Source: an uncultured Pseudomonadota bacterium (GTDB taxonomy: Bacteria; Pseudomonadota; Gammaproteobacteria; Methylococcales; Methylomonadaceae). From it: a DNA stretch of 64,000 nucleotides. The number at the start of each line of letters is the position of its first letter. Within the stretch, counting starts at the first letter, position 1. The stretch covers positions 124,001 to 188,000 of the forward strand of contig CAIQDI010000018.1 in NCBI GenBank assembly GCA_903870545.1, written 5' to 3'. Shown here piece by piece: positions 1 to 64,000 of this stretch. The notes under the pieces were generated by a model. It worked only from the letters and a program-made list of their open reading frames with translations, searched no databases and was not told the DNA's origin. The position numbers were made by a program, and so were the translations under genes.

Positions 1-1
1 A

Positions 2-376
2 CGCATTTATATTGACCATGCGAATGGTATTTTAGTAGAAGATTGCACCAAAGTGAGTCACCAAGTTAGCGGCGTATTAGACGTTGAAGATCCGATTTCA
101 GATAATTATTCCCTAGAAGTTTCGTCGCCAGGTGAAGATCGCCCTTTTTACAAAATTAGTCAATTTAGCCAATATATGGGCAGTACGGTCATGGTTCATT
201 TATTCTCACCGGTCAATGGTCGGCGCAAAATCACGGGAAAAATTGTTCTAGTTGAAGACGATGTTATTACGCTAGAAGAAAACGAAGAATTATTACCCAT
301 TCCCTTTGCAGCAATGAGCAAAGCACGCTTAGTTCCCGATTATTTACTCGCCAAAGGAGGGCGTAGTGGCAAATAA
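2..376 (+). CDS. rimP: Ribosome maturation factor RimP (5' end outside window)
   Basis: RimP helps assemble the 30S ribosomal subunit. The reading frame is open to the left edge, and its first visible residues (IYIDHANGILVEDCTKVSHQ) continue without a break into the conserved stretch SGVLDVEDPI, so the true start lies outside the window and the in-frame GTG at 53 is only an internal codon. The rest has the usual SPGEDRPF motif and the C-terminal SH3-like barrel. The stop overlaps the nusA start by 11 bases, which indicates translational coupling in the classic rimP-nusA-infB cluster. Identity follows from both the motifs and the neighbours. Confidence 0.95.
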   Translation, partial: RIYIDHANGILVEDCTKVSHQVSGVLDVEDPISDNYSLEVSSPGEDRPFYKISQFSQYMGSTVMVHLFSPVNGRRKITGKIVLVEDDVITLEENEELLPIPFAAMSKARLVPDYLLAKGGRSGK

Positions 377-1904
377 AGAAATTTTGTTAGTCGTAGATGT
401 TTTTGCCAATGAAAAAGAAATTGAAAAAGAAATCGTCTTTCAAGCCATTGAAGCGGCATTAGAAGCGGCAACAGTAAAACGTTACGGTGGCAACATTAAA
501 GCGCAAGTCGCTATCGATCGCAAAAATGGCGATTATTTAACGCATCGTTGCTGGGATGTCGTTGCGCCGGATTCTGCATTGGGTAGAGATGTTGAATTTC
601 CAATGAGTCAAATTTTGCTCGAAGTGGCACAATTCGATGACCCTGACGCGAAAATTGGCGACGTGATTTATGAAGAAATTGAATCAGTAGATTTCGGTCG
701 CATTGCCGCTCAAACCGCGAAACAAGTCATTATCCAAAAAATACGCGATGCTGAACGCAATAAAATTGTCGATGCGTATAAATCCCGCATTGGCGAATTA
801 GTGACAGGTACCGTCAAACGCATCGACAAAGGCAGTGTTTATTTGGAATTGGGCGGACACGTTGAAGCCTATATTGCGAAAGAAGATATGATTCCGCGCG
901 AAGCCATGCGTTTAGGTGATCGAATTCGTGGCTACTTGAAAGATGTTCGCATTGAAGCGCGGGGGCCACAATTGTTTGTCAGCCGTAATGCGCCCGAATT
1001 ATTGACTGCACTATTTCGTTTGGAAGTGCCTGAAATTGCCGAAGGCACTATTTCAATCATGGCGGCAGCGCGTGATCCCGGTTCGCGGGCAAAATTAGCG
1101 GTGAAAAGTAACGATCCACGTTTAGATGCCATCGGCACCTGCGTCGGAATGCGCGGTTCACGAGTTCAATCTGTGACCAATGAACTCGCCGGCGAGCGCG
1201 TCGATATTATTATTTGGCATCCTAGCGACGCACAGTTTGTGATTAACGCGATGTCACCCGCAGAAATTCAATCGATTGTGGTCGATGAAGATAAACACAG
1301 CATGGATTTAGCGGTGGCTTCAATAAGTTTATCGCAAGCAATTGGGCGTGGCGGTCAAAATGTACGTTTAGCGAGCCAACTTACCGGCTGGGAATTAAAC
1401 GTTATTGATGCGTCGAAAGCCGAAGAAAAGAGCGAAGCTGAAGCGAATAAAATCACACAAATGTTTATTGATTTGTTGGATATTGATGACGAAATTGCGG
1501 TGATTTTGGTCGAAGTCGGTTTCAATACCATCGAAGAAATTGCTTATGTGCCGTCTAACGAATTATTAGAAATCGACGGGTTCGATGAAGAAATTGTTGA
1601 AGAATTACGCAGTCGAGCAAAAGATGCGCTATTGATTCGCGCCATTGCCGCAGAAGAAAGTATTGAGGTTTCTGTACAACCGGATGAGGCTATAGCAGTA
1701 CCGAATGAAGCATTGCTCACGATGGAAGGCATGGACGCTAAATTAGCGCATGAACTGGCAAATAGCGGCATTGTGACATTAGATGATTTAGCCGAACAAG
1801 CCGTTGACGATTTATTAAAATTCGCGGGTGTTGATGAAGATCGTGCCGCAAAACTAATCATGAAAGCTCGTGAGCCGTGGTTTGCCGAATCAGCAACCGA
1901 ATAG
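366..1904 (+). CDS. nusA: Transcription termination/antitermination factor NusA
   Basis: NusA binds RNA polymerase and nascent RNA and modulates pausing, termination and antitermination. The 512-residue product has the family order: an N-terminal polymerase-binding domain (about 1-125), an S1 domain (about 135-200, starting at [11 protein letters not shown]), two KH domains (about 230-345, with GMRGSRVQ and the second-KH motif [12 protein letters not shown]), and two acidic helix-hairpin-helix repeats at the C-terminus (about 365-500), as in other gammaproteobacterial NusA proteins. Translation starts at a GTG inside the end of rimP; the rimP sequence GGAGGGCG just upstream supplies the ribosome-binding site. 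infB follows after 13 bases. Confidence 0.97.
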
Positions 1905-1917
1905 AGGAGAGAAGAAT

Positions 1918-4656
1918 ATGAGCATAAAAACAGTACGTCAGTTGGCAGAAACCGTCAAAATTCCGTTGGACCGTTTGTTGGTACAATTGAAAGAAGCAGG
2001 TTTAACCGCCTCGACCCCAGAATCTGAAGTGAATGACGCGGAGCAGTCAAAATTGCTCGCACATTTGCGCCAGCGTCACGGTAAAGCCACGTCCGAAAAT
2101 GAAAATGCACCGAATCGCGTGGTGTTAAATCGTCGCAAAGTGAGCGAATTACAACAATCGAATACGCCTGGCACCGCAACAAAAAGTATTAGCGTTGAAG
2201 TGCGTAAACAAAAAACTTACATTAAACGTGAGTCTAGCTCTGCTGAAAAAGAAACCATTGCACCCGTTATTACAACAACCTCGGCACCTCAAGTCGAAAA
2301 AATAGCGACCGTGGTAAATTCTAAAAATGTAGAAACGAATGTGGCTCAAGCTACTACGCCGGTTGCTGACAATGTTGCTTTTGAATTGTCGCCCGAAACA
2401 ATCAAAGCACAAGAGGTAGAAGCGGCGCGTAAAAGCCAAATGGAAAAAGATCAGCGTTTGGAAGATTCGATTAACCGCAATGCCGATAAAGTGCGTCAAC
2501 AAGCCGCCGCTAAACAACAAGCCGCCGCCAACGCATTAAAACAACAAAATAAACCGCAAACAACGAACGCACGACCTCCGCAAAATGGCGCAAGACCGCC
2601 ACAAAATGGCACGAGACCGGCGCAAACAAATGCAAAACCTCCGCAAAATGGCGCAAGACCTGCTGCTCAAACAGGTGCAAAACCGCCTCAAGCTAGCGTA
2701 ACACCGCCGCAAGCGGCAGCAAAAACACAGGAAGAAAACCGTACTCGTCGCCCCGCTAAACCAGCCGGCGGCAACTCGTCTTATGCGGGTAAAGATGCGA
2801 AACGTAACAACAAGAAAAAAACGGGCAAGCAACCCGCTCAACGCAATATCGTTCAAAATGATGGTAAACATCAATTTGAAATGCCGGTTGCGCCGATTGT
2901 TTATGAAGTGACTATTCCAGAGATGCTTATCGTTTCTGAATTAGCCAACAAAATGAATGTGAAAGCGGCATTAGTCATTAAACATTTAATGAAACTCGGC
3001 ATTATGGCGACCATCAACCAAAGCATCGATCAAGATACCGCTGCGATTTTGGTTGAAGATATGGGTCACACCGCCATTATGCAAAGCGATGATGATTTTG
3101 AAAAAGAAATGTTAGCGGAAGTGACGGAAGACGAAAGTTATCCAGAATTACCGCGTGCGCCGATTGTCACCATTATGGGACACGTCGATCACGGTAAAAC
3201 GACGTTACTCGATTACATTCGTAAAACGCGCGTCGCGGCAGGTGAAGCAGGTGGAATTACGCAACACATTGGCGCGTATCAAGTTAAAACGGATCACGGT
3301 TCGGTCACATTTTTAGATACACCAGGTCACGCGGCATTTACCGCAATGCGTGCGCGGGGTGCAGATGTAACGGACGTAGTGATTATTGTGGTGGCGGCGG
3401 ATGATGGTGTGATGCCGCAAACAAAAGAAGCCGTTGAACACGCTCGCGCTGCAAAAGTGCCGATTATTATCGCCATGAATAAAATGGATAAACCAGGCGC
3501 AAATCCTGACAAAGTGATGCAAGAATTGTCTGTGTTGAACGTGTTGGCGGAAGAATGGGGCGGCGATGTGCAGTTCTTGAAAATTTCCGCAAAAACCGGC
3601 GAAGGCGTAGACGAGTTAATCGAATCGTTGATTGTTCAAACTGAAATTTTAGAATTGAAAGCACCTGTCCAAGGTGCGTCATCAGGGATTGTTATTGAAT
3701 CCCGTTTGGATCGTGGACGCGGTGTAGTGGCAACGGTATTGGTTCAACGCGGCACATTAGAAAGTGGGCAAATGGTTTTGTGTGGTCATGAATATGGGCG
3801 CGTTCGGGCTATGTTTAATGAACTCGGTAAAACGATTAAAACCGCAGGACCGTGTGAACCGGTTGAAATTTTAGGATTATCCAGCACGCCGAACGCGGGC
3901 GATGAATTTTTAGTAGTGCAAAATGAGCGCGTTGCCAAAGAATTAGCGAAACATCGTGAAGACAGAAAACGCTTTACGCGCCATGCTGCTCAACAAGCGG
4001 CAAAACTCAACGAAGTCTTTGCGAAAATGACTTCGGGTGAAGTCGCGACGTTGAACTTAGTCTTAAAAACAGATGTACAAGGCAGTTTAGAAGCGTTACG
4101 CAGTTCGTTAATTGAATTGTCAAACGACGAAGTTGAAGTGAAAGTAGTCTTCGGCGGCGTGGGTGGCATTAACGAAGGCGACGTGAATTTAGCCTTAGCT
4201 TCTGGCGCAATTTTGATGGGTTTCAACGTGCGAGCTGATGCGACTTCTCGCCGAATGATTGAAGAACGTGGCGTTGATTTGCATTATTACAGCATCATTT
4301 ACGAAGCAATTGATGAAGTTAAAAAATCGATTAGCGGCATGTTGGCTCCCGAAATTAAAGAAAACATCGTTGGTTTGGCGCAAGTACGCGAAGTCTTTAC
4401 GTCGCCAAAATTGGGCGCGATTGCCGGCTGTATGGTGCTAGATGGTTTCGTTAAACGTAATTTGCCGATTCGGGTTTTACGCGAAAACGTGGTGATTTAC
4501 GAAGGTCAATTGGAATCGTTGCGCCGTTACAAGGACGATATTGCCGAAGTTAAAATGGGCATGGAGTGCGGCATTGGCGTGAAAAATTACAACGACGTTC
4601 GCGCTGGTGATCAAATCGAAGTATTTGAACGCATTGAAGTTAAACGGGAATTGTAA
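1918..4656 (+). CDS. infB: Translation initiation factor IF-2
   Basis: IF-2 is the GTPase that brings initiator fMet-tRNA to the 30S subunit. The 912-residue product begins with an IF2_N domain ([15 protein letters not shown]), continues through a long Ala/Pro/Gln-rich linker with repeated PPQNGAR-type units (about residues 220-300), a second IF2_N domain, and then the G domain with GHVDHGKT at about 421, DTPGH, and NKMD. Domains II, III and the tRNA-binding C domain follow. An in-frame ATG 48 bases upstream exists, but the start at 1918 is preferred: AGGAGAG lies 6 bases before it and [10 protein letters not shown] matches the family N-terminus. The linker repeats are low-complexity and likely variable between strains. 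Confidence 0.97.
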
Positions 4657-4658
4657 AA

Positions 4659-5021
4659 ATGGCTAGAGAATTTGCTCGTCACACACGAGTATCTTCGCAA
4701 ATGCAAAAAGAGTTGTCGTTAATTTTACAACGTGAAATTAGCGACCCTCGAATTGGTTTTGTGACGATTAACGAAGTGATTGTAACCAAAGATTTGGCGG
4801 TGGCGAAAATTTATATCACCGTTTTGAACACCGACGATGCTGGTAAAAGAGCCAGCACGAAGGTTATGAATCAGTTGTCGCCCTTGATTCGTCACGCTTT
4901 AGCAAAACGAATGCGACTGCGGCACATTTCAGAATTGCGTTTTTATTACGATGATTCGTTTGACACCGGAATGCGTGTGGCGGAATTATTGAACGAAGTG
5001 TCGGACGATTTGGTTGATTAA
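4659..5021 (+). CDS. rbfA: Ribosome-binding factor A
   Basis: RbfA is a small KH-type protein that binds the 30S subunit during late 16S rRNA 5'-end maturation and helps growth in the cold. The 120-residue product starts 2 bases after the infB stop and carries the family pattern, with an N-terminal basic helix (MAREFARHTRVSSQMQKEL), the SDPRIGFVTINEV segment, and a C-terminal ISELRFYYDDSFDTGMRV. Gene order and tight spacing make it the last clearly conserved member of the rimP-nusA-infB-rbfA operon. In many gammaproteobacteria truB and rpsO follow; here a pilin gene comes next instead. Confidence 0.96.
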   Translation: MAREFARHTRVSSQMQKELSLILQREISDPRIGFVTINEVIVTKDLAVAKIYITVLNTDDAGKRASTKVMNQLSPLIRHALAKRMRLRHISELRFYYDDSFDTGMRVAELLNEVSDDLVD

Positions 5022-5042
5022 ACTTAACATGGGAGCAAAATA

Positions 5043-5441
5043 ATGACCCAAAAACAAAACGGTTTTACGTTAATTGAACTTATGATTGTCGTGGCAATTA
5101 TCGGTATTTTGACCAGCGTGGCGTATCCAAGTTATGTGAAATACATTCAAAAATCTAAGCGTTCTGAGGCGCAGGCGGCGTTACTTTCGATGGCGACAGC
5201 GATGGAGCAGTGGCGCGTAGAAAATAATAATGATTACACCGGCGTAGCGACGAGTGACATTACAACGAGTAGTACAAAGAATTATACGTTCAGCCTATCA
5301 TCCGACAAAACGACTTACACCTTAACGGCAATCCCCGCTTCACCTCAAGACGAGGATGATTGTGGCGTACTTTCGTTGGACTCAAAAGGCGTTAAAGGTG
5401 CAAAAAAAGCTACAGATGATATTAGCGATTGTTGGGAATAA
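5043..5441 (+). CDS. Type IV pilin-like protein (PilE/minor pilin type)
   Basis: The product is a 132-residue type IV prepilin. It has a short 7-residue basic leader (MTQKQNG), the prepilin peptidase site G/FTLIE with the conserved Glu at mature position 5, and a long hydrophobic helix (FTLIELMIVVAIIGILTSVA). The globular part holds two cysteines near the C-terminus (DDCGV and SDCWE), consistent with a disulfide-closed D-region. Size and layout fit PilE-type minor pilins of gammaproteobacteria that prime or build the pilus, rather than an abundant major pilin, but no other pil gene is nearby. It lies 21 bases after rbfA with a GGGAG ribosome-binding site, so it may share that transcript. Confidence 0.88.
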   Translation: MTQKQNGFTLIELMIVVAIIGILTSVAYPSYVKYIQKSKRSEAQAALLSMATAMEQWRVENNNDYTGVATSDITTSSTKNYTFSLSSDKTTYTLTAIPASPQDEDDCGVLSLDSKGVKGAKKATDDISDCWE

Positions 5442-5451
5442 TACGAAATAA

Positions 5452-5480
5452 TTGACTTTAATAAGTTCGCTCTATAAAAT
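5452..5480 (+). promoter_or_regulatory. Predicted sigma-70 promoter of the cold-shock gene
   Basis: TTGACT (5452-5457) and TAAAAT (5475-5480) are separated by 17 bases, each one mismatch from the sigma-70 consensus. They lie just after the pilin stop. Transcription would begin near 5487. Confidence 0.6.
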
Positions 5481-5486
5481 CACGAC

Positions 5487-5630
5487 AGCTCGAAATAGAT
5501 TTACCGTTATGCTTATCTCTACGAAGTTTAGTTGTACTGCTCGTCCTGCTTAAACCATGAAGTAATCTTTAATTTCACAGCACCACCCCCGAAAGGGATT
5601 TACATTTCAAATTTTTAAAAGGCTACAACA
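5487..5630 (+). promoter_or_regulatory. Long untranslated leader of the cold-shock gene
   Basis: About 145 bases without an ORF separate the predicted promoter from the cold-shock start codon. cspA-family mRNAs commonly carry leaders of this kind that refold with temperature and control translation. The stretch contains a short C-rich block next to GAAAGGG (5585-5597) that could pair locally. The regulatory role is inferred from the family; no cold-box was matched with confidence. Confidence 0.45.
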
Positions 5631-5831
5631 ATGGCAACAGGTACAGTTAAGTGGTTCAACGCTGAAAAAGGTTTCGGTTTCATTCAACAAGAAAGTGGTC
5701 CAGATGTATTCGTCCACTTCCGTAACATCGCTGGATCAGGCTTCAAATCATTAGATGAAGGACAAAAAGTCCAATTCACAGTGACTCAAGGTCAAAAAGG
5801 TCCACAAGCTGAAGACGTTACTTTAGTCTAA
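5631..5831 (+). CDS. Cold-shock domain protein (CspA family)
   Basis: This 66-residue protein is a single cold-shock domain, an OB-fold that binds single-stranded RNA and DNA and acts as an RNA chaperone. It starts [18 protein letters not shown], which contains RNP1 (KGFGFI), and has RNP2 (VFVHF) about ten residues later. The length is that of typical Csp proteins. It has its own promoter and long leader and is followed by a strong terminator, so it is a single-gene transcript. Which paralogue it corresponds to (cold-inducible or constitutive) cannot be told from sequence alone. Confidence 0.95.
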
Positions 5832-5844
5832 ATCTTGTAAGATA

Positions 5845-5882
5845 AAAAAGCCGCTGACTCGTAAGACTCAGCGGCTTTTTTG
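5845..5882. terminator. Bidirectional terminator between csp and the TolC-like gene
   Basis: GCCGCTGA and TCAGCGGC form the stem, with A-run before and T-run after, so the hairpin can end both the cold-shock gene on the plus strand and the TolC-like gene on the minus strand. Confidence 0.85.
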
Positions 5883-5895
5883 TGTCTGCAAAAAA

Positions 5896-7164
5896 TTAAA
5901 AATTACCTACCGCTCGTTTCATTCGCAAACCCGCTAACGCTAAATCATAATTCGCATTATTCAAATTATTATGCGTTATCGTTCGTAAATCTTCCGCTTG
6001 AATCACTTCGGTGTGCGTCGCTAAACCTTGTTGATAGCGGTCTGTTGTGACTTTTAGATTTTCATCCGCTTGCACAATCGTTTGTTTAGCCACTTGCAAA
6101 CGTTGTTGTGTTTCTTGGCTATCCAACCACGCTTGCCGAATTTGTAACAAAATTTGTCCAGACAATTCTTCGCGCTGCTCTTTTAACGCTAAGGCTTGTT
6201 TTTCAAAGGCTTCGCCCTTGTGATTCGTACTACCATCGTACAATTTCCAATCCACGCCGACATTTGCTTGCCACAAACCTTCGTACGCCTGATAACGATT
6301 TTGTTGATATTGATAACCGCCATTCAACGCCACTTGCGGCAATAAACCCGCTTTCATTGCCTTCGTTTGTTCATGCAAACTTTCGATTTGTTCATTCAAA
6401 ACGACTAACTCAGGACGTTGAGTTAACGCACTTTGATTTAAATTTTCTAACGTTGATTTTGGCAATTCAGGAACTTGTTTGGCGAGTTCTACTTTCGCTG
6501 TCAAGGGGCGCGTCAACAATTGGTTATAACGCGCTTTGGCATTGTCATAAACATTCGCCGCTTGTAACAAAAGTTGTTTCGCGTTCAATAATTCAACGTC
6601 CGCCGCCAACACATCATTTTTCGCCACCACGCCTTGGTCAAACAAATCTTTCACGTCTTTTTGATGACTTTCTAAACTGTGAATATGACTTTGGGCGACT
6701 TGCACCGCATCTTCCAAACGCAAAACCGCGATATAACTATCCGCCACCTGCATTTTCAAATTCAACGCGGCAACCTGTTCACTCGCTTGCGTCGCGTCCA
6801 ACGTGGCTTGCGCGGCATTGATGTTGTGGGTAATTTTGCCGCTGGTATAAATTGGCAACGTCGCCATCGCTTGCGCTTTCACGCTGCCCATTTGTTGCAT
6901 CGCAAATTGGGCGGCTTTCCCTTCAATACTTGTTTTTGCCGATGGCGTTTCGTTATATTGCGTGTAACCCGTGCCGACATTTAAATCAGGTAAATTCTGC
7001 CCTTCAGCTGCTTGTAGTTGTGCTTGTGAAACGTCGGTATTCGCTTGTGCGGCTTTGATTTGATGATTGCTATTTAATGCCGCTGTCCACGCATCGTTTA
7101 AATTTTCAGCGTGTGTCGTCGTCGCTAAACATAAACTTAACCATAAAAAATTAGTTCGTGGCAT
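5896..7164 (-). CDS. TolC-like outer-membrane efflux protein
   Basis: The product is an outer-membrane channel of the TolC/OEP family that would serve as the exit duct for the adjacent EmrAB pump. The start at 7164 gives a 422-residue protein with a signal peptide ending at about THA/ENL, preceded by a good AAGGA site; a longer frame reaching to 7203 lacks a signal peptide at its start. The rest is two repeated OEP modules of long heptad-rich helices (for example QVAQSHIHSLESHQKDVKDL and the related LRQ/QEELSGQILLQIRQAWLD part) joined by short beta segments. The start overlaps the end of the upstream tetR gene, giving a tetR-tolC pair transcribed away from emrAB. Confidence 0.9.
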   Translation of the reverse strand: MPRTNFLWLSLCLATTTHAENLNDAWTAALNSNHQIKAAQANTDVSQAQLQAAEGQNLPDLNVGTGYTQYNETPSAKTSIEGKAAQFAMQQMGSVKAQAMATLPIYTSGKITHNINAAQATLDATQASEQVAALNLKMQVADSYIAVLRLEDAVQVAQSHIHSLESHQKDVKDLFDQGVVAKNDVLAADVELLNAKQLLLQAANVYDNAKARYNQLLTRPLTAKVELAKQVPELPKSTLENLNQSALTQRPELVVLNEQIESLHEQTKAMKAGLLPQVALNGGYQYQQNRYQAYEGLWQANVGVDWKLYDGSTNHKGEAFEKQALALKEQREELSGQILLQIRQAWLDSQETQQRLQVAKQTIVQADENLKVTTDRYQQGLATHTEVIQAEDLRTITHNNLNNANYDLALAGLRMKRAVGNF

Positions 7165-7771
7165 AGCCAATTCCTTGTAAAAAAAGTGCGGTAGCTGATT
7201 CAATCAATTGTGTTTTTTCCTGTTCATTCGGGGGCGGTTGTACGCTTAATAAACACCGAAAATGTAACTCACCTTTTAATAAACTAAAAAACGCATCGGC
7301 AGCAAAACGCACATTTGCAATAGATAAAATTCCAACGTCATTTAATGGCTGTAAATAAGATTCTAATTGCGCGACGGCAATTTTTGCGCCGTTGTCATAA
7401 ACCATTTGTCCTAATTCTGGGAATTCATGACTTTCAGCAATGACTAAACGATACATTGCCAGTCCGTCTGGTGAATAAAGTAGTTCAACAAATACTTCGG
7501 CAATTTTTTTTAGATTTTGGGCAACATTATCGGTGGTCGATAACGTTTGCGTGAGGGTTTGCAATAACGCGCCACACAATTCGCCAACCACCGCCGCCAG
7601 CAACGCATTTTTGCTGTCAAAATGGTTATAAAGTGTCGCTTTGGAAACCGGTGCAGCTTGTGCAATTTTATCCATGCTCACACTGCGATAATTATTATTT
7701 AAAAATAAGCGCGTCGCGGCTTGCACAATGGCTTCACGTTTTGGGTCGATGGATTCAATAAATTCAGTCAT
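7151..7771 (-). CDS. TetR-family transcriptional regulator
   Basis: This 206-residue protein has an N-terminal TetR helix-turn-helix (about residues 12-58: IVQAATRLFL, SMDKIAQAAPVSKATLYNHF) followed by an alpha-helical ligand-binding domain. It is divergent from emrA-emrB and its 3' end overlaps the TolC-like gene by 14 bases. The intergenic space contains a perfect 23-bp inverted repeat placed over the predicted emrA transcription start, so the protein most likely represses the efflux operon, and possibly its own gene, until a toxic compound binds. The ligand cannot be named from the sequence. Confidence 0.92.
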   Translation of the reverse strand: MTEFIESIDPKREAIVQAATRLFLNNNYRSVSMDKIAQAAPVSKATLYNHFDSKNALLAAVVGELCGALLQTLTQTLSTTDNVAQNLKKIAEVFVELLYSPDGLAMYRLVIAESHEFPELGQMVYDNGAKIAVAQLESYLQPLNDVGILSIANVRFAADAFFSLLKGELHFRCLLSVQPPPNEQEKTQLIESATALFLQGIGYATN

Positions 7772-7785
7772 TTTTAAACCAACAC

Positions 7786-7813
7786 TTGCTAAATTAAACG
7801 GATGATTTAGAAT
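7786..7813 (+). promoter_or_regulatory. Predicted emrA promoter
   Basis: TTGCTA (7786-7791) and TAGAAT (7808-7813) are spaced by 16 bases, just upstream of emrA, and the operator palindrome begins at the -10 end. Confidence 0.45.
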
Positions 7814-7834
7814 AAACTAAACCGTTTAGTTTAT
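7812..7834. promoter_or_regulatory. Palindromic operator for the TetR-family repressor
   Basis: ATAAACTAAAC and GTTTAGTTTAT form a perfect 11-bp inverted repeat around one central base. It sits between tetR and emrA, overlapping the expected transcription start of emrA. Size and position are typical of TetR-family operators; binding is inferred. Confidence 0.75.
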
Positions 7835-7846
7835 CAAGGTCATTCA

Positions 7847-8869
7847 ATGAAACGTCTTCTTACTTATTTAACTTTAATTTCAATTTTGGCGGGCGCGGGT
7901 TGGGCAGGTTTTTCGTGGTTTGAAGAACGCCAACATTACGAAAGCACCGACAACGCCTATTTAAAAACCAATAGCGTTTTGATTACGCCCAAAGTGGCTG
8001 GCTACATTACCGATTTGCGAATTGACGATAATCAAACCGTCAAAAAAGGTGAGGTGTTAGCCGTCATTGATGACCGCGATTATCAAGCCAAACTAGAGTT
8101 TGCTCAGGCGCAAGTGATTGAAGCACAAGCGCACGCCCAACGGGTTCGCGCCACGAAAAATACGCAACACGCCAACATTGCCAGCGCAGATGCAGCGGTT
8201 TCGGTGGTGCAAGCCAAACGTCATCACATTACGCAAGATTTGGAACGCTTCACCGCGTTAATCGAACGCGGTTCTGCCCCGCAACAAATACTCGATAAAA
8301 TGCACGCCGAATCGAAACAAGCAGCCGCCGAATTGCGCGGTTCGCAAGCCGCCGTTTCCGCGCAACAAAAACAACTGACCAGTTTTGACAGCGAAATTTC
8401 CGAAGCGGAAGCGCGGGTTAAACAAATGCAAGCGCAAGTTTCGTTGGCAAAAATCGATTTGGACAATACCAAAATTCGTGCGCCGTTTGATGGCGTAATT
8501 GGACATCGAGGCGTACAAATTGGCGCGTATGTTGAAGCGGGAACACATTTAGCATATTTGCTTGAAACGCAGAAAATCTGGGCGGAAGCCAATTTTAAAG
8601 AAACGCAAATCGAAAATATGAAAGTCGGTCAGCCAGTCAAAATTCATGTTGATGCGTATCCGACTTTGAATTTTACCGGCAAAGTCGATAGTTTCGCGCC
8701 CGCCAGTGGTTCAGAATTTAGTATTTTACCCGCCGAAAATGCGACCGGAAATTTCACCAAAATCGTGCGCCGGGTGCCAGTGAAAATCGTTTTTGATGCC
8801 AACGAAAATACCACGTTATTGAAATCGGGCTTTTCGGTGAATGTGAAAGTGGAAGTGAAACCATTATGA
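7847..8869 (+). CDS. emrA: EmrA-like membrane fusion protein (HlyD family)
   Basis: This is the periplasmic adaptor of a tripartite multidrug pump. The 340-residue product has one N-terminal membrane helix (LLTYLTLISILAGAGWAGFSWF), the EmrA-like motif STDNAYLKTNSVLITPKVAGYI, a biotinyl-lipoyl-like half domain, an alpha-helical hairpin rich in Ala/Gln/Lys (about residues 90-205), and the second lipoyl half with IRAPFDGVIGHRGVQIGAYV followed by a beta-barrel. It starts with a short AAGG site 12 bases from the operator and overlaps emrB by 4 bases, so the two are translated together. The start of the operon is directly under the palindromic operator. Confidence 0.93.
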   Translation: MKRLLTYLTLISILAGAGWAGFSWFEERQHYESTDNAYLKTNSVLITPKVAGYITDLRIDDNQTVKKGEVLAVIDDRDYQAKLEFAQAQVIEAQAHAQRVRATKNTQHANIASADAAVSVVQAKRHHITQDLERFTALIERGSAPQQILDKMHAESKQAAAELRGSQAAVSAQQKQLTSFDSEISEAEARVKQMQAQVSLAKIDLDNTKIRAPFDGVIGHRGVQIGAYVEAGTHLAYLLETQKIWAEANFKETQIENMKVGQPVKIHVDAYPTLNFTGKVDSFAPASGSEFSILPAENATGNFTKIVRRVPVKIVFDANENTTLLKSGFSVNVKVEVKPL

Positions 8870-10386
8870 CCGCCGTCAATGCAAGAGGCGAACGGATTTT
8901 AACAACCGGCGAATGGATTGGATTTTTCAGCATGGCGATTGGCGTATTCATGGCGGTGTTGGACATTCAAATTGTCGCCAGTTCGTTACAAGAAATTCAA
9001 GCAGGTTTGTCCGCGACGCAAGATGAAATCGCGTGGGTGCAAACGTCGTATTTAATCGCCGAAGTTATTATTATTCCGTTGTCGGGCTGGCTCGGACGGG
9101 TTTTTTCGACGCGCTATTTATACGTTTTATCGGCAGGTGGTTTTACCTTGGCGAGTTTGGCGTGTGCGTTTGCGTGGAATTTACCGTCAATGATTGTGTT
9201 TCGCTGCATTCAAGGATTTTTCGGTGGCGCGATGATTCCAATGACTTTTACGATTATTTTCATTTTGTTCCCGCCGCGATTACAACCGACGATGAGTATT
9301 GTGTTGGGGCTAATCGTCACAATGGCACCGACAATTGGCCCTGTTTTGGGCGGTTATTTAACCGATTCCTACAGTTGGCAATTGCTGTTTTTAATCAATA
9401 TTATTCCCGGTTTTGTCGTTTGTTTTATGGTGTTTACTTTTCTCGACATCGACAAACCCGATTGGGCGTTATTACAAAAAATGGATTTTATCGGCATTGC
9501 CTTGATTGCGATTTGTTTAGGTTGTATGCAAGTGGTGTTGGAAGAAGGCGCACGCAATCAATGGTTTGAAGATGATTTAATTTTGATATTGACGGTTGTC
9601 GCGGTATTGAGCGGCGCGGCAATGTTTTGGTGGGAATTGGTTAATCCGCACCCGATTATTGATTTGTATGCGTTTAAAAATCGAAATTTCGCGGTCGGTT
9701 GCGCGTTTAGTTTTGTTTTAGGAATTGGGCTTTATACGATTATTTATTTAACGCCGATTTATTTGGGCAGCATTAAAGGGTTGAATAGTTTGCAGATTGG
9801 CTATTATTTGATGGTCGTCGGCCTGTTTCAATTAATGTCGGCATTCGTCGCAGGGCCGCTCGAAAAGAAATTAGATTTACGTTTGATGCTGTGTTTGGGC
9901 ATGAGTATGTTTGCGCTGGGTTCATGGTTGAATGGTGAATTAACGGCTGAATCAGGTTATTGGGAATTTTTCTTGCCGCAAGCCATTCGCGGTGGCGCGT
10001 TGATGTTTTGTTTTTTGCCGATTAACACGTTGACGTTGGGTTTATTGCCGATGGACGAAGTGAAAAACGCCAGCGGTTTGTATAATTTAATGCGAAATTT
10101 AGGCGGCGCGATGGGTTTGGCGGTAGCGAATACGTTGATGTTGAATTTGAACAAAACCCATTATGCGGCGTTGCGTGAATCGATTAGTGCGACCGATGAA
10201 ATCGGGCAACATTTAACGCAACAAAATTTGGCACGTTTGACAACTTTAGCGTGGCGCGAAGCTGAAATTATGACGTTTAATAATCTGTTTCAAATTATCG
10301 CTTTCATCTTTTTATCAGCATTATTGCTCGCACCTTTTTTACGAAAAGTGGGCGCGGAAAAAGCGGCATCGTTACCGATGGAGTGA
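8866..10386 (+). CDS. emrB: EmrB-like drug transporter (MFS, DHA2 family)
   Basis: The product is a 506-residue proton-driven multidrug exporter with 14 predicted membrane helices, the hallmark of the DHA2 branch of the major facilitator superfamily. It contains the DHA2 pattern FMAVLDIQIVASSLQEIQAG in helix 1, the loop motif IPLSGWLGRVFSTRYLYV, and the motif C-like GPVLGGYLTDSYSWQLLF in helix 5. The start ATG overlaps the emrA stop (ATGA). Together with emrA and the divergent TolC-like gene it forms a complete EmrAB-TolC type pump spanning both membranes. The substrate is unknown; relatives export hydrophobic toxins, uncouplers or fatty acids. Confidence 0.93.
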   Translation: MTAVNARGERILTTGEWIGFFSMAIGVFMAVLDIQIVASSLQEIQAGLSATQDEIAWVQTSYLIAEVIIIPLSGWLGRVFSTRYLYVLSAGGFTLASLACAFAWNLPSMIVFRCIQGFFGGAMIPMTFTIIFILFPPRLQPTMSIVLGLIVTMAPTIGPVLGGYLTDSYSWQLLFLINIIPGFVVCFMVFTFLDIDKPDWALLQKMDFIGIALIAICLGCMQVVLEEGARNQWFEDDLILILTVVAVLSGAAMFWWELVNPHPIIDLYAFKNRNFAVGCAFSFVLGIGLYTIIYLTPIYLGSIKGLNSLQIGYYLMVVGLFQLMSAFVAGPLEKKLDLRLMLCLGMSMFALGSWLNGELTAESGYWEFFLPQAIRGGALMFCFLPINTLTLGLLPMDEVKNASGLYNLMRNLGGAMGLAVANTLMLNLNKTHYAALRESISATDEIGQHLTQQNLARLTTLAWREAEIMTFNNLFQIIAFIFLSALLLAPFLRKVGAEKAASLPME

Positions 10387-10572
10387 TTGCGTCGCGCTTT
10401 ATTTTTTGTTCATTTCAACCAGCAAAAGGTGGATTGCAACCATTTCAAAATGAGGATTTTAAAATCTGCAAAAAAATTCCATTATTTATCGGATGGATAA
10501 GATTTTTCAGCGTAACTGGTTCGATAATTGCGGTAATCAGACCACTACGAAAATTTAATTTAGGAAAAAAGC

Positions 10573-11958
10573 ATGTATCAATTCAAAAGCTCAATTTTAA
10601 CCTTTTCAATTTTATTAACCGCCGCTACCAGTTTTGAAGCGAGTGCCTTACCGAGTTTCACCCGTCAAACTGGCGCGGCGTGTAGTCAATGTCACACGCA
10701 ATCGTTTGGCCCGAATTTAACCCCGTTTGGACGTGATTTTAAATTGGGCGGTTATACGATGGGTAATAACAACAAAGATTCTAAAATTCCCGCTGTTAGT
10801 GGAATGGTGCAAGGTTCATTTACGCACATTCAACAAGACAAAGATCCTTCTGGCTCTAATCCTGGCAATAAGAATAATGATGCCACCGCGACTAACAATG
10901 ATGATGACCCGTTTAACAATAAAAATAATACGACAACGTTTGATCAAGCCTCATTATTTTATGCTGGGCGCGTTTATGAAAAAGTAGGCGCGTTCAGTCA
11001 ATTAACGTTTGATGGTTACGCCAAACGATTAGCGTTAGATAACACGGATATTCGATTTGCGGACAATACTGAACTGTTTGATATGCCAATAACTTATGGT
11101 ATTTCAGCAAATAATAATCCAACTGTTCAAGATTTATGGAATACAACCAGTGCTTGGGGATTTCCTTATGCCAGCAGTGCTACACAACCAGGTGTTGGAA
11201 CAAGCGCGTTGATTGACGGAACACTTGGAACGCAAGTGGGTGGCGCGACGGCTTACACCATGATTGATAATTTACTTTATCTCGAAGCAGGTGGCTATAC
11301 GTCGCTAAGTAACAATGTTCAAAAAGGTTTGGGCGTTGCAGATGCACAGCAAAATCAAATTGACGGTGCCGCACCTTATTGGCGTGTAGCATTGCAAAAA
11401 GATTGGAAGGGGCATTTTGTTTCGATTGGTCATTACGGCATGATGGCAAATGTTTTTCCCGCGCGTGATCGTAGCACAGGTAAAACTGACCATTACACGG
11501 ACGTGGCATTGGATGCGACTTATCAATATATGGCAAATCCAAAGCATATTTTTGAAACAAAATTAACCTATATTTATGAAGATCAAAAATTGTCTGCTTC
11601 GCGTATTCTTAATTCACTCAGCCCAAATGCTAAAACCTATTTGAATACGTTTAAAATCAATACCGCTTATACGTTTGATCAGACTTATGGCATTACACTC
11701 GCTTATAACCAAATCAACGGTTCAAATAATGCGACGCTTAATTCTGAAGACGGTAGCTACTCTTTTTATAAGCCAAACAGCAATTATTTTACAGCTGAAT
11801 TAGTTTATGTTCCGTTCGGTAAAACGACTTCTTATCTTGCGCCGTGGTTGAATTTGCGTACCAGCTTGCAATACATCGGTTATACAAAAGCAAATGGGGC
11901 AAGTTTTGAGGCAACTACGAACAACACGTTCTTGATTAACGGGCAATTAGCGTTTTAA
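10573..11958 (+). CDS. Fused monohaem cytochrome c-porin, Cyc2-like candidate
   Basis: The 461-residue product has a signal peptide ending near ASA/LPS, then one haem c site (C37-S-Q-C40-H41) in the context FTRQTG..CSQCH...GPNLTPFGRDFKLGGY, then about 400 residues of alternating hydrophobic/polar strands, many Asn/Thr/Tyr, and a terminal Phe. This layout, a single haem c plug followed by an outer-membrane beta-barrel, is that of Cyc2-type cytochrome-porins that move electrons across the outer membrane, for example in Fe(II) oxidisers. The barrel and Cyc2 relation are inferred from pattern; related uncharacterised proteins exist in other gammaproteobacteria. An AGGA ribosome-binding site precedes the start. 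A strong terminator follows, then a gene for a membrane c-type cytochrome. Confidence 0.65.
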   Translation: MYQFKSSILTFSILLTAATSFEASALPSFTRQTGAACSQCHTQSFGPNLTPFGRDFKLGGYTMGNNNKDSKIPAVSGMVQGSFTHIQQDKDPSGSNPGNKNNDATATNNDDDPFNNKNNTTTFDQASLFYAGRVYEKVGAFSQLTFDGYAKRLALDNTDIRFADNTELFDMPITYGISANNNPTVQDLWNTTSAWGFPYASSATQPGVGTSALIDGTLGTQVGGATAYTMIDNLLYLEAGGYTSLSNNVQKGLGVADAQQNQIDGAAPYWRVALQKDWKGHFVSIGHYGMMANVFPARDRSTGKTDHYTDVALDATYQYMANPKHIFETKLTYIYEDQKLSASRILNSLSPNAKTYLNTFKINTAYTFDQTYGITLAYNQINGSNNATLNSEDGSYSFYKPNSNYFTAELVYVPFGKTTSYLAPWLNLRTSLQYIGYTKANGASFEATTNNTFLINGQLAF

Positions 11959-11984
11959 TTTCGACTAAAATTTATTTTATATTC

Positions 11985-12024
11985 AAGGCGTTCAAAATTC
12001 ACTTTTGAACGCCTTTCTTTTTTT
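11985..12024 (+). terminator. Strong terminator between the two cytochrome genes
   Basis: AAGGCGTTCAAAA (11985-11997) and TTTTGAACGCCTT (12003-12015) pair over 13 bases with a 5-base loop and run into a T-tract. The ribosome-binding site of the next gene begins immediately after the T-tract, so this may act as an intra-operon attenuator that leaves the cytochrome-porin in excess. Confidence 0.85.
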
Positions 12025-12038
12025 AAGGATTACAGATT

Positions 12039-12767
12039 ATGGCTGATAGCACTTATTCGCGATTCAAAGATATTTCAATTAGCGAACGGATTTTAAACAC
12101 CGTTTTTTTGCTGACGATTGGACTGGGATATTTAGCCGCGCTGGCAAATATGTATTACACGCATCAAGGTTTGGACGGGAAAGCCGGGCTTTCGGTGGAA
12201 GACGTGGTGATTAGTTATTACGGTTCGTCCACGCAAACACGTTTGGGAACAGCGGTAAAAGGCATTATGGCTCCGAACTTAAAAATCAAAAGTGACCAAG
12301 ATGTGATTTTGAAATGGATTCATGCTGGCGCGGATGAAGAAGGTTATAACCAAAACATTGCGCCGATTTTGAATCGCGATTGTGTGTTGTGTCACACACC
12401 AAGCATCAATCCGTCGTTGCCGGATTTAACGAATTACGCGGGTGTTTCTGAAGTTTCCCACGCCGGTGGCGCGACCATTCCAACCTTAATTCGCATCTCG
12501 CACATTCATTTATTTGGCATTGCGTTTATTTTGTTTTTTATTGGCAAAATTTTTCTACTTTGCGAAATCAATGTTTACGTCAAACGTGTCGCAATGGTGG
12601 TGCCGTTCGCCGCGATGTTGTTGGATGTGGTGTCGTGGTTCATCACAAAATCGATTCCAGGGTTTGCTTATGTGGTGATTTTAAGTGGCGCGTTGATGGG
12701 CATTTCGATGGGTTTACAAATTTTATTGAGCATTTATCAAATGTGGTTTTTTTCTGACAAAGCGTAA
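12039..12767 (+). CDS. Inner-membrane protein with one c-type haem site
   Basis: The 242-residue product has one N-terminal membrane helix (about 17-40), a periplasmic segment with a haem c motif C115-V-L-C118-H119 in the context NIAPILNRDCVLCHTP, and three further membrane helices (about 153-176, 183-205, 208-236). Histidines H141, H155 and H157 lie near or at the start of the second helix and could bind another haem or a quinone site. No named family was recognised. Its position right after the outer-membrane cytochrome-porin suggests that it passes electrons between the quinone pool or a periplasmic carrier and that protein. The function is inference from the pairing. Confidence 0.6.
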   Translation: MADSTYSRFKDISISERILNTVFLLTIGLGYLAALANMYYTHQGLDGKAGLSVEDVVISYYGSSTQTRLGTAVKGIMAPNLKIKSDQDVILKWIHAGADEEGYNQNIAPILNRDCVLCHTPSINPSLPDLTNYAGVSEVSHAGGATIPTLIRISHIHLFGIAFILFFIGKIFLLCEINVYVKRVAMVVPFAAMLLDVVSWFITKSIPGFAYVVILSGALMGISMGLQILLSIYQMWFFSDKA

Positions 12768-12858
12768 TCGTCTTATTGTTAAAACGATTCTGCGTTTTGC
12801 ATAAATTAAAAAAACGTGCGATTATCCACGTCCCGCTACTAAAACTAACAATAAACTT

Positions 12859-13356
12859 ATGATAAATAACGATGTATTACGCCGTTTGCGTTACGCTTTA
12901 AATTTAAATGACGCGGCAATGATGGACGTATTTGCGTTGAGCGATTACGACATAACGCGCGAAGATTTGCTGCACCTGTTGAAAAAAGACAATGACGACG
13001 GTTTTGTCCCCGCGAGTAATGAGCAATTGACGTTGTTTTTAGACGGCTTAATCACTTACAACCGAGGCAAAAAAGAAGGCAGCGAAGGCGACGTTGTCCA
13101 AAAACCTAAAGGTGAATTGGACAATAACACCATTCTGAAAAAACTGAGAATCGCTTTTGAATTCAAAGAAGAAGATATGCTGCACACGCTTAAATTGGCG
13201 GATTTTGAATTGTCAAAGCCTGAACTCAGTGCTTTTTTTAGACACGAAGCGCATAAACATCATCGTAAATGCGGCGATCAAGTGTTGAGAAATTTTTTAC
13301 AAGGTCTCACGGTTCATTTTCGACAATCTGACCAAACCAACGAATCCGACGACTAA
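12859..13356 (+). CDS. DUF1456 (YehS-like) family protein
   Basis: The 165-residue product consists of two copies of an about 65-residue alpha-helical module of the DUF1456 family: NNDVLRRLRYALNLNDAAMM...LFLDGLI at the N-terminus and NNTILKKLRIAFEFKEEDML...NFLQGLT at the C-terminus, joined by a charged linker. This matches E. coli YehS in size and duplication. The biochemical role of the family is not known. The gene stands alone and is followed by a strong terminator. Confidence 0.88.
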   Translation: MINNDVLRRLRYALNLNDAAMMDVFALSDYDITREDLLHLLKKDNDDGFVPASNEQLTLFLDGLITYNRGKKEGSEGDVVQKPKGELDNNTILKKLRIAFEFKEEDMLHTLKLADFELSKPELSAFFRHEAHKHHRKCGDQVLRNFLQGLTVHFRQSDQTNESDD

Positions 13357-13383
13357 TTATTCGAGCGTAACTGAACGGCAACG

Positions 13384-13412
13384 CCCGATTGCACTGGCAA
13401 TCGGGTTTTTTT
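13384..13412 (+). terminator. Terminator of the DUF1456 gene
   Basis: CCCGATTGC and GCAATCGGG form a perfect 9-bp stem with an ACTG tetraloop, followed by seven T. Confidence 0.9.
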
Positions 13413-13416
13413 AGTA

Positions 13417-14763
13417 TTAAATATAGCGCGAAATCAAACCATAATTCCCCGCGTTTTCAGGCAACGGAATTTTGACTTCATAACCGCCGCCGCTCGCTTC
13501 CTGCATTGCTTGCCCGTACATATTTTCCATGCGTTCAATCACCAAATCTTGATTCCCTTCAGGCAAAATCAGTTCGATTTTATCGCCCACCGCAAATTTA
13601 TTTTTCACGTCAATCGTCGCTAAACCGCTTTCTTTATCGTAACTGCGAATTTCACCGCAAAATTGTTGTTGATGGCTTTTAGAATAACCCGTCAAATAAT
13701 TTTGCTGTTCGTGCGTGTGATGACGTTGATAAAAACCGTCGGTGTAACCGCGATTCGCTAAATTTTCCAAAATTCCCAGCGATTCCGGATTAAATTCACG
13801 TCCCGCCAGCGCGTCGTCAATGGCTTGGCGATACGTTTGTGCGGTGCGAGCAACGTAATAATGCGACTTCGTGCGACCTTCTATTTTCAAGCAATCAATG
13901 CCAATTTCAACTAACCGCTGAACGTGTTCAATGGCGCGTAAATCCTTGGAATTCATGATGTAAGTGCCGTTTTCGTCTTCCATCACCGGCAACAATTCGC
14001 CTTTGCGTCCTTCTTCTTCCAGAAAATAAATGTTGTCGGCTAACGGATGACGTTCCGCGCCGCCACAACTGGCGTTGCTAATATTGCTCATCGACAAAAC
14101 GTCGCTTTTTTCAGTTGAAACCCAATCGCCTTCTGCATTTTCTTCGGCGGGTTGCGTGTCGTATTTCCAGCGACAAGAATTCGTACACGTTCCTTGATTT
14201 GGGTCGCGGTGATTGAAATAACCTGACAATAAACAGCGTCCCGAATACGCAATGCACAACGCGCCGTGAACAAAAACTTCCAGTTCTACGTCGGGGCATT
14301 GTTGACGAATTTCAGCAATTTCATCGAGCGATAATTCCCGCGACAAAATCACTCGTTCCACGCCCATTTTTTGCCAAAACTTCACCGCCGCGTAATTCAC
14401 GGTATTCGCTTGAACTGACAAATGAATCGGCATTTCAGGATACGTTTCACGCATCATCATAATCAAACCCGGATCCGCCATAATCAGCGCGTCCGGCTTC
14501 AACGCCACTACCGGCGAAATGTCTTTCATAAACGTTTTAATTTTCGCATTGTGCGGAATCACGTTCGCCGCGACAAAGAATTTTTTGCCGAGTTGATGCG
14601 CCTCGTTGATGCCAATCGCTAAATTATCGTGCATAAAATCGTTGTTTCGCACACGCAAACTGTAACGCGGTTGTCCCGCATAAACGGCATCCGCGCCAAA
14701 AGCAAAGGCGTAACGCATATTTCTAATGGTTCCCGCTGGCGAGAGAAGTTCAATTTTTTTCAT
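13417..14763 (-). CDS. trhP: U32-family tRNA hydroxylation protein TrhP
   Basis: TrhP (YegQ) takes part in the prephenate-dependent route that hydroxylates U34 of certain tRNAs to ho5U, the precursor of cmo5U. The 448-residue product has the peptidase U32 signature [19 protein letters not shown] and four candidate iron-sulfur ligands at C170, C177, C193 and C233 (C197 is also present), a spacing like that of other U32 proteins that carry a [4Fe-4S] cluster. The C-terminal part is the U32 beta-barrel domain. Its length is close to E. coli YegQ. The start codon overlaps the stop of trhO by 4 bases, so the two alternative U34 hydroxylases form one operon here. Confidence 0.9.
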
Positions 14764-15746
14764 GAGTTTATGTTGGCTGATTTCTGATTTCGGATGCTGT
14801 ATTTGCTGACACGTTTTTGAATAAGTAATTTCGCTGCGTCCGTGCCGAGATGCGCTTCGCCGCGATTTCTGGCTAATTCCATTTGTTTTTCACGTTCGGT
14901 GAAACGGGCTTTTTGTTCCAACGTATTTTTATCAAAACAATGCGAACAACTCACGCCTTGCAGGTATTTATCAGAGGCTTTGTCGTCTTCTGTAATCGGC
15001 ATTCGGCAAGCGTTGCATTGGTCGTAACTGCCTTTTTCGAGAGCTAAATTGACCGTGACGCGCTCATCAAAAACAAAACATTCGCCTTCCCAAAGTGTGT
15101 CAGCGGCGGGGACTTCTTCCAAGTATTTTAAAATTCCGCCTTTGAGATGATAAACCTCGTTAAAGCCTTGTTCTTTCAAAAAGGCGGTGGATTTTTCACA
15201 ACGAATGCCACCCGTGCAAAACATCGCCACTTTTTTATGCTGTTGTGGATTGAGATTATTTTTAACGTATTCGGGAAATTCACGAAAACTTTGTGTGTTC
15301 GGATTGATGGCATTTTTAAACGTGCCAACTTGAAATTCATAATCGTTGCGCGTGTCCACCAGTAACACATCGGGATTGTTAATTAGCGCGTTCCATTCAT
15401 TTGGATTGACATACGTTCCGACGATTCGTTTAGGATCAATACCTTCTACGCCCATCGTGACAATTTCTTTTTTCAATTTAACGCGCGTGCGATTAAACGG
15501 CGGGTTGTCGGTTAGCGATTCTTTGCAGTCAATATCGTTTAAACGTGCATCCATTTTTAACCAATCAATCACCGTATCAATGGCGTGACGTGAACCCGCA
15601 ATCGTACCGTTAATGCCTTCGCTGGCGAGAAGCAACGTGCCGCGCACCTGATTTTTTTCCATCACATCATGCAAAGGCTGGCGCAATTCTTCGTAATTTT
15701 CCAGGGTGACAAATTTGTATAACGCACAAACAACAAGTTGGGGCAT
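14760..15746 (-). CDS. trhO: tRNA U34 hydroxylase TrhO (rhodanese domain)
   Basis: TrhO (YceA) is the oxygen-dependent enzyme that hydroxylates tRNA U34 to ho5U. The 328-residue product has an N-terminal acylphosphatase-like region (residues 1-95), a rhodanese domain with the active-site loop CTGGIRC (C177, C182) followed by [13 protein letters not shown], and a C-terminal segment with two cysteine pairs (CNACRMP and CSHCFD) that probably bind zinc. All of these are family hallmarks. It precedes trhP with an ATGA overlap, so both the O2-dependent and the prephenate-dependent branch enzymes are co-expressed, which suits a cell that meets changing oxygen. Confidence 0.93.
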
Positions 15747-15794
15747 GAGAATTTTCTCGTTTTTTAAAGTGGAATTTTCGTGGAAATGGCGCGA

Positions 15795-15828
15795 TTAAAG
15801 GCTCAACAAAAACCTGTTAAGCCTTTAA
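15795..15828 (-). terminator. Hairpin downstream of the 187-residue gene
   Basis: TTAAAGGCTCAACA and TGTTAAGCCTTTAA pair over 14 positions with one mismatch around a 6-base loop, 10 bases past the stop of the minus-strand gene. A T-run on the minus strand is lacking, so it may be a 3' stabiliser or weak terminator. Confidence 0.4.
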
Positions 15829-15838
15829 TTTTAGTGTT

Positions 15839-16402
15839 TTAAACAGCGGCAATCGGCGTGTAAAGATTGTTAAACATTCGCACCACGACAAACAACATCG
15901 TTTTCGACAAATCTAACATCGAATCATGATAACCTTCGTCAGATTCTTTGGCGAACTCATCAATCGATTCGTTCAAAAATTGCACCAAACCGGTTTGAAT
16001 AAATTCACCGTCTTTCGGTTTGAAGAAGTCATCGCGTATTTTTTTAGCCGCTTTGTCACTGATTTTACTCGATTCCATTAACGGTGCGAGTTCTTTATCC
16101 AACAACATCGCCTGACTTTCCATCCACGACGTGTTGTCTTCAAATTTCGGCATTTTGCCAAACACTTTGGTATAAACACACAACACGTCAAAACATAAAT
16201 CAGCAAAGTATTGCGCCAAATTTTGATATTTAGCTTCGCCACTTTGATTGCCAATAATCGACGGAAAAACGTTGAATAACGTCGATGAAAACATCGGTTG
16301 ATCAATTTCAAATTGAATCAAAATGCGCTTACCTTGTTCTTCGTCAATACCGCGAGCGTATTCCAAGGCTTCATAAAGTTCGCGTTCAATCAGTTCGTGC
16401 AT
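15839..16402 (-). CDS. Hypothetical protein, 187 residues
   Basis: I do not recognise this family. The product is acidic, mostly alpha-helical in composition, without signal peptide or clear membrane helix (a hydrophobic stretch TMLFVVVRMFNNLY lies near the C-terminus). It starts 18 bases after the isocitrate dehydrogenase stop with an AGGA site, so it is very likely co-transcribed with that gene. Codon use looks like that of its neighbours. A role connected to central metabolism would be guesswork. Confidence 0.75.
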   Translation of the reverse strand: MHELIERELYEALEYARGIDEEQGKRILIQFEIDQPMFSSTLFNVFPSIIGNQSGEAKYQNLAQYFADLCFDVLCVYTKVFGKMPKFEDNTSWMESQAMLLDKELAPLMESSKISDKAAKKIRDDFFKPKDGEFIQTGLVQFLNESIDEFAKESDEGYHDSMLDLSKTMLFVVVRMFNNLYTPIAAV

Positions 16403-16420
16403 AACAGTCCTAAAATTAAA

Positions 16421-17437
16421 TTATAAATTTTTCAGTGCAGCAACAATCGCGTTGCCCATTTCAACCGTACCCGCTTTGGTATTTGGATTTAAATCGGGGG
16501 TGACAAAAATACCTTCGGCCACCACTTTTTCAACGGCTGTTTTAATACGTTCAGCCGCTTCGTGTTCGCCAATATAATGCAACATCATCACGCCTGCCAT
16601 AATGACAGCGGTTGGATTGGCGATATTTTTGCCGGCAATATCCGGTGCGCTGCCGTGAACTGCTTCAAATAATGCCGCGTCGTTGCCGATATTCGCGCCG
16701 GCAATTAAGCCCAAACCACCCACTAAACCCGCCGTTAAATCTGACAAAATATCGCCAAACATATTCGTGCAAACAATTACGTCGAATTGTTGTGGATCCA
16801 TCACCATCAGCATACACGTCGCATCGATAATTCGTTCGTTGAATTCAATGTCGGGATAACGCGCTGCCGTTTCACGCGCAATATCTAAAAACAACCCTTG
16901 CGTGTATTTCAAGATATTCGCTTTGTGGCAAACGGTGACTTTTTTGCGGTGATTATCACGCGCATATTGAAACGCATAATCGATAATTCGTTCAGAAGCC
17001 GCGCGAGTCACCACGGCAATACTTTCGGCAATGTCTTTTTTCGGCGTTAAATAATGCTCCAAACCGGCATAAAGTCCTTCGGTATTTTCGCGCACAATCA
17101 CAATATCAACATTTTCATAACGAGTTTTAACGCCGTTCCAACTTTTCGCTGGACGCACGTTGGCATACAAATCGTATTTTTGACGCAATGCTACGTTAAT
17201 ACTTCTGAATCCTGCGCCAATCGGTGTCGTCAACGGCCCTTTAAAAGCCAATCGCGTGCTGTCAATCGATGCCATGGTTTCTTCGGGAATGGGCGTACCA
17301 AACACTTCAAACGCGCCCAAACCGGCGTGCATTTCTTGCCAGTTAATTTGCACACCCGAAGCGTTAATGATTTTTACCGCTTCATCCATAATCGATGGTC
17401 CAATGCCGTCGCCTTTAATCAAGGTAATGTTACGCAT
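16421..17437 (-). CDS. Isocitrate dehydrogenase, NAD-dependent type
   Basis: The 338-residue product belongs to the isocitrate/isopropylmalate dehydrogenase family and matches the short NAD-dependent isocitrate dehydrogenase type, which converts isocitrate to 2-oxoglutarate. Visible motifs are the N-terminal [15 protein letters not shown], the substrate loop [20 protein letters not shown] with the Arg residues that bind isocitrate, [10 protein letters not shown], and the metal-binding stretch [14 protein letters not shown]. The start at 17437 has AGGA 9 bases upstream and gives the conserved N-terminus; an open frame extends further to 17581 but that part does not look coding. LeuB is the main alternative, but the GFRS loop favours isocitrate. 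Confidence 0.85.
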
Positions 17438-17582
17438 TATTTTTCCTAATGGTTTATAAAAAGAGAGTCGCTTTTTCAGCGTGTTGCATTTTACCGTAAC
17501 ACAGGCAAAGGTGCATTCGTCACGTTCAAGATGATGGATTTTTACTTTTCGCTCAACATCAAACTTAAAAATCGTAAGCAAT

Positions 17583-17610
17583 AAAAAAGCGATATTGCTA
17601 TCGCCTTTTT
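17583..17610. terminator. Terminator after era
   Basis: GCGATA and TATCGC form a short stem with A-run and T-run on either side. On the minus strand it lies directly downstream of era and would end the lepA-lepB-rnc-era transcript. Confidence 0.7.
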
Positions 17611-17631
17611 ATGTTCAAAATTTGTCAGAAA

Positions 17632-18513
17632 TTAATCCTGATAACCCAAACTTTGCAACGCGCGTTCGTTGTCCGACCAGCCTTTTTTCACTTTCACCCA
17701 CAGCTGTAAATACACTTTTTGCCCAATCAAACGCTCAATATCCAGCCGCGCGTCGGTACCAATTTTTTTCAGCATCTCGCCTTCCGTGCCGATAATAATG
17801 CTCTTTTGCGACAGCCGCTCAATCCAAATAATCGCGTAAATTTTGCTGATGTTTTCCAATTCTTCGTAACGCTCAATTTCGACCGTCAATTCGTACGGCA
17901 ATTCAGCACCCAAACGGCGCATCAATTTTTCACGGATAATTTCACCGACCAAAAACCGTTCGGGTCTGTCGGTAATTTGATCAGCGGGATAAATCAAATT
18001 TCCTTCGGGCAATAATTCCATAATCGAACTTTCTAACTCGTCCAAATGAATGCGTTTTAAGGCAGAAATCGGAAAAATCGCGTGAAACGGAAAACGTTCT
18101 TGGGCAGCCGCAAAAAAGGCAAATACTTTGTCTTTGTCCACGACACGGTCGATTTTATTCACCGCTAAAATCACCGGCAAACCCGCTTGTTTCAGTTTTT
18201 CAAAAATCACTTCGTCATATTCTTGAAACGCTAATCCGTCGAGCAACCACACAATCACATTTACGCCCAACAACGTGGTGTCGGCGGTGCGATTCAGTTG
18301 GCGATTCAACGCTTTCTTTTGATCGGCGTGCATTCCGGGCGTGTCCATGTAAATGGCTTGTCCCGCGTCCGTCGTGTTAATTCCTAAAATCCGATGGCGC
18401 GTCGTTTGTGGTTTGCGCGAGGTGATGCTAATTTTTTGTTTGAGTAAATGGTTCATTAAGGTCGATTTGCCGACATTGGGGCGACCGATTAGCGCGACGT
18501 AACCGCAATTCAT
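17632..18513 (-). CDS. era: GTPase Era
   Basis: Era is an essential GTPase that binds the 3' end of 16S rRNA during 30S assembly. The 293-residue product has G1 GRPNVGKST, G3 DTPGM, G4 NKID, and a C-terminal KH domain with the binding signature region (MLKKIGTDARLDIERLIGQKVYLQLWVKV). Its start overlaps the rnc stop by 4 bases. Last gene of the lepA-lepB-rnc-era operon. Confidence 0.97.
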   Translation of the reverse strand: MNCGYVALIGRPNVGKSTLMNHLLKQKISITSRKPQTTRHRILGINTTDAGQAIYMDTPGMHADQKKALNRQLNRTADTTLLGVNVIVWLLDGLAFQEYDEVIFEKLKQAGLPVILAVNKIDRVVDKDKVFAFFAAAQERFPFHAIFPISALKRIHLDELESSIMELLPEGNLIYPADQITDRPERFLVGEIIREKLMRRLGAELPYELTVEIERYEELENISKIYAIIWIERLSQKSIIIGTEGEMLKKIGTDARLDIERLIGQKVYLQLWVKVKKGWSDNERALQSLGYQD

Positions 18514-19196
18514 AAGATGTTTTCCTTTAATAATAATTCGAGAATGATTTCGGCAGCAGCTTGTTCCGCGCCTTTACGGGTTACGCCAGCACCAATACAC
18601 ACGGCGGGCAATAACGAAATTTTACATTGTACTTTGAACGTTTGTTCATGCGCCAAACCCGACATCGTCACCAAATCGTATTGCGGCAAGTCTAATTGTT
18701 TGGCTTGCATAAATTCTTGCAAACGAGTTTTCGGATCCTTTTGACCGGTGTTTAACGAGGAATTTTTCAGCTTTTCAGCGAATAATTCAATCACCCATTT
18801 TTGACACGCTGGCATTCCTTGATCTTGATATAGCGCGGCAATAATCGCTTCAACGGCATCGGACAAAATCGAATCACGGCGAAAGCCACCGCTTTTTAAT
18901 TCCCCCGTTCCGAGCAACAAATAATCGCCCAAATTATGTTGCCGCGCCAACTCCGCTAATGAACGTTGGTTCACTAAACTGGCGCGTAATCGACTCAGCA
19001 CACCTTCGGGCGCGGTGGGAAATAAATGGTATAACTGTTCAGCAATCACAAAACCTAAAATGGCATCGCCCAAAAATTCCAAGCGTTCATTGTTGCGGGA
19101 ACTCGCGCTTCGGTGCGTCAACGCGCGGACAAACAATTGTGGGTCATTAAACACTAAGCCTAATTTTTTACTTAATACTTCGGGTTTTTTTATCAT
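18510..19196 (-). CDS. rnc: Ribonuclease III
   Basis: RNase III cuts double-stranded RNA, including the 30S rRNA precursor. The 228-residue product has the nuclease signature NERLEFLGDAILGFVIAEQL with the catalytic acidic residues, a second acidic cluster (SDAVEAIIAALYQDQG), and a C-terminal double-stranded-RNA-binding domain (DPKTRLQEFMQAKQLDLPQY ... AAAEIILELL). It follows lepB without a gap and overlaps era by 4 bases, as in many gammaproteobacteria. Confidence 0.97.
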   Translation of the reverse strand: MIKKPEVLSKKLGLVFNDPQLFVRALTHRSASSRNNERLEFLGDAILGFVIAEQLYHLFPTAPEGVLSRLRASLVNQRSLAELARQHNLGDYLLLGTGELKSGGFRRDSILSDAVEAIIAALYQDQGMPACQKWVIELFAEKLKNSSLNTGQKDPKTRLQEFMQAKQLDLPQYDLVTMSGLAHEQTFKVQCKISLLPAVCIGAGVTRKGAEQAAAEIILELLLKENIL

Positions 19197-19973
19197 TTAT
19201 TTCAAAACCGTGCCGATGCGCCCAAAATCAACGCCTTTATATTGCCAATCCCAACTCATCCAAATGAAAAACGCTTTGCCGACTAAATTTTCTTCGGGAA
19301 CCGTTCCCCAATAACGGCTATCGTTACTGTTGTCGCGGTTGTCGCCCATCATGAAATACTGACCTTCAGGAACGGTGTAAGTAAATTCAACCGATTGCAC
19401 GCCGTCACGATTTAAAATTTGATGTTCTACGCCGGTTAAATTTTCCAAAAAGTTCGCTGAACCCGTCATATCTTCGCCCTGCCCCACGCCTTGAAATGCA
19501 CCCAAAGATGCTTCTGAAATCGCCTGACCATTCACGGTTAAACGTTTATTCACATACGAAATTTTGTCGTGCGGCACACCAATCAGCCGTTTGATGTAAT
19601 CGACTTCGGGATTTTTAGGATACCGAAACACCACAATATCGCCGCGTCTCGGTTGATTTAACTCAATGATTTTTTTGTTAATAACGGGAATACGAATGCC
19701 GTAAGTGAATTTATTCACCAAAATGAAATCGCCCACCAACAACGTCGGCATCATCGACGCAGACGGAATCCGAAAAGGTTCGGCAATAAACGAACGCAGT
19801 AAAAATACAATCAATACGACAGGGAAAAATGAATGCGCGTATTCGACCAAAAGCGGCTCTTTTTCAATCTCATAAGGCACATTTTTGAGTTTCAAATAAT
19901 ACGCATAACCGCCCCAAATCACGCCAGTGACCACGGTTGCGACGAATAAAAAAAACGAAAAATCAAAATCCAT
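19197..19973 (-). CDS. lepB: Signal peptidase I
   Basis: LepB is the inner-membrane serine protease that removes signal peptides from exported proteins. The 258-residue product has two N-terminal membrane helices (about 3-22 and 45-63), the catalytic serine in RIPSASMMPTLLVGDF, the catalytic lysine in VDYIKRLIGVPHD, and the box MGDNRDNSNDSRYWG near the end. Its length is between short and E. coli-type enzymes. It lies 11 bases after lepA and is directly followed by rnc. Confidence 0.96.
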   Translation of the reverse strand: MDFDFSFFLFVATVVTGVIWGGYAYYLKLKNVPYEIEKEPLLVEYAHSFFPVVLIVFLLRSFIAEPFRIPSASMMPTLLVGDFILVNKFTYGIRIPVINKKIIELNQPRRGDIVVFRYPKNPEVDYIKRLIGVPHDKISYVNKRLTVNGQAISEASLGAFQGVGQGEDMTGSANFLENLTGVEHQILNRDGVQSVEFTYTVPEGQYFMMGDNRDNSNDSRYWGTVPEENLVGKAFFIWMSWDWQYKGVDFGRIGTVLK

Positions 19974-19984
19974 TTATATCACCG

Positions 19985-21784
19985 TTATTCTTTGTTCAAT
20001 TTCAAAACCGCTAAAAACGCTTCTTGTGGAATCTCAACATTCCCCACTTGTTTCATGCGTTTTTTACCCGCTTTTTGTTTTTCGAGCAGTTTTTTCTTGC
20101 GTGAAATATCGCCGCCGTAACATTTTGCCAGCACGTTTTTACTCATCGCTTTCACGGTTGAACGAGCAATAATTTTCGAGCCAATCGCCGCTTGAATCGC
20201 AATCTCAAACATTTGACGCGGAATCAATTCTTTCATTTTTTCGACTAAATCGCGTCCGCGTTTGACGCTCAAATCCTGATGCACAATGCTCGACAACGCA
20301 TCGACTTTTTCAGCGTTAATTAGCACGTCCAATTTCACCAACGACGCGACTTGAAAGCGCAAAAATTCATAATCAAACGACGCAAAACCGCGACTGACCG
20401 ATTTTAAGCGGTCGAAAAAATCGAGAACCACTTCATTTAACGGCATTTCGTAATGCAGCGAAACTTGTCGCCCGACGTATTGCATATCTTTTTGCACGCC
20501 GCGTTTTTCGATACACAACGTAATCACGTTGCCGACGTAAGCCTCTGGCACCAAAATGTTGGCGCGAATAATTGGCTCACGAATTTCTTGAACGGTGCCG
20601 TTTTCGGGCAATTTCGCCGGATTATCCACCATGATGGTTTGACCGGTTTGAGTAATCACTTCGTAAATTACGGTCGGCGCAGTGGTGATTAAATTAACGT
20701 CGTATTCGCGTTCAAGGCGTTCTTGCACAATTTCCATGTGCAACATTCCTAGAAATCCGCAACGAAAACCAAAGCCTAACGCTTGCGAGGTTTCAGGTTC
20801 AAATTGCAACGAGGCATCGTTTAAATTCAATTTGTTCAAGGCTTCGCGTAAACCTTCGTAATCGTCGGAACTAACCGGATAAAGTCCTGCGAAAACGCGC
20901 GGTTGAACACGTTGAAAACCGGTTAATTGTTCGGTTGCGGGATTTTCTGACGAAGTGACCGTATCGCCGACCGGCGCACCAAAAATATCTTTAATTCCCG
21001 CGACTAAAAAGCCCACTTCGCCGGTATTTAAAATATCTTTTTCCACACGCTTAGGCGTAAATACGCCGACTTTTTCAGCCAAAAACGATTTGCCCGTGGA
21101 CATAATCATAATTTTTTGTTTGCGCTTGATGCTGCCATTCATAATGCGAACCAGCGACACCACGCCCAAATAACTGTCGAACCACGAATCAATAATCAAC
21201 GCTTGCAACGGCGCGTCCGGATCACCTTTTGGTGGTGGAATTTTCAACACGAGTTGCTCTAAAACGTCTTTCACGCCCAAGCCTGTTTTCGCGCTAATCA
21301 TCAACGCTTCGTCAGCGGGAATGCCAATGACTTCTTCGATTTCGTTTTTCACCTGTTCGGGTTCAGCCGACGGTAAATCGATTTTGTTTAAAACCGGCAC
21401 GACTTCCAAACCTTGTTCAATCGCGGTGTAACAATTCGCTACGCTTTGCGCTTCAACGCCTTGCGCGGCATCGACCACTAATAATGCGCCTTCACACGCT
21501 GCCAAAGAACGCGACACTTCATACGAAAAATCAACGTGTCCAGGCGTGTCGATAAAGTTTAATTGATAGGTTTCACCGTCCGCCGCTTTGAAATCGAGTG
21601 TGACGCTTTGCGCTTTAATGGTGATGCCGCGTTCGCGTTCAATGTCCATTGAATCAAGAACTTGCGCGGACATTTCGCGGTCAGATAAGCCGCCACAAAG
21701 TTGAATGAAACGGTCGGCGAGCGTTGATTTGCCATGGTCAATATGGGCAATGATGGAGAAGTTTCTAATATGTTTTAAATCCAC
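19985..21784 (-). CDS. lepA: Elongation factor 4 (LepA)
   Basis: LepA is a ribosome-bound GTPase related to EF-G, implicated in translation under stress and in 30S biogenesis. The 599-residue product has G1 AHIDHGKST, the switch region [13 protein letters not shown]3 DTPGHVDF, G4 NKIDLPSA, and the family-specific C-terminal domain ([27 protein letters not shown]). The length is standard. It is the first gene of the operon with lepB, rnc and era. Confidence 0.97.
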
Positions 21785-21990
21785 GGGCTACTTTTTGTAA
21801 TTGGAGGGTAAAAAAATCGGATTTGCCAACAATGTAGCTAATCCGCACGAAGTTTGTTTGCGCTATTCTAGCAAAATCGGTTCACGCGCGGATGATATTA
21901 TTCAAGATTGCCGCCACGCGAATTTTACCGACAATTTTTGTAGGTTTGCAATTCGCCGCCTTATCCTTTAATTTACTACCGTCCATAATG

Positions 21991-22060
21991 GCTAGGGGTG
22001 CTTTGTTTTTTTGCAAGGCTGAGAAAAAACCCTTTGAACCTGAACTTTTGGTTAATACCA

Positions 22061-22073
<13 letters not shown>
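21991..22073 (+). promoter_or_regulatory. TPP riboswitch (THI element) upstream of thiC
   Basis: The stretch contains the conserved THI-box pieces in order: GGGGTGC at 21996-22002, GGCTGAGA (22017-22024), ACCCTTTGAACCTGAAC (22029-22045) and GGTTAATACCAGCGCAGGGAAG (22050-22071). These make the P2-P5 arms of the thiamine pyrophosphate aptamer. It sits 50 bases before thiC, the usual target. The 3' part is shared with a terminator stem, so TPP binding would end transcription. Confidence 0.95.
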
Positions 22074-23979
<1,906 letters not shown>

Positions 23980-23984
23980 ATTGT

Positions 23985-24010
23985 TGGGGCGGGTTCTAAA
24001 TCCGCCCCCA
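23985..24010. repeat. Palindromic repeat, copy 1
   Basis: TGGGGCGG and CCGCCCCCA flank GTTCTAAAT. A near-identical unit (GGGGCGGGTTCTAAA then CCGCCC) lies at 33436-33462. Both begin within 20 bases of a plus-strand stop codon, which suggests a dispersed intergenic palindrome that may stabilise or end transcripts. Confidence 0.7.
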
Positions 24011-24041
24011 CGAAATAATTTTTAAAAATGAAAATAAAATT

Positions 24042-24314
24042 ATGTTGATTGAATTCGACCCAAACAAACGTGACAAAACCTTAACAGAACGTGGTTTAGA
24101 TTTTGCCGATGCAGAAAAAGTTTTTGCTGGGCATCAATTCACAGCACCCGATAATCGACAAGATTACAATGAACCGCGTTTTATTACGTTTGGTAAATTA
24201 CACGAACGAATGGTTGTTGTCGTTTGGACACCTCGCGGCGAAAATCGCCGTATTATTTCAATGAGAAAAGCTAATGAACGTGAACAAGAACTTTATGGAC
24301 ACCGATTGGATTGA
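24042..24314 (+). CDS. brnT: BrnT-family toxin
   Basis: BrnT toxins are small ribonucleases that stop translation when released from BrnA. The 90-residue product shows the family pattern: FDPNKRDKTLTERGLDFADAEKVF at the N-terminus, then RFITFGKLHERMVVVVWTPRGENRRIISMRKANERE, which includes the conserved basic residues and the R..R/S.R.A...E ending. It overlaps the antitoxin gene that follows. The start is the ATG at 24042; the ribosome-binding site is weak, as often seen in toxin genes placed first. Confidence 0.9.
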   Translation: MLIEFDPNKRDKTLTERGLDFADAEKVFAGHQFTAPDNRQDYNEPRFITFGKLHERMVVVVWTPRGENRRIISMRKANEREQELYGHRLD

Positions 24315-24534
24315 TGAGGACGACGCGCCTGAATTAACGGATGCGTTTTTTGAACAAGCTGACGAATATAACAATGGCATTTTGATTAGACGCGGTTTTG
24401 CATCAAAAGAAATCGTCAATTTAGATTCTGACATTATCGCCATTTTCAAAGCCACAGGCGAAAACTGGCAAGCCAAAATGAATGATGTTTTACGCGAATG
24501 GGTGAAATTGCATCCAGATTTAATTGCACATTGA
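24274..24534 (+). CDS. brnA: BrnA-family antitoxin
   Basis: BrnA binds and neutralises BrnT and represses the pair's promoter. The 86-residue frame overlaps brnT by 41 bases; an in-frame start at 24295 (MDTDWIDEDDAPEL) matches family N-termini better and still overlaps by 20 bases. The acidic WIDEDDAPELTDAFFEQADEY segment and the C-terminal ribbon-helix-helix-like ATGENWQAKMNDVLREWV are family hallmarks. Toxin before antitoxin is the normal BrnTA order. Confidence 0.88.
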   Translation: MNVNKNFMDTDWIDEDDAPELTDAFFEQADEYNNGILIRRGFASKEIVNLDSDIIAIFKATGENWQAKMNDVLREWVKLHPDLIAH

Positions 24535-24594
24535 AGCCGTCGCTGAATTACGAAACCATAATTAACATTTTCTTAACCACCACGAGGCACAAAA

Positions 24595-24636
24595 ATGAAA
24601 ACAAAACTCATAACATTCACCGCCTTTTTGCTATGA
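24595..24636 (+). CDS. Possible 13-codon leader peptide before the methyltransferase
   Basis: A short frame (MKTKLITFTAFLL) starts 7 bases after GAGG at 24584-24587 and ends in a TGA that overlaps the methyltransferase ATG (ATGA at 24633-24636). The methyltransferase start itself has no good ribosome-binding site. This fits translational coupling, but such short frames arise by chance. Confidence 0.35.
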   Translation: MKTKLITFTAFLL

Positions 24637-26132
24637 AAAACCAAATCTATTACGGCGACAACTTAGACGTTTTACGCAATCACATCGACAAAGAAAGCGT
24701 CGATTTGTGCTACATCGACCCGCCTTTTAATTCAAACCGCGATTACAGCCAAATCTATTTGAACGTCGGCAAAGAAAAAGAAAACAACGCGCAAGCTCAG
24801 GCATTTATTGACACTTGGACTTGGAACGACAGCGCAGTTCAAGGACTGGCAGAAATTAAAGCCAACGTCGGCGGCGCATTGACCACGCAAAGTATTGATT
24901 TAATCAAAGGCTTAGAAATTGTGCTGGGCAAAGATTCATTGTTTGCGTATTTGGTCAGCATGACGTTACGGATTGCACAAATTCACCGCGTGTTAAAACC
25001 GACGGGCAGTTTTTATCTGCATTGCGACCCCACCGCGAGTCACTATTTAAAGCTGGTTTGCGATGCTGTTTTTTGCCCGAATGGTGGTGAATTTTTAAAT
25101 GAAATTATTTGGCATTACCGAAGATGGACGGGCAAATCAAAAAAGTTTCAAAATCTGCATGATGTTATTTTTTATTATGCTAAAAGCAAAAATCACACGT
25201 TTAACGTGGCTTACACCGATTACACAGAAGGTTCAATCGCGCGTAAAGAACAGGGAGTTTTGCATCGATTTAAAAAAGGCGCAGAACCAGTTTTAGTTAG
25301 TAATGGTGAAGTCGATGAAAAAGGAGTTAGAGAAAACGATGTTTGGCAACTTCCATTTATCGCGCCATCAGCAAAAGAACGCATGGGTTATCCAACTCAA
25401 AAGCCAGAAAAATTATTAGAAAAAATAATCAAAGCCAGTTCAAACGAAGGCGATGTTGTTTTAGATGCTTATTGCGGTTGCGGCACGACGATTGCCGTGG
25501 CTCAACGCTTAAAACGTAAATGGATTGGTGTTGATATAACTTATCAATCGATTGCGTTGATTTTGAAACGCCTCGAAGACCACGACGCATCAAGTGTAGC
25601 TGAAGAAAATATCACGATTTGCGGTGTACCAAAAGATATGGCGAGCGCGGTGGCATTAGCAAACAAAGTGGATGACAAAACCCGCAAAGAGTTCGAGAAA
25701 TGGATGGTGTTAGCGTACACAAAAAATCGTGGCATGATTAACGATAAGAAAGGCAAAGACGGCGGCATTGATGGCATTGCGTACATTGCAGACCGATTTG
25801 AAGATGGCGTGGTCGAAACTGAAAAAGTTATTTTCAGCGTGAAATCAGACAAGAAAGTTGTACCAGCAATGCTTGACCAATTACACGGGGTTGTAACTCG
25901 TGACGGCGCGGCGTGCGGGATTTTTCTCTGCTTATATCGTGCCGATAATCTTGTTAAATACAGCAAACAACTAGGCGAATATACCAACGCATTCACGGGC
26001 AACACTTACCCCAAAATTAAAGTCGTGTGCGTTGAAGAGTTGCTCGAAGGCGCGACGATGGATTTACCGAATCCGATTGAAGTGAACAAAAAAGCCCAAC
26101 AAAATGTCGGTAAGCAAGGCGACGTTTTCTAG
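24633..26132 (+). CDS. DNA methyltransferase (beta class) with a nuclease-like C-terminal domain
   Basis: The product of 499 residues carries an N6-adenine/N4-cytosine methyltransferase domain with motif IV (D29-P-P-F32) before motif I (LDAYCGCGTT, D278), the beta-class order. The last third has the pattern NDKKGKDGGIDGIAYI (D380) and, 22 residues on, VIFSVKSDKK (K404), which resembles an Mrr-type PD-(D/E)XK nuclease, although the usual Glu/Gln two residues before the Lys is Ser402. It may be a single-chain restriction-modification enzyme or a methylase with a decayed nuclease. The start at 24633 gives the natural N-terminus MKNQIYYGDNLDVL; an open frame upstream is not coding-like. No specificity gene is nearby. 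A toxin-antitoxin pair lies on each side. Confidence 0.85.
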   Translation: MKNQIYYGDNLDVLRNHIDKESVDLCYIDPPFNSNRDYSQIYLNVGKEKENNAQAQAFIDTWTWNDSAVQGLAEIKANVGGALTTQSIDLIKGLEIVLGKDSLFAYLVSMTLRIAQIHRVLKPTGSFYLHCDPTASHYLKLVCDAVFCPNGGEFLNEIIWHYRRWTGKSKKFQNLHDVIFYYAKSKNHTFNVAYTDYTEGSIARKEQGVLHRFKKGAEPVLVSNGEVDEKGVRENDVWQLPFIAPSAKERMGYPTQKPEKLLEKIIKASSNEGDVVLDAYCGCGTTIAVAQRLKRKWIGVDITYQSIALILKRLEDHDASSVAEENITICGVPKDMASAVALANKVDDKTRKEFEKWMVLAYTKNRGMINDKKGKDGGIDGIAYIADRFEDGVVETEKVIFSVKSDKKVVPAMLDQLHGVVTRDGAACGIFLCLYRADNLVKYSKQLGEYTNAFTGNTYPKIKVVCVEELLEGATMDLPNPIEVNKKAQQNVGKQGDVF

Positions 26133-26140
26133 CTAAGTAT

Positions 26141-26178
26141 CCGCCCGTTTTTCAGAAAAAGCGGGCGGTTTTGTTTTT
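26141..26178. terminator. Large terminator hairpin after the methyltransferase
   Basis: CCGCCCGTTTTT and AAAAA-G-CGGGCGG pair around CAG, followed by TTTTGTTTTT. It ends the methyltransferase transcript. It also sits directly beyond the outer copy of the trpS 3' end, and may be the original trpS terminator. Confidence 0.8.
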
Positions 26179-26227
26179 AAAACCGTGAAATCCCCACCGC
26201 TTCGCGCGGTTGAGCAATAAACAGTTG
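26176..26227 (-). repeat. Displaced copy of the trpS 3' end (direct repeat, outer copy)
   Basis: This 52-bp stretch matches 27131-27182 at 49 of 52 positions. Read on the minus strand it still encodes QLFIAQPREAVGISRF followed by a stop, in the trpS reading frame. It lies just beyond the PIN toxin gene, so the toxin-antitoxin pair is bracketed by two copies of the trpS end, 955 bp apart. Confidence 0.9.
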
Positions 26228-26293
26228 TTTGTCGGCGACGTTAGCGTCGATGAGTTTTCAACGTGTTTACTTTTTTGTAGTTGTGAGGGCGTT

Positions 26294-26770
26294 TTACAAT
26301 TCGCCGATTTGTTTGAGAAAGTTATCGCGCACATTTTTACTGTACCAACGACCTTTGCTTATCAACTCATCCAGCAACGGCGTGACGCACTCGATAAGAT
26401 TTTTCTTTTTCGCTAATTCCAAAATGGTCAGCGTGCCAATTGGGTACAGTTGTTGAGATTGTGCGATTTTGTAACCTAATCGCTCATCAATCACCAAAAT
26501 ATCGGCGTTCAATTCTTTTGCCAAAACAATAGCTTCTGCTTCGCCTTTATCGAGTTCATTGCACAATAAATTCAGATAATCCTTGTTCCGCACGGCAATA
26601 ATTTCAACATCCATGCGATCAATTTCAGAATAACCCAAACTATTTTTGGCTTTAATTTCCTGATGAACGGCACAGGGAATATAAAACTTCCCAAAGAGTT
26701 CATTCAGCAATGACAGGCGGTTAATAGCAGAAAGTGACAAAATTGGCGTGGTATTGGTGACAACTTTCAT
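26294..26770 (-). CDS. PIN-domain toxin (DUF3368 type)
   Basis: The 158-residue product is a PIN-fold nuclease of the DUF3368 kind, the toxin of VapBC-like pairs that cut RNA. It begins VVTNTTPILSLSAI (the first acidic position is Asn, as in several members), has the central acidic helix ELDKGEAEAIVLAKEL, and the ADILVIDERLGYKIA block with the conserved Asp. The start overlaps the stop of the upstream antitoxin by 4 bases (ATGA). It lies inside the trpS-end repeats. Confidence 0.88.
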   Translation of the reverse strand: MKVVTNTTPILSLSAINRLSLLNELFGKFYIPCAVHQEIKAKNSLGYSEIDRMDVEIIAVRNKDYLNLLCNELDKGEAEAIVLAKELNADILVIDERLGYKIAQSQQLYPIGTLTILELAKKKNLIECVTPLLDELISKGRWYSKNVRDNFLKQIGEL

Positions 26771-27051
26771 CGGCTTTCCATTAAGGTCAACACATGGTCA
26801 GCCGAAGTCGCCATTTGAACGGTTAGCTCATTTTCGTAGTCAAAAATTACTTCACCGTCGTGCTGTAATTTTTGAATGAACGAGATTTTGTCATACCCTG
26901 CTAATTCAGCCGCTTTGCCCAAACTGAGTTTGCCTTTTCGATAAAGCATCAAAGCGTGATGAAATACCATCTGCTTGATGAATTCGTCTTTCTTTTCTTT
27001 GAGCAACAGCAAGAAATTATCGTCGATGCTAATTTGAAGTTGGATTTGCAT
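26767..27051 (-). CDS. UPF0175-family antitoxin
   Basis: The 94-residue product matches the UPF0175 family, small proteins with a helix-turn-helix that pair with DUF3368 PIN toxins. The core MLYRKGKLSLGKAAELAGYDKISFIQKLQHDGE is the family signature. It overlaps the toxin gene by 4 bases, and AGGAAAAAG provides a ribosome-binding site. With the toxin it fills the 0.95-kb stretch between the two copies of the trpS 3' end. Confidence 0.88.
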   Translation of the reverse strand: MQIQLQISIDDNFLLLLKEKKDEFIKQMVFHHALMLYRKGKLSLGKAAELAGYDKISFIQKLQHDGEVIFDYENELTVQMATSADHVLTLMESR

Positions 27052-27130
27052 GATCTTTTTCCTTTCGATTAAACGAATAAAAGCTGAGTGTAAGTTTTAC
27101 GCTAAAAATTTTACAAGTCGTACCCCTAAA

Positions 27131-27182
27131 TTTAAAACCGTGAAATCCCCACCGCTTCGCGCAGTTGAGCAATAAACGGCTG
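27131..27182 (-). repeat. trpS 3' end (direct repeat, inner copy)
   Basis: This is the functional end of trpS, encoding QPFIAQLREAVGISRF and the stop. It is repeated at 26176-26227 with three mismatches. The pair marks the borders of a 955-bp inserted or duplicated block. Confidence 0.9.
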
Positions 27183-28130
27183 ACTAATTGCCCGTGCTTT
27201 TGCCGCGCCCATTTGTAATTGTTCTTCGATGTGATTCGGTTGCAACAATAACGCTTCGTAACGTTCCCGCGCCGGGGCGACTTCGGCATTCACTTTTTCA
27301 AACAAAATGGCTTTCATTTCGCCCCAACCAATTCCAGCCGCGTAACGTTGGCGAACATCGGCAATTTCTTCCGCATTCGCAAACGCTTGAAAGGTGCTGA
27401 ACAGCGTGCAATCGGCGGTATCTTTCGGTTCGTGCGGTTCGAGCGAATTGGTTTTAATTTTGTTAATCAATTTTTTCAATTTCTTTTCGGGTTCAAACAA
27501 CGGAATGGTATTTTGATAACTTTTACTCATTTTGCGCCCATCCAAACCGGACAAAATCGCGCCTTTTTCATCAATCACCGCTTCCGGCAAGGTGAAATGT
27601 TCGCCGTAAATATGATTGAAACGTGCGCCAATATCCCGCGCCATTTCGATGTGTTGCAGCTGGTCTTTACCGACCGGAACTTTGCTCGCGTTGAATAGCA
27701 AAATATCCGCCGCCATCAAAATCGGATAACTAAACAAACCCATCGTAATGCCTTTATCGGCATCATCATCTTCATTTTCCGCGACCGCTGCTTTGTAAGC
27801 GTGTGAACGATTCATCAAGCCTTTCGACGTGACGCAAGTCAATAACCACGTCAATTCCAAAATTTCTGGCACGTCAGATTGGCGATAAAAAACCGCGTTA
27901 TTCGTATCCAAACCCAACGCCAACCACGTCGCGGCGATTTCCAAACTCGATTGACGCACGCGCTGCGGTTCTTGGCATTTAATCAGCGCGTGATAATCCG
28001 CCAAAAAATAAAACGGCGTGACGTTGGTATTCTGACTGAGGTTAATGGCGGGACGAATCGCGCCGACGTAATTGCCCAAATGCGGCGTGCCAGTCGTGGT
28101 GATTCCGGTTAAAACAATGTCTTTTTTCAT
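27132..28130 (-). CDS. trpS: Tryptophanyl-tRNA synthetase
   Basis: TrpRS charges tRNA-Trp. The 332-residue product is a class I synthetase with the HIGH-type motif (TPHLGNYVG), the KMSKS loop (GRKMSKSYQNT), and the family element GKDQLQHIEMARDI. The length is normal and the C-terminus complete. Its last 17 codons including the stop are duplicated 955 bp downstream beyond a toxin-antitoxin pair, so the gene end served as the target or border of an insertion that left trpS intact. Confidence 0.96.
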   Translation of the reverse strand: MKKDIVLTGITTTGTPHLGNYVGAIRPAINLSQNTNVTPFYFLADYHALIKCQEPQRVRQSSLEIAATWLALGLDTNNAVFYRQSDVPEILELTWLLTCVTSKGLMNRSHAYKAAVAENEDDDADKGITMGLFSYPILMAADILLFNASKVPVGKDQLQHIEMARDIGARFNHIYGEHFTLPEAVIDEKGAILSGLDGRKMSKSYQNTIPLFEPEKKLKKLINKIKTNSLEPHEPKDTADCTLFSTFQAFANAEEIADVRQRYAAGIGWGEMKAILFEKVNAEVAPARERYEALLLQPNHIEEQLQMGAAKARAISQPFIAQLREAVGISRF

Positions 28131-28222
28131 GCAAAACGCTCAAAAGTGAAAAGGTAAAAATGTAGTTCGCCATTTTATAGTAAAATTTCGCGCATTCATC
28201 GTTTTAACACAGGAAAAATAAA

Positions 28223-28516
28223 ATGAAACATGACGAAAAACGCGCTTATCTCCGCATCAGTATTGATAGTGAAATGCACTATCGATTAGTTGATTCTACC
28301 GAATTTTATTCTGCCCGCTGTTCATCGTTAAGCGGTTCCGGTATCTCGTTTATCGCGGCACAATCGATCGACGAAGGCAAAGCAATAGAAATCAACATCA
28401 CACCACAAAATACGATTACGCCAGCCTTTACGGCATTTGTCGAAGTGGTGCGTGTCACAAAATTAGCCGCCGACGAATATGAAATCGCCACTACCATCAA
28501 AACAATTAAGGGTTAA
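28223..28516 (+). CDS. PilZ-domain protein
   Basis: The 97-residue product is a single PilZ domain, a fold that often binds cyclic di-GMP. It shows the first motif as KRAYLR (R-x3-R type) near the N-terminus and CSSLSGSGI at the position of the D/N-x-S-x-x-G motif, where the leading acidic residue is replaced by Ser. Binding may therefore be altered. It is divergent from trpS and 2 bases before queD, with which it is likely co-transcribed. No partner enzyme is present. Confidence 0.8.
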   Translation: MKHDEKRAYLRISIDSEMHYRLVDSTEFYSARCSSLSGSGISFIAAQSIDEGKAIEINITPQNTITPAFTAFVEVVRVTKLAADEYEIATTIKTIKG

Positions 28517-28518
28517 AA

Positions 28519-28920
28519 ATGTTCACGATTACCAAAGAAGTGTATTTTTGCTACGGGCATCGGCTGATGAATCACGGCGGGAAATGTCGGCATTTGCACG
28601 GGCATAGCGTCAAAGCGGCGATTTCAATTACGCACGAAAATTTGAACGAGCAAGGCATGGTTTGCGATTTTTCGGACGTGAAAGACTGCGTCGAAAGTTA
28701 TGTGAATACGCATCTCGACCACAATTTTTTGCTGCACAAAGACGACCCGATTATTCCCGCGTTGATTCAAAACAACGAGCGGTTTTTGGTCTTGGATGAA
28801 CACCCGACGGCTGAAGTATTAAGCAAAATGATTTTCAAGCATTTGCAAGCCAACGGTTTTTACGTTACCGAAGTGACGTTGTGGGAAACCGCCAGCGCGA
28901 GCGCGAGTTATCGGGAATAA
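28519..28920 (+). CDS. queD: 6-carboxytetrahydropterin synthase-like protein (QueD/PTPS family)
   Basis: QueD converts dihydroneopterin triphosphate to 6-carboxytetrahydropterin for queuosine and other 7-deazaguanines. The 133-residue product has the three zinc histidines (H14 in CYGHRL, H27 and H29 in RHLHGH), the catalytic cysteine C23 (GGKCRH), DFSDVKDCV and LDHNFL, and a terminal ETASASASY. The size is standard. No other queuosine gene is in the window, so a pterin role cannot be excluded. Confidence 0.88.
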   Translation: MFTITKEVYFCYGHRLMNHGGKCRHLHGHSVKAAISITHENLNEQGMVCDFSDVKDCVESYVNTHLDHNFLLHKDDPIIPALIQNNERFLVLDEHPTAEVLSKMIFKHLQANGFYVTEVTLWETASASASYRE

Positions 28921-28988
28921 TTTCCTCAATCATCTGAACGCGCCACACTGCGCCCACTTTTTTAATCACTTTTATTTTAAAAAAACTT

Positions 28989-31577
28989 ATGACTACTCAA
29001 TCTCCCCAAACGATTTACCGCGAAAATTACACCGTTCCCGCGTTTTTAATTCACGACGTAAAACTGCATTTTTCGCTCGACGCTGAAAATACAAAAGTGC
29101 TTTCAACGCTGACGTTGCAACGGAATTCTACTTGCAAAAATGCCAGCGCAGATTTAGTTTTACACGGCGAAAAATTGATTTTGAATTGTGTCGTGTTGAA
29201 TGAAATCGAATTAACCGATTACATTCAAACCGCAGAAACGTTGACGATTTCAAACGTGCCGCAAGCTGAAACGTTCACGCTGATGATTGAAAACACGATT
29301 AACCCGAAAGAAAATACCGCGTTGGAAGGCTTGTATTTGTCGAACGGAATGCTTTGCACGCAATGTGAAGCGGAAGGTTTCCGCAAAATCACTTATTTTC
29401 TCGACCGTCCCGACGTGATGACGAAATTTACCGTTACGATTGTAGCGGATAAAACCGAATTCCCCGTGTTGCTGTCAAACGGTAACAAAGTCGCCAGCGG
29501 TGAATTTGAAAATAATCAACATTGGGTGACGTGGAATGATCCGTTTGCGAAACCGTGTTATTTGTTCGCGCTGGTTGCAGGTCAATTGGAATGCGTCGCC
29601 GACACCTTTACCACGCAATCAGGACGTGAAATCGAGCTAGAAATTTTCATCGAAGCGCACGACAAAGACAAATGCGCTCACGCCATGCAATCGTTGAAAT
29701 ACGCCATGCGCTGGGATGAAGCGGTTTATGGGCGCGAATACGATTTAGATTTGTACATGATTGTTGCCGTCAGCCATTTCAATATGGGCGCGATGGAAAA
29801 CAAAGGCTTAAACGTTTTCAACACCAAATTCGTGTTGGCGCGCCCCGATACCGCCACGGATTTTGATTACGAAGGCATCGAAGGCGTAATCGCGCACGAG
29901 TATTTTCACAACTGGACGGGCAACCGAATCACTTGCCGCGACTGGTTTCAATTGAGTTTAAAAGAAGGTTTCACGGTGTTTCGCGACCAAGAATTCACCG
30001 CCGACCGCGTGTCAAAATCAGTGAAACGCATTGAAGACGTGACGCAACTTCGCACGCGCCAATTTGCCGAAGATGCCAGTCCGCTCGCGCATCCGATTCG
30101 CCCCGACGCTTACATTGAAATCAACAATTTTTACACGCTCACGGTCTACGAAAAAGGCGCGGAAGTCGTGCGAATGTTGCACACGTTGTTAGGCGTGGAC
30201 GGTTTTAGACGTGGCAGCGATTTGTATTTTGAACGCCACGACGGACAAGCCGTCACCTGTGACGATTTTGTCAACGCGATGCAAGACGCGAACGACGTGG
30301 ATTTGAGCCAATTTCGTCGCTGGTATTCGCAAGCCGGAACGCCGGTTGTCAACGTTTCGACGAATTACGACGCAACGACAAAAACGTTTGCGCTGACTTT
30401 AAAACAAAATTATCCGAATCAAACTGAACCGCTGTTAATCCCGATTAAAATCGGTTTGTTGAACGCTGAAACGGGCGCAGATTTGTTGCCCGAAACGCTG
30501 TTGCAGTTCAATAAAATGGAACAAACGTTCACGTTTGACGCGCTGGAATCTGCGCCGATTGTTTCGATGTTGCGCGGATTTTCTGCGCCCGTAAATGTTG
30601 AAATGTCGCGCAGTTTGGAAGAGTTGGCGTTTTTGTCGCAACATGACAGCGATTCGTTTAATCGTTGGGACGCGGCGCAATCTGTGGCTGAACGCATTAT
30701 TTTGGATTTGGTTGAAAGCAAATCTTCTGACGTGAATCCGATTTTGTTGGCGACGTTTGAAAAAGTTCTGAATTCGCCGATTGACGATTTGGCGTATTTT
30801 TCGTTGTTGCTGTCGTTACCTTCGGAAAATTATTTAGCCGAACGCATGACGATTGCCGATTTTGAAGGCATTCATTGGGCGCGTGAAGGCGTGTTGAAAA
30901 CGTTGGCAGAAATATTCCAAACGCAACACGCCCAAATTTATTTGGCACATCACAAAGATGAATCGGGCGATTTTAGTCCCGAAGCGATTGGTCGTCGGCG
31001 CGTGAAAAATGCCTGTTTAGCGTTTTTGAGTCGTGTGTGTTCGCCTGAAATTCATGCGTTGGCGCAGTCGCAATTTGAAAATGCTAAAAATATGACTGAC
31101 CAAATGGCGGCGTTGGTGGCAATTGTTCACAATAATCATCCGGCAAAAGAAGCGTGTTTAGCGCAGTTTTACGCCCAATGGCAAAATGAACCGCTGGTGA
31201 TTGATAAATGGTTTGCGTTGCAAGCGAGTAGTCCAGCGGCGAATGCGTTTGAAACCGTGCAAGCTCTACGTTCGCATGTCGCGTTTGATATGAAAAACCC
31301 CAATCGGGTGCGGTCGTTAATTGGCGCATTTTCGCAAACAAACCCGCTTCATTTTCACGCGGCAAATGGTCAAGGTTATGCGTTTTTAGCCGATGCAATT
31401 TTGGAACTGAACGCCATCAATCCACAAGTTGCGTCACGAATGGTTACGCCGTTAACCGCGTGGCGCAAAGTTGAACCGTCGCGCCAATCGTTGATGAAAG
31501 CGCAATTGCAACGGATTATCGACACGAAAGATATTTCTAACGATGTGTTTGAATTAGCCAGCAAAAGTCTGGGTTAA
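28989..31577 (+). CDS. pepN: Aminopeptidase N (M1 family)
   Basis: PepN is a cytosolic zinc aminopeptidase that finishes protein breakdown. The 862-residue product shows GAMENKGLN (exopeptidase motif), HEYFHNWTGNRITCRDW with the HEXXH zinc site and a second Glu 18 residues on, the DUF3458 Ig-like domain, and a helical C-terminal domain. The length is near E. coli PepN (870). It follows queD by 68 bases and is followed after 11 bases by a nuclease gene. Confidence 0.97.
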   Translation: MTTQSPQTIYRENYTVPAFLIHDVKLHFSLDAENTKVLSTLTLQRNSTCKNASADLVLHGEKLILNCVVLNEIELTDYIQTAETLTISNVPQAETFTLMIENTINPKENTALEGLYLSNGMLCTQCEAEGFRKITYFLDRPDVMTKFTVTIVADKTEFPVLLSNGNKVASGEFENNQHWVTWNDPFAKPCYLFALVAGQLECVADTFTTQSGREIELEIFIEAHDKDKCAHAMQSLKYAMRWDEAVYGREYDLDLYMIVAVSHFNMGAMENKGLNVFNTKFVLARPDTATDFDYEGIEGVIAHEYFHNWTGNRITCRDWFQLSLKEGFTVFRDQEFTADRVSKSVKRIEDVTQLRTRQFAEDASPLAHPIRPDAYIEINNFYTLTVYEKGAEVVRMLHTLLGVDGFRRGSDLYFERHDGQAVTCDDFVNAMQDANDVDLSQFRRWYSQAGTPVVNVSTNYDATTKTFALTLKQNYPNQTEPLLIPIKIGLLNAETGADLLPETLLQFNKMEQTFTFDALESAPIVSMLRGFSAPVNVEMSRSLEELAFLSQHDSDSFNRWDAAQSVAERIILDLVESKSSDVNPILLATFEKVLNSPIDDLAYFSLLLSLPSENYLAERMTIADFEGIHWAREGVLKTLAEIFQTQHAQIYLAHHKDESGDFSPEAIGRRRVKNACLAFLSRVCSPEIHALAQSQFENAKNMTDQMAALVAIVHNNHPAKEACLAQFYAQWQNEPLVIDKWFALQASSPAANAFETVQALRSHVAFDMKNPNRVRSLIGAFSQTNPLHFHAANGQGYAFLADAILELNAINPQVASRMVTPLTAWRKVEPSRQSLMKAQLQRIIDTKDISNDVFELASKSLG

Positions 31578-31588
31578 ATGTCGAAACG

Positions 31589-32467
31589 ATGAATAAAACA
31601 CTGCAACTTTTTCTCACCGCCTTTCGGTTAGTTCAGAATTATCCGCGTGTCATCATGCCGATTTTGACGTTGTTGTTATGCGGTTACGGTTATGAAATGT
31701 GGGTGGCGCGACCGGCGTTAATGTATCAAGGCACGCCACAAGCGATTTCAACGTGGAATAGCAAAACTTGGTTTCGGGTGTTGCGAAATAATGGTTTTAT
31801 TGTGGGTTATTCGGATGTGCGCGGGAATCCGTTGTGGGTGGAATACGCGCTCACGCCGGTTGCCGATAACGCGCCACGCTTGAAACGTCCGGCGCGTTTT
31901 CAAACGGATTGGCGTGGACTAAATCGCGTCAGTCACGACGATTACACCAACAGCGGTTTTGATCGCGGGCATAATGCGCCGAATCACGCCATGAGTACGT
32001 TGTACGGAAAATACGGGCAAGCCGACAGTTTTTTGATGACGAATATTAGTCCGCAACGGCCAAAATTAAATCAACAAATTTGGCAACGTTTGGAAGAAGC
32101 GGAGTTGTCTTTTTTCGCGAAAAATTTCGGTAAAGTGTGGGTCATTACCGGGCCGATTTTTGGTGATAATCCTGAAAAAATGTCGTCGGCATTGTGGCAT
32201 ATTGATATTCCGAAAGCGTTTTACAAAATCTACGTCACCGAAGAAAGCGACAGTAAACCGGCGTTTGCGTTGGCGTTTATCATGCCGCAAACCGTGACCG
32301 GCAAAGAACCGATTTCACAATTTATCACCACGATTGACACGGTGGAAGCGCAAACCGGTTTGGATTTTTTGAGTGATTTTGATGATAAAACCGAAAATCA
32401 TTTGGAAGGCACAATTGAAACGGTGCCATGGAATTTGAATGCAGTGAATAAAATCCCGGCGCGGTAA
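31589..32467 (+). CDS. Membrane-anchored DNA/RNA non-specific endonuclease (NUC family)
   Basis: The 292-residue product has an N-terminal membrane helix (VIMPILTLLLCGYGYEMWV) and a beta-beta-alpha metal nuclease domain of the NUC/NucA type. The active-site motif is FDRGHNAPNHA with the catalytic His, and the metal-binding Asn lies in SFLMTNISPQRPKLNQQIW. The enzyme is expected to act outside the cytoplasm on DNA and RNA. It is followed by a second, shorter paralogue at 32673. A role in nutrient scavenging or in removing extracellular DNA is plausible; no inhibitor gene is seen. Confidence 0.9.
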   Translation: MNKTLQLFLTAFRLVQNYPRVIMPILTLLLCGYGYEMWVARPALMYQGTPQAISTWNSKTWFRVLRNNGFIVGYSDVRGNPLWVEYALTPVADNAPRLKRPARFQTDWRGLNRVSHDDYTNSGFDRGHNAPNHAMSTLYGKYGQADSFLMTNISPQRPKLNQQIWQRLEEAELSFFAKNFGKVWVITGPIFGDNPEKMSSALWHIDIPKAFYKIYVTEESDSKPAFALAFIMPQTVTGKEPISQFITTIDTVEAQTGLDFLSDFDDKTENHLEGTIETVPWNLNAVNKIPAR

Positions 32468-32580
32468 AATTTTACGTTGCACAAAAATGTTTTTATCAAA
32501 TATCTGGCAACTGTCAATTCAAAAATGATGCAGGACATTAAGCACAGCTTTTTTGTGAAAATGGGTTGCAAGTAACACAC

Positions 32581-32619
32581 AAAAAACCGCTTCTCCGCAC
32601 ACGCTGGGGGCGGTTTTTT
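32581..32619. terminator. Terminator between the two nuclease genes
   Basis: AAAAAACCGC and GCGGTTTTTT pair across an 18-20-base loop, with A-run and T-run making it usable from both sides. It lies before the second nuclease gene, which therefore likely has its own promoter. Confidence 0.7.
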
Positions 32620-32672
32620 GCTGTGTGTTAAACTATGCTTTTCTAATCCAATTCTTCAGTCACACTATTTCA

Positions 32673-33431
32673 ATGAAACTATTCCGTCCGGTCTTTTTAC
32701 TTTTACCCTTGGTTATTTTTTGTAATGCGTGCAGCGTTCAAGCGGCAACGACTTCTACAAATTACGCTGCAAAAATCCAGCGGGTGGATTACACCGGTTT
32801 TACCTTGTGGCTCGATTGTAATCAGCACGGCGCGGTAAAATTTCAATATAACGCGCAACGCGATGTGGGCAATTTGTCGCGGGTCGAAAAGTTTTCTTTG
32901 GATTCCAATGTTCCGAAAGAATGCCAACAAACGAGCGCGAAAACGTACGGTTTTAATTATGATCGCGGGCATTTAGTACCCGCGAATCATTTGGATTATT
33001 CGCAAAAAGCCATTACCGACAGCAATTTCATGACCAACATTTTGCCACAAGCCGCGACGATGAATCGGGGCGCATGGTTATTGACCGAAGAAATTATTGA
33101 ATGTTACCGCGACATTGATGAATTGTTGGTGATTGGCGGTGTGATTTGGGGAAATAACACGAAAGATGATTATTTTGTAAAATCGCACGGTATCAAAACG
33201 CCCGATGCGTTTTGGAAAGTGGTGATTCGTGGCACATTGAATAATGAACAAGTGATTGCGTGGATTGTGCCGAATAGTGCGGCGGCGCAACGTTCTAAAT
33301 TAGACAGTTATTTGGTGTCGGTGGCGAAAATTGAAAGTATCACGGGTGAAAAGATTCCGGTGAATGCGGAATTGAAAAATGACGTATTGAAAAAATCGTG
33401 GATTGTACCGAAGGGTTGCAACAAAGGTTGA
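32673..33431 (+). CDS. Secreted DNA/RNA non-specific endonuclease (NUC family)
   Basis: The 252-residue product begins with a signal peptide (LFRPVFLLLPLVIFCNACSVQA) and has the NUC motif YDRGHLVPANHLDYS with the catalytic His, followed by NFMTNILPQAATMNRGAW with the metal-binding Asn. The start at 32673 is favoured because the signal peptide begins there; an open frame from 32625 adds a non-signal tail. It is a paralogue of the membrane-anchored nuclease just upstream. The Cys at the end of the hydrophobic core could make it a lipoprotein, but the spacing is not a clear lipobox. Confidence 0.9.
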   Translation: MKLFRPVFLLLPLVIFCNACSVQAATTSTNYAAKIQRVDYTGFTLWLDCNQHGAVKFQYNAQRDVGNLSRVEKFSLDSNVPKECQQTSAKTYGFNYDRGHLVPANHLDYSQKAITDSNFMTNILPQAATMNRGAWLLTEEIIECYRDIDELLVIGGVIWGNNTKDDYFVKSHGIKTPDAFWKVVIRGTLNNEQVIAWIVPNSAAAQRSKLDSYLVSVAKIESITGEKIPVNAELKNDVLKKSWIVPKGCNKG

Positions 33432-33435
33432 ACGG

Positions 33436-33462
33436 TAGGGGCGGGTTCTAAACCCGCCCACA
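33436..33462. repeat. Palindromic repeat, copy 2
   Basis: GGGGCGGGTTCTAAA followed by CCCGCCC, almost the same as 23985-24010, and again just after a plus-strand stop codon (5 bases after the secreted nuclease gene). It also lies before the dapD end on the other strand. Confidence 0.7.
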
Positions 33463-33483
33463 CATAACGAAATTAACGAAATG

Positions 33484-34302
33484 TTAATCGCGCAACAATT
33501 CGTTAATGCCCGTTTTGCTGCGGGTGCGTTCATCGACTTGTTTGATAATCACCGCGCAATACAAACTGTGCGAACCATCCGCCGAAGGTAAATTCCCCGA
33601 TACGACAACCGAACCCGCTGGAATACGTCCATAAGTAATTTCACCCGTCATACGGTTGAAAATTTTGGTACTTTGACCAATATAAACGCCCATCGAAATC
33701 ACACAACCGTCTTCTACAATCACGCCTTCAACCACCTCGGAACGTGCGCCGATAAAGCAATTGTCGCCAATAATGGTTGGATTCGCTTGCAACGGTTCTA
33801 ACACGCCGCCGATGCCCACGCCGCCTGACAAATGCACGTTTTTACCGATTTGAGCGCACGAACCGACCGTCACCCAAGTATCGACCATCGTGCCGGTGTC
33901 AATGTACGCGCCGATGTTGACGTAAGACGGCATCAAAATAACGCTCGACCCGATAAATGAACCGTGACGCGCCACGGCATTTGGCACGACACGCACACCA
34001 GCGGCAGCAAAATCCGCTTCGCTGTAAGTTGAAAATTTGCTTTCAACTTTGTCGTAATAGCGCGTGTTGCCGCCGTCCATCACACGGTTGTCGTTGATTC
34101 GGAACGACAATAAAACCGCTTTTTTCAACCATTGATGCGTGACCCAATCGCCGTCGATTTTTTCAGCGACGCGCACAATCCCCTTATCAAGTAGGTTGAT
34201 CGTTTCGGTGACAGCTTCGCGGACTTCGGCAGTAGCGTTTGCAGGGGTGATTTCAGCGCGGTTTTCAAAGGCGGCGTTAATGATATTTTCTAAGGTTGTC
34301 AT
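33484..34302 (-). CDS. dapD: Tetrahydrodipicolinate N-succinyltransferase
   Basis: DapD adds succinyl to tetrahydrodipicolinate in the succinylase branch of lysine and diaminopimelate synthesis. The 272-residue product has the left-handed beta-helix of hexapeptide repeats (for example [20 protein letters not shown] and [19 protein letters not shown]) and the family motif [20 protein letters not shown]. The length matches E. coli DapD. It lies 2 bases after dapC, which makes the previous/next step enzymes one unit. Confidence 0.96.
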
Positions 34303-34304
34303 GA

Positions 34305-35498
34305 TTATTTTGGTAAAGGGTTGATGAAATTTTTAATGCGTTGCGCGGCATCAATACATTCTGCAAGTGGCGCGACCAGGGCAATTCTAACATGATTCGC
34401 TGCGGGATTTACGCCTTCAAATTCCCGTGATAAAAAACTTCCTGGCAAAACGGTGACGTTTTCTTGAGCAAAAAGCTGTTGCGTAAAATCGGTGTCAGAA
34501 ATCGATGTTTTTAGCCAAATATAAAAGCTCGCGGGTGGTTTTTGAATTTCGCAAACGTCGCTCAAAATCTCAACAAACGCCGCGAATTTTTCACGATACA
34601 AACGCCGATTTTCGACAACATGCGCTTCATCTTGCCACGCGGCAATGCTCGCGTATTGCGTCGGAACTGACATCGCGCAACCGTGATAAGTTCGATACGC
34701 AAAATAATGTTTCAAAATTTCAGCGTCACCGGCGACAAAACCCGATCGCAAACCCGCACAATTTGAGCGTTTCGATAAACTGTGAAATACCACGCAACGT
34801 TTGAATTCACGATTGCCCATTTTCGCCGCAACTTCCAAAAGTCCAACCGGCGGATTGGCTTCCTCGTCGTACAATTCGCTGTAACATTCGTCGGATGCAA
34901 TCACGAAATCGTATTTTTCAGCGAGCGTTAAAACGGTTTCAAAATCAGCCGCGCTCATCACCGAACCGCTGGGATTCGCGGGCGAACAAATATAAAGCAA
35001 TTGGCAACGTTGCCAAACGTCAGCGGGAACGGCTGAAAAATCAGGCAAATAATTCGTTTCGGCGGTGGTATTTAAAAAATACGGTTCTGCGCCCGCCAAT
35101 AAAGCCGCGCCTTCGTAAATTTGATAAAACGGATTTGGCATGATGACGAGCGGATTTTTTGCCGCATCAATCACGCATTGCGCGAATGAAAATAACGCTT
35201 CGCGTGTACCATTCACCGGCAAAACTTGGGTTTCAAAATTCACGTCACACGAAAAACGTTTGCCCAACCAATCGGCAATCGCTTCGCGCAATGTCGGAAT
35301 GCCTTTGGTGGTCGGATAATTTGAAATACTGTTGAGATTTTCAATCAAAACGTCTTTGATAAATTGCGGCGTAGCGTGAGCCGGCTCACCAATCGACAGC
35401 GTAATCGGCGATTTATTCGCGGGCGGCGTAATGCCGTTTTTGAGTTGCGCGAGTTTTTCAAACGGATACGGATGTAAGTTTTTTAAATTTGGATTCAT
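34305..35498 (-). CDS. dapC: Succinyldiaminopimelate transaminase
   Basis: DapC converts N-succinyl-2-amino-6-ketopimelate to N-succinyl-diaminopimelate with PLP. The 397-residue product is a class I/II aminotransferase with the DapC-type start [48 protein letters not shown], the PLP-phosphate/Asp region [11 protein letters not shown] and SDECYSELY, and the PLP lysine in [18 protein letters not shown]. It precedes dapD by 2 bases. It follows the M48 gene by 3 bases, so all five genes from argS to dapD appear to be one transcript. Confidence 0.93.
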
Positions 35499-35501
35499 GA
35501 T

Positions 35502-36269
35502 TTATCGACACTTTGGGATTTTGCCAGCGGCTTGCGCTTGTTTGTAAAGCTCCAACGCTTTCGGCATGTGTTCTTGTAATTGTTGAATGCGCGTGGCGTG
35601 CGCCGGATGCGTAGACATAAATTCCATCGGCTGATTTTGCGCGGCTTGTGCCATTTTTTGCCACAATTTCACGCTGTCTTCCGGATTGAAACCGGCTTTT
35701 GCCATCAAATCCACGCCAATCATATCGGCTTCACTTTCATGCGTGCGACTGTACGGCATCAAAACGCCGTATTTCGCGCCCAAACCAAGCCCGCCCATTA
35801 TCAACGGATTTTGTCCGTATTCGGTTTGCTGAATCATCGACATTCCTTGTTGTACCAACGTTTCTTGCGATGCACGTTCATTGCTGTGTCGCGCCAAAAC
35901 GTGTCCGACTTCGTCACCCAAAACCGCCGCGAGTTGGTCTTGATTATCGACCAATTCCATCATGCCGGTGTGAACGCCGATTTTCGCGCCTGGCAACGCA
36001 AACGCATTGAGCGTTTTATCTTCAAAAACGACCACTTCCCAATTCTGCCCCATGCCGCGTGTCAGTTCCGTTACGATACATTGCGCGGTTTGATTGAATT
36101 GCCCGTCGCTGCTAATGGGTTTTTCTTTTTTCATTTGATCAAATGCTTGCAAACCCATTTGATTCATCTGCGTATCGGGCATAAAAATAAGCTGATTTCG
36201 TCCTGTCGGACTGGTTGCACACGCCGCTAAACTGCTAATCGCTAAAATTACGCTTAATTTTTTGAACAT
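35502..36269 (-). CDS. M48-family lipoprotein with altered zinc motif
   Basis: The product (255 residues from the start at 36269) is a lipoprotein (lipobox LAAC at Cys17) of the M48 peptidase family, related to LoiP/YcaL and BepA-type outer-membrane quality proteases. The conserved zinc motif HExxH reads D119-E-V-G-H123, so the first zinc-binding His is Asp; the third-ligand block HESEADMIG is intact, as are ALPGAKIGVHTGMM and ARHSNERAS. Either activity is changed or the protein works as a non-catalytic factor; a base error (CAC to GAC at 35913-35915) is a simple alternative. A longer frame reaching 36431 has no lipoprotein start. It lies between the SPOR-domain gene and dapC. Confidence 0.88.
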   Translation of the reverse strand: MFKKLSVILAISSLAACATSPTGRNQLIFMPDTQMNQMGLQAFDQMKKEKPISSDGQFNQTAQCIVTELTRGMGQNWEVVVFEDKTLNAFALPGAKIGVHTGMMELVDNQDQLAAVLGDEVGHVLARHSNERASQETLVQQGMSMIQQTEYGQNPLIMGGLGLGAKYGVLMPYSRTHESEADMIGVDLMAKAGFNPEDSVKLWQKMAQAAQNQPMEFMSTHPAHATRIQQLQEHMPKALELYKQAQAAGKIPKCR

Positions 36270-36313
36270 TTTAATGACAACCTCAAAATTTGTGAGATAA
36301 AAAGCGTTTATTT

Positions 36314-37042
36314 TCAATGTTCGCCGCCGGTTTCGGTGACAATGACATCGATGCCACTTTGTCGCAATCGCGCCCGAATTGCGCTGACACTGCTCATTTG
36401 TGTGTACGGTCCGATTTTGATGCGATTCCAAATTACGTCACCCACTTTCGCCCGCTCAATCCGCGATTCAATGCCCATTGACGCTAAATTCACCCGCATT
36501 TTTTCTGCATCAGGAGTAGCTTTAAACGAACCCGCTTGCATCATGTAAGTCATTCCCGATTTAGTGGGTACTTCAGCAGGAATGGTGGAAATAGGCGAAT
36601 CCGTCGGGGGTACGATAGATGAATTTACACGCTCTTCGCGTGTTCGGGTCACAATTTCATGATCTGGCACGACGATTTCTTTGTCGGGCAAAATCGTATA
36701 AAAATCAAACTGCGGCATTAACCCATTTTCTAATTCCGTTGCAGCTTCGGGCGATAAATTAACATCGGGCTGTTTTTCCAATGATTCCACCGTTTCAGGT
36801 GACAAACCCGATGAAACTTCAGGCTTTACAATCGGAGAAATAGGCGTGACAGGCGCAGTGATTGGATTTTGGGGGAAATACTGTTTCAGTTTTTTCAAGC
36901 CATTACTTTTTAAATACACGCCCAAAACCACTAAACCAATCAGCAAGCCTGTAATCAACATCCACTTAAACGCGCCGCCCGATTTTTCAGGCGGACGTTT
37001 GCGCGAATTTCTGTTTCGATTTGTACGATTTTGATTGGTCAT
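36314..37042 (-). CDS. SPOR-domain membrane protein (FtsN-like)
   Basis: The 242-residue product has a basic cytoplasmic start, a single membrane helix (about 27-45, WMLITGLLIGLVVLGVYL), a Pro/Glu-rich periplasmic linker, and a C-terminal SPOR domain (about 165-238: TYMMQAGSFKATPDAEKMRV ... WNRIKIGPYTQMSSVSAIRA). SPOR domains bind denuded septal glycan, so a division or wall role like that of FtsN is likely. Its position right after argS matches the common argS-ftsN-like arrangement. It ends directly before argS in map terms (its start adjoins the argS stop). Confidence 0.9.
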   Translation of the reverse strand: MTNQNRTNRNRNSRKRPPEKSGGAFKWMLITGLLIGLVVLGVYLKSNGLKKLKQYFPQNPITAPVTPISPIVKPEVSSGLSPETVESLEKQPDVNLSPEAATELENGLMPQFDFYTILPDKEIVVPDHEIVTRTREERVNSSIVPPTDSPISTIPAEVPTKSGMTYMMQAGSFKATPDAEKMRVNLASMGIESRIERAKVGDVIWNRIKIGPYTQMSSVSAIRARLRQSGIDVIVTETGGEH

Positions 37043-38800
37043 TTACATCGCTTCGGGTGCGCCAATGCCTAACAACGTCAAGCCATTGACCAACACTTGT
37101 CGAATGGCGGCAATTAAATTCAAGCGTGCATTTCGTACCGTGTCGCTCTCGACTAAAAATTGATGCGCGTTGTAATAAGTATGAAAATCGGTCGCTAATT
37201 CACGCAAATAGTTAATGATTAAATGCGGTTCATATTGCGTCGCGGCACGTTCAATCACTTCGGGATAACGCGCCAACGTCGTCAATAATGCGGTTTCGTG
37301 TTCGGCTGTCAATTCGGCTAAATTCGCCATTCCTAACGCCACATCTTGAGTAAATCCTTTTTCACCCAATTGACGAAACACGCTGCAAACTCTGGCGTGT
37401 GCGTATTGAACGTAAAAAACAGGATTTTCGTTTGATTTTGATTTTGCGAGTTCTAAATCGAAATCCATGTGCTGTTCAGAACGGCGCATCACATAAAAAA
37501 ACCGCGCGGCATCTCTGCCCACTTCGTCGCGCAATTCGCGCAAAGTTACGAATTCACCAGAGCGCGTGGACATAGACACTTTTTCTTCGCCACGCCACAA
37601 GCTGGCAAATTGAACGAGCAAGACGTTTAATTTTGTGGCATCTGCGCCTAAAGCGGTCAAAGCCGCTCGAACTCGTGGAATATAACCGTGATGATCCGCA
37701 CCCCAAATATCGATTAACACGTCAAAACCGCGTTCTAATTTGTTCCAGTGGTAAGCAATATCGGACGCAAAATAAGTCGGTTGACCATTATCACGAATCA
37801 CCACGCGGTCTTTTTCGTCGCCCAATTCGCTCGATTTAAACCAAATCGCACCGTCTTTTTCGTATAAATAATTATTCGACTTCAAAACCGCCAAGGCTTT
37901 GTCAATTGAACCGTCATCCATCAACGAACGTTCTGAAAACCATTGATTGTAAGTCGTGCCAAATTCGGCTAAATCGTCTTTGATGTCGTCCAAAATATCA
38001 TTCAAACCCGTATCGAAAACCACGCGGTAATCAGCGTTCAGTAATTCTTTGGCGCGTGAAATTAGCGCGTCGATGTAAATTTCTTTGTCGCCGCCTTCGG
38101 GTTCATCAAGTGGCAAATCAGCGAAAACGATTTCGCTTGAATGGGCGAATTTTTTACCGTGTTGATTAACTAATTTTTGAGCAATATCGCGCACATAATC
38201 GCCGCGATAAGCGTTGCTGGGAAATATGAATGTTTCGCCGCTGGCTTCTAAATAGCGCAACCAAACGCTGGTCGCTAGAATATCCATTTGTCGTCCCGCG
38301 TCGTTGACGTAGTATTCACGATGCACGTCAAAACCTGTGGCGGTTAATAAATTTCCCACGACCGAACCATACGCCGCGCCGCGTCCGTGTCCAACGTGCA
38401 AAGGCCCCGTAGGATTTGCCGAGACGAATTCGACTTGAACTTTTTTGCCTGCGCCGATTTGGCTTTTACCGAACAATCTACCTGCCGCGTGAATGTCTGC
38501 AATCACTTGATATTGCGCGTTGGAATTCATGAAAAAATTGATAAATCCTGCGCCCGCAATTTCAACTTTTGAAATCGCTTCGTTTATGGGTAACGCGGCA
38601 ATAATTTGTTCAGCCAGTTGGCGCGGATTGGTTTTGGCTGGTTTTGCCAACATTAACGCGATATTCGTAGCAAAATCACCGTGCGCCGTGTCGCGGGTGC
38701 GTTCAATGTGAACGGTAGGATTTAAATCGGCGGGTAAAATTTCTTGCGCTTTTAATGCCGCGACAGCTTGAGAAATAAGGGTTTCGAGTTGTTTTTTCAT
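37043..38800 (-). CDS. argS: Arginyl-tRNA synthetase
   Basis: ArgRS charges tRNA-Arg. The 585-residue class I enzyme has the ArgRS N-terminal additional domain, the HIGH-type motif in [19 protein letters not shown], the KMSK-like [13 protein letters not shown], and the anticodon-binding domain with [21 protein letters not shown]. The length is standard. It is the first gene of a minus-strand series with the SPOR, M48, dapC and dapD genes. Confidence 0.97.
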
Positions 38801-38863
38801 GGTGTTACAAATAGTCTAAAAATTAGGGCGCATTATCCATTAAAGTGACCGATTTATCAAAAA

Positions 38864-38905
38864 TGCCGCAAGACCCTGTCTCTTCAGGTCGGGTAGGTAG
38901 CGGCA
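38864..38905. repeat. Left-end hairpin of the IS605-type relic
   Basis: TGCCGC (38864-38869) pairs with GCGGCA (38900-38905); inside it GACC (38872-38875) can pair with GGTC (38887-38890). Position and foldback form fit the subterminal hairpin recognised by Y1 transposases. Confidence 0.45.
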
Positions 38906-38918
38906 TACTCGGCGTGAT

Positions 38919-39200
38919 TTGCTACTGTTGAATAATTTCAAAAAATCGGCTGAAAAATTAGCCATGTTGCAACGCAAGTTAAAACACAAAAAGAAGTTTT
39001 CGCAAAACTGGCTCAAACAAAAAGCCAAAATTACGCATCGCTATCTGACACAAGCTAAATTCGTTTGTGTGGAATGTGGCTATAACAATAACGTTGACGT
39101 AGTCGGCGCAATCAATGTGTTAACCCGAGGTCTATCGCGGGCTAGAGTCTGTGAATTGAACCGTGCGGTAAGGCGGTCAGCAGCAGAAACCCGCAGGTAA
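38919..39200 (+). pseudogene. Truncated tnpB (IS200/IS605 RNA-guided nuclease), internal deletion
   Basis: The 93-codon remnant joins two distant parts of TnpB. The first is the helical segment FKKSAEKLAMLQRKLKHKKK...NWLKQKAKITHRY from the middle of the protein. The second is the C-terminal zinc-ribbon/RuvC-III segment FVCVECGYNNNVDVVGAINVLTRG with one Cys pair and the last catalytic Asp. The N-terminal half, the other Cys pair and about 100 residues between the two parts are missing, so no nuclease can be made. The 3' end and right end remain, so an RNA of the omega type could still be produced. Confidence 0.8.
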
Positions 39201-39227
39201 TAGCGATAGTCGCCCGCTCCTTAGCAA

Positions 39228-39267
39228 TAAGGAATCCCCGTTCCATTTAGGGCTGGGAGGAGGTCAA
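39228..39267 (+). repeat. Right end of the IS605-type relic
   Basis: The string GGAATCCCCGTTCCATTTAG (39231-39250), then GGCTGGGAGGAGGTCAA, is the typical right-end foldback of TnpB-encoding IS605-family elements, ending at TCAA. In active elements an omega-RNA would end here and take its guide from the following flanking bases. Confidence 0.7.
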
Positions 39268-39366
39268 GTGTTGCCCGTTGCACTCAAAAAATTACATCGA
39301 CAACGCACGCACAATTAAAAATTATAATACAATGCACCGATTACAATTTTTACCGAGTGAGCAATC

Positions 39367-39603
39367 ATGACAGAACTTATGAGCAGTGGCATAGAATTGA
39401 TGTTTGCGGGCATGGGCATTGTGTTTTTATTTTTGACCATGCTTGTCATCGTTATCAACACGATGTCTGGATTGATACAGCGTTACTTCCCTGAAGAACC
39501 TGTATCCAGCATCAGCATTCCTATTGCCAAAAATACCGCGATCGATAAAAGTTATATCGCCGCGATAACTGCCGCGATACACCAATATCGCAGCACCCAC
39601 TAA
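39367..39603 (+). CDS. oadG: Oxaloacetate decarboxylase gamma subunit
   Basis: OadG is the small membrane subunit that holds the Na+-pumping decarboxylase together. The 78-residue product has one N-terminal membrane helix (IELMFAGMGIVFLFLTMLVIVINTM) and a soluble tail ending in the family-like AIAAITAAIHQYRS segment. A consensus TATAAT (39323-39328) lies about 40 bases before the start. It is the first gene of oadG-oadA-oadB. Confidence 0.9.
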   Translation: MTELMSSGIELMFAGMGIVFLFLTMLVIVINTMSGLIQRYFPEEPVSSISIPIAKNTAIDKSYIAAITAAIHQYRSTH

Positions 39604-39689
39604 TACTTAATCACACCTTCCAACCCTTGCCAATCAAACGCTAAACAGTTGCTAATAAAAACTGGACAGCAAAAGGAGAGATATTAAAA

Positions 39690-41465
39690 ATGGCTATTAA
39701 CACCCAAAAATTAGGCATCACCGAAGTGGTTTTGCGTGACGCACATCAGTCTATTTTAGCTACGCGCATTCGTACCGAAGATATGTTACCGATTTGCGCT
39801 CAATTAGATGAAATCGGTTACTGGTCAATTGAATCATGGGGCGGCGCAACGTTTGATGCGTGCATTCGTTATTTGGGCGAAGACCCGTGGGAAAGATTAC
39901 GTTCATTAAAAGCGGCGATGCCGAAAACGCCACAACAAATGTTATTGCGCGGTCAGAATTTACTCGGTTATCGCCATTATGCCGACGATGTGGTCGATAA
40001 ATTTATTGAGCGTTGCGCGGTGAATGGCATTGACGTATTTCGTATTTTCGATGCGATGAACGATATGCGTAATATTGAACATTCGATTAAAGCGGTTAAA
40101 CAAACGGGCAAACACGCACAAGGCACCATTTCTTACACGACCAGCCCGGTTCATACGTTACAAACGTGGCTGGATTTAGGCAAAACGATTGAAGATATGG
40201 GCGCGGATTCGATTTGTATTAAGGACATGGCGGGATTATTGAAACCGTACGAAGCCTTTGAACTTGTGTCGAAATTGAAAAAAAGTACGGCGATTCCGAT
40301 TCATTTACATTGCCACGCGACCACCGGTTTAAGCGTCGCCACGTTAATTAAAGCCATCGAAGCAGGCGTTGATAACGTCGATACCGCGATTTCATCTTTG
40401 AGTATGACGTACGGTCACAGCCCCACCGAAACCATCGTTGCCAGTTTAGAAGGCGAAAAACGGGCAACAGGTTTGGATTTAATTAAACTCGAAGACATCG
40501 CGCATTATTTTCGCGACGTGCGTAAAAAATACGCCCAATATGAAGGCGGTTTGAAAGGCGTTGACGGTCGAATTTTGGTGTCGCAAGTGCCAGGTGGCAT
40601 GTTGACCAATATGGAAAGTCAGCTTAAAGAACAAGGTGCGGCGGATAAATTTGACGAAGTGATGAAAGAAATTCCGCGCGTGCGTGAGGATTTGGGTTTC
40701 ATTCCGTTGGTTACGCCGACTTCGCAAATTGTTGGTACGCAAGCCGTGATGAACGTGATGAATGGCGAGCGTTATAAATCGATTACCAAAGAAACCGCCG
40801 CCGTTTTAAAAGGTGAATATGGCGTAACTCCCGCGCCCGTGAATGCTGAATTACAAGCCAAAGTTTTAAATGGCGCACAGCCGATTACTTGTCGTCCAGC
40901 CGATTTAATCGACGCGGAAATGGATAAATTGATTGCCGATGTTCAAGAAAAAGCCAAAATTGAAAATGTAAAATTGACCGGAAATGTGGAAGAAGACGCT
41001 TTAATTAACGGTTTATTTGCACAAGTAGGTTGGAAGTTTTTGGCGAATCGTAATAATCCGAGCGCATTTGAACCTAAACCTGATGCCGCAGCGTTTGCCG
41101 CTGACAATGCACCGAAAAAAGAGTCAGGCGTTGAAACCTACACCGTCAATGTCGATGGCAAAAACTTCAATGTTGCCGTGGCGGCAGGCGGAACGGCGTT
41201 AAATATCCAAGCGGTTTCCCATCATGCGGCACCGTTAGCGGCTGTTGCGGGAAGTGGCGCAACCATTGCTGCACCAATGTCGGGTAACATTTTAAAAGTG
41301 TTAGTCGATGTTGGTAGCGAAATAAACGAAGGCGATGTCGTTGTGTTAATGGAAGCGATGAAAATGGAAACCGAAGTTCGTTCTAAATTCACCGGCGTAG
41401 TCAGCGCAGTTCATGTGAAAGAAGGCAACGCGGTGGCTGGTGGCAATGTGTTAGTTTCTTTATAA
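39690..41465 (+). CDS. oadA: Oxaloacetate decarboxylase alpha subunit
   Basis: OadA carries out the carboxyl transfer from oxaloacetate to biotin. The 591-residue product begins with the carboxyltransferase barrel ([19 protein letters not shown], the metal-binding [10 protein letters not shown] region, and [19 protein letters not shown]), continues through the PYC_OADA domain, a flexible Ala-rich linker, and ends with a biotinyl domain whose EAMKMETEV carries the biotin-lysine. Ribosome-binding site AAGGAGAG is strong. It lies 86 bases after oadG and 8 before oadB. The pump couples oxaloacetate decarboxylation to Na+ export. Confidence 0.96.
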
Positions 41466-41473
41466 AGGTTGTC

Positions 41474-42601
41474 ATGGAAAATTTAATTTCATTGTGGCAC
41501 AGCACCGGCATTTATAACTTTACCGGTGGTCAGGCATTTATGATGCTCATTGGCTTTTTATTGTTATTTTTAGCAATCAAAAAAGGCTTCGAGCCATTGT
41601 TATTATTGCCGATTGGCTTTGGCGCAATTTTGAGTAACATTCCTGTTGCGGGCATTGCTGAAGAAGGCGGCATTCTGCATTTCTTGTATTACGGCATTAA
41701 GTTAGGCATTTTTCCGTTGCTGATTTTTATGGGCGTGGGCGCGATGACCGATTTTGGCCCGATGATTGCCAATCCTAAAACGTTATTATTAGGCGCAGCG
41801 GCGCAAGTCGGTATTTTTGCATCGTTAATTGGCGCGTTGGCGTTAAATATCATTCCAGGTTTGGAATTTTCGCTGAAAGATGCGGCGGCGATTGGCATTA
41901 TCGGCGGCGCAGATGGACCAACCGCCATTTATGTCGCGTCGAAACTCGCACCCGATTTACTCGGTGCAATTGCCGTTGCCGCTTACTCGTATATGGCGTT
42001 GGTGCCGTTAATTCAACCACCCATTATGCGGGCGTTGACGACCGAAGCTGAACGCAAAATCGAAATGCAGCAACTGCGTCACGTCAGCAAAACCGAAAAA
42101 ATTCTGTTTCCACTCACGTTGTTATTGTTATCGATTTTATTGTTGCCTTCTGCTACGCCGTTGGTGGGCATGTTTGCGTTGGGTAATTTAATGAATGCAA
42201 GTGGTGTGGTCGATCGTTTAAGTCAAACGGCACAAAACGAATTGATTAACATCGTGACGATTTTCTTAGGATTAGCAGTCGGTTCAAAACTGAGTGCTGA
42301 AGCATTTTTACAAGTCAAAACGCTGGGCATTTTAGCGTTAGGCGCGGTGGCATTTGCGATTGGAACGGCAGCCGGTGTGATGATGGCAAAATTGATGAAT
42401 CGATTTAGCGATACACCGATTAACCCGTTAATTGGTGCGGCGGGCGTTTCTGCTGTGCCGATGGCAGCGCGAGTAGCGAATAAAATTGGTTTAGAAAGCA
42501 ATCCACATAATTTTTTATTGATGCACGCAATGGGGCCAAACGTGGCAGGTGTAATTGGTTCGGCAGTAGCAGCGGGTGTTTTACTGAGTTTAATTAAATA
42601 G
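41474..42601 (+). CDS. oadB: Oxaloacetate decarboxylase beta subunit (Na+ pump)
   Basis: OadB is the membrane part that decarboxylates carboxybiotin and moves Na+ out. The 375-residue product is very hydrophobic with about nine or more membrane segments and has the family signatures [20 protein letters not shown] (with the essential Asp) and [19 protein letters not shown]. It ends the oadGAB operon and is followed by a terminator. Related decarboxylases share beta subunits, but the alpha subunit points to oxaloacetate. Confidence 0.96.
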
Positions 42602-42624
42602 TTTTCTGCCGCTTTTCCAAAATA

Positions 42625-42666
42625 AAAAACCGCCCTTTTGCATCATGCTGAGGCGGTTTTTTTTTG
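42625..42666 (+). terminator. Terminator of the oad operon
   Basis: AAAAACCGCC (42625-42634) and GGCGGTTTTT (42652-42661) pair across a 17-base loop and run into T-tract. Confidence 0.85.
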
Positions 42667-42922
42667 AAAAAAAATCGGGTCAAAAAGTAATTTATTTGAA
42701 TGGAAGATCGGTGAATTACTTGCTGATTACCAATGGTAGCTTTTAGCTATCTTGCCAATGTAACAGCTTTTTTTAATACTTCAAAATAAAAATACGATAC
42801 AAAATAAATACTTGCTCACCACCAAAAAAAAGTTGTATCCTTCGATTGCCGATTTGAATCTGTTTTTTCGGTGATTGGTTTGAATTTCTTTTGAATTACT
42901 CAATAAACTTTTGGAGCGCATC
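42667..42922 (+). promoter_or_regulatory. Gene-free upstream region of hsp20
   Basis: About 255 bases before hsp20 hold no ORF. A small foldback (GGTAGC at 42734-42739 with GCTATC) is present. I looked for a heat-shock sigma-32 promoter and for an ROSE-like or fourU RNA thermometer and found no convincing match, so promoter and control remain undefined. Confidence 0.3.
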
Positions 42923-43372
42923 ATGGCTATTATTCGTTATGAACCTTTGGGTTTGCTAAGTCAGTTACAAAAAGAGTTATCACGTTCTTTCACTAATCTG
43001 GGCAATGAGTTCGGTGAAGGTTCACTTTTAACAGCTGAGTGGATGCCAGCAGTTGATGTGAAGGAAGAAGAGAATCAATTTGTGATTCACGCCGATATTC
43101 CAGGCGTGAAACCCGAAGACATTGAACTTAATCTGGAAGCAGGTGTTTTAACGATTAAGGGTGAAAAATATTCTGAATCGAAGACCGAAAAAGAAGGTTA
43201 CAAGCGGGTGGAACGTACACAAGGTGCGTTTTATCGTCGTTTTAGTTTGCCTGGTGTGTCTGCTAATTCAGAAACCGTTGCCGCAAAATTCAAAAACGGG
43301 GTGTTGGAAATTACGATTCCTAAGTGCGAGGCTGAGAAGCCAAAACGTATCACCATTTCTACGGAAGAGTAG
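42923..43372 (+). CDS. Small heat-shock protein Hsp20
   Basis: The 149-residue product is an alpha-crystallin-type holdase. It has a short N-terminal arm, an alpha-crystallin domain from about residue 40 (WMPAVDVKEEENQFVIHADIPGVKPEDIELNLEAGVLTIKGE to YRRFSLPGVSANSETVAAKFKNGVLEITIPK), and a C-terminal tail with the RITIS-type I-x-I motif. The start at 42923 is chosen because GGAG lies 6 bases upstream; a TTG 12 bases earlier is less likely. A broken second hsp20 follows 75 bases later. Confidence 0.95.
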   Translation: MAIIRYEPLGLLSQLQKELSRSFTNLGNEFGEGSLLTAEWMPAVDVKEEENQFVIHADIPGVKPEDIELNLEAGVLTIKGEKYSESKTEKEGYKRVERTQGAFYRRFSLPGVSANSETVAAKFKNGVLEITIPKCEAEKPKRITISTEE

Positions 43373-43446
43373 ATTTTCTGTAGAGTAAAGCATTGGAACA
43401 GGGATGTTCCGTATTCGATTTGTTTTGTGCAAATGGGAGAAATAAA

Positions 43447-43939
43447 ATGAATGATCAAGTTATTATGGTGGCGGGAGCTGTGTTACTCATCGTAGTGGGC
43501 GTGCAAACTTACATGATTTTCCAGTTAAACGACAAAATAAAACAATTAAGCCAACAAGACGATTCACCTTTTTGGCAACCGATTAAAAAACCACTTTTAC
43601 CCGCAATTTTCCCTTTCAAACTTACTTTAATCGATCCATTTTCCGATAATCAATTTTGGAATCTTTACGAAGAAATACAACGTATGCAGGCGCAAATGGA
43701 GCAAATTTTCGGTGATTCATTTTCGTGTTTTCACGGCAATCATCCTTTCGGAAGTTTTGATGAAAACGGAAAGTGCGAAAGAAAGTAATGAGGATAATGG
43801 TAAATATCAACGGCGTGAGCGTTTCATTGGCAGGATTCATTGTATTTTGACGTTACCAGGCACTGCAAATGCAACGAAAATGACAACCGATTACACGAAT
43901 CGGGTGTTGACCTTCACGATTCCGGAGCAATCTGTTTGA
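43447..43939 (+). pseudogene. Broken membrane-anchored Hsp20 gene
   Basis: Two frames together spell parts of an inner-membrane-anchored Hsp20. The first frame (43447-43788) gives a membrane helix (VIMVAGAVLLIVVGVQTYMIF), then NLYEEIQRMQAQMEQIFGDSF and GSF before running out of frame. The second (recognisable from about 43757 to 43939) gives MKTESAKESNEDNGKYQRRE and then RFIGRIHCILTLPGTANATK, the end of an alpha-crystallin domain. The middle of the domain, about 40 residues with the APG/LPG strand region, is missing and the frame shifts by one. A deletion after GSF is the simplest explanation. The first frame could still make a 113-residue membrane protein without a chaperone domain. Confidence 0.75.
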
Positions 43940-43948
43940 GTTGTGCTT

Positions 43949-43972
43949 GTTCCCACGTCGAAACGTGGGAAC
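43949..43972. repeat. Perfect hairpin after the broken hsp20
   Basis: GTTCCCACGT and ACGTGGGAAC form a perfect 10-bp stem with a CGAA loop, lying between the hsp20 remnant and the metH stop on the opposite strand. No T-run follows. It resembles short dispersed palindromes (GTTCCCAC...GTGGGAAC) seen in related genomes; only one copy is in this window. Confidence 0.6.
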
Positions 43973-43986
43973 GCTGAAATTTCTGC

Positions 43987-46900
43987 TTAATTATTCAAAT
44001 GTGCCACCAACCACCGTGCCATAACATCTTCTGTCATATTTTTACGGCGGGCGTAATCCACGAGCTGGTCTTTATCAATTTTACCCACGTTGAAATACTG
44101 CGATTGTGGATGCGCGAAATACCAACCGCTTACCGCTGAAGCCGGATACATCGCAAAGTTTTCAGTCAATTCAATCGTGGTATTTTCAGTCACATTCAAC
44201 AACGCAAATAATTTTGCTTTTTCAGTGTGGTCAGGACACGCCGGATAACCTGGCGCAGGACGAATGCCTTTGTAATTTTCGTGAATCAACGCTTCATTAT
44301 CTAAACTTTCGTCGCTGGCATAACCCCAGTATTCTTTGCGAACCAGCAAATGCAAGTACTCCGCAAACGCTTCAGCTAATCTGTCCGCCAACGCTTTCAA
44401 CATAATCGCGCTGTAATCGTCATGGCCTTTTTCAAATTCAGCGAGTTTCGTTTCGATGTTAATCCCCGTCGTCACGGCAAATCCACCGATATAATCCACC
44501 ACGCCGCTTTCGATTGGCGCGACAAAATCCGATAAACAAAAATTTGCACGACCAGGTGCTTTCACGTTTTGTTGACGTAAATGATGCAACGTTTCAATCA
44601 CTTCTTGGCGTGATTCGTCTGCATATAATTGAATATCATCATCGACAGAATTTGCAGGGAAGAAACCAATCACGGCGCGGTTTTCTAGCCAATTTCCAGC
44701 AATAATTTTTTCGAGCATTTCTTGCGCTTCGGCGAATAATTTACGCGCCACATCGCCGACCACTTCATCATTTAGAATTTTCGGATAACCGCCCGCGAGT
44801 TCCCACGTTTGAAAAAAGGGCGACCAATCGATATATTTTGCCAGCGTTTCGAGCGACACATCGTCAATCACTTTCACGCCTAAAAATGACGGTTTGGCGG
44901 GGTGATTTGTCCAAACGTGTTTATTTTTACGCGCATTTTCTAACGAATGTTGCAGCGTTTTGGCTTCTTTGCCTTTGTGACGCTCACGCACTTCAACGTA
45001 TTCCGCCCGAATGCTCGCCATATAATCGGTGGCTAATTCACCGCTCAACAAATTACTCGCCACGCCCACCGCGCGGGATGCGTCGGTCACATAAACCACG
45101 GAATTTTTATAATGCGGTTCGATTTTCACAGCGGTATGAGCGCGAGAAGTCGTCGCGCCACCAATCAACAACGGAATCGTAAAACCTTGGCGTTGCATTT
45201 CTTTGGCGACGTGAACCATTTCATCGAGCGACGGCGTAATTAAACCGCTCAAACCAATAATATCAACCTTTTCAAGCCGCGCAGTTTGCAAAATCTTTTC
45301 GGCTGAAACCATTACGCCCAAATCAATCACGTCGTAATTGTTGCATTGCAAAACCACCGCGACGATATTTTTGCCGATGTCGTGAACGTCGCCTTTCACG
45401 GTTGCCATCAAAATTTTGCCGTTACTTTGACGGTCGGCGGCAGATTTATCCGCTTCCATAAACGGCATTAAATACGCCACGGCTTTTTTCATGACTCGCG
45501 CAGATTTCACGACTTGCGGCAAAAACATTTTGCCCGCACCAAACAAATCGCCGACCACATTCATCCCGTCCATCAACGCGCCTTCGATAACGTGCAACGG
45601 GCGTTCGGCTTGCAAACGCGCTTCTTCGGTATCTTCGTCAATGAAATCGGTAATTCCTTTCACCAGCGCGTGCGCCAAACGTTGATTGACGGGTAAATGT
45701 CGCCATTCGGCATCTTCTTTTTTGACTTCAATCGAACCGTCACCACGATATTTTTCTGCCAATGCGAGCAACATATCGGTGCCGTCGCCGTTGTGTTGAT
45801 TCAAAATCACGTTTTCAACAGCGTCGCGTAATTCGCGTGGAATATCTTCATAAAGCGCGAGTTGTCCCGCGTTCACAATGCCCATCGACATGCCCGCTTT
45901 AATCGCGTGATATAAAAATACCGCGTGAATCGCTTCGCGGACAGGATTATTGCCACGAAACGAAAATGACACGTTCGACACGCCGCCCGAAATCAGCGCG
46001 TGCGGCAAAGTGCGTTTGATTTCACGGGTTGCTTCGATGAAATCCACGCCGTAATTGTTGTGTTCGTCGATGCCCGTGGCGACGGCAAAAATGTTCGGGT
46101 CGAAAATAATATCTTCGGGCGGGAAACCGATTTGTTCGGTGAGAATTTTGTACGCGCGTTGGCAAATTTCAATTTTGCGTTCTTTCGTATCGGCTTGTCC
46201 CGCTTCGTCGAACGCCATCACAATCACCGCCGCGCCGTAACGTCGCACCAGTTTCGCGTGTTCAATAAATTTGGCTTCGCCTTCTTTCATCGAAATCGAA
46301 TTGACCACGCCTTTGCCTTGAATACATTTCAAACCTGCTTCCAAAATGTCCCATTTCGACGAATCCAACATGATTGGCACTTTTGAAATGTCGGGTTCAG
46401 ACGCGATTAACATCAAAAAACGCACCATCGCGTCTTTGGATTCGAGCATTCCCTCGTCCATATTGATGTCGATAATTTGTGCGCCGTTTTCGACTTGTTG
46501 TTTCGCAACGTCGAGCGCGGCTTCAAAATTTCCTTCAATAATTAAGCGTTTAAATGCGGCTGAACCCGTGACATTGGTGCGTTCGCCGATGTTCACAAAC
46601 AAACTTTCGGCGGTAATGTTTAACGGTTCTAAACCTGATAAACCGCAATGTTTGGGAATATCAGGAATTTGGCGCGGCGGGAATTTTTCAACCGCTTTGA
46701 CAATCGCGCGAATCGTATCAGGCGACGTGCCGCAACAGCCGCCAATGATATTTAAATAACCGCTTGCCGCCCAATCCGCGATTTCTGCCGCCATCATTTC
46801 AGGCGTTTCGTCGTATTCGCCAAACGCATTGGGCAAACCTGCGTTTGGATGAGCCGAAACGTGCGTGTCGGCGATATTGGATAATTCTTCAATATATTGG

Positions 46901-47655
46901 CGTAATTCGGTCGCGCCTAACGCGCAGTTAAAACCAAACGAAATCGGTTTGACGTGTTTCAATGAATTCCAAAACGCGCCAACAGTTTGACCCGAAAGCG
47001 TGCGTCCCGAAGCGTCGGTAATCGTGCCAGAAATCATCACCGGCAACGCAAAACCTAATTCTTCAAACGCACTTTCCACCGCAAAAATCGCGGCTTTCGC
47101 GTTCAAGGTATCAAACACGGTTTCAATCAAAATCAAATCCGCGCCGCCATCGATTAACGCTTTCGTGGCTTCGGTGTAAGCAATCACTAAATCATCAAAA
47201 AAGATATTCCGAAAACCGGGATCATTCACGTCCGGCGACATCGACGCGGTGCGATTGGTTGGCCCTAAAACACCTGCGACAAAACGCGGTTTTTCAGGTG
47301 TTGAAAATTCATCAGCCGCTTCACGCGCCACTTTCGCCGCCGCAAAATTGAGTTCATACGCCAACGATTCCATTTCATAATCCGCCATCGCAATCGTGGT
47401 GGAGTTGAACGTATTCGTTTCGACAATATCCGCGCCCGCTTCAAAATACGCGCTATGAATCGCTTTGATAATGTCGGGCTGCGTCAAACACAACAAATCA
47501 TTATTGCCTTTCACGTCCGTTTGCCAATTCGCAAAACGTTCGCCGCGATAATCTTTTTCGTCGAGTTTATAGCTTTGAATCATGGTTCCCATCGCGCCAT
47601 CGAGAATAAGAATGCGTTGTGCGAGGTGTTTTTTAAATAAGTCGGTTCTGTTCAT
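43987..47655 (-). CDS. metH: Cobalamin-dependent methionine synthase
   Basis: MetH transfers a methyl group from methyltetrahydrofolate to homocysteine through cobalamin. The 1222-residue product has the full set of modules: homocysteine-binding barrel with zinc cysteines (FNCALGA near 247, GGCCGTSP near 310), pterin-binding barrel ([16 protein letters not shown] ...), the cap and B12-binding domains with [14 protein letters not shown] (the DxHxxG base-off motif), and the C-terminal reactivation domain ([34 protein letters not shown]). The length matches E. coli MetH. The start at 47655 gives the family N-terminus; a frame to 47751 is not coding. No cobalamin riboswitch is visible upstream. 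Confidence 0.98.
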
Positions 47656-47726
47656 TTTAGTGAGTTTGTTTCGGTAAAAAGATGGGTGAAATGATACCAG
47701 ACGGCGGGAATTATGTGCGATTTGCA

Positions 47727-47755
47727 ATGGATGAGCTTGCTTGAAACTCATCCAT
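47727..47755. repeat. Inverted repeat between psd and metH
   Basis: ATGGATGAG and CTCATCCAT (9 bp) with an 11-base loop, just past the phosphatidylserine decarboxylase stop on the minus strand. The T-run is on the plus-strand side, so it is a poor terminator for that gene; it may protect the mRNA 3' end. Confidence 0.4.
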
Positions 47756-47763
47756 TTTTGATT

Positions 47764-48903
47764 TTAAAGGACAGGATATGCCTGAGCGATTTTAGTGCCT
47801 TGTTTGTAGTGAACATCGGGGCAAGCGGTAAAACTGACATTACTTGATGCTTCAAAAAGCATCACAATATCTGAGCCGCCAAATTGAAAGTACGAAATTT
47901 CTTCGCCTTTGCGAAGGGTCACGCCGACTTCTGCCGTGACGATAACCGAAGAAACTTGCGCCATACCCATTGGCAATATCGCCACCAAACCAATCGGCGT
48001 TTCAAGCACCACTAATCCTCGCGCTTGCGTAAATTCATAGCCCGCATCGTCGGGCAATTCAAGTCGCCGCTTTCCTTTTACTGTGCAATTGCCGTCGGGG
48101 TCATGCTCAACGGGAACCGCGCAAACATCCAAATATACTTGTCCCAGAATTACCCGCGCTTCCAACACTTTGCCGCCAACGGGCGTGTGTTGTCGGTGAT
48201 AATCGGTGGTGTTTAGAAAACTGTGTGTAAAAAGCCCATTTCTAAATCTATCTTTATACGGGCTACCTTCCATCAATTCTTGTACTTTCCAATGCAGATT
48301 TTTAATGGTGATGTGCGAATCTGTGCGAATTTCCCATTGCCCTTTAAACACGGCATCCGCTGGCGAAACGATAATACTTTGGTCACATAACGCAGCGACA
48401 GGTCGCATGCCCGGCTTGTGATTTCTCGCGAAAAATTGATTGAAACTCTTCCAGCCGCCGTGCGGACAAATATAATCGCTCATGTTGTAATTGGGCGAGT
48501 TGTACATGGATTCAAGCGATTCGGGCGTGAGCGATTCCGGCGTATCCAGAAATGCGCCCATGGCGCGAGCGTAAATCACCATCCAATTAGAAAGTTGTGT
48601 CGAAGGTGGTGCGTAATCTCGCGGAACGATTTTATTTTGTAATGCTAAAAGAGGCGGCTGATCGAAGATGAAATAAAATTCTGCGAGACGATTGTAAATT
48701 TCCTTACCAGGATAATCTTCTGTAGGAACCCAGTGAAGCAGCTCGTTAAGCCACATTAAATAGTCTTGAAGATTTTTGATGTGTTTGACTTGGGGGACGT
48801 GTTGTTGATGCGTGCTTTTAATCGCCGCCTCGAATTTATCTTCCCAATTATTAGCCTTTATCAGTTCTATCAGTTCCTGAACAACTTCGTGTGTCTGGTA
48901 CAT
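47764..48903 (-). CDS. Phosphatidylserine decarboxylase-like protein
   Basis: The product of 379 residues (start at 48903, AAGGGG upstream) is related to the pyruvoyl-dependent phosphatidylserine decarboxylases but with a long N-terminal region of about 150 residues, like the group often annotated in bacteria and fungi as PSD-like. It has ADAVFKG, FLNTTDYHRQHTPVGGKV with the catalytic His, IGLVAILPMGMAQVSSV, and FGGSDIVMLFE, where the Gly-Ser pair would be cut to make the pyruvoyl group (the usual Thr after Ser is Asp). It could make phosphatidylethanolamine or act on another serine or amino acid compound; the normal psd may be elsewhere in the genome. Confidence 0.82.
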   Translation of the reverse strand: MYQTHEVVQELIELIKANNWEDKFEAAIKSTHQQHVPQVKHIKNLQDYLMWLNELLHWVPTEDYPGKEIYNRLAEFYFIFDQPPLLALQNKIVPRDYAPPSTQLSNWMVIYARAMGAFLDTPESLTPESLESMYNSPNYNMSDYICPHGGWKSFNQFFARNHKPGMRPVAALCDQSIIVSPADAVFKGQWEIRTDSHITIKNLHWKVQELMEGSPYKDRFRNGLFTHSFLNTTDYHRQHTPVGGKVLEARVILGQVYLDVCAVPVEHDPDGNCTVKGKRRLELPDDAGYEFTQARGLVVLETPIGLVAILPMGMAQVSSVIVTAEVGVTLRKGEEISYFQFGGSDIVMLFEASSNVSFTACPDVHYKQGTKIAQAYPVL

Positions 48904-49018
48904 TTTCAATCCCCTTTGGTTATTTTGCCTCATCACTACGTTAAAACGGCTCGGCATAAAAACTATACACCCGTTGATTAAAAACAACTAATTTCAAAAC
49001 ACCCCGCAAAATCTCCTA

Positions 49019-49708
49019 CTACAACTTCGTAATTTCAAACACTGCACCGTAATCGTTGTCGCTGGTGGGCGAAGGTAATTGTGCGCCAAAGGATAATTGC
49101 CAATCGCGCGGCAGAAAAATGACAAATCCCAAAACCGCCACGCTAATCGCGTTATTACCCGTCAATATGTCACCTTGTAAATGTAGCTTTTTTTCAATTA
49201 ACGGGTATTCCACACCTGCCATCACGCCAAACGAATCGCCTTCTCCGGCGTAAGCATGATTTGCGTAATACATGCCTAAATAATAATTCCCTAAATGTTC
49301 TAAATGCACGGCGTTGTTTAAATAGGAAAAACTCGGTATATCAATGGTTTTATTGTACGCCGGCGGTGTAAATCCGGTTTGCGTACCAAAACTGAATTTG
49401 TAATACTCGTTGAGGGTAAAACCTTTTTGGAAATTCGCCAAAATGTGCGGATTTTGCAATTCATTGGTGGGATACAAATCGATATTAAAAATGTTAATCC
49501 CCATTTCTAATTCATCGCCTAAACCATAATCAAGCGTCGTATTACTCGCGCCGGACACGTTACTGAGATTGAATTGCTGTTGAAAAAACACTTTACCTTT
49601 TTCAGTAATATCAGAAGACGGTACGTTAAATAGGTTTTGTTGTGCAACACTAAGCGACGAAAATCCCGCAATAGTCAGTGCCGTTAAAAGACGAAATAGA
49701 TAATTCAT
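49019..49708 (-). CDS. Predicted outer-membrane beta-barrel protein
   Basis: The 229-residue product begins with a signal peptide (YLFRLLTALTIAGFSSLSVA/QQ) and continues with repeated amphipathic strands and aromatic girdle residues (for example YYKFSFGTQTGF and YYLGMYYANHAYAGEG), ending in hydrophobic EITKL. No specific family was recognised. A small porin-like or surface protein is plausible. The start at 49708 is chosen for the signal peptide; an in-frame GTG at 49735 adds nine residues. It stands alone between the decarboxylase gene and the divergent chemoreceptor gene. Confidence 0.7.
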   Translation of the reverse strand: MNYLFRLLTALTIAGFSSLSVAQQNLFNVPSSDITEKGKVFFQQQFNLSNVSGASNTTLDYGLGDELEMGINIFNIDLYPTNELQNPHILANFQKGFTLNEYYKFSFGTQTGFTPPAYNKTIDIPSFSYLNNAVHLEHLGNYYLGMYYANHAYAGEGDSFGVMAGVEYPLIEKKLHLQGDILTGNNAISVAVLGFVIFLPRDWQLSFGAQLPSPTSDNDYGAVFEITKL

Positions 49709-49827
49709 AATTTTATTTTTAAGGTTGGTATTCACGAATTCTAAATTACTGTCGATACAACGTCACTATTAAGTGATAATTCAAACCATCACGCCTCAAT
49801 TATTTTTCACCTTTAGGAATAATTTTT

Positions 49828-52062
49828 ATGTTTAACAATTTTTCTATTCACTCGCGGCTGATTTCAATTATCAGCGCGATGTCCATTTTAGCAATTGTGC
49901 TAAGTGCAGTGGGTCTATTTGGTATTAAATACAGCAACGATAATTTACAAGCCATTTATAAAGATCGCTTAGTGCCTGTTACACAATTATCCGAAATTAA
50001 AGCATTGGAAATTGAGTCACGATTAAAAGTGAATGCCGGGTTTGTTTTTGATAGCGTTGAAGAAAATGAGCGGAATACTTTAGCGATTAAAGAAAACATC
50101 GTTAAAGTTGATAATCTTTGGAAGGATTACATGGCGACTTATTTGACACCGGAAGAAAAAATTCTGGCTGATAAGTTTTTTAAAGACAACGAAAAATATA
50201 ACAATCAAGCATTATTGCCCGCAACACCCTTGATAAAAGCAAACGAGACTGAAATTCTTAAAAAACTGATTACTGTAGAAATTCGCCCACTTTTTGATGC
50301 TATATCTGAAGACATTGATAACTTAATCAAAATTCAAATTGATATTTCAAAACAAACTTACGATGCCGCGCAAGAACTTTATAACATGATTTTAATCGGT
50401 TCAATCATCACTTTAGTTTTCGGTTTAGGGTTCTCTATTGTTATTGGTTTGGCGATTATTCGGAGCATCACGGGCGCAATCGATAACGCGCAAAAAGCCG
50501 CCACGGCAATTGCTTACGGTGATTTAAGTTCACGGATTGTGATTGAAACCAATGATGAAATCAGCGTGTTATTACGCGCGATGCAAACCATGCAAACCAA
50601 TTTGAATCAACTGATTCAAGAAATTGAAACGATTGTTAATGCCGTAGCGCGGGGTGATTTTAGTCAAAAAATGAATCTGACTGATAAACAGGGATTTGGA
50701 AAAGAGGTTGGTAGTGCGTTAAATCAACTCAGTGACATTGTTGAAGAGGCATTTAAAGATACGATTCGCGTTTCTGAAGCCTTATCAAAAGGCGATTTAA
50801 CTCAAAAAGTAACCAAAGATTACAAAGGGTTATTTGGTTTAACCGCAAAAGGTGTAAACGGCACGGTGACTGCTTTAACGAAAATCGTAAATGAAATTCA
50901 AGAGATGGTTGATGCAGCGGCAAACCAAGGCGAATTTAGCTATAAAATTAGCATGACGGGGAAAACCGGTTTCACCAAAACCATTACCGAATCGTTAAAT
51001 CGTTTATCTAACGTCACCGAAAGTGGTTTAAAGGATGTTGTGCGAGTCACCGGTGCGTTAGCTGACGGCGATTTGACACAAAAAATCACTCAAGATTACG
51101 CGGGAATTTTCAATGATGTGAAAATCGGTATCAATAATACCACCGACAATTTAAAAAGTTTAATGGCGGAAATTAAAGAAACGACGGACATGATTGCGGC
51201 GGCATCCACAGAAATTGCGGCGGGAAATAATGATTTAGCGAGTCGCACTGAAAAACAAGCCGCCGCGTTAGAAGAAACCGCCGCAAGTATGCACGAATTG
51301 ACTTCCACCGTCACACACAACAGTGAAAATGCGAAACAAGCCAACACCCTCGCGGTTGGCGCAACAGAAACCGCAAACAAAGGTGTCATCGTGGTCAAGC
51401 AAGTTGTCAGCACCATGGACAACATTAACGAATCATCTTTACGAATCGTCGATATTATTTCGGTGATTGATGACATTGCTTTTCAAACCAACATTTTGGC
51501 ACTGAACGCCGCAGTCGAAGCGGCTCGCGCCGGTGATCAAGGTAAAGGTTTTGCGGTGGTGGCGATTGAAGTTCGGAATTTGGCGCAACGTGCCGCGAAT
51601 GCCGCTGGTGAAATTAAACGTTTAATCAGTGATTCCGTTGAACGGGTTTCAGGTGGTAGCAAGCAAGTCGCCGAAGCTGGTCAAACGATGCAAGATATTG
51701 TGAGTGCTATTCAAGGTGTTACCACGATTATTGCTGAAATTGCCAGCGCGTCCGATGAACAAAGTGCCGGAATTTCTCAAGTTGGTCAAGCGATTGCGTC
51801 AATGGATGATGTCACACAACAAAATGCGGCGTTAGTTGAACAAGTTGCCGCTACGGCTGAATCACTCGAAACGCAAACGCAACACTTAGCCAAAGAACTG
51901 GCGCATTTCAAAACAGGGAATGAACGTGGTCAACGAAAATTGGTGAAAGAAACGATTTCGACCGTAAAAAAAAGTACGCCTGTGAAAAAAGTGATTTCGT
52001 CGCCGAAAGCGAAGGCAAAAGAAATATTTTTATCGGACAATGATGATTGGGAAGAATTTTAG
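49828..52062 (+). CDS. Methyl-accepting chemotaxis protein with serial HAMP modules
   Basis: The 744-residue chemoreceptor has a first membrane helix (about 13-33), a periplasmic four-helix-bundle sensor (to about 185), a second membrane helix (about 188-210), then five HAMP-like modules in a row, each around a (G)DL/F-type turn: [36 protein letters not shown] and ADGDLTQKI. The signalling tip [20 protein letters not shown] is well conserved, flanked by methylation helices. The last five residues DWEEF match the xWxxF tether for CheR/CheB. No che genes are nearby. The ligand is unknown. Confidence 0.93.
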
Positions 52063-52097
52063 AACGTGTCGTGACGTTGTTGAAATAGGCGTGGAGT

Positions 52098-52113
52098 GCA
52101 GACTTTTGTCTGC
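52098..52113 (+). other. Small hairpin after the chemoreceptor gene
   Basis: GCAGAC and GTCTGC around TTTT, 35 bases after the stop. No T-run follows. It may be part of a degenerate intergenic repeat. Otherwise the 133 bases between the two genes hold nothing recognisable. Confidence 0.3.
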
Positions 52114-52195
52114 GCTTATGCTTAATTTTAGAATATTGACGCTGGAGGTGAATGTTTAAAAGTGACCATTCAAAGAGTTAGATTTTGTGCCATTT

Positions 52196-52723
52196 TCAAT
52201 TTTTCTGTGGACGACGAGCATCAATAAATCGCTCGCGCCAGTAGCTATTTTTCAAACTCGACACCATCACCTTTCCCGCGCGAGAACTGGGCGCGTGAAC
52301 AAAATTATTTTCATTTACATAAATTCCCACATGTGACGCGGAATCGCCACTGGTATTAAAAAATAACAAATCCCCCGAGTGGATATTATTATTCGCTACA
52401 GGCGTTAACGCATTCGACATTTCACGCACGGTACGCGGCAAATGCACGCCATTATGATCGTACACATATTTCACAAAACCACTGCAATCAAACCCTTCTT
52501 CTGGCGACGCTTTGCCATAATGATACGGCGCACCTTGAAAACTCAACGCATAATCTACCGCCGGTGTATTCGCACTGTGTTTGACAACGGGACGCGCGAC
52601 CGGTTCAGGTTTAATATCCATATCGCCCGCGCAACCTGATAATAAAGCCAATGCAACAGGAAGAATCAACGGTTTAAACCACGGTAAAACGTTTTTGGAC
52701 AAAGAATGAGAAAGTGTTTTCAT
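52196..52723 (-). CDS. NlpC/P60-family lipoprotein endopeptidase
   Basis: The 175-residue product is a lipoprotein (LALLSGCAG lipobox) with an NlpC/P60 domain that cleaves gamma-D-Glu-DAP links in peptidoglycan, like Spr/MepS and MepH. The catalytic Cys is in FDCSGFVKYVY, the His in SASHVGIYVN, and the third residue in NNFVHAPSSRAGKV. The length is near that of the E. coli enzymes. It would work at the outer membrane in wall growth. Confidence 0.93.
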   Translation of the reverse strand: MKTLSHSLSKNVLPWFKPLILPVALALLSGCAGDMDIKPEPVARPVVKHSANTPAVDYALSFQGAPYHYGKASPEEGFDCSGFVKYVYDHNGVHLPRTVREMSNALTPVANNNIHSGDLLFFNTSGDSASHVGIYVNENNFVHAPSSRAGKVMVSSLKNSYWRERFIDARRPQKN

Positions 52724-52747
52724 GACGTAATCAAAGCTAAATTTAAA

Positions 52748-52788
52748 TTAAAAAATAGACGCTGCTACATCAAAAAGACAGCAGCGTC
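52748..52788 (-). terminator. Terminator downstream of the 67-residue ORF
   Basis: GACGCTGCT (52758-52766) and AGCAGCGTC (52780-52788) form a perfect 9-bp stem. On the minus strand it is followed by TATTTTTTAA, so it ends transcripts coming from the small ORF at 52802-53005. Confidence 0.75.
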
Positions 52789-52801
52789 ACGTTTAAAGCC
52801 A

Positions 52802-53005
52802 TCAAACATAAGTGCGAACATATTGACGCGCAAAACTACGAATTGGAGCTTTATGTTGTTGAAATTCTTCATAAACATGATGTACATCTAACGGCGTAAT
52901 GTGAGCATAAATGCCAAAACCGGTTTGGTTAATAAATTCGTCACTCAGGGCTTCAATAAAATTCCACCAGACAGAATCATTGCTATTGTCTTGTTCAGTT
53001 TTCAT
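52802..53005 (-). CDS. Small hypothetical protein, 67 residues
   Basis: No family was recognised. The start at 53005 has AGGTG 7 bases upstream, and a perfect terminator lies 14 bases past the stop, which together argue that the frame is real. The product is hydrophilic with aromatic residues (SVWWNFIEALSDEFINQTGFGIYAHI) and a basic end (SFARQYVRTYV); it has no signal peptide. It lies between the NlpC/P60 gene and the divergent nadE. Confidence 0.55.
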   Translation of the reverse strand: MKTEQDNSNDSVWWNFIEALSDEFINQTGFGIYAHITPLDVHHVYEEFQQHKAPIRSFARQYVRTYV

Positions 53006-53117
53006 GGGTTTCACCTGTTATAAAAATAAAATTAGTGCCATCAAATCGTCAGTACAAAATTCGATGCTTAGGTTATGATTGCAGGCAGATTCCTTTGAAC
53101 CTTTTACCTAAAAAGTC

Positions 53118-54773
53118 ATGACCCTAAAAATCGCGCTTGTTCAAACTGACAGTTTAATCGGCAACGTTGCCACAAACTTTAACCGAATTATTGAAATCGT
53201 AACGAAGGTAAAAAACGCCTTAGTGATTGATTTAATTGTATTTCCAGAATTAACGCTCACAGGATACCCGCCCGAAGATTTGTTGTTTCGACGGGATTTT
53301 ATAACTGAAGCTAATAACACACTATTTGAACTAGCAAGCATCGCGCCAGACATTGGAATTGTGGTCGGATTTCCCGAATTTGATGGTGAAAAGTTGTATA
53401 ACAGTGCGGCGGTTTTGTCGGAAGGCTGCATTTCTGCCATTTATCGCAAACAAAAATTACCGAATGACGGTGTATTTGACGAACAGCGTTATTTTACGGC
53501 GGGCGAAAAACCGGTCGTGTTTGAGTTCAAAGGTCAATTTATTGGCTTGAGTATTTGCGAAGATGTTTGGCATTGCGACATGGTGCAAGCGACCAAAGAC
53601 GCGGGTGCAGAAATTTTATTGACGCTTAATGCTTCACCATTTCATGCGGGCAAAGCACAACAACGTGAAACGTTAATCAGCTCGCACGCGAAAGCCGCAC
53701 AACTTCCCATTGTTTATGTGAATGCGGTCGGCGGGCAAGATGAATTGGTGTTTGATGGCGCGTCGTTTGTGGTCAATGCGAAAGGTGAAATCGTTTTTCG
53801 GGCGGAAGAATTTGTCGAACAAATCAGCGTGGTGGAATTTGAAAATGGTCAGCCTTTAGAGCAAATCCCTCTCAGCCTCCCTTTCAAAAAGGAGGGACAA
53901 AAGAAAGCCCCCTTTTTGAAGGGGGTTGGGGGATTTGCTTTAATTTATAAAGCCCTCGTTCTCGGCACGGCGGATTACGTTCGCAAAAATGGTTTTAAAG
54001 GTGCCATTTTAGGATTGTCGGGCGGCATTGATTCAGCGTTGGTGTTAGCGTTAGCGGTTGATGCGTTGGGCGCGGAGAATGTTGAAGCCGTTTCGTTGCC
54101 GTCAAAATATACGCTCGACATGAGCAACGATGACGCGAAAATTCAAGCTGACATCATGGGCGTGAAATACCATTCGATTCCGATTGAACCAGCGGTAAAA
54201 GCGTTCACCGAAATATTGGCGAAAACTTTTGCTAATACGCCCGCCGATACCACAGAAGAAAATATCCAAGCGCGTTGTCGCGGTGTCGTGTTGATGGCGA
54301 TGTCAAATAAACAAGGAAAATTGCTTTTAACCACTGGCAATAAAAGCGAAATGAGCGTCGGTTATGCCACGTTGTACGGCGATATGTGTGGCGGTTTTGC
54401 GCCGTTGAAAGATGTACCAAAATTGCTGGTTTATGAATTGGCGCGTTTTCGTAATTCGATTTCGCCCGTCATTCCAGAGCGCGTACTGACTCGTGCGCCG
54501 TCGGCGGAATTGTCACCAAATCAACAAGATTCCGATTCGTTGCCGCCTTATGAAATACTCGATCCGATTTTGGCGCGTTATATTGAACAAAATCAAACCG
54601 CTGATGAAATTATCGCCGCTGGATTTTCGCTCGAACACGTCACACGCGCCATTCGTTTAGTGGACGGGAGCGAATACAAACGCCGTCAATCAGCAACCGG
54701 AATCCGCATTAGCGAACGCGCTTTTGGACGTGACCGCCGCTATCCAATTACTTCGGGTTATCGCGGCATTTAA
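53118..54773 (+). CDS. nadE: Glutamine-dependent NAD+ synthetase
   Basis: NadE makes NAD+ from deamido-NAD+, ATP and glutamine. The 551-residue product has an N-terminal nitrilase-type glutaminase domain with the triad E44 (FPELTLTGY), K113 (KQKLPNDG) and C147 (SICEDVWH), and a C-terminal ATP-pyrophosphatase domain with the P-loop LGLSGGIDSALVL. Between them, residues about 249-273 are encoded by a 78-bp palindromic repeat inserted in frame in the linker, just before ALVLGTADYVRKNGFKG. The insertion is in an exposed junction and both active sites are intact, so the enzyme should still work. Confidence 0.95.
   Translation: MTLKIALVQTDSLIGNVATNFNRIIEIVTKVKNALVIDLIVFPELTLTGYPPEDLLFRRDFITEANNTLFELASIAPDIGIVVGFPEFDGEKLYNSAAVLSEGCISAIYRKQKLPNDGVFDEQRYFTAGEKPVVFEFKGQFIGLSICEDVWHCDMVQATKDAGAEILLTLNASPFHAGKAQQRETLISSHAKAAQLPIVYVNAVGGQDELVFDGASFVVNAKGEIVFRAEEFVEQISVVEFENGQPLEQIPLSLPFKKEGQKKAPFLKGVGGFALIYKALVLGTADYVRKNGFKGAILGLSGGIDSALVLALAVDALGAENVEAVSLPSKYTLDMSNDDAKIQADIMGVKYHSIPIEPAVKAFTEILAKTFANTPADTTEENIQARCRGVVLMAMSNKQGKLLLTTGNKSEMSVGYATLYGDMCGGFAPLKDVPKLLVYELARFRNSISPVIPERVLTRAPSAELSPNQQDSDSLPPYEILDPILARYIEQNQTADEIIAAGFSLEHVTRAIRLVDGSEYKRRQSATGIRISERAFGRDRRYPITSGYRGI
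53861..53938 (+). repeat. Palindromic repeat inserted in frame in nadE
   Basis: The element starts GCAAATCCC and ends GGGATTTGC, and holds two inner hairpins: CCTCCCTTT with AAAAGGAGGG, and CCCCCTTTTTGAAGGGGG. It is 78 bp (26 codons) and stays in frame, adding a Leu/Pro/Lys/Gly-rich stretch to the domain linker. It resembles dispersed C-rich/G-rich palindromes of cyanobacteria and filamentous sulfur bacteria and the logic of Rickettsia palindromic elements. Confidence 0.8.
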
Positions 54774-54820
54774 GTTAGAATGACGCTAATCTATTATTTT
54801 TTATTTTAAAGAGGAACTCC

Positions 54821-57442
54821 ATGCGGAATTTGAAATTTTTACCCGCGTTGCTGGGCGGCACAATCGTGCTTGCAGTGGTTTTATTCGTTGCCTTTCATTT
54901 TATTTTTATCGATTTTTTTGTAGACCTGTGGTGGTATCAATCGCTGAAATTAGAATCGTATTTTTGGCTGCGCTTACTGTATAAATTTTTTCTTTCCGGT
55001 GGCGTGACGCTGGCATTTTTCATCATTTTCTTTACCCATTTTTGGTTGGCAGCGCGTTATTTAGGCTTGAATTCCGCCGAAAATTTGAGTAATTCAGAAA
55101 ATAGCCGCGTTCAAAAATTTGCCGATACTTTTATGAGTGGCTCGGCGAAAATTTATACGCCTATTTCGTTATTTTTAGCGTTGATGATTGCCACGCCATT
55201 TTATGATCAATGGGAATCGACCTTGATGTATTTCTTCGGCGATACATCGGGCGTAAAAGAAACGGTTTACGGCAACGACGTGAGTTTTTATATGCTCTCG
55301 TATCCGACTTATCAACTCATTCAACAAGTGTTGTTAATCACCGCCTCGTTAATTTTTGTCATGGTGGGCATTTTGTATTGGTTGGAACACACTTACATTC
55401 CCAATCAGCGCAAAAGTTATCCGAAAGGCGCGAAAATTCATTTAACATTGTTGATTGGTTTTGTGGTGGCGTTTGTGCTGTGGGGCTTTATGCTGGAACG
55501 CTTCGCACTGCTTTATACCGATAATCACGAACCGATTTTTTTCGGACCTGGATTTATTGAAGTGCGTTATTTTGTGCCGTTAATTTGGGCGGCGATGGCG
55601 ACATTTTTAATTTTCGCGCTGGTGGCGATTCAATTTGTTCATTCTGAAAAACACAATAAACCGCTGCCGTTGTGGATGTCACTATTGGTATTTTTAGCAG
55701 TTTGGCAAACGCCGAATTTGCAGTTTATTCCGGATGCGTTGCAACGTTTTGTGGTGAATCCGAATCCGGTTAAAGCCGAAAAAGAATTTATGCAACACAA
55801 CATCAACGCGACCCTCGCGGCGTACGATTTGCAAAATATCAAAACGGTAGAAATGACGGTGAAACTGGATGCCGCGCAAGATATTGAAACATGGAGTTCG
55901 CAAAAGCATTTTGAAAATATCCCCGTTTGGGATCGGGAATTTATTATTTTCAGTTATAAACAGCTGCAAGAAATTCGTCCGTATTACAAATTTTTATCGG
56001 TGGACGAAGACCGCTATTTGATTTCGAATCATCTCCGTCAAGTGAACATTTCTGCGCGAGAAGTGAACATTTCTAAATTACCGAAAGAAGCACAGAATTG
56101 GGAAAATCGACATTTACGTTACACGCACGGTTATGGCGCAGTGATGACACCTGCCGCGCAAGAGGCAGATGCGCCGTTGACGTGGTATTTGCGGGATTTG
56201 AATATGCACTCGGACGTGAATTTAACCGTCGCTCATCCTGATATTTATTACGGTCAAGAACAATACGATTACGCAATTGTGCCGAATGAATTAAACGTGG
56301 TCGGCATTGCTGGCACCGACCGATTGGAAAGTGAAGCGTATCACGGCGATGGGGGAATTCCGTTTAGTTCGACGTTTAAAAAAGCGTTATTTGCCTTTAA
56401 ATTAGCCGACGAAAAGCTGTTTTTTTCCACCAACATTTCCACAGACAGCAAACTGAAAATTTATCGCAACATTACCGAACGTATTCACAAACTTACGCCG
56501 TTTTTGCATTTGGATAAAGATCCCTATTTAGTCATGACGAAAGACCGTTTTTATTGGATTCAAGATGCGTACACGTTATCTGATAAATATCCGGTATCAA
56601 AACCAATGAAAAATGAAGGTTTGAACGGTGAAAAACCGTTTAATTACATTCGTAATTCGGTGAAAATTGCGGTCGATGCGTTTGATGGTGATGTGGATTA
56701 TTATTTGACCGACTCGAACGACGTGATTGCCAAAGCCTACAACCGCGCGTATCCGAGCTTATTTAAACCGCTGGACGAAATGCCCGCCGAATTGAAAGCG
56801 CATTTACGTTATCCGCGCGATTTGTACACGGTTCAAATGCAAGTTTACGCAAAATATCATCAACAAAGTCCCGAATTATTTTACGAACAAGCCGAAACGT
56901 GGGCGCAAGCCAATGTGCGCGAAAAACCGGTTTTGCCGTATTATCAAACAATGGATTTTGGCGAGTGTAACGACACCGAAGAATTTGATTTAATTAACGC
57001 GATGACACCGGTTAATCGAAACAATTTAAGCATGGTCGGCATTGCCAGCACGATGGATAAAATCGGCTGTAGCGGTGCGTATAAACCCAATTTGACCGTA
57101 TTCAAATTCGGTAAAGATGTGCAAGTGAATGGCCCTGAACAAATCGAGGCGTTAACGCAACAACATCCTGAAATTTCGGAACAATTTACGTTGTGGGATC
57201 AAAATGGTTCGTCAGTAGAAATGGGACGAATGGTGATTTTGCCCATGAACAACACGATTTTATATGTTCAACCGATTTACATTGCCTCGACCAAAAACAA
57301 AATGCCAGAATTGACGCGAATTATTGTGTCGATTGGCAACGAAACGGTGATGGACACGACGCTGCATTCGGCGTTAGATCGCTTAAAAAACATTTTCATT
57401 AACAAATCGCGCACGGTTGATTCCGCAGCGTCGAAACATTAA
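54821..57442 (+). CDS. UPF0182-family membrane protein
   Basis: The 873-residue product matches the UPF0182 (COG1615) family: about seven membrane helices in the first 310 residues, starting with the FIDFFVDLWWYQSLKLESYF motif after helix 1, then a large extracytoplasmic domain with TPFLHLDKDPYLVMTKDRFYWIQDAYT and the later RNSVKIAVDAFDGDVDYYL segment, both typical. The function of the family is not known. It has GAGG upstream and is followed after 12 bases by pmbA, so the two may be co-transcribed. Confidence 0.9.
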   Translation: MRNLKFLPALLGGTIVLAVVLFVAFHFIFIDFFVDLWWYQSLKLESYFWLRLLYKFFLSGGVTLAFFIIFFTHFWLAARYLGLNSAENLSNSENSRVQKFADTFMSGSAKIYTPISLFLALMIATPFYDQWESTLMYFFGDTSGVKETVYGNDVSFYMLSYPTYQLIQQVLLITASLIFVMVGILYWLEHTYIPNQRKSYPKGAKIHLTLLIGFVVAFVLWGFMLERFALLYTDNHEPIFFGPGFIEVRYFVPLIWAAMATFLIFALVAIQFVHSEKHNKPLPLWMSLLVFLAVWQTPNLQFIPDALQRFVVNPNPVKAEKEFMQHNINATLAAYDLQNIKTVEMTVKLDAAQDIETWSSQKHFENIPVWDREFIIFSYKQLQEIRPYYKFLSVDEDRYLISNHLRQVNISAREVNISKLPKEAQNWENRHLRYTHGYGAVMTPAAQEADAPLTWYLRDLNMHSDVNLTVAHPDIYYGQEQYDYAIVPNELNVVGIAGTDRLESEAYHGDGGIPFSSTFKKALFAFKLADEKLFFSTNISTDSKLKIYRNITERIHKLTPFLHLDKDPYLVMTKDRFYWIQDAYTLSDKYPVSKPMKNEGLNGEKPFNYIRNSVKIAVDAFDGDVDYYLTDSNDVIAKAYNRAYPSLFKPLDEMPAELKAHLRYPRDLYTVQMQVYAKYHQQSPELFYEQAETWAQANVREKPVLPYYQTMDFGECNDTEEFDLINAMTPVNRNNLSMVGIASTMDKIGCSGAYKPNLTVFKFGKDVQVNGPEQIEALTQQHPEISEQFTLWDQNGSSVEMGRMVILPMNNTILYVQPIYIASTKNKMPELTRIIVSIGNETVMDTTLHSALDRLKNIFINKSRTVDSAASKH

Positions 57443-57454
57443 AAGGATTTCTTT

Positions 57455-58786
57455 GTGCAGAATGACCGCATTGCAGAATTAAAAAATACTGTTCAACAAC
57501 TTTTAGACGAAGCCAAAGCACAAGGTGCGACGGCAGCGGAAGCGGGTTTGAGCGTTGACGACGGTTTATCTGTCACCGCACGATTGGGCGTTGTGGAAAC
57601 AATTGAACATCATTGCAGCCAGGGTTTAGGCGTAACGGTTTATTTTGGTCAGCGAAAAGGCGCGGCAAGTACCACCGATTTGTCGCCGGCTTCAATCAAA
57701 GAAACCGTCAGCGCGGCGTGTAGCATTGCGCGTTATACCAGCGAAGACGAATTTTCAGGTTTGCCCGACGCGGATTTATTAGCCAGCGAATTTCCCGATT
57801 TAGATTTGTATCATCCGTGGGATTTGTCATCGGAAAAAGCGATTGAAATGGCGATTGAATGCGAAAATGCGGCGCGAGATTATCACGCCGAAATTAGCAA
57901 TTCTGAAGGCGCGTCAGTCAGCACGCATCAGGGAATTAGCGTATTGGGCAACAGTTTGGGATTTTTACAAGCGCGGGTCGGTTCCCGTCATTCGTTGAGT
58001 TGTTCGGTTCTCGCGCAACGCGGCGACGATATGCAACGGGATTATTGGTACAGCGTGGCGCGAAATGCCGCACAATTAGAAACCGCGCGAGAAGTCGGCA
58101 TTAAAGCAGCGGAACGGACGTTGCGCCGTTTGGGCGGACGCAGTTTAAGTCCGCGTCAATGCCCCGTTTTATTCAGCGCAGAAATGGCAGGAAGTTTATT
58201 AAGCTCGTTTATTGGCGCGATTAGTGGCGGCAGTTTATATCGCAAATCGACGTTTTTATTGGACGCGCTCGACACACAAATTTTTCCTGATTTTGTGCAT
58301 ATTCACGAGCAACCACATTTACGCGGCGCATTAGGCAGCGCGTCATTTGACAGCGAAGGCGTGACCACGCGCCACCGTGATTTGGTGCGTGACGGCATTT
58401 TGAAAGATTATGTGTTAAGCACTTATTCCGCAAAAAAATTGGGGTTGAAAAGTACCGGCAACGCTGGCAGTGTGAGGAATTTAACACTAACATCGAACGC
58501 CGGTGATTTTGAATCGATGTTAAAAATGCTCGACACGGGTTTGTTGGTCACGGAACTGATGGGGCAAGGCGTGAAAATGATGACCGGCGATTATTCGCGC
58601 GGCGCAGCGGGTTTTTGGGTGGAAAATGGCGTGATTCAATATCCCGTTGAAGAAATCACCATCGCAGGGAATTTAAAAAATATGTTCAAAAACATGGTGG
58701 CGATTGGCAACGATGTCGATTTGCGTGGCAATATACGCACTGGCTCGATTTTAATTGAGCGGTTATCGATTGCGGGCGAAGAGTAG
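57455..58786 (+). CDS. pmbA: TldE/PmbA-family protein
   Basis: PmbA (TldE) works with TldD as a protease that matures microcin-like peptides and degrades CcdA. The 443-residue product starts at a GTG with AAGGA upstream and shows the PmbA pattern: GLSVTARLGVVETIEHH at the N-terminus, FSGLPDADLLA, HSLSCSVLAQRGDDMQRDYWY, and the C-terminal MTGDYSRGAAGFWVENGVIQYPVEEITIAGNL. PmbA lacks the zinc motif of TldD, as here. tldD is not in the window. Confidence 0.94.
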   Translation: MQNDRIAELKNTVQQLLDEAKAQGATAAEAGLSVDDGLSVTARLGVVETIEHHCSQGLGVTVYFGQRKGAASTTDLSPASIKETVSAACSIARYTSEDEFSGLPDADLLASEFPDLDLYHPWDLSSEKAIEMAIECENAARDYHAEISNSEGASVSTHQGISVLGNSLGFLQARVGSRHSLSCSVLAQRGDDMQRDYWYSVARNAAQLETAREVGIKAAERTLRRLGGRSLSPRQCPVLFSAEMAGSLLSSFIGAISGGSLYRKSTFLLDALDTQIFPDFVHIHEQPHLRGALGSASFDSEGVTTRHRDLVRDGILKDYVLSTYSAKKLGLKSTGNAGSVRNLTLTSNAGDFESMLKMLDTGLLVTELMGQGVKMMTGDYSRGAAGFWVENGVIQYPVEEITIAGNLKNMFKNMVAIGNDVDLRGNIRTGSILIERLSIAGEE

Positions 58787-58809
58787 TTTTTAATTTTTAG
58801 GAGAGAAAA

Positions 58810-59229
58810 ATGAACAGACGTAATTTTATGAGATTGGGTTTAGCGGGTGCGGGTTTGATGACGTTGAACGCTACGCCGTTGTTGGCTGAAACAAAACAGG
58901 CTGAATTGCTCGGCGCGGGCGGATTGTTTTACACAAAAGAAAATGCGGGGCGTTTCGCGGGCAAAATTGCCACCCATTTGCCCGCCATTGAAATTGAAAA
59001 ATCGACCGTGAAAGTGACTACCGCGCACGAAATGAACGGGTTTGAACACTACATTGTAAAACACATTTTGCTCGACAAAAATTATCAGTTTTTGGATGAG
59101 CATTTCTTTAACCCGACCACCGATAAAGTGGCGATTTCGACGTTCACCTTACCGAATTACAGCGGCACGTTGCACGTTTTGAGTCTGTGCAATAAGCATG
59201 ATTTGTGGTTGAATTCAATCGAGTTGTAA
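58810..59229 (+). CDS. Tat-exported superoxide reductase-like protein
   Basis: The 139-residue product has a twin-arginine signal (MNRRNFMRLGLAGAGLMTLN, cut near LLA/ETK) and a domain like the catalytic part of desulfoferrodoxin/neelaredoxin. All five iron ligands of superoxide reductase can be placed: H56 (THLPAIEI), H73 and H80 (AHEMNGFEHYI), C127 and H130 (LCNKHDLW). The catalytic Lys of the usual EKH motif is not present (it reads ATH). An exported enzyme that removes superoxide in the periplasm, or an iron-binding relative, is likely. It lies 23 bases after pmbA with GGAGAG upstream; aguA follows. Confidence 0.7.
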   Translation: MNRRNFMRLGLAGAGLMTLNATPLLAETKQAELLGAGGLFYTKENAGRFAGKIATHLPAIEIEKSTVKVTTAHEMNGFEHYIVKHILLDKNYQFLDEHFFNPTTDKVAISTFTLPNYSGTLHVLSLCNKHDLWLNSIEL

Positions 59230-59261
59230 AAACAATTTTCAATTTTAACAAGGAAAAACCA

Positions 59262-60281
59262 ATGACCCGATTTCCAGCAGAATGGGAAAAACAAGCCGCT
59301 GTTTTAATTGCTTGGCCACACGCCACCGGTGATTTTAGCGACCACCTCGAATCCGTCGAAGAAACGTACAGCATCATTGCTGACACGATTACCGAATACC
59401 AACGTTTGCTGATTGTTTGCCGTGACGACGTGCATCAACATCACATCGAAAAATTAGTTGAACGCCACGAAGACATTCAATTTGTTCACGCGCCGGTCAA
59501 CGACATTTGGGTGCGTGACACCACTTTTTTGACCGTTGAAAAAGAAGGCGCGTTGAAATATCTGAATTTTCAGTTTAACGGTTGGGGCGAAAAATACGAT
59601 TTCGCCAATGACAACGCGCTGAATCACAAATTAGCGAACGCTAAGTTTTTCAAAGGCAAAGCGCATCACGACATCGCGTTTATTTTGGAAGGCGGCAGCA
59701 TTGAAAGTGACGGCGAAGGCACGATTTTAACCACCAGCCATTGTTTGCTAAATCCGAATCGCAATAAAGAGTTAACGAAAGAACAAATCGAACAACAACT
59801 CGCCACCCATTTAGGCGCGAAACGAGTTTTGTGGCTGCAACAAGAAAATTTAGCGGGTGACGATACCGACGCGCACATTGATACCTTGGCGCGTTTTTGC
59901 AATCCGACCACGATTGCGTACACCAGCTGCGACAATCTCGACGACTCGCATTACGACAGTTTGAATCGAATGAAAATGCAGTTGGAAATGTTCCGTACCG
60001 CTGCTGGCGAACCGTATCATTTGGTTGCTCTGCCTTTGCCAACACCCATTTTCGATGAAGATGATGAACCGTTGCCGGCGAATTACGCGAATTTTTTAAT
60101 CATCAATCACGCGGTGTTAGTGCCGGTTTATGGTGACGACAAAGATAAAATCGCGCTGGAACGTTTGGCAAAAGTTTTCCCCGAACACAAACTATGCCCG
60201 ATTCCGTGTCTTCCGTTGGTGCAACAATATGGCAGTTTGCATTGCATGACGATGCAATTTCCTGAGCAAGCGCGAGGCTAA
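59262..60281 (+). CDS. aguA: Agmatine deiminase
   Basis: AguA converts agmatine to N-carbamoylputrescine. The 339-residue product has the guanidino-modifying fold with IWVRDTTFLTV, LEGGSIESDGEGTILTTSHCLLNPNRN, GDDTDAHIDTLARF, and the catalytic Cys in YGSLHCMTMQFP at the end. The start at 59262 follows AAGGA by 7 bases and avoids an overlap with the SOR-like gene that a longer frame would need. aguB follows 3 bases later, giving both steps from agmatine to putrescine. Confidence 0.94.
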   Translation: MTRFPAEWEKQAAVLIAWPHATGDFSDHLESVEETYSIIADTITEYQRLLIVCRDDVHQHHIEKLVERHEDIQFVHAPVNDIWVRDTTFLTVEKEGALKYLNFQFNGWGEKYDFANDNALNHKLANAKFFKGKAHHDIAFILEGGSIESDGEGTILTTSHCLLNPNRNKELTKEQIEQQLATHLGAKRVLWLQQENLAGDDTDAHIDTLARFCNPTTIAYTSCDNLDDSHYDSLNRMKMQLEMFRTAAGEPYHLVALPLPTPIFDEDDEPLPANYANFLIINHAVLVPVYGDDKDKIALERLAKVFPEHKLCPIPCLPLVQQYGSLHCMTMQFPEQARG

Positions 60282-60284
60282 TTT

Positions 60285-61172
60285 ATGAAAAATACGTTAA
60301 TCGTGAGTGCGGTTCAACAACCCTGTGGCGATGATAATCCGCAAGTGAATTTAGCCTTTTCGATTGCTAAAATTCGTGAAGCCGCCGCCGTAAATGCTGA
60401 TTTGGTTGTCTTGCCCGAATTGCATTTGGGCAAGTATTTTTGCCAAACTGAAGATCACGCGCTGTTTGATTTAGCGCAACCGATTCCGTGCGAAACGACC
60501 GATATTTTTTCAGCGTTAGCGAAAGAATTGAGCATTGTCATTGTCACGACCATTTTTGAACGTCGTGCGGCGGGGCTTTATCACAACACCGCCGTGGTGT
60601 TTGATAAAGACGGCAGCATTGCGGGTAAATATCGCAAAATGCACATTCCCGACGATCCGGCGTTTTACGAAAAGTATTATTTCACGCCCGGCGATTTAGG
60701 ATTTACGCCGATTCAAACGTCGATTGGCAAATTAGGCGTGCTGATTTGTTGGGATCAATGGTATCCGGAAGCCGCGCGTTTAATGGCGTTGGCCGGAGCT
60801 GAGATATTGATTTATCCGACCGCGATTGGTTGGGATAAACACGATACGGTTGAAGAACAAGCTCGCCAAGTTGACGCTTGGATTACGGTGCAACGCGGTC
60901 ACGCGGTGGCCAATGGGTTGCCGGTGATTTCGTGCAATCGGATTGGTTTTGAAACCGCGCCACACTCTGAAAATGGTATTGATTTTTGGGGCAACAGTTT
61001 TATTGTCGGCTCGCAAGGTGAATTTCTAGTTCACGCCAACGCCACCGACACTAAACTTTTGATTTGTGAAATCTCTAAAAAACGGACAGAAACCGTGCGC
61101 CGAATTTGGCCCTTTTTACGCGACCGCCGCATTGATGCGTTTGGCGATTTAACTAAACGATTTATTGATTAG
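60285..61172 (+). CDS. aguB: N-carbamoylputrescine amidase
   Basis: AguB hydrolyses N-carbamoylputrescine to putrescine, CO2 and ammonia. The 295-residue product is a nitrilase-family enzyme with the Glu (VLPELHLGKYFC), Lys (KYRKMHIPDDPAFYEKYYF) and Cys (LICWDQWYPEAARLMAL) of the active site, the last being typical of AguB. It is placed 3 bases after aguA and 24 before relA. Together with aguA it supplies polyamines from arginine through agmatine. Confidence 0.95.
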   Translation: MKNTLIVSAVQQPCGDDNPQVNLAFSIAKIREAAAVNADLVVLPELHLGKYFCQTEDHALFDLAQPIPCETTDIFSALAKELSIVIVTTIFERRAAGLYHNTAVVFDKDGSIAGKYRKMHIPDDPAFYEKYYFTPGDLGFTPIQTSIGKLGVLICWDQWYPEAARLMALAGAEILIYPTAIGWDKHDTVEEQARQVDAWITVQRGHAVANGLPVISCNRIGFETAPHSENGIDFWGNSFIVGSQGEFLVHANATDTKLLICEISKKRTETVRRIWPFLRDRRIDAFGDLTKRFID

Positions 61173-61196
61173 CCACTCAGTCATTTGGAATAGATT

Positions 61197-62999
61197 ATGA
61201 AATCAGTGATTATTTCAATTGAACAGCAGTTGCATCGTTACACTTTAGATGAGCAAGAACAATTGCAACAAGCGTTGGCTATCGTAGACGAACTGGCAGC
61301 CGATTCAACGCACCCCGCCACAAATAGTGTGGAGGTTGCCGCGATTTTAATCGAATTTAACGTGGATTTACGCACCATTGTGGCTGCCATTTTAAGTGAT
61401 TCACGTTTGATTGAGGCACAGCCACAACTGGATATTGCCGCGCTATTCGGTAAAACCGTGGCGGGTTTGGTGAAAGATATAAACTGGTTGAGTAGCGTTA
61501 ATATCTATTCATTAGAAATGGTCAATCAGCCCAATCAAACTGAAATGCTGCGCCAAATGTTGTTGGCAATGACGAAAGATGTGCGGGCAATTCTGATTAA
61601 ATTGGCGTTTCGTATTCATCGGTTGCGCTATTTAATGCTCGAACCTATCGACGTTCGACGTTTTATCGCGCAAGAAACTTTGGATATTTACGCGCCGATT
61701 GCCAACCGTTTGGGCGTTCATCAGTTTAAATGGGAACTGGAGGATATGGCGTTTCGTTATTTAAATCCCGCAACTTATCGGAAAATTGCCAAATCGTTAT
61801 CGATAAATCGCGAAGCACGCGAGAACGCAATCGAACATTTCACTTCTACGTTGCGACAAATGCTGGAGAAAGAAGATATTCTTTGTCGTTGTTATGGTCG
61901 TCCCAAGCACATTTACAGCATTTTTAAAAAAATGCAGAACAAAAGCCTGAGCTTTGATGAGTTGTATGATTTGTTGGCGGTGCGTGTTTTGGTGGAGAAT
62001 TTGACCGATTGTTATACCGTGCTGGGAATTGTGCATAATCACTGGAAAATGATTTCAAAAGAGTTTGACGATTACATTGCGAATCCGAAAGAAAACGGTT
62101 ACGAATCGTTGCATACCATTATTTTAGACAAAAATTTTAATCGCATTGAAATACAAATTCGCACGCACGCCATGCACGATTACGCAGAATTAGGGGTTGC
62201 GGCACATTGGTCGTACAAAGAAGGTGGACGACAATCGGCGACAATCGAAAAAAGTATTGCTGTTTTGCGCCATCTTTTAGAAAGGAAGGGAGACGATTCG
62301 GCTTCCGAAGAACCATTTCACAGTGAATTAGCCAGTGATTCGGTCTACGTTTTAACGCCGACTAATTTTATCGTGGCGTTAATGAAAGGTGCTACGCCGT
62401 TGGATTTTGCTTACGCACTTAAAACAGAAATCGGGCATCGTTGTCGTGGTGCAAAAGTAAACGGACGCATTGTCCCGCTTACTTATCAGCTCAATTCGGG
62501 GGAAAAAGTTGAAATTTTAACAACTAAAGAAATAACTCCGAATTATAATTGGATTACACAGCCGTTTGCTTATTTAAAAACACCTCACGCGATTCAAGAA
62601 GTGAGTAACTGGTTTAAAATTCATCCGACGGAAGTGGTAAAAGAAATTCCTATTTTGCCATCGTCTGAAATGAGAAAAGAGCCGCCCGTTAATGTCAATC
62701 TGAATCAAAAACGGGATTATTCTAAAGAAATATGTGTGACGGGTTTGAGTAATATCCAAATTGAAATCGCGCTATGTTGTCTTCCCGTGACGGATAAAGG
62801 AATTATTGGTTTCATTTCAGCCCATCGCGGTGTGATTGTGCATCAATGTGATTGTAAAAATATCCTATCATTGAGTCCGTCTAAGCAATCTCAATTAGTG
62901 CCGGTAGCGTGGGAAAATGGCAATTCTGAAAATCCTGCCAAATGTAATCAATGTGATTTAAATGCCCTGTGTTTCAATAAAAAAATATTCCCACCCTAA
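61197..62999 (+). CDS. relA: RelA-type (p)ppGpp synthetase without ACT domain
   Basis: The 600-residue product makes the alarmone (p)ppGpp. Residues 1-180 are a degenerate HD domain without the hydrolase HD motif (AAILSDSRLIE at its position). The synthetase domain has RCYGRPKHIYSIFKKM (about 230), the RelA-type EFDD (289-292) and NGYESLHTII. A TGS domain follows (about 385-450: DSVYVLTPTNFIVALMKGAT) and a short zinc-finger-like part (CCLPVTDKGIIGFISAHRG... HQCDCK). The usual C-terminal ACT/RRM domain is missing; instead it ends CNQCDLNALCF. E. coli RelA has 744 residues. Ribosome-linked control may thus differ. It may share a transcript with aguAB. Confidence 0.9.
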   Translation: MKSVIISIEQQLHRYTLDEQEQLQQALAIVDELAADSTHPATNSVEVAAILIEFNVDLRTIVAAILSDSRLIEAQPQLDIAALFGKTVAGLVKDINWLSSVNIYSLEMVNQPNQTEMLRQMLLAMTKDVRAILIKLAFRIHRLRYLMLEPIDVRRFIAQETLDIYAPIANRLGVHQFKWELEDMAFRYLNPATYRKIAKSLSINREARENAIEHFTSTLRQMLEKEDILCRCYGRPKHIYSIFKKMQNKSLSFDELYDLLAVRVLVENLTDCYTVLGIVHNHWKMISKEFDDYIANPKENGYESLHTIILDKNFNRIEIQIRTHAMHDYAELGVAAHWSYKEGGRQSATIEKSIAVLRHLLERKGDDSASEEPFHSELASDSVYVLTPTNFIVALMKGATPLDFAYALKTEIGHRCRGAKVNGRIVPLTYQLNSGEKVEILTTKEITPNYNWITQPFAYLKTPHAIQEVSNWFKIHPTEVVKEIPILPSSEMRKEPPVNVNLNQKRDYSKEICVTGLSNIQIEIALCCLPVTDKGIIGFISAHRGVIVHQCDCKNILSLSPSKQSQLVPVAWENGNSENPAKCNQCDLNALCFNKKIFPP

Positions 63000-63001
63000 A
63001 T

Positions 63002-63937
63002 CTAAAAAACGTACAATTTTCGTTTTCGCCAAAACGTGGCGCGACTCATGCCTAAACTTTTCGCTGCTGCATTGACATTTTTATTTTCTGTTAACGCGCG
63101 TTGAATGGCACTTTTTTCATCTTCCATTGAAATTGCTTTGTTGATGATTATCGGTTGAACTTCTCGAAATTCCGGCGGTAATTCGGCACTTTTCAAAATC
63201 GTGCCACGTCCGACCGCAAACGCATATTCCACCACATTTTGCAGTTCTCGAATATTACCGCGCCACGCATAATCCAACAATAAACGCATCGCTTCGGGTT
63301 CAATTTCTTCAATTTTGCGCCGATTGGCGGCGTTGTGTTGATCAATAAACGCCCATATCAACAAACTAATATCTTCGCGACGTTCCCGCAACGGCGGTAA
63401 ATAAATCGGCACGACCCGCAAGCGATACATCAAATCTTCGCGGAAGCGTCCATTTTTTACTTCTTCGCGCAATGAACGATGGGTCGCGGCGACCAAGCGC
63501 ACATTCACCGGCATCGATATTACGCCACCGACGGGAACGTAATTGCGTTCTTGAATCACGCGCAACAATTTTGCCTGTAATTCCATTGGCAATTCGGCGA
63601 TTTCATCTAAAAATAAGGTGCCACCGTGAGCGCGTTGAAATAACCCTTTGTGATCTTTAATTGCGCCGGTAAATGCGCCACGCACATGACCGAACAATTC
63701 ACTTTCTAATAAATTACTCGATAATGCCGCGCAATTGACCGCTAAAAAAGGCGCGTCTTTTCGCCCGCTCAATTCGTGAATGGCGCGGGCGACTAATTCT
63801 TTGCCAGAACCGCTTTCGCCACGCACTAAAACGGTTGCTTCGGTTTGGGCGGCGGTTTGAATAATCTGAAAAACGTCCCGCATTAAAGGCGAGCGGCTTA
63901 ATATGCCGTGAAAATTTTGAGCGTTATCAATTTGCAT
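63002..63937 (-). CDS. PspF-like sigma-54 activator
   Basis: The 311-residue product is a stand-alone AAA+ enhancer-binding protein. It lacks a receiver or sensor domain and begins close to the AAA+ core: Walker A GESGSGKE, the GAFTGA loop that contacts sigma-54, Walker B TLFLDE, and the sensor-[14 protein letters not shown] Fis-type helix-turn-helix ends it ([20 protein letters not shown]). The architecture is that of PspF or other one-domain activators whose activity is set by a partner protein. No psp genes are visible in the window; they could lie beyond 64 kb. It is convergent with relA. Confidence 0.9.
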
Positions 63938-64000
63938 TTTGCATCTTTTTAGGTTTAATGTTACGTTTCATGTGGTGGTTGTGGTGAAACATTTTGTGTT

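Follow-up and report, generated by a model that had tools for sequence, protein, structure and literature searches.

A Cyc2-like cytochrome-porin gene and the gene of a predicted membrane monohaem cytochrome form a conserved pair in Methylococcales methanotrophs

Cyc2 proteins carry a signal peptide and a single N-terminal CxxCH fused to a 16-stranded porin, in a chain of at least 365 residues. The motif AXPXFAR[Q/K][T/Y] before the CxxCH is described as unique to Cyc2, a PxL is placed four residues past the CxxCH, and OprO and OprP are named as its likeness in fold (PMC8406198). The Cyc2 of strain PV-1 oxidizes Fe(II) and has a potential of 208 mV (PMC8406198). In Methylobacter, Cyc2 has been reported three times (PMC6344600; PMC12211021; PMC12810054), the last of these reports placing it in cluster 2 of the three published clusters, and cyc2 of Methylobacter S3L5C goes up with dissolved organic matter, which its authors read as an electron source (PMC12211021). 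Little evidence is said to exist for partners of Cyc2 in the periplasm and inner membrane; the candidates put forward for Cyc2/Mto in Gallionellaceae iron oxidizers are MtoD, CymA/ImoA and IrcABCD, the last made up of periplasmic cytochromes with two haems or one, a b-type cytochrome and a hypothetical protein (PMC12442390). A four-gene Mtr-type cluster that includes a four-helix monohaem cytochrome has been described in Methylobacter and tied to a methane-dependent current (PMC13322032, June 2026).

Here we analyze a pair of genes, A and B, in a stretch of 64,000 nucleotides (the window) from a lake bacterium of the family Methylomonadaceae, recognized as a methanotroph by the presence of pmoA, the key gene of methane oxidation, in its genome of 2.68 Mb and 39 contigs. 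The features of the locus are collected in Table 1; 80 bases separate the two genes. Neither gene gave anything over a cut-off in Pfam or at E up to 1 in NCBIfam, and sequence searches of the PDB returned nothing informative beyond the haem segment of B. Homologues were found in 25 (A) and 48 (B family) of 61 whole genomes, the window's own included, so neither gene is a chance open reading frame. In a class-level sample of 321 genomes, B-family genes were detected in 62 and A-like genes in 56, many of the latter through the haem segment only.

Table 1. Features at and around the A-B pair, in window coordinates.
Feature	Position	Strand	Remarks
EmrB-like, major facilitator drug-efflux type	8866..10386	+	upstream of gene A; outside the system
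Gene A, Cyc2-like fused monohaem cytochrome-porin, 461 aa	10573..11958	+	start ATG
Terminator-like hairpin	11985..12015	+	between genes A and B
Gene B, inner-membrane-type monohaem c-type cytochrome, 242 aa	12039..12767	+	start ATG
DUF1456 protein	12859..13356	+	downstream of gene B; outside the system

The product of gene A can be divided into a signal peptide (residues ~1-25), a haem segment (~26-70; ALPSFTRQTGAACSQCHTQSFGPNLTPFGRDFKLGGYT) and a barrel (~75-460); the protein ends in Phe. The initial annotation had noticed a signal peptide and one CxxCH near residue 37. By eye, the N-terminus does resemble a signal peptide, and L26 is preceded by A-S-A; the sole CxxCH is a CSQCH at residues 37-41, whose C37, C40 and H41 are invariant in all 33 aligned homologues. 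The Cyc2-type barrel proposed by the same annotation also holds up in structure prediction: an AlphaFold2 model built with 33 homologues (mean pLDDT 68, pTM 0.71) has 16 strands between residues 75 and 460 and no soluble fold, although pLDDT falls below 50 at residues 16-50, that is, in most of the haem segment, so the model does not give the position of the haem plug. By Z score the closest structures are OprP (2o4v; Z 21.3, rmsd 3.3, 300 residues aligned) and OprO (4rjw; Z 21.2, rmsd 3.7, 312 aligned), many further 16-strand porins scoring within 1 Z of them, while the Foldseek ranking puts OmpT of Vibrio cholerae first, OprP at rank 10 and OprO at rank 30. We dropped an ordinary porin as an identity for A, given that the haem segment is among its most conserved parts.

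Gene A thus shares with Cyc2 the predicted 16-strand barrel like OprP and OprO, a length (461 aa) above 365 residues, the signal peptide, the single CxxCH followed by PxL and an A-x-P-x-F-x-R-Q-T segment before the haem. It differs in that this segment reads ALPSFTRQT, with Thr in place of the Ala of the strict motif, and because of this one residue we call the protein Cyc2-like and do not file it as Cyc2. The strict motif occurs in 24 of 71 distinct Cyc2-like proteins and in 5 of 34 Methylococcales rows, in a table that leaves out four entries cut by contig ends and without CxxCH, three of them copies of one gene. The PxL of gene A (PNL) lies five residues past the CxxCH, against the four given for Cyc2 (PMC8406198), and this spacing is 3, 4 or 5 among the 69 of the 71 rows in which a script found PxL. 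In a tree of A proteins, 30 of the 34 Methylococcales rows form a starred group with the window protein, and 33 group together at an SH-aLRT of 80, which becomes 98 once two rows of other orders are added; L076 stands apart from the other Methylococcales rows. The five strict-motif rows all fall inside the 33-row group of the window protein, two of them (L005 and L014) in the starred group. This tree was built by a quick method, and a long-branch warning applies both to it and to the B tree discussed below; counts of label changes on the two trees cannot separate gain from loss.

Gene B had been described as a second gene on the same strand, encoding a membrane-anchored CxxCH and three more helices, and the prediction agrees. 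Its AlphaFold2 model (32 homologues; mean pLDDT 83, pTM 0.62) has helices at residues 14-44, 147-172, 179-203 and 207-237, with CVLCH at 115-119 in a small helical domain between the first two; hydropathy fits four helices, the last three of which are not cleanly separated. Among 83 B-family proteins, Y60, G62, M77, W93, C115, H119, H155, H157, P189 and D196 are invariant, along with others, and C118 is kept in 82. M77 may be a haem ligand. H155, H157 and D196 sit in predicted membrane helices, where they would suit a quinone site, and the presence of invariant His and Asp there suggests contact with the quinone pool. Against the PDB, the only low-E profile match of the haem segment is a cytochrome c (best E 4.2e-9). 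A Foldseek search with the model gave no match at E <0.001, which says nothing for a new fold, and the best Z, 8.4, is to helical bundles and may reflect merely a common helical arrangement. No match to B was found among plasmid sequences. From these features we infer that each protein binds haem at its CxxCH and that A would reside in the outer and B in the inner membrane.

The initial annotation had named conserved pairing of the two genes as a check, and such pairing is observed. A and B are neighbors in 24 of the 25 genomes that have A, out of the 61 searched, a count that includes one genome with the order B-A (G046), one in which the pair is split over two contigs (G016), one with an interrupted A (G026) and one with a decayed A (G034); the sole exception, G060, has A without B beside it. 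Among 30 named loci, which overlap the 61 genomes and are not independent of them, 29 are assessable, as L003 ends with A, and in 25 of these B lies directly downstream of A on the same strand, at a distance of at most 398 bases. The other four consist of L018, with no B near A; L021 and L024, where a B-family fragment or gene is on the strand opposite to A; and L026, with another type of B upstream of A plus a fragment on the opposite strand. Each of these four genomes has a further B-family gene elsewhere. Some of the records that carry the pair bear strain names, Methylovulum miyakonense HT12 (L030) among them. Outside the order, A and B form a tandem in L164 (G081) and are divergent neighbors in L169 (G100), and L171 (G228) has no B beside A. 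The A-B pair is real and conserved.

Between the two genes lies a hairpin of 13 pairs with a loop of 5 and a following run of T (TCTTTTTTTA). The region holds seven terminator-like sites, compared with 4.3 +/- 2.4 in shuffled sequence, so a single match is weak and the argument is its conservation. An exact search of the genome with the core stem found this site only. Fourteen loci of the genus are assessable (L001, L002, L004-L013, L025 and L027), and the stem pattern is present in ten of them; by eye, the stem is also seen in L011 and L013, where one of its pairs has become G-U, and in L004 and L027, where both arms have changed together (GGCATT facing AATGCC instead of GGCGTT facing AACGCC). 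Intergenic sequences beyond the genus differ, with other hairpins in some loci and none found in others. The likely effect of the hairpin would be less B than A. Since it is conserved, co-transcription of A and B as a plain operon is doubtful, and we dropped the simple operon as a description of the locus.

We then asked how far the pair depends on its surroundings, by seeking the window neighbors TolC, TetR, EmrA, EmrB, DUF1456, U32 peptidase and TrhO in 38 loci; 13 of them extend for less than 3 kb upstream of A, and several stop shortly downstream of the pair. L002 alone retains TolC and EmrAB beside the pair, at 91-95% identity; L009 and L010 have distant EmrA- and EmrB-like matches (26-33% identity), and no other match to a window neighbor, TetR, DUF1456, U32 peptidase and TrhO included, was found among the 38 loci. 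As far as the available flanking DNA allows, the pair outlasts its surroundings. EmrAB was dropped as a member of the system, having close homologues beside the pair in L002 only, and so was DUF1456, which has no homologue in the 38 loci, several of them ending soon after the pair. In G034, A is a remnant: its haem segment is in one frame, and a 103-residue open reading frame in another joins an early part of A to its last part. In the B next to it, CIGWH replaces CxxCH, and no other of the 83 B proteins lacks that motif. A and B have decayed jointly in this genome, a single case in which an assembly error is possible.

These observations bear on whether A and B are neighbors by inheritance only and do no work together. 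The hairpin between them, the B-family genes that occur without A and the exceptions (L018, L021, L024, L026 and G060) are what such an explanation would lead one to expect; however, the pair has outlasted the other window neighbors, it is also found outside the order (L164) and in two separate parts of the B tree, and where A has decayed, in a single genome, the haem motif of B is gone too. We consider shared inheritance without shared function highly unlikely.

We also looked at what follows Cyc2-like genes elsewhere. Nine hits were obtained among plasmids and seven of the loci were opened, two of which (L204 and L209) have gene content in common and cannot be counted as independent; an annotated c-type cytochrome comes next after the Cyc2-like gene in six, L205 being the one without. 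These six followers have one or two CxxCH, lack hydrophobic helices beyond the N-terminus and do not match the B profile. The place of this soluble-type cytochrome c is filled by B in the methanotroph pair. At the class level, haem proteins without the B profile follow the Cyc2-like gene in L172, L173, L178 and L179 (two of them Pfam-checked), and other loci, for example L175, L176 and L177, have no cytochrome there. Beyond the order, a Cyc2-like gene adjoins RND-type efflux genes in L164 and L176 (by Pfam) and in L171 (by resemblance only). Methanotrophs depend on copper for pMMO, and A might be imagined to serve metal handling rather than energy metabolism, for example by oxidizing or taking up copper or another metal at the surface, with B only disposing of the electrons. 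RND pumps are nevertheless common neighbors, none stands beside A in the window, and the efflux genes of the window belong to the EmrAB drug class, whose close homologues accompany the pair in L002 alone, so that a role in metal handling seems to us decidedly improbable.

B-family genes are also found beside conduits of another kind. The initial annotation had presented the pair as different from the multi-haem Mtr type, a distinction that needs amending, as a B-family gene of the same genome ends an MtrA-MtrB cluster. This second gene (L072), 32% identical to B, is the last in a cluster with a DmsE-type decahaem cytochrome (TIGR03508, E 1.8e-84; ten CxxCH), an MtrB/PioB porin (TIGR03509, E 3.9e-127) and a small cytochrome c; B itself does not lie next to MtrA-MtrB. 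MtrB exceeds its family cut-off in 11 of the 61 genomes, and in eight of these, the window's own included, a B-family gene is found within 500 bases (the others are G034, G045 and G058). In the B tree, which has 83 rows and leaves out proteins shorter than 200 aa or weaker than E 1e-25, the eight MtrB-linked proteins form one group with support 100/100, and three proteins near [NiFe] hydrogenase genes form another with support 100/96; hydrogenase, cytochrome b and protease were Pfam-checked at one of these three loci (L190). Thirty A-linked proteins fall in one part, mixed with four that have no adjoining A and three near contig ends, and three more (L026, L076 and L095) are in a distant part. 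For 31 of the 83 in all, the available DNA shows neither an A-like nor an MtrB gene up to 600 bases away, nor a hydrogenase gene up to 2500 bases away. This label depends on distance, as L165 has an A-like gene one open reading frame from B and L166 one at ~3 kb, both beyond the 600-base limit; six rows near contig ends ("short") carry no neighbor label.

The Mtr connection raises the alternative of outward flow, in which B would take electrons from quinol and A would pass electrons from methane on to Fe(III) or humic matter under oxygen shortage. One B-family gene belongs to the kind of Mtr-type cluster for which outward flow has been deduced together with a methane-dependent current (PMC13322032), and Fe(III) and humic acceptors have been proposed for Methylobacter with Cyc2 and porin-cytochrome genes (PMC6344600). 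On the other hand, the Cyc2 proteins with tested activity in the literature covered oxidize Fe(II) (PMC8406198), the response of S3L5C cyc2 to dissolved organic matter is interpreted by its authors in terms of an electron source (PMC12211021), and the word Cyc2 does not appear in the main text of PMC13322032. We regard outward flow as unlikely.

A comparison of the window with L002 suggests that the parts of A have separate histories. Between the two, dS is 0.29-0.49 in EmrA, EmrB, TolC and B and 0.16-0.31 in the first 70 codons of A, and it is mostly above 1 in the barrel, with a stretch (201-270) at 0.48. From ~10780 on, DNA identity drops from its level of ~0.9; across the barrel it averages 0.71, with 100-base windows ranging over 0.26-0.86, and it recovers at the stop of A. 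The barrel of L002 is 86% identical to that of L007 and 71% to that of the window. Other parts of L002 agree better with the window than with L007, at 91 against 44% for the upstream DNA, 93 against 78% for the haem segment and 91 against 79% for B. Because the barrel is closer to L007 while the flanks, haem segment and B are closer to the window, the L002 barrel was probably swapped by recombination with a relative of L007, the haem segment being kept. The window was dropped as the carrier of the exchanged barrel, the L002 barrel matching that of L007 and not its own.

Taken together, we give an even chance to inward flow of electrons from A through a soluble cytochrome c and B to the respiratory chain. 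A, as an outer-membrane barrel with a single-haem segment, would take electrons from outside the cell, the source being dissolved Fe(II), reduced humic matter or both; a soluble cytochrome c would ferry them across the periplasm to B, whose haem domain would receive them at the inner membrane; and B would feed the respiratory chain, quinone or an oxidase being the probable acceptor. It is unlikely on dimensions that two single-haem proteins alone could bridge the periplasm, so that the carrier would be needed; carrier-free transfer was dropped on this ground, and the "compact" two-protein route suggested by the initial annotation is improbable. We infer the functional link between A and B, the carrier, the substrate, the direction and the quinone step; the computed support consists of the gene structures, the barrel and four-helix predictions, the neighborhood, the joint decay in G034, the B-family gene beside an Mtr-type conduit and the c-type cytochromes that follow Cyc2-like genes at six of the seven plasmid loci, and the direction is suggested by the activity of PV-1 Cyc2 (PMC8406198) and the response of S3L5C cyc2 (PMC12211021). 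Counting against inward flow are the poorly modeled haem segment of A, the hairpin, the missed strict Cyc2 motif, the 31 of 83 B proteins without the listed neighbors, the four of 29 named loci without the usual order, G060, and the fact that joint decay is one case.

More broadly, the B family might be a widespread, unnamed set of single-haem four-helix inner-membrane ports, which would exchange electrons with quinone and be plugged into Cyc2-like porins, MtrA-MtrB and [NiFe] hydrogenases, a generalization we hold as tentative and somewhat doubtful. If true, methanotrophs would combine a shared inner-membrane part with surface conduits as its exchangeable heads, and recombination between species could replace even the barrel of such a head while leaving its haem segment in place. 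The A-B pair is in any case a concrete candidate for the inner-membrane partner of a Cyc2-type conduit, and it is relevant to the question of whether iron and humic matter serve lake methanotrophs as sources or as sinks of electrons, with consequences for methane removal where oxygen is low.

Finally, we compared the pair with the systems already described. Cyc2 in Methylobacter and the arrangement of MtrB with a B-type gene (PMC13322032) are already in print; in the literature covered, with supplements and most subscription journals outside its scope, we found no account of the A-B pair, of a B family common to Cyc2-like and Mtr conduits, or of the barrel exchange. Relative to other Cyc2-like loci, the distinguishing feature is the partner gene, which encodes a four-helix membrane cytochrome; at six of the seven plasmid loci opened, the partner is a cytochrome c that lacks additional hydrophobic helices. 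The rus-type operon, as described in PMC10654088, is not present around gene A. B resembles IrcABCD, MtoD and CymA/ImoA as a candidate inner-membrane or periplasmic partner, and it can be set apart from IrcABCD by the published description only (PMC12442390). The Methylobacter Mtr-cluster cytochrome (PMC13322032) is likewise matched by description, B also having one CxxCH and four predicted helices, and B is homologous to the gene adjoining MtrB in its own genome; it differs in belonging to another part of the B tree from that paralogue and in adjoining a single-protein, one-haem conduit rather than MtrA-MtrB with its decahaem protein. Proteins of the CymA/NapC type have a single anchor helix. 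B would occupy the same place, as an inner-membrane link to a surface conduit, with four helices against the single anchor and a lone CxxCH against four, and it lacks the tetrahaem NapC/NirT domain, having one CxxCH and no Pfam match up to E 1.

When the window was compared with L002, an A-B locus of the same genus, dS was mostly above 1 in the barrel part of A, the Cyc2-like cytochrome-porin gene, and only 0.16-0.49, far below the barrel, in the haem segment of A, EmrAB, TolC and B, the adjoining gene for an inner-membrane-type monohaem cytochrome. Moreover, the barrel of L002 resembles that of L007, another A-B locus of the genus, and not that of the window. From these sequence comparisons, the barrel of L002 is probably the product of an exchange through recombination. 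Two other loci carry a damaged A: in Crenothrix polyspora RSM_CP1 (L028 / L090) the A gene is interrupted and the neighbouring B is full-length, while at L077 a decayed A adjoins a B with CIGWH in place of CxxCH.

Members of the B family are also found in other gene settings. The window's own genome holds a second one in an Mtr-type cluster and a third elsewhere, next to genes that resemble ribonucleotide reductase. In three class genomes (L189, L190, L195) a B-family gene lies inside or close to a [NiFe] hydrogenase gene cluster, and at L190 it is placed between the cytochrome b and maturation protease genes. The 533-aa protein of L079 had no match in the Pfam search; it may be an outer-membrane barrel, and this gene set is possibly a third conduit type.

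Features of the window and of related loci
Feature	Location	Content
Drug-efflux set 5′ of A	window 5896-10386	TolC-, TetR-, EmrA- and EmrB-type genes (EmrB type by Pfam, others by resemblance)
Barrel part of A	window 10783-11958	
Decayed A with B	L077 5067-6300	
Mtr-type cluster	L072 6242-10876, own genome, contig 24	genes for a monohaem cytochrome, a decahaem protein (DmsE/MtrA type), an MtrB/PioB porin and a B-family member
Third B-family gene	L071 6863-7834, own genome, contig 23	323 aa, C-terminal extension
L079 gene set	L079 1262-5923	736-aa protein with six CxxCH and 533-aa protein, then B-family gene

Outside the order, RND-type efflux genes adjoin the Cyc2-like gene at L164 and L176 (by Pfam) and at L171 (by resemblance), neighbours that suggest a possible link to metals. 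Cyc2-like genes are also carried on plasmids. In Methylocystis sp. MJC1, an alphaproteobacterial methanotroph, the plasmid gene (L207) is followed by three c-type cytochrome genes. Acidithiobacillus ferrooxidans and Acidiphilium multivorum each have a plasmid (L204, L209) with a Cyc2-like gene and a c-type cytochrome in similar surroundings, the copy in Acidiphilium multivorum being annotated as two pieces.
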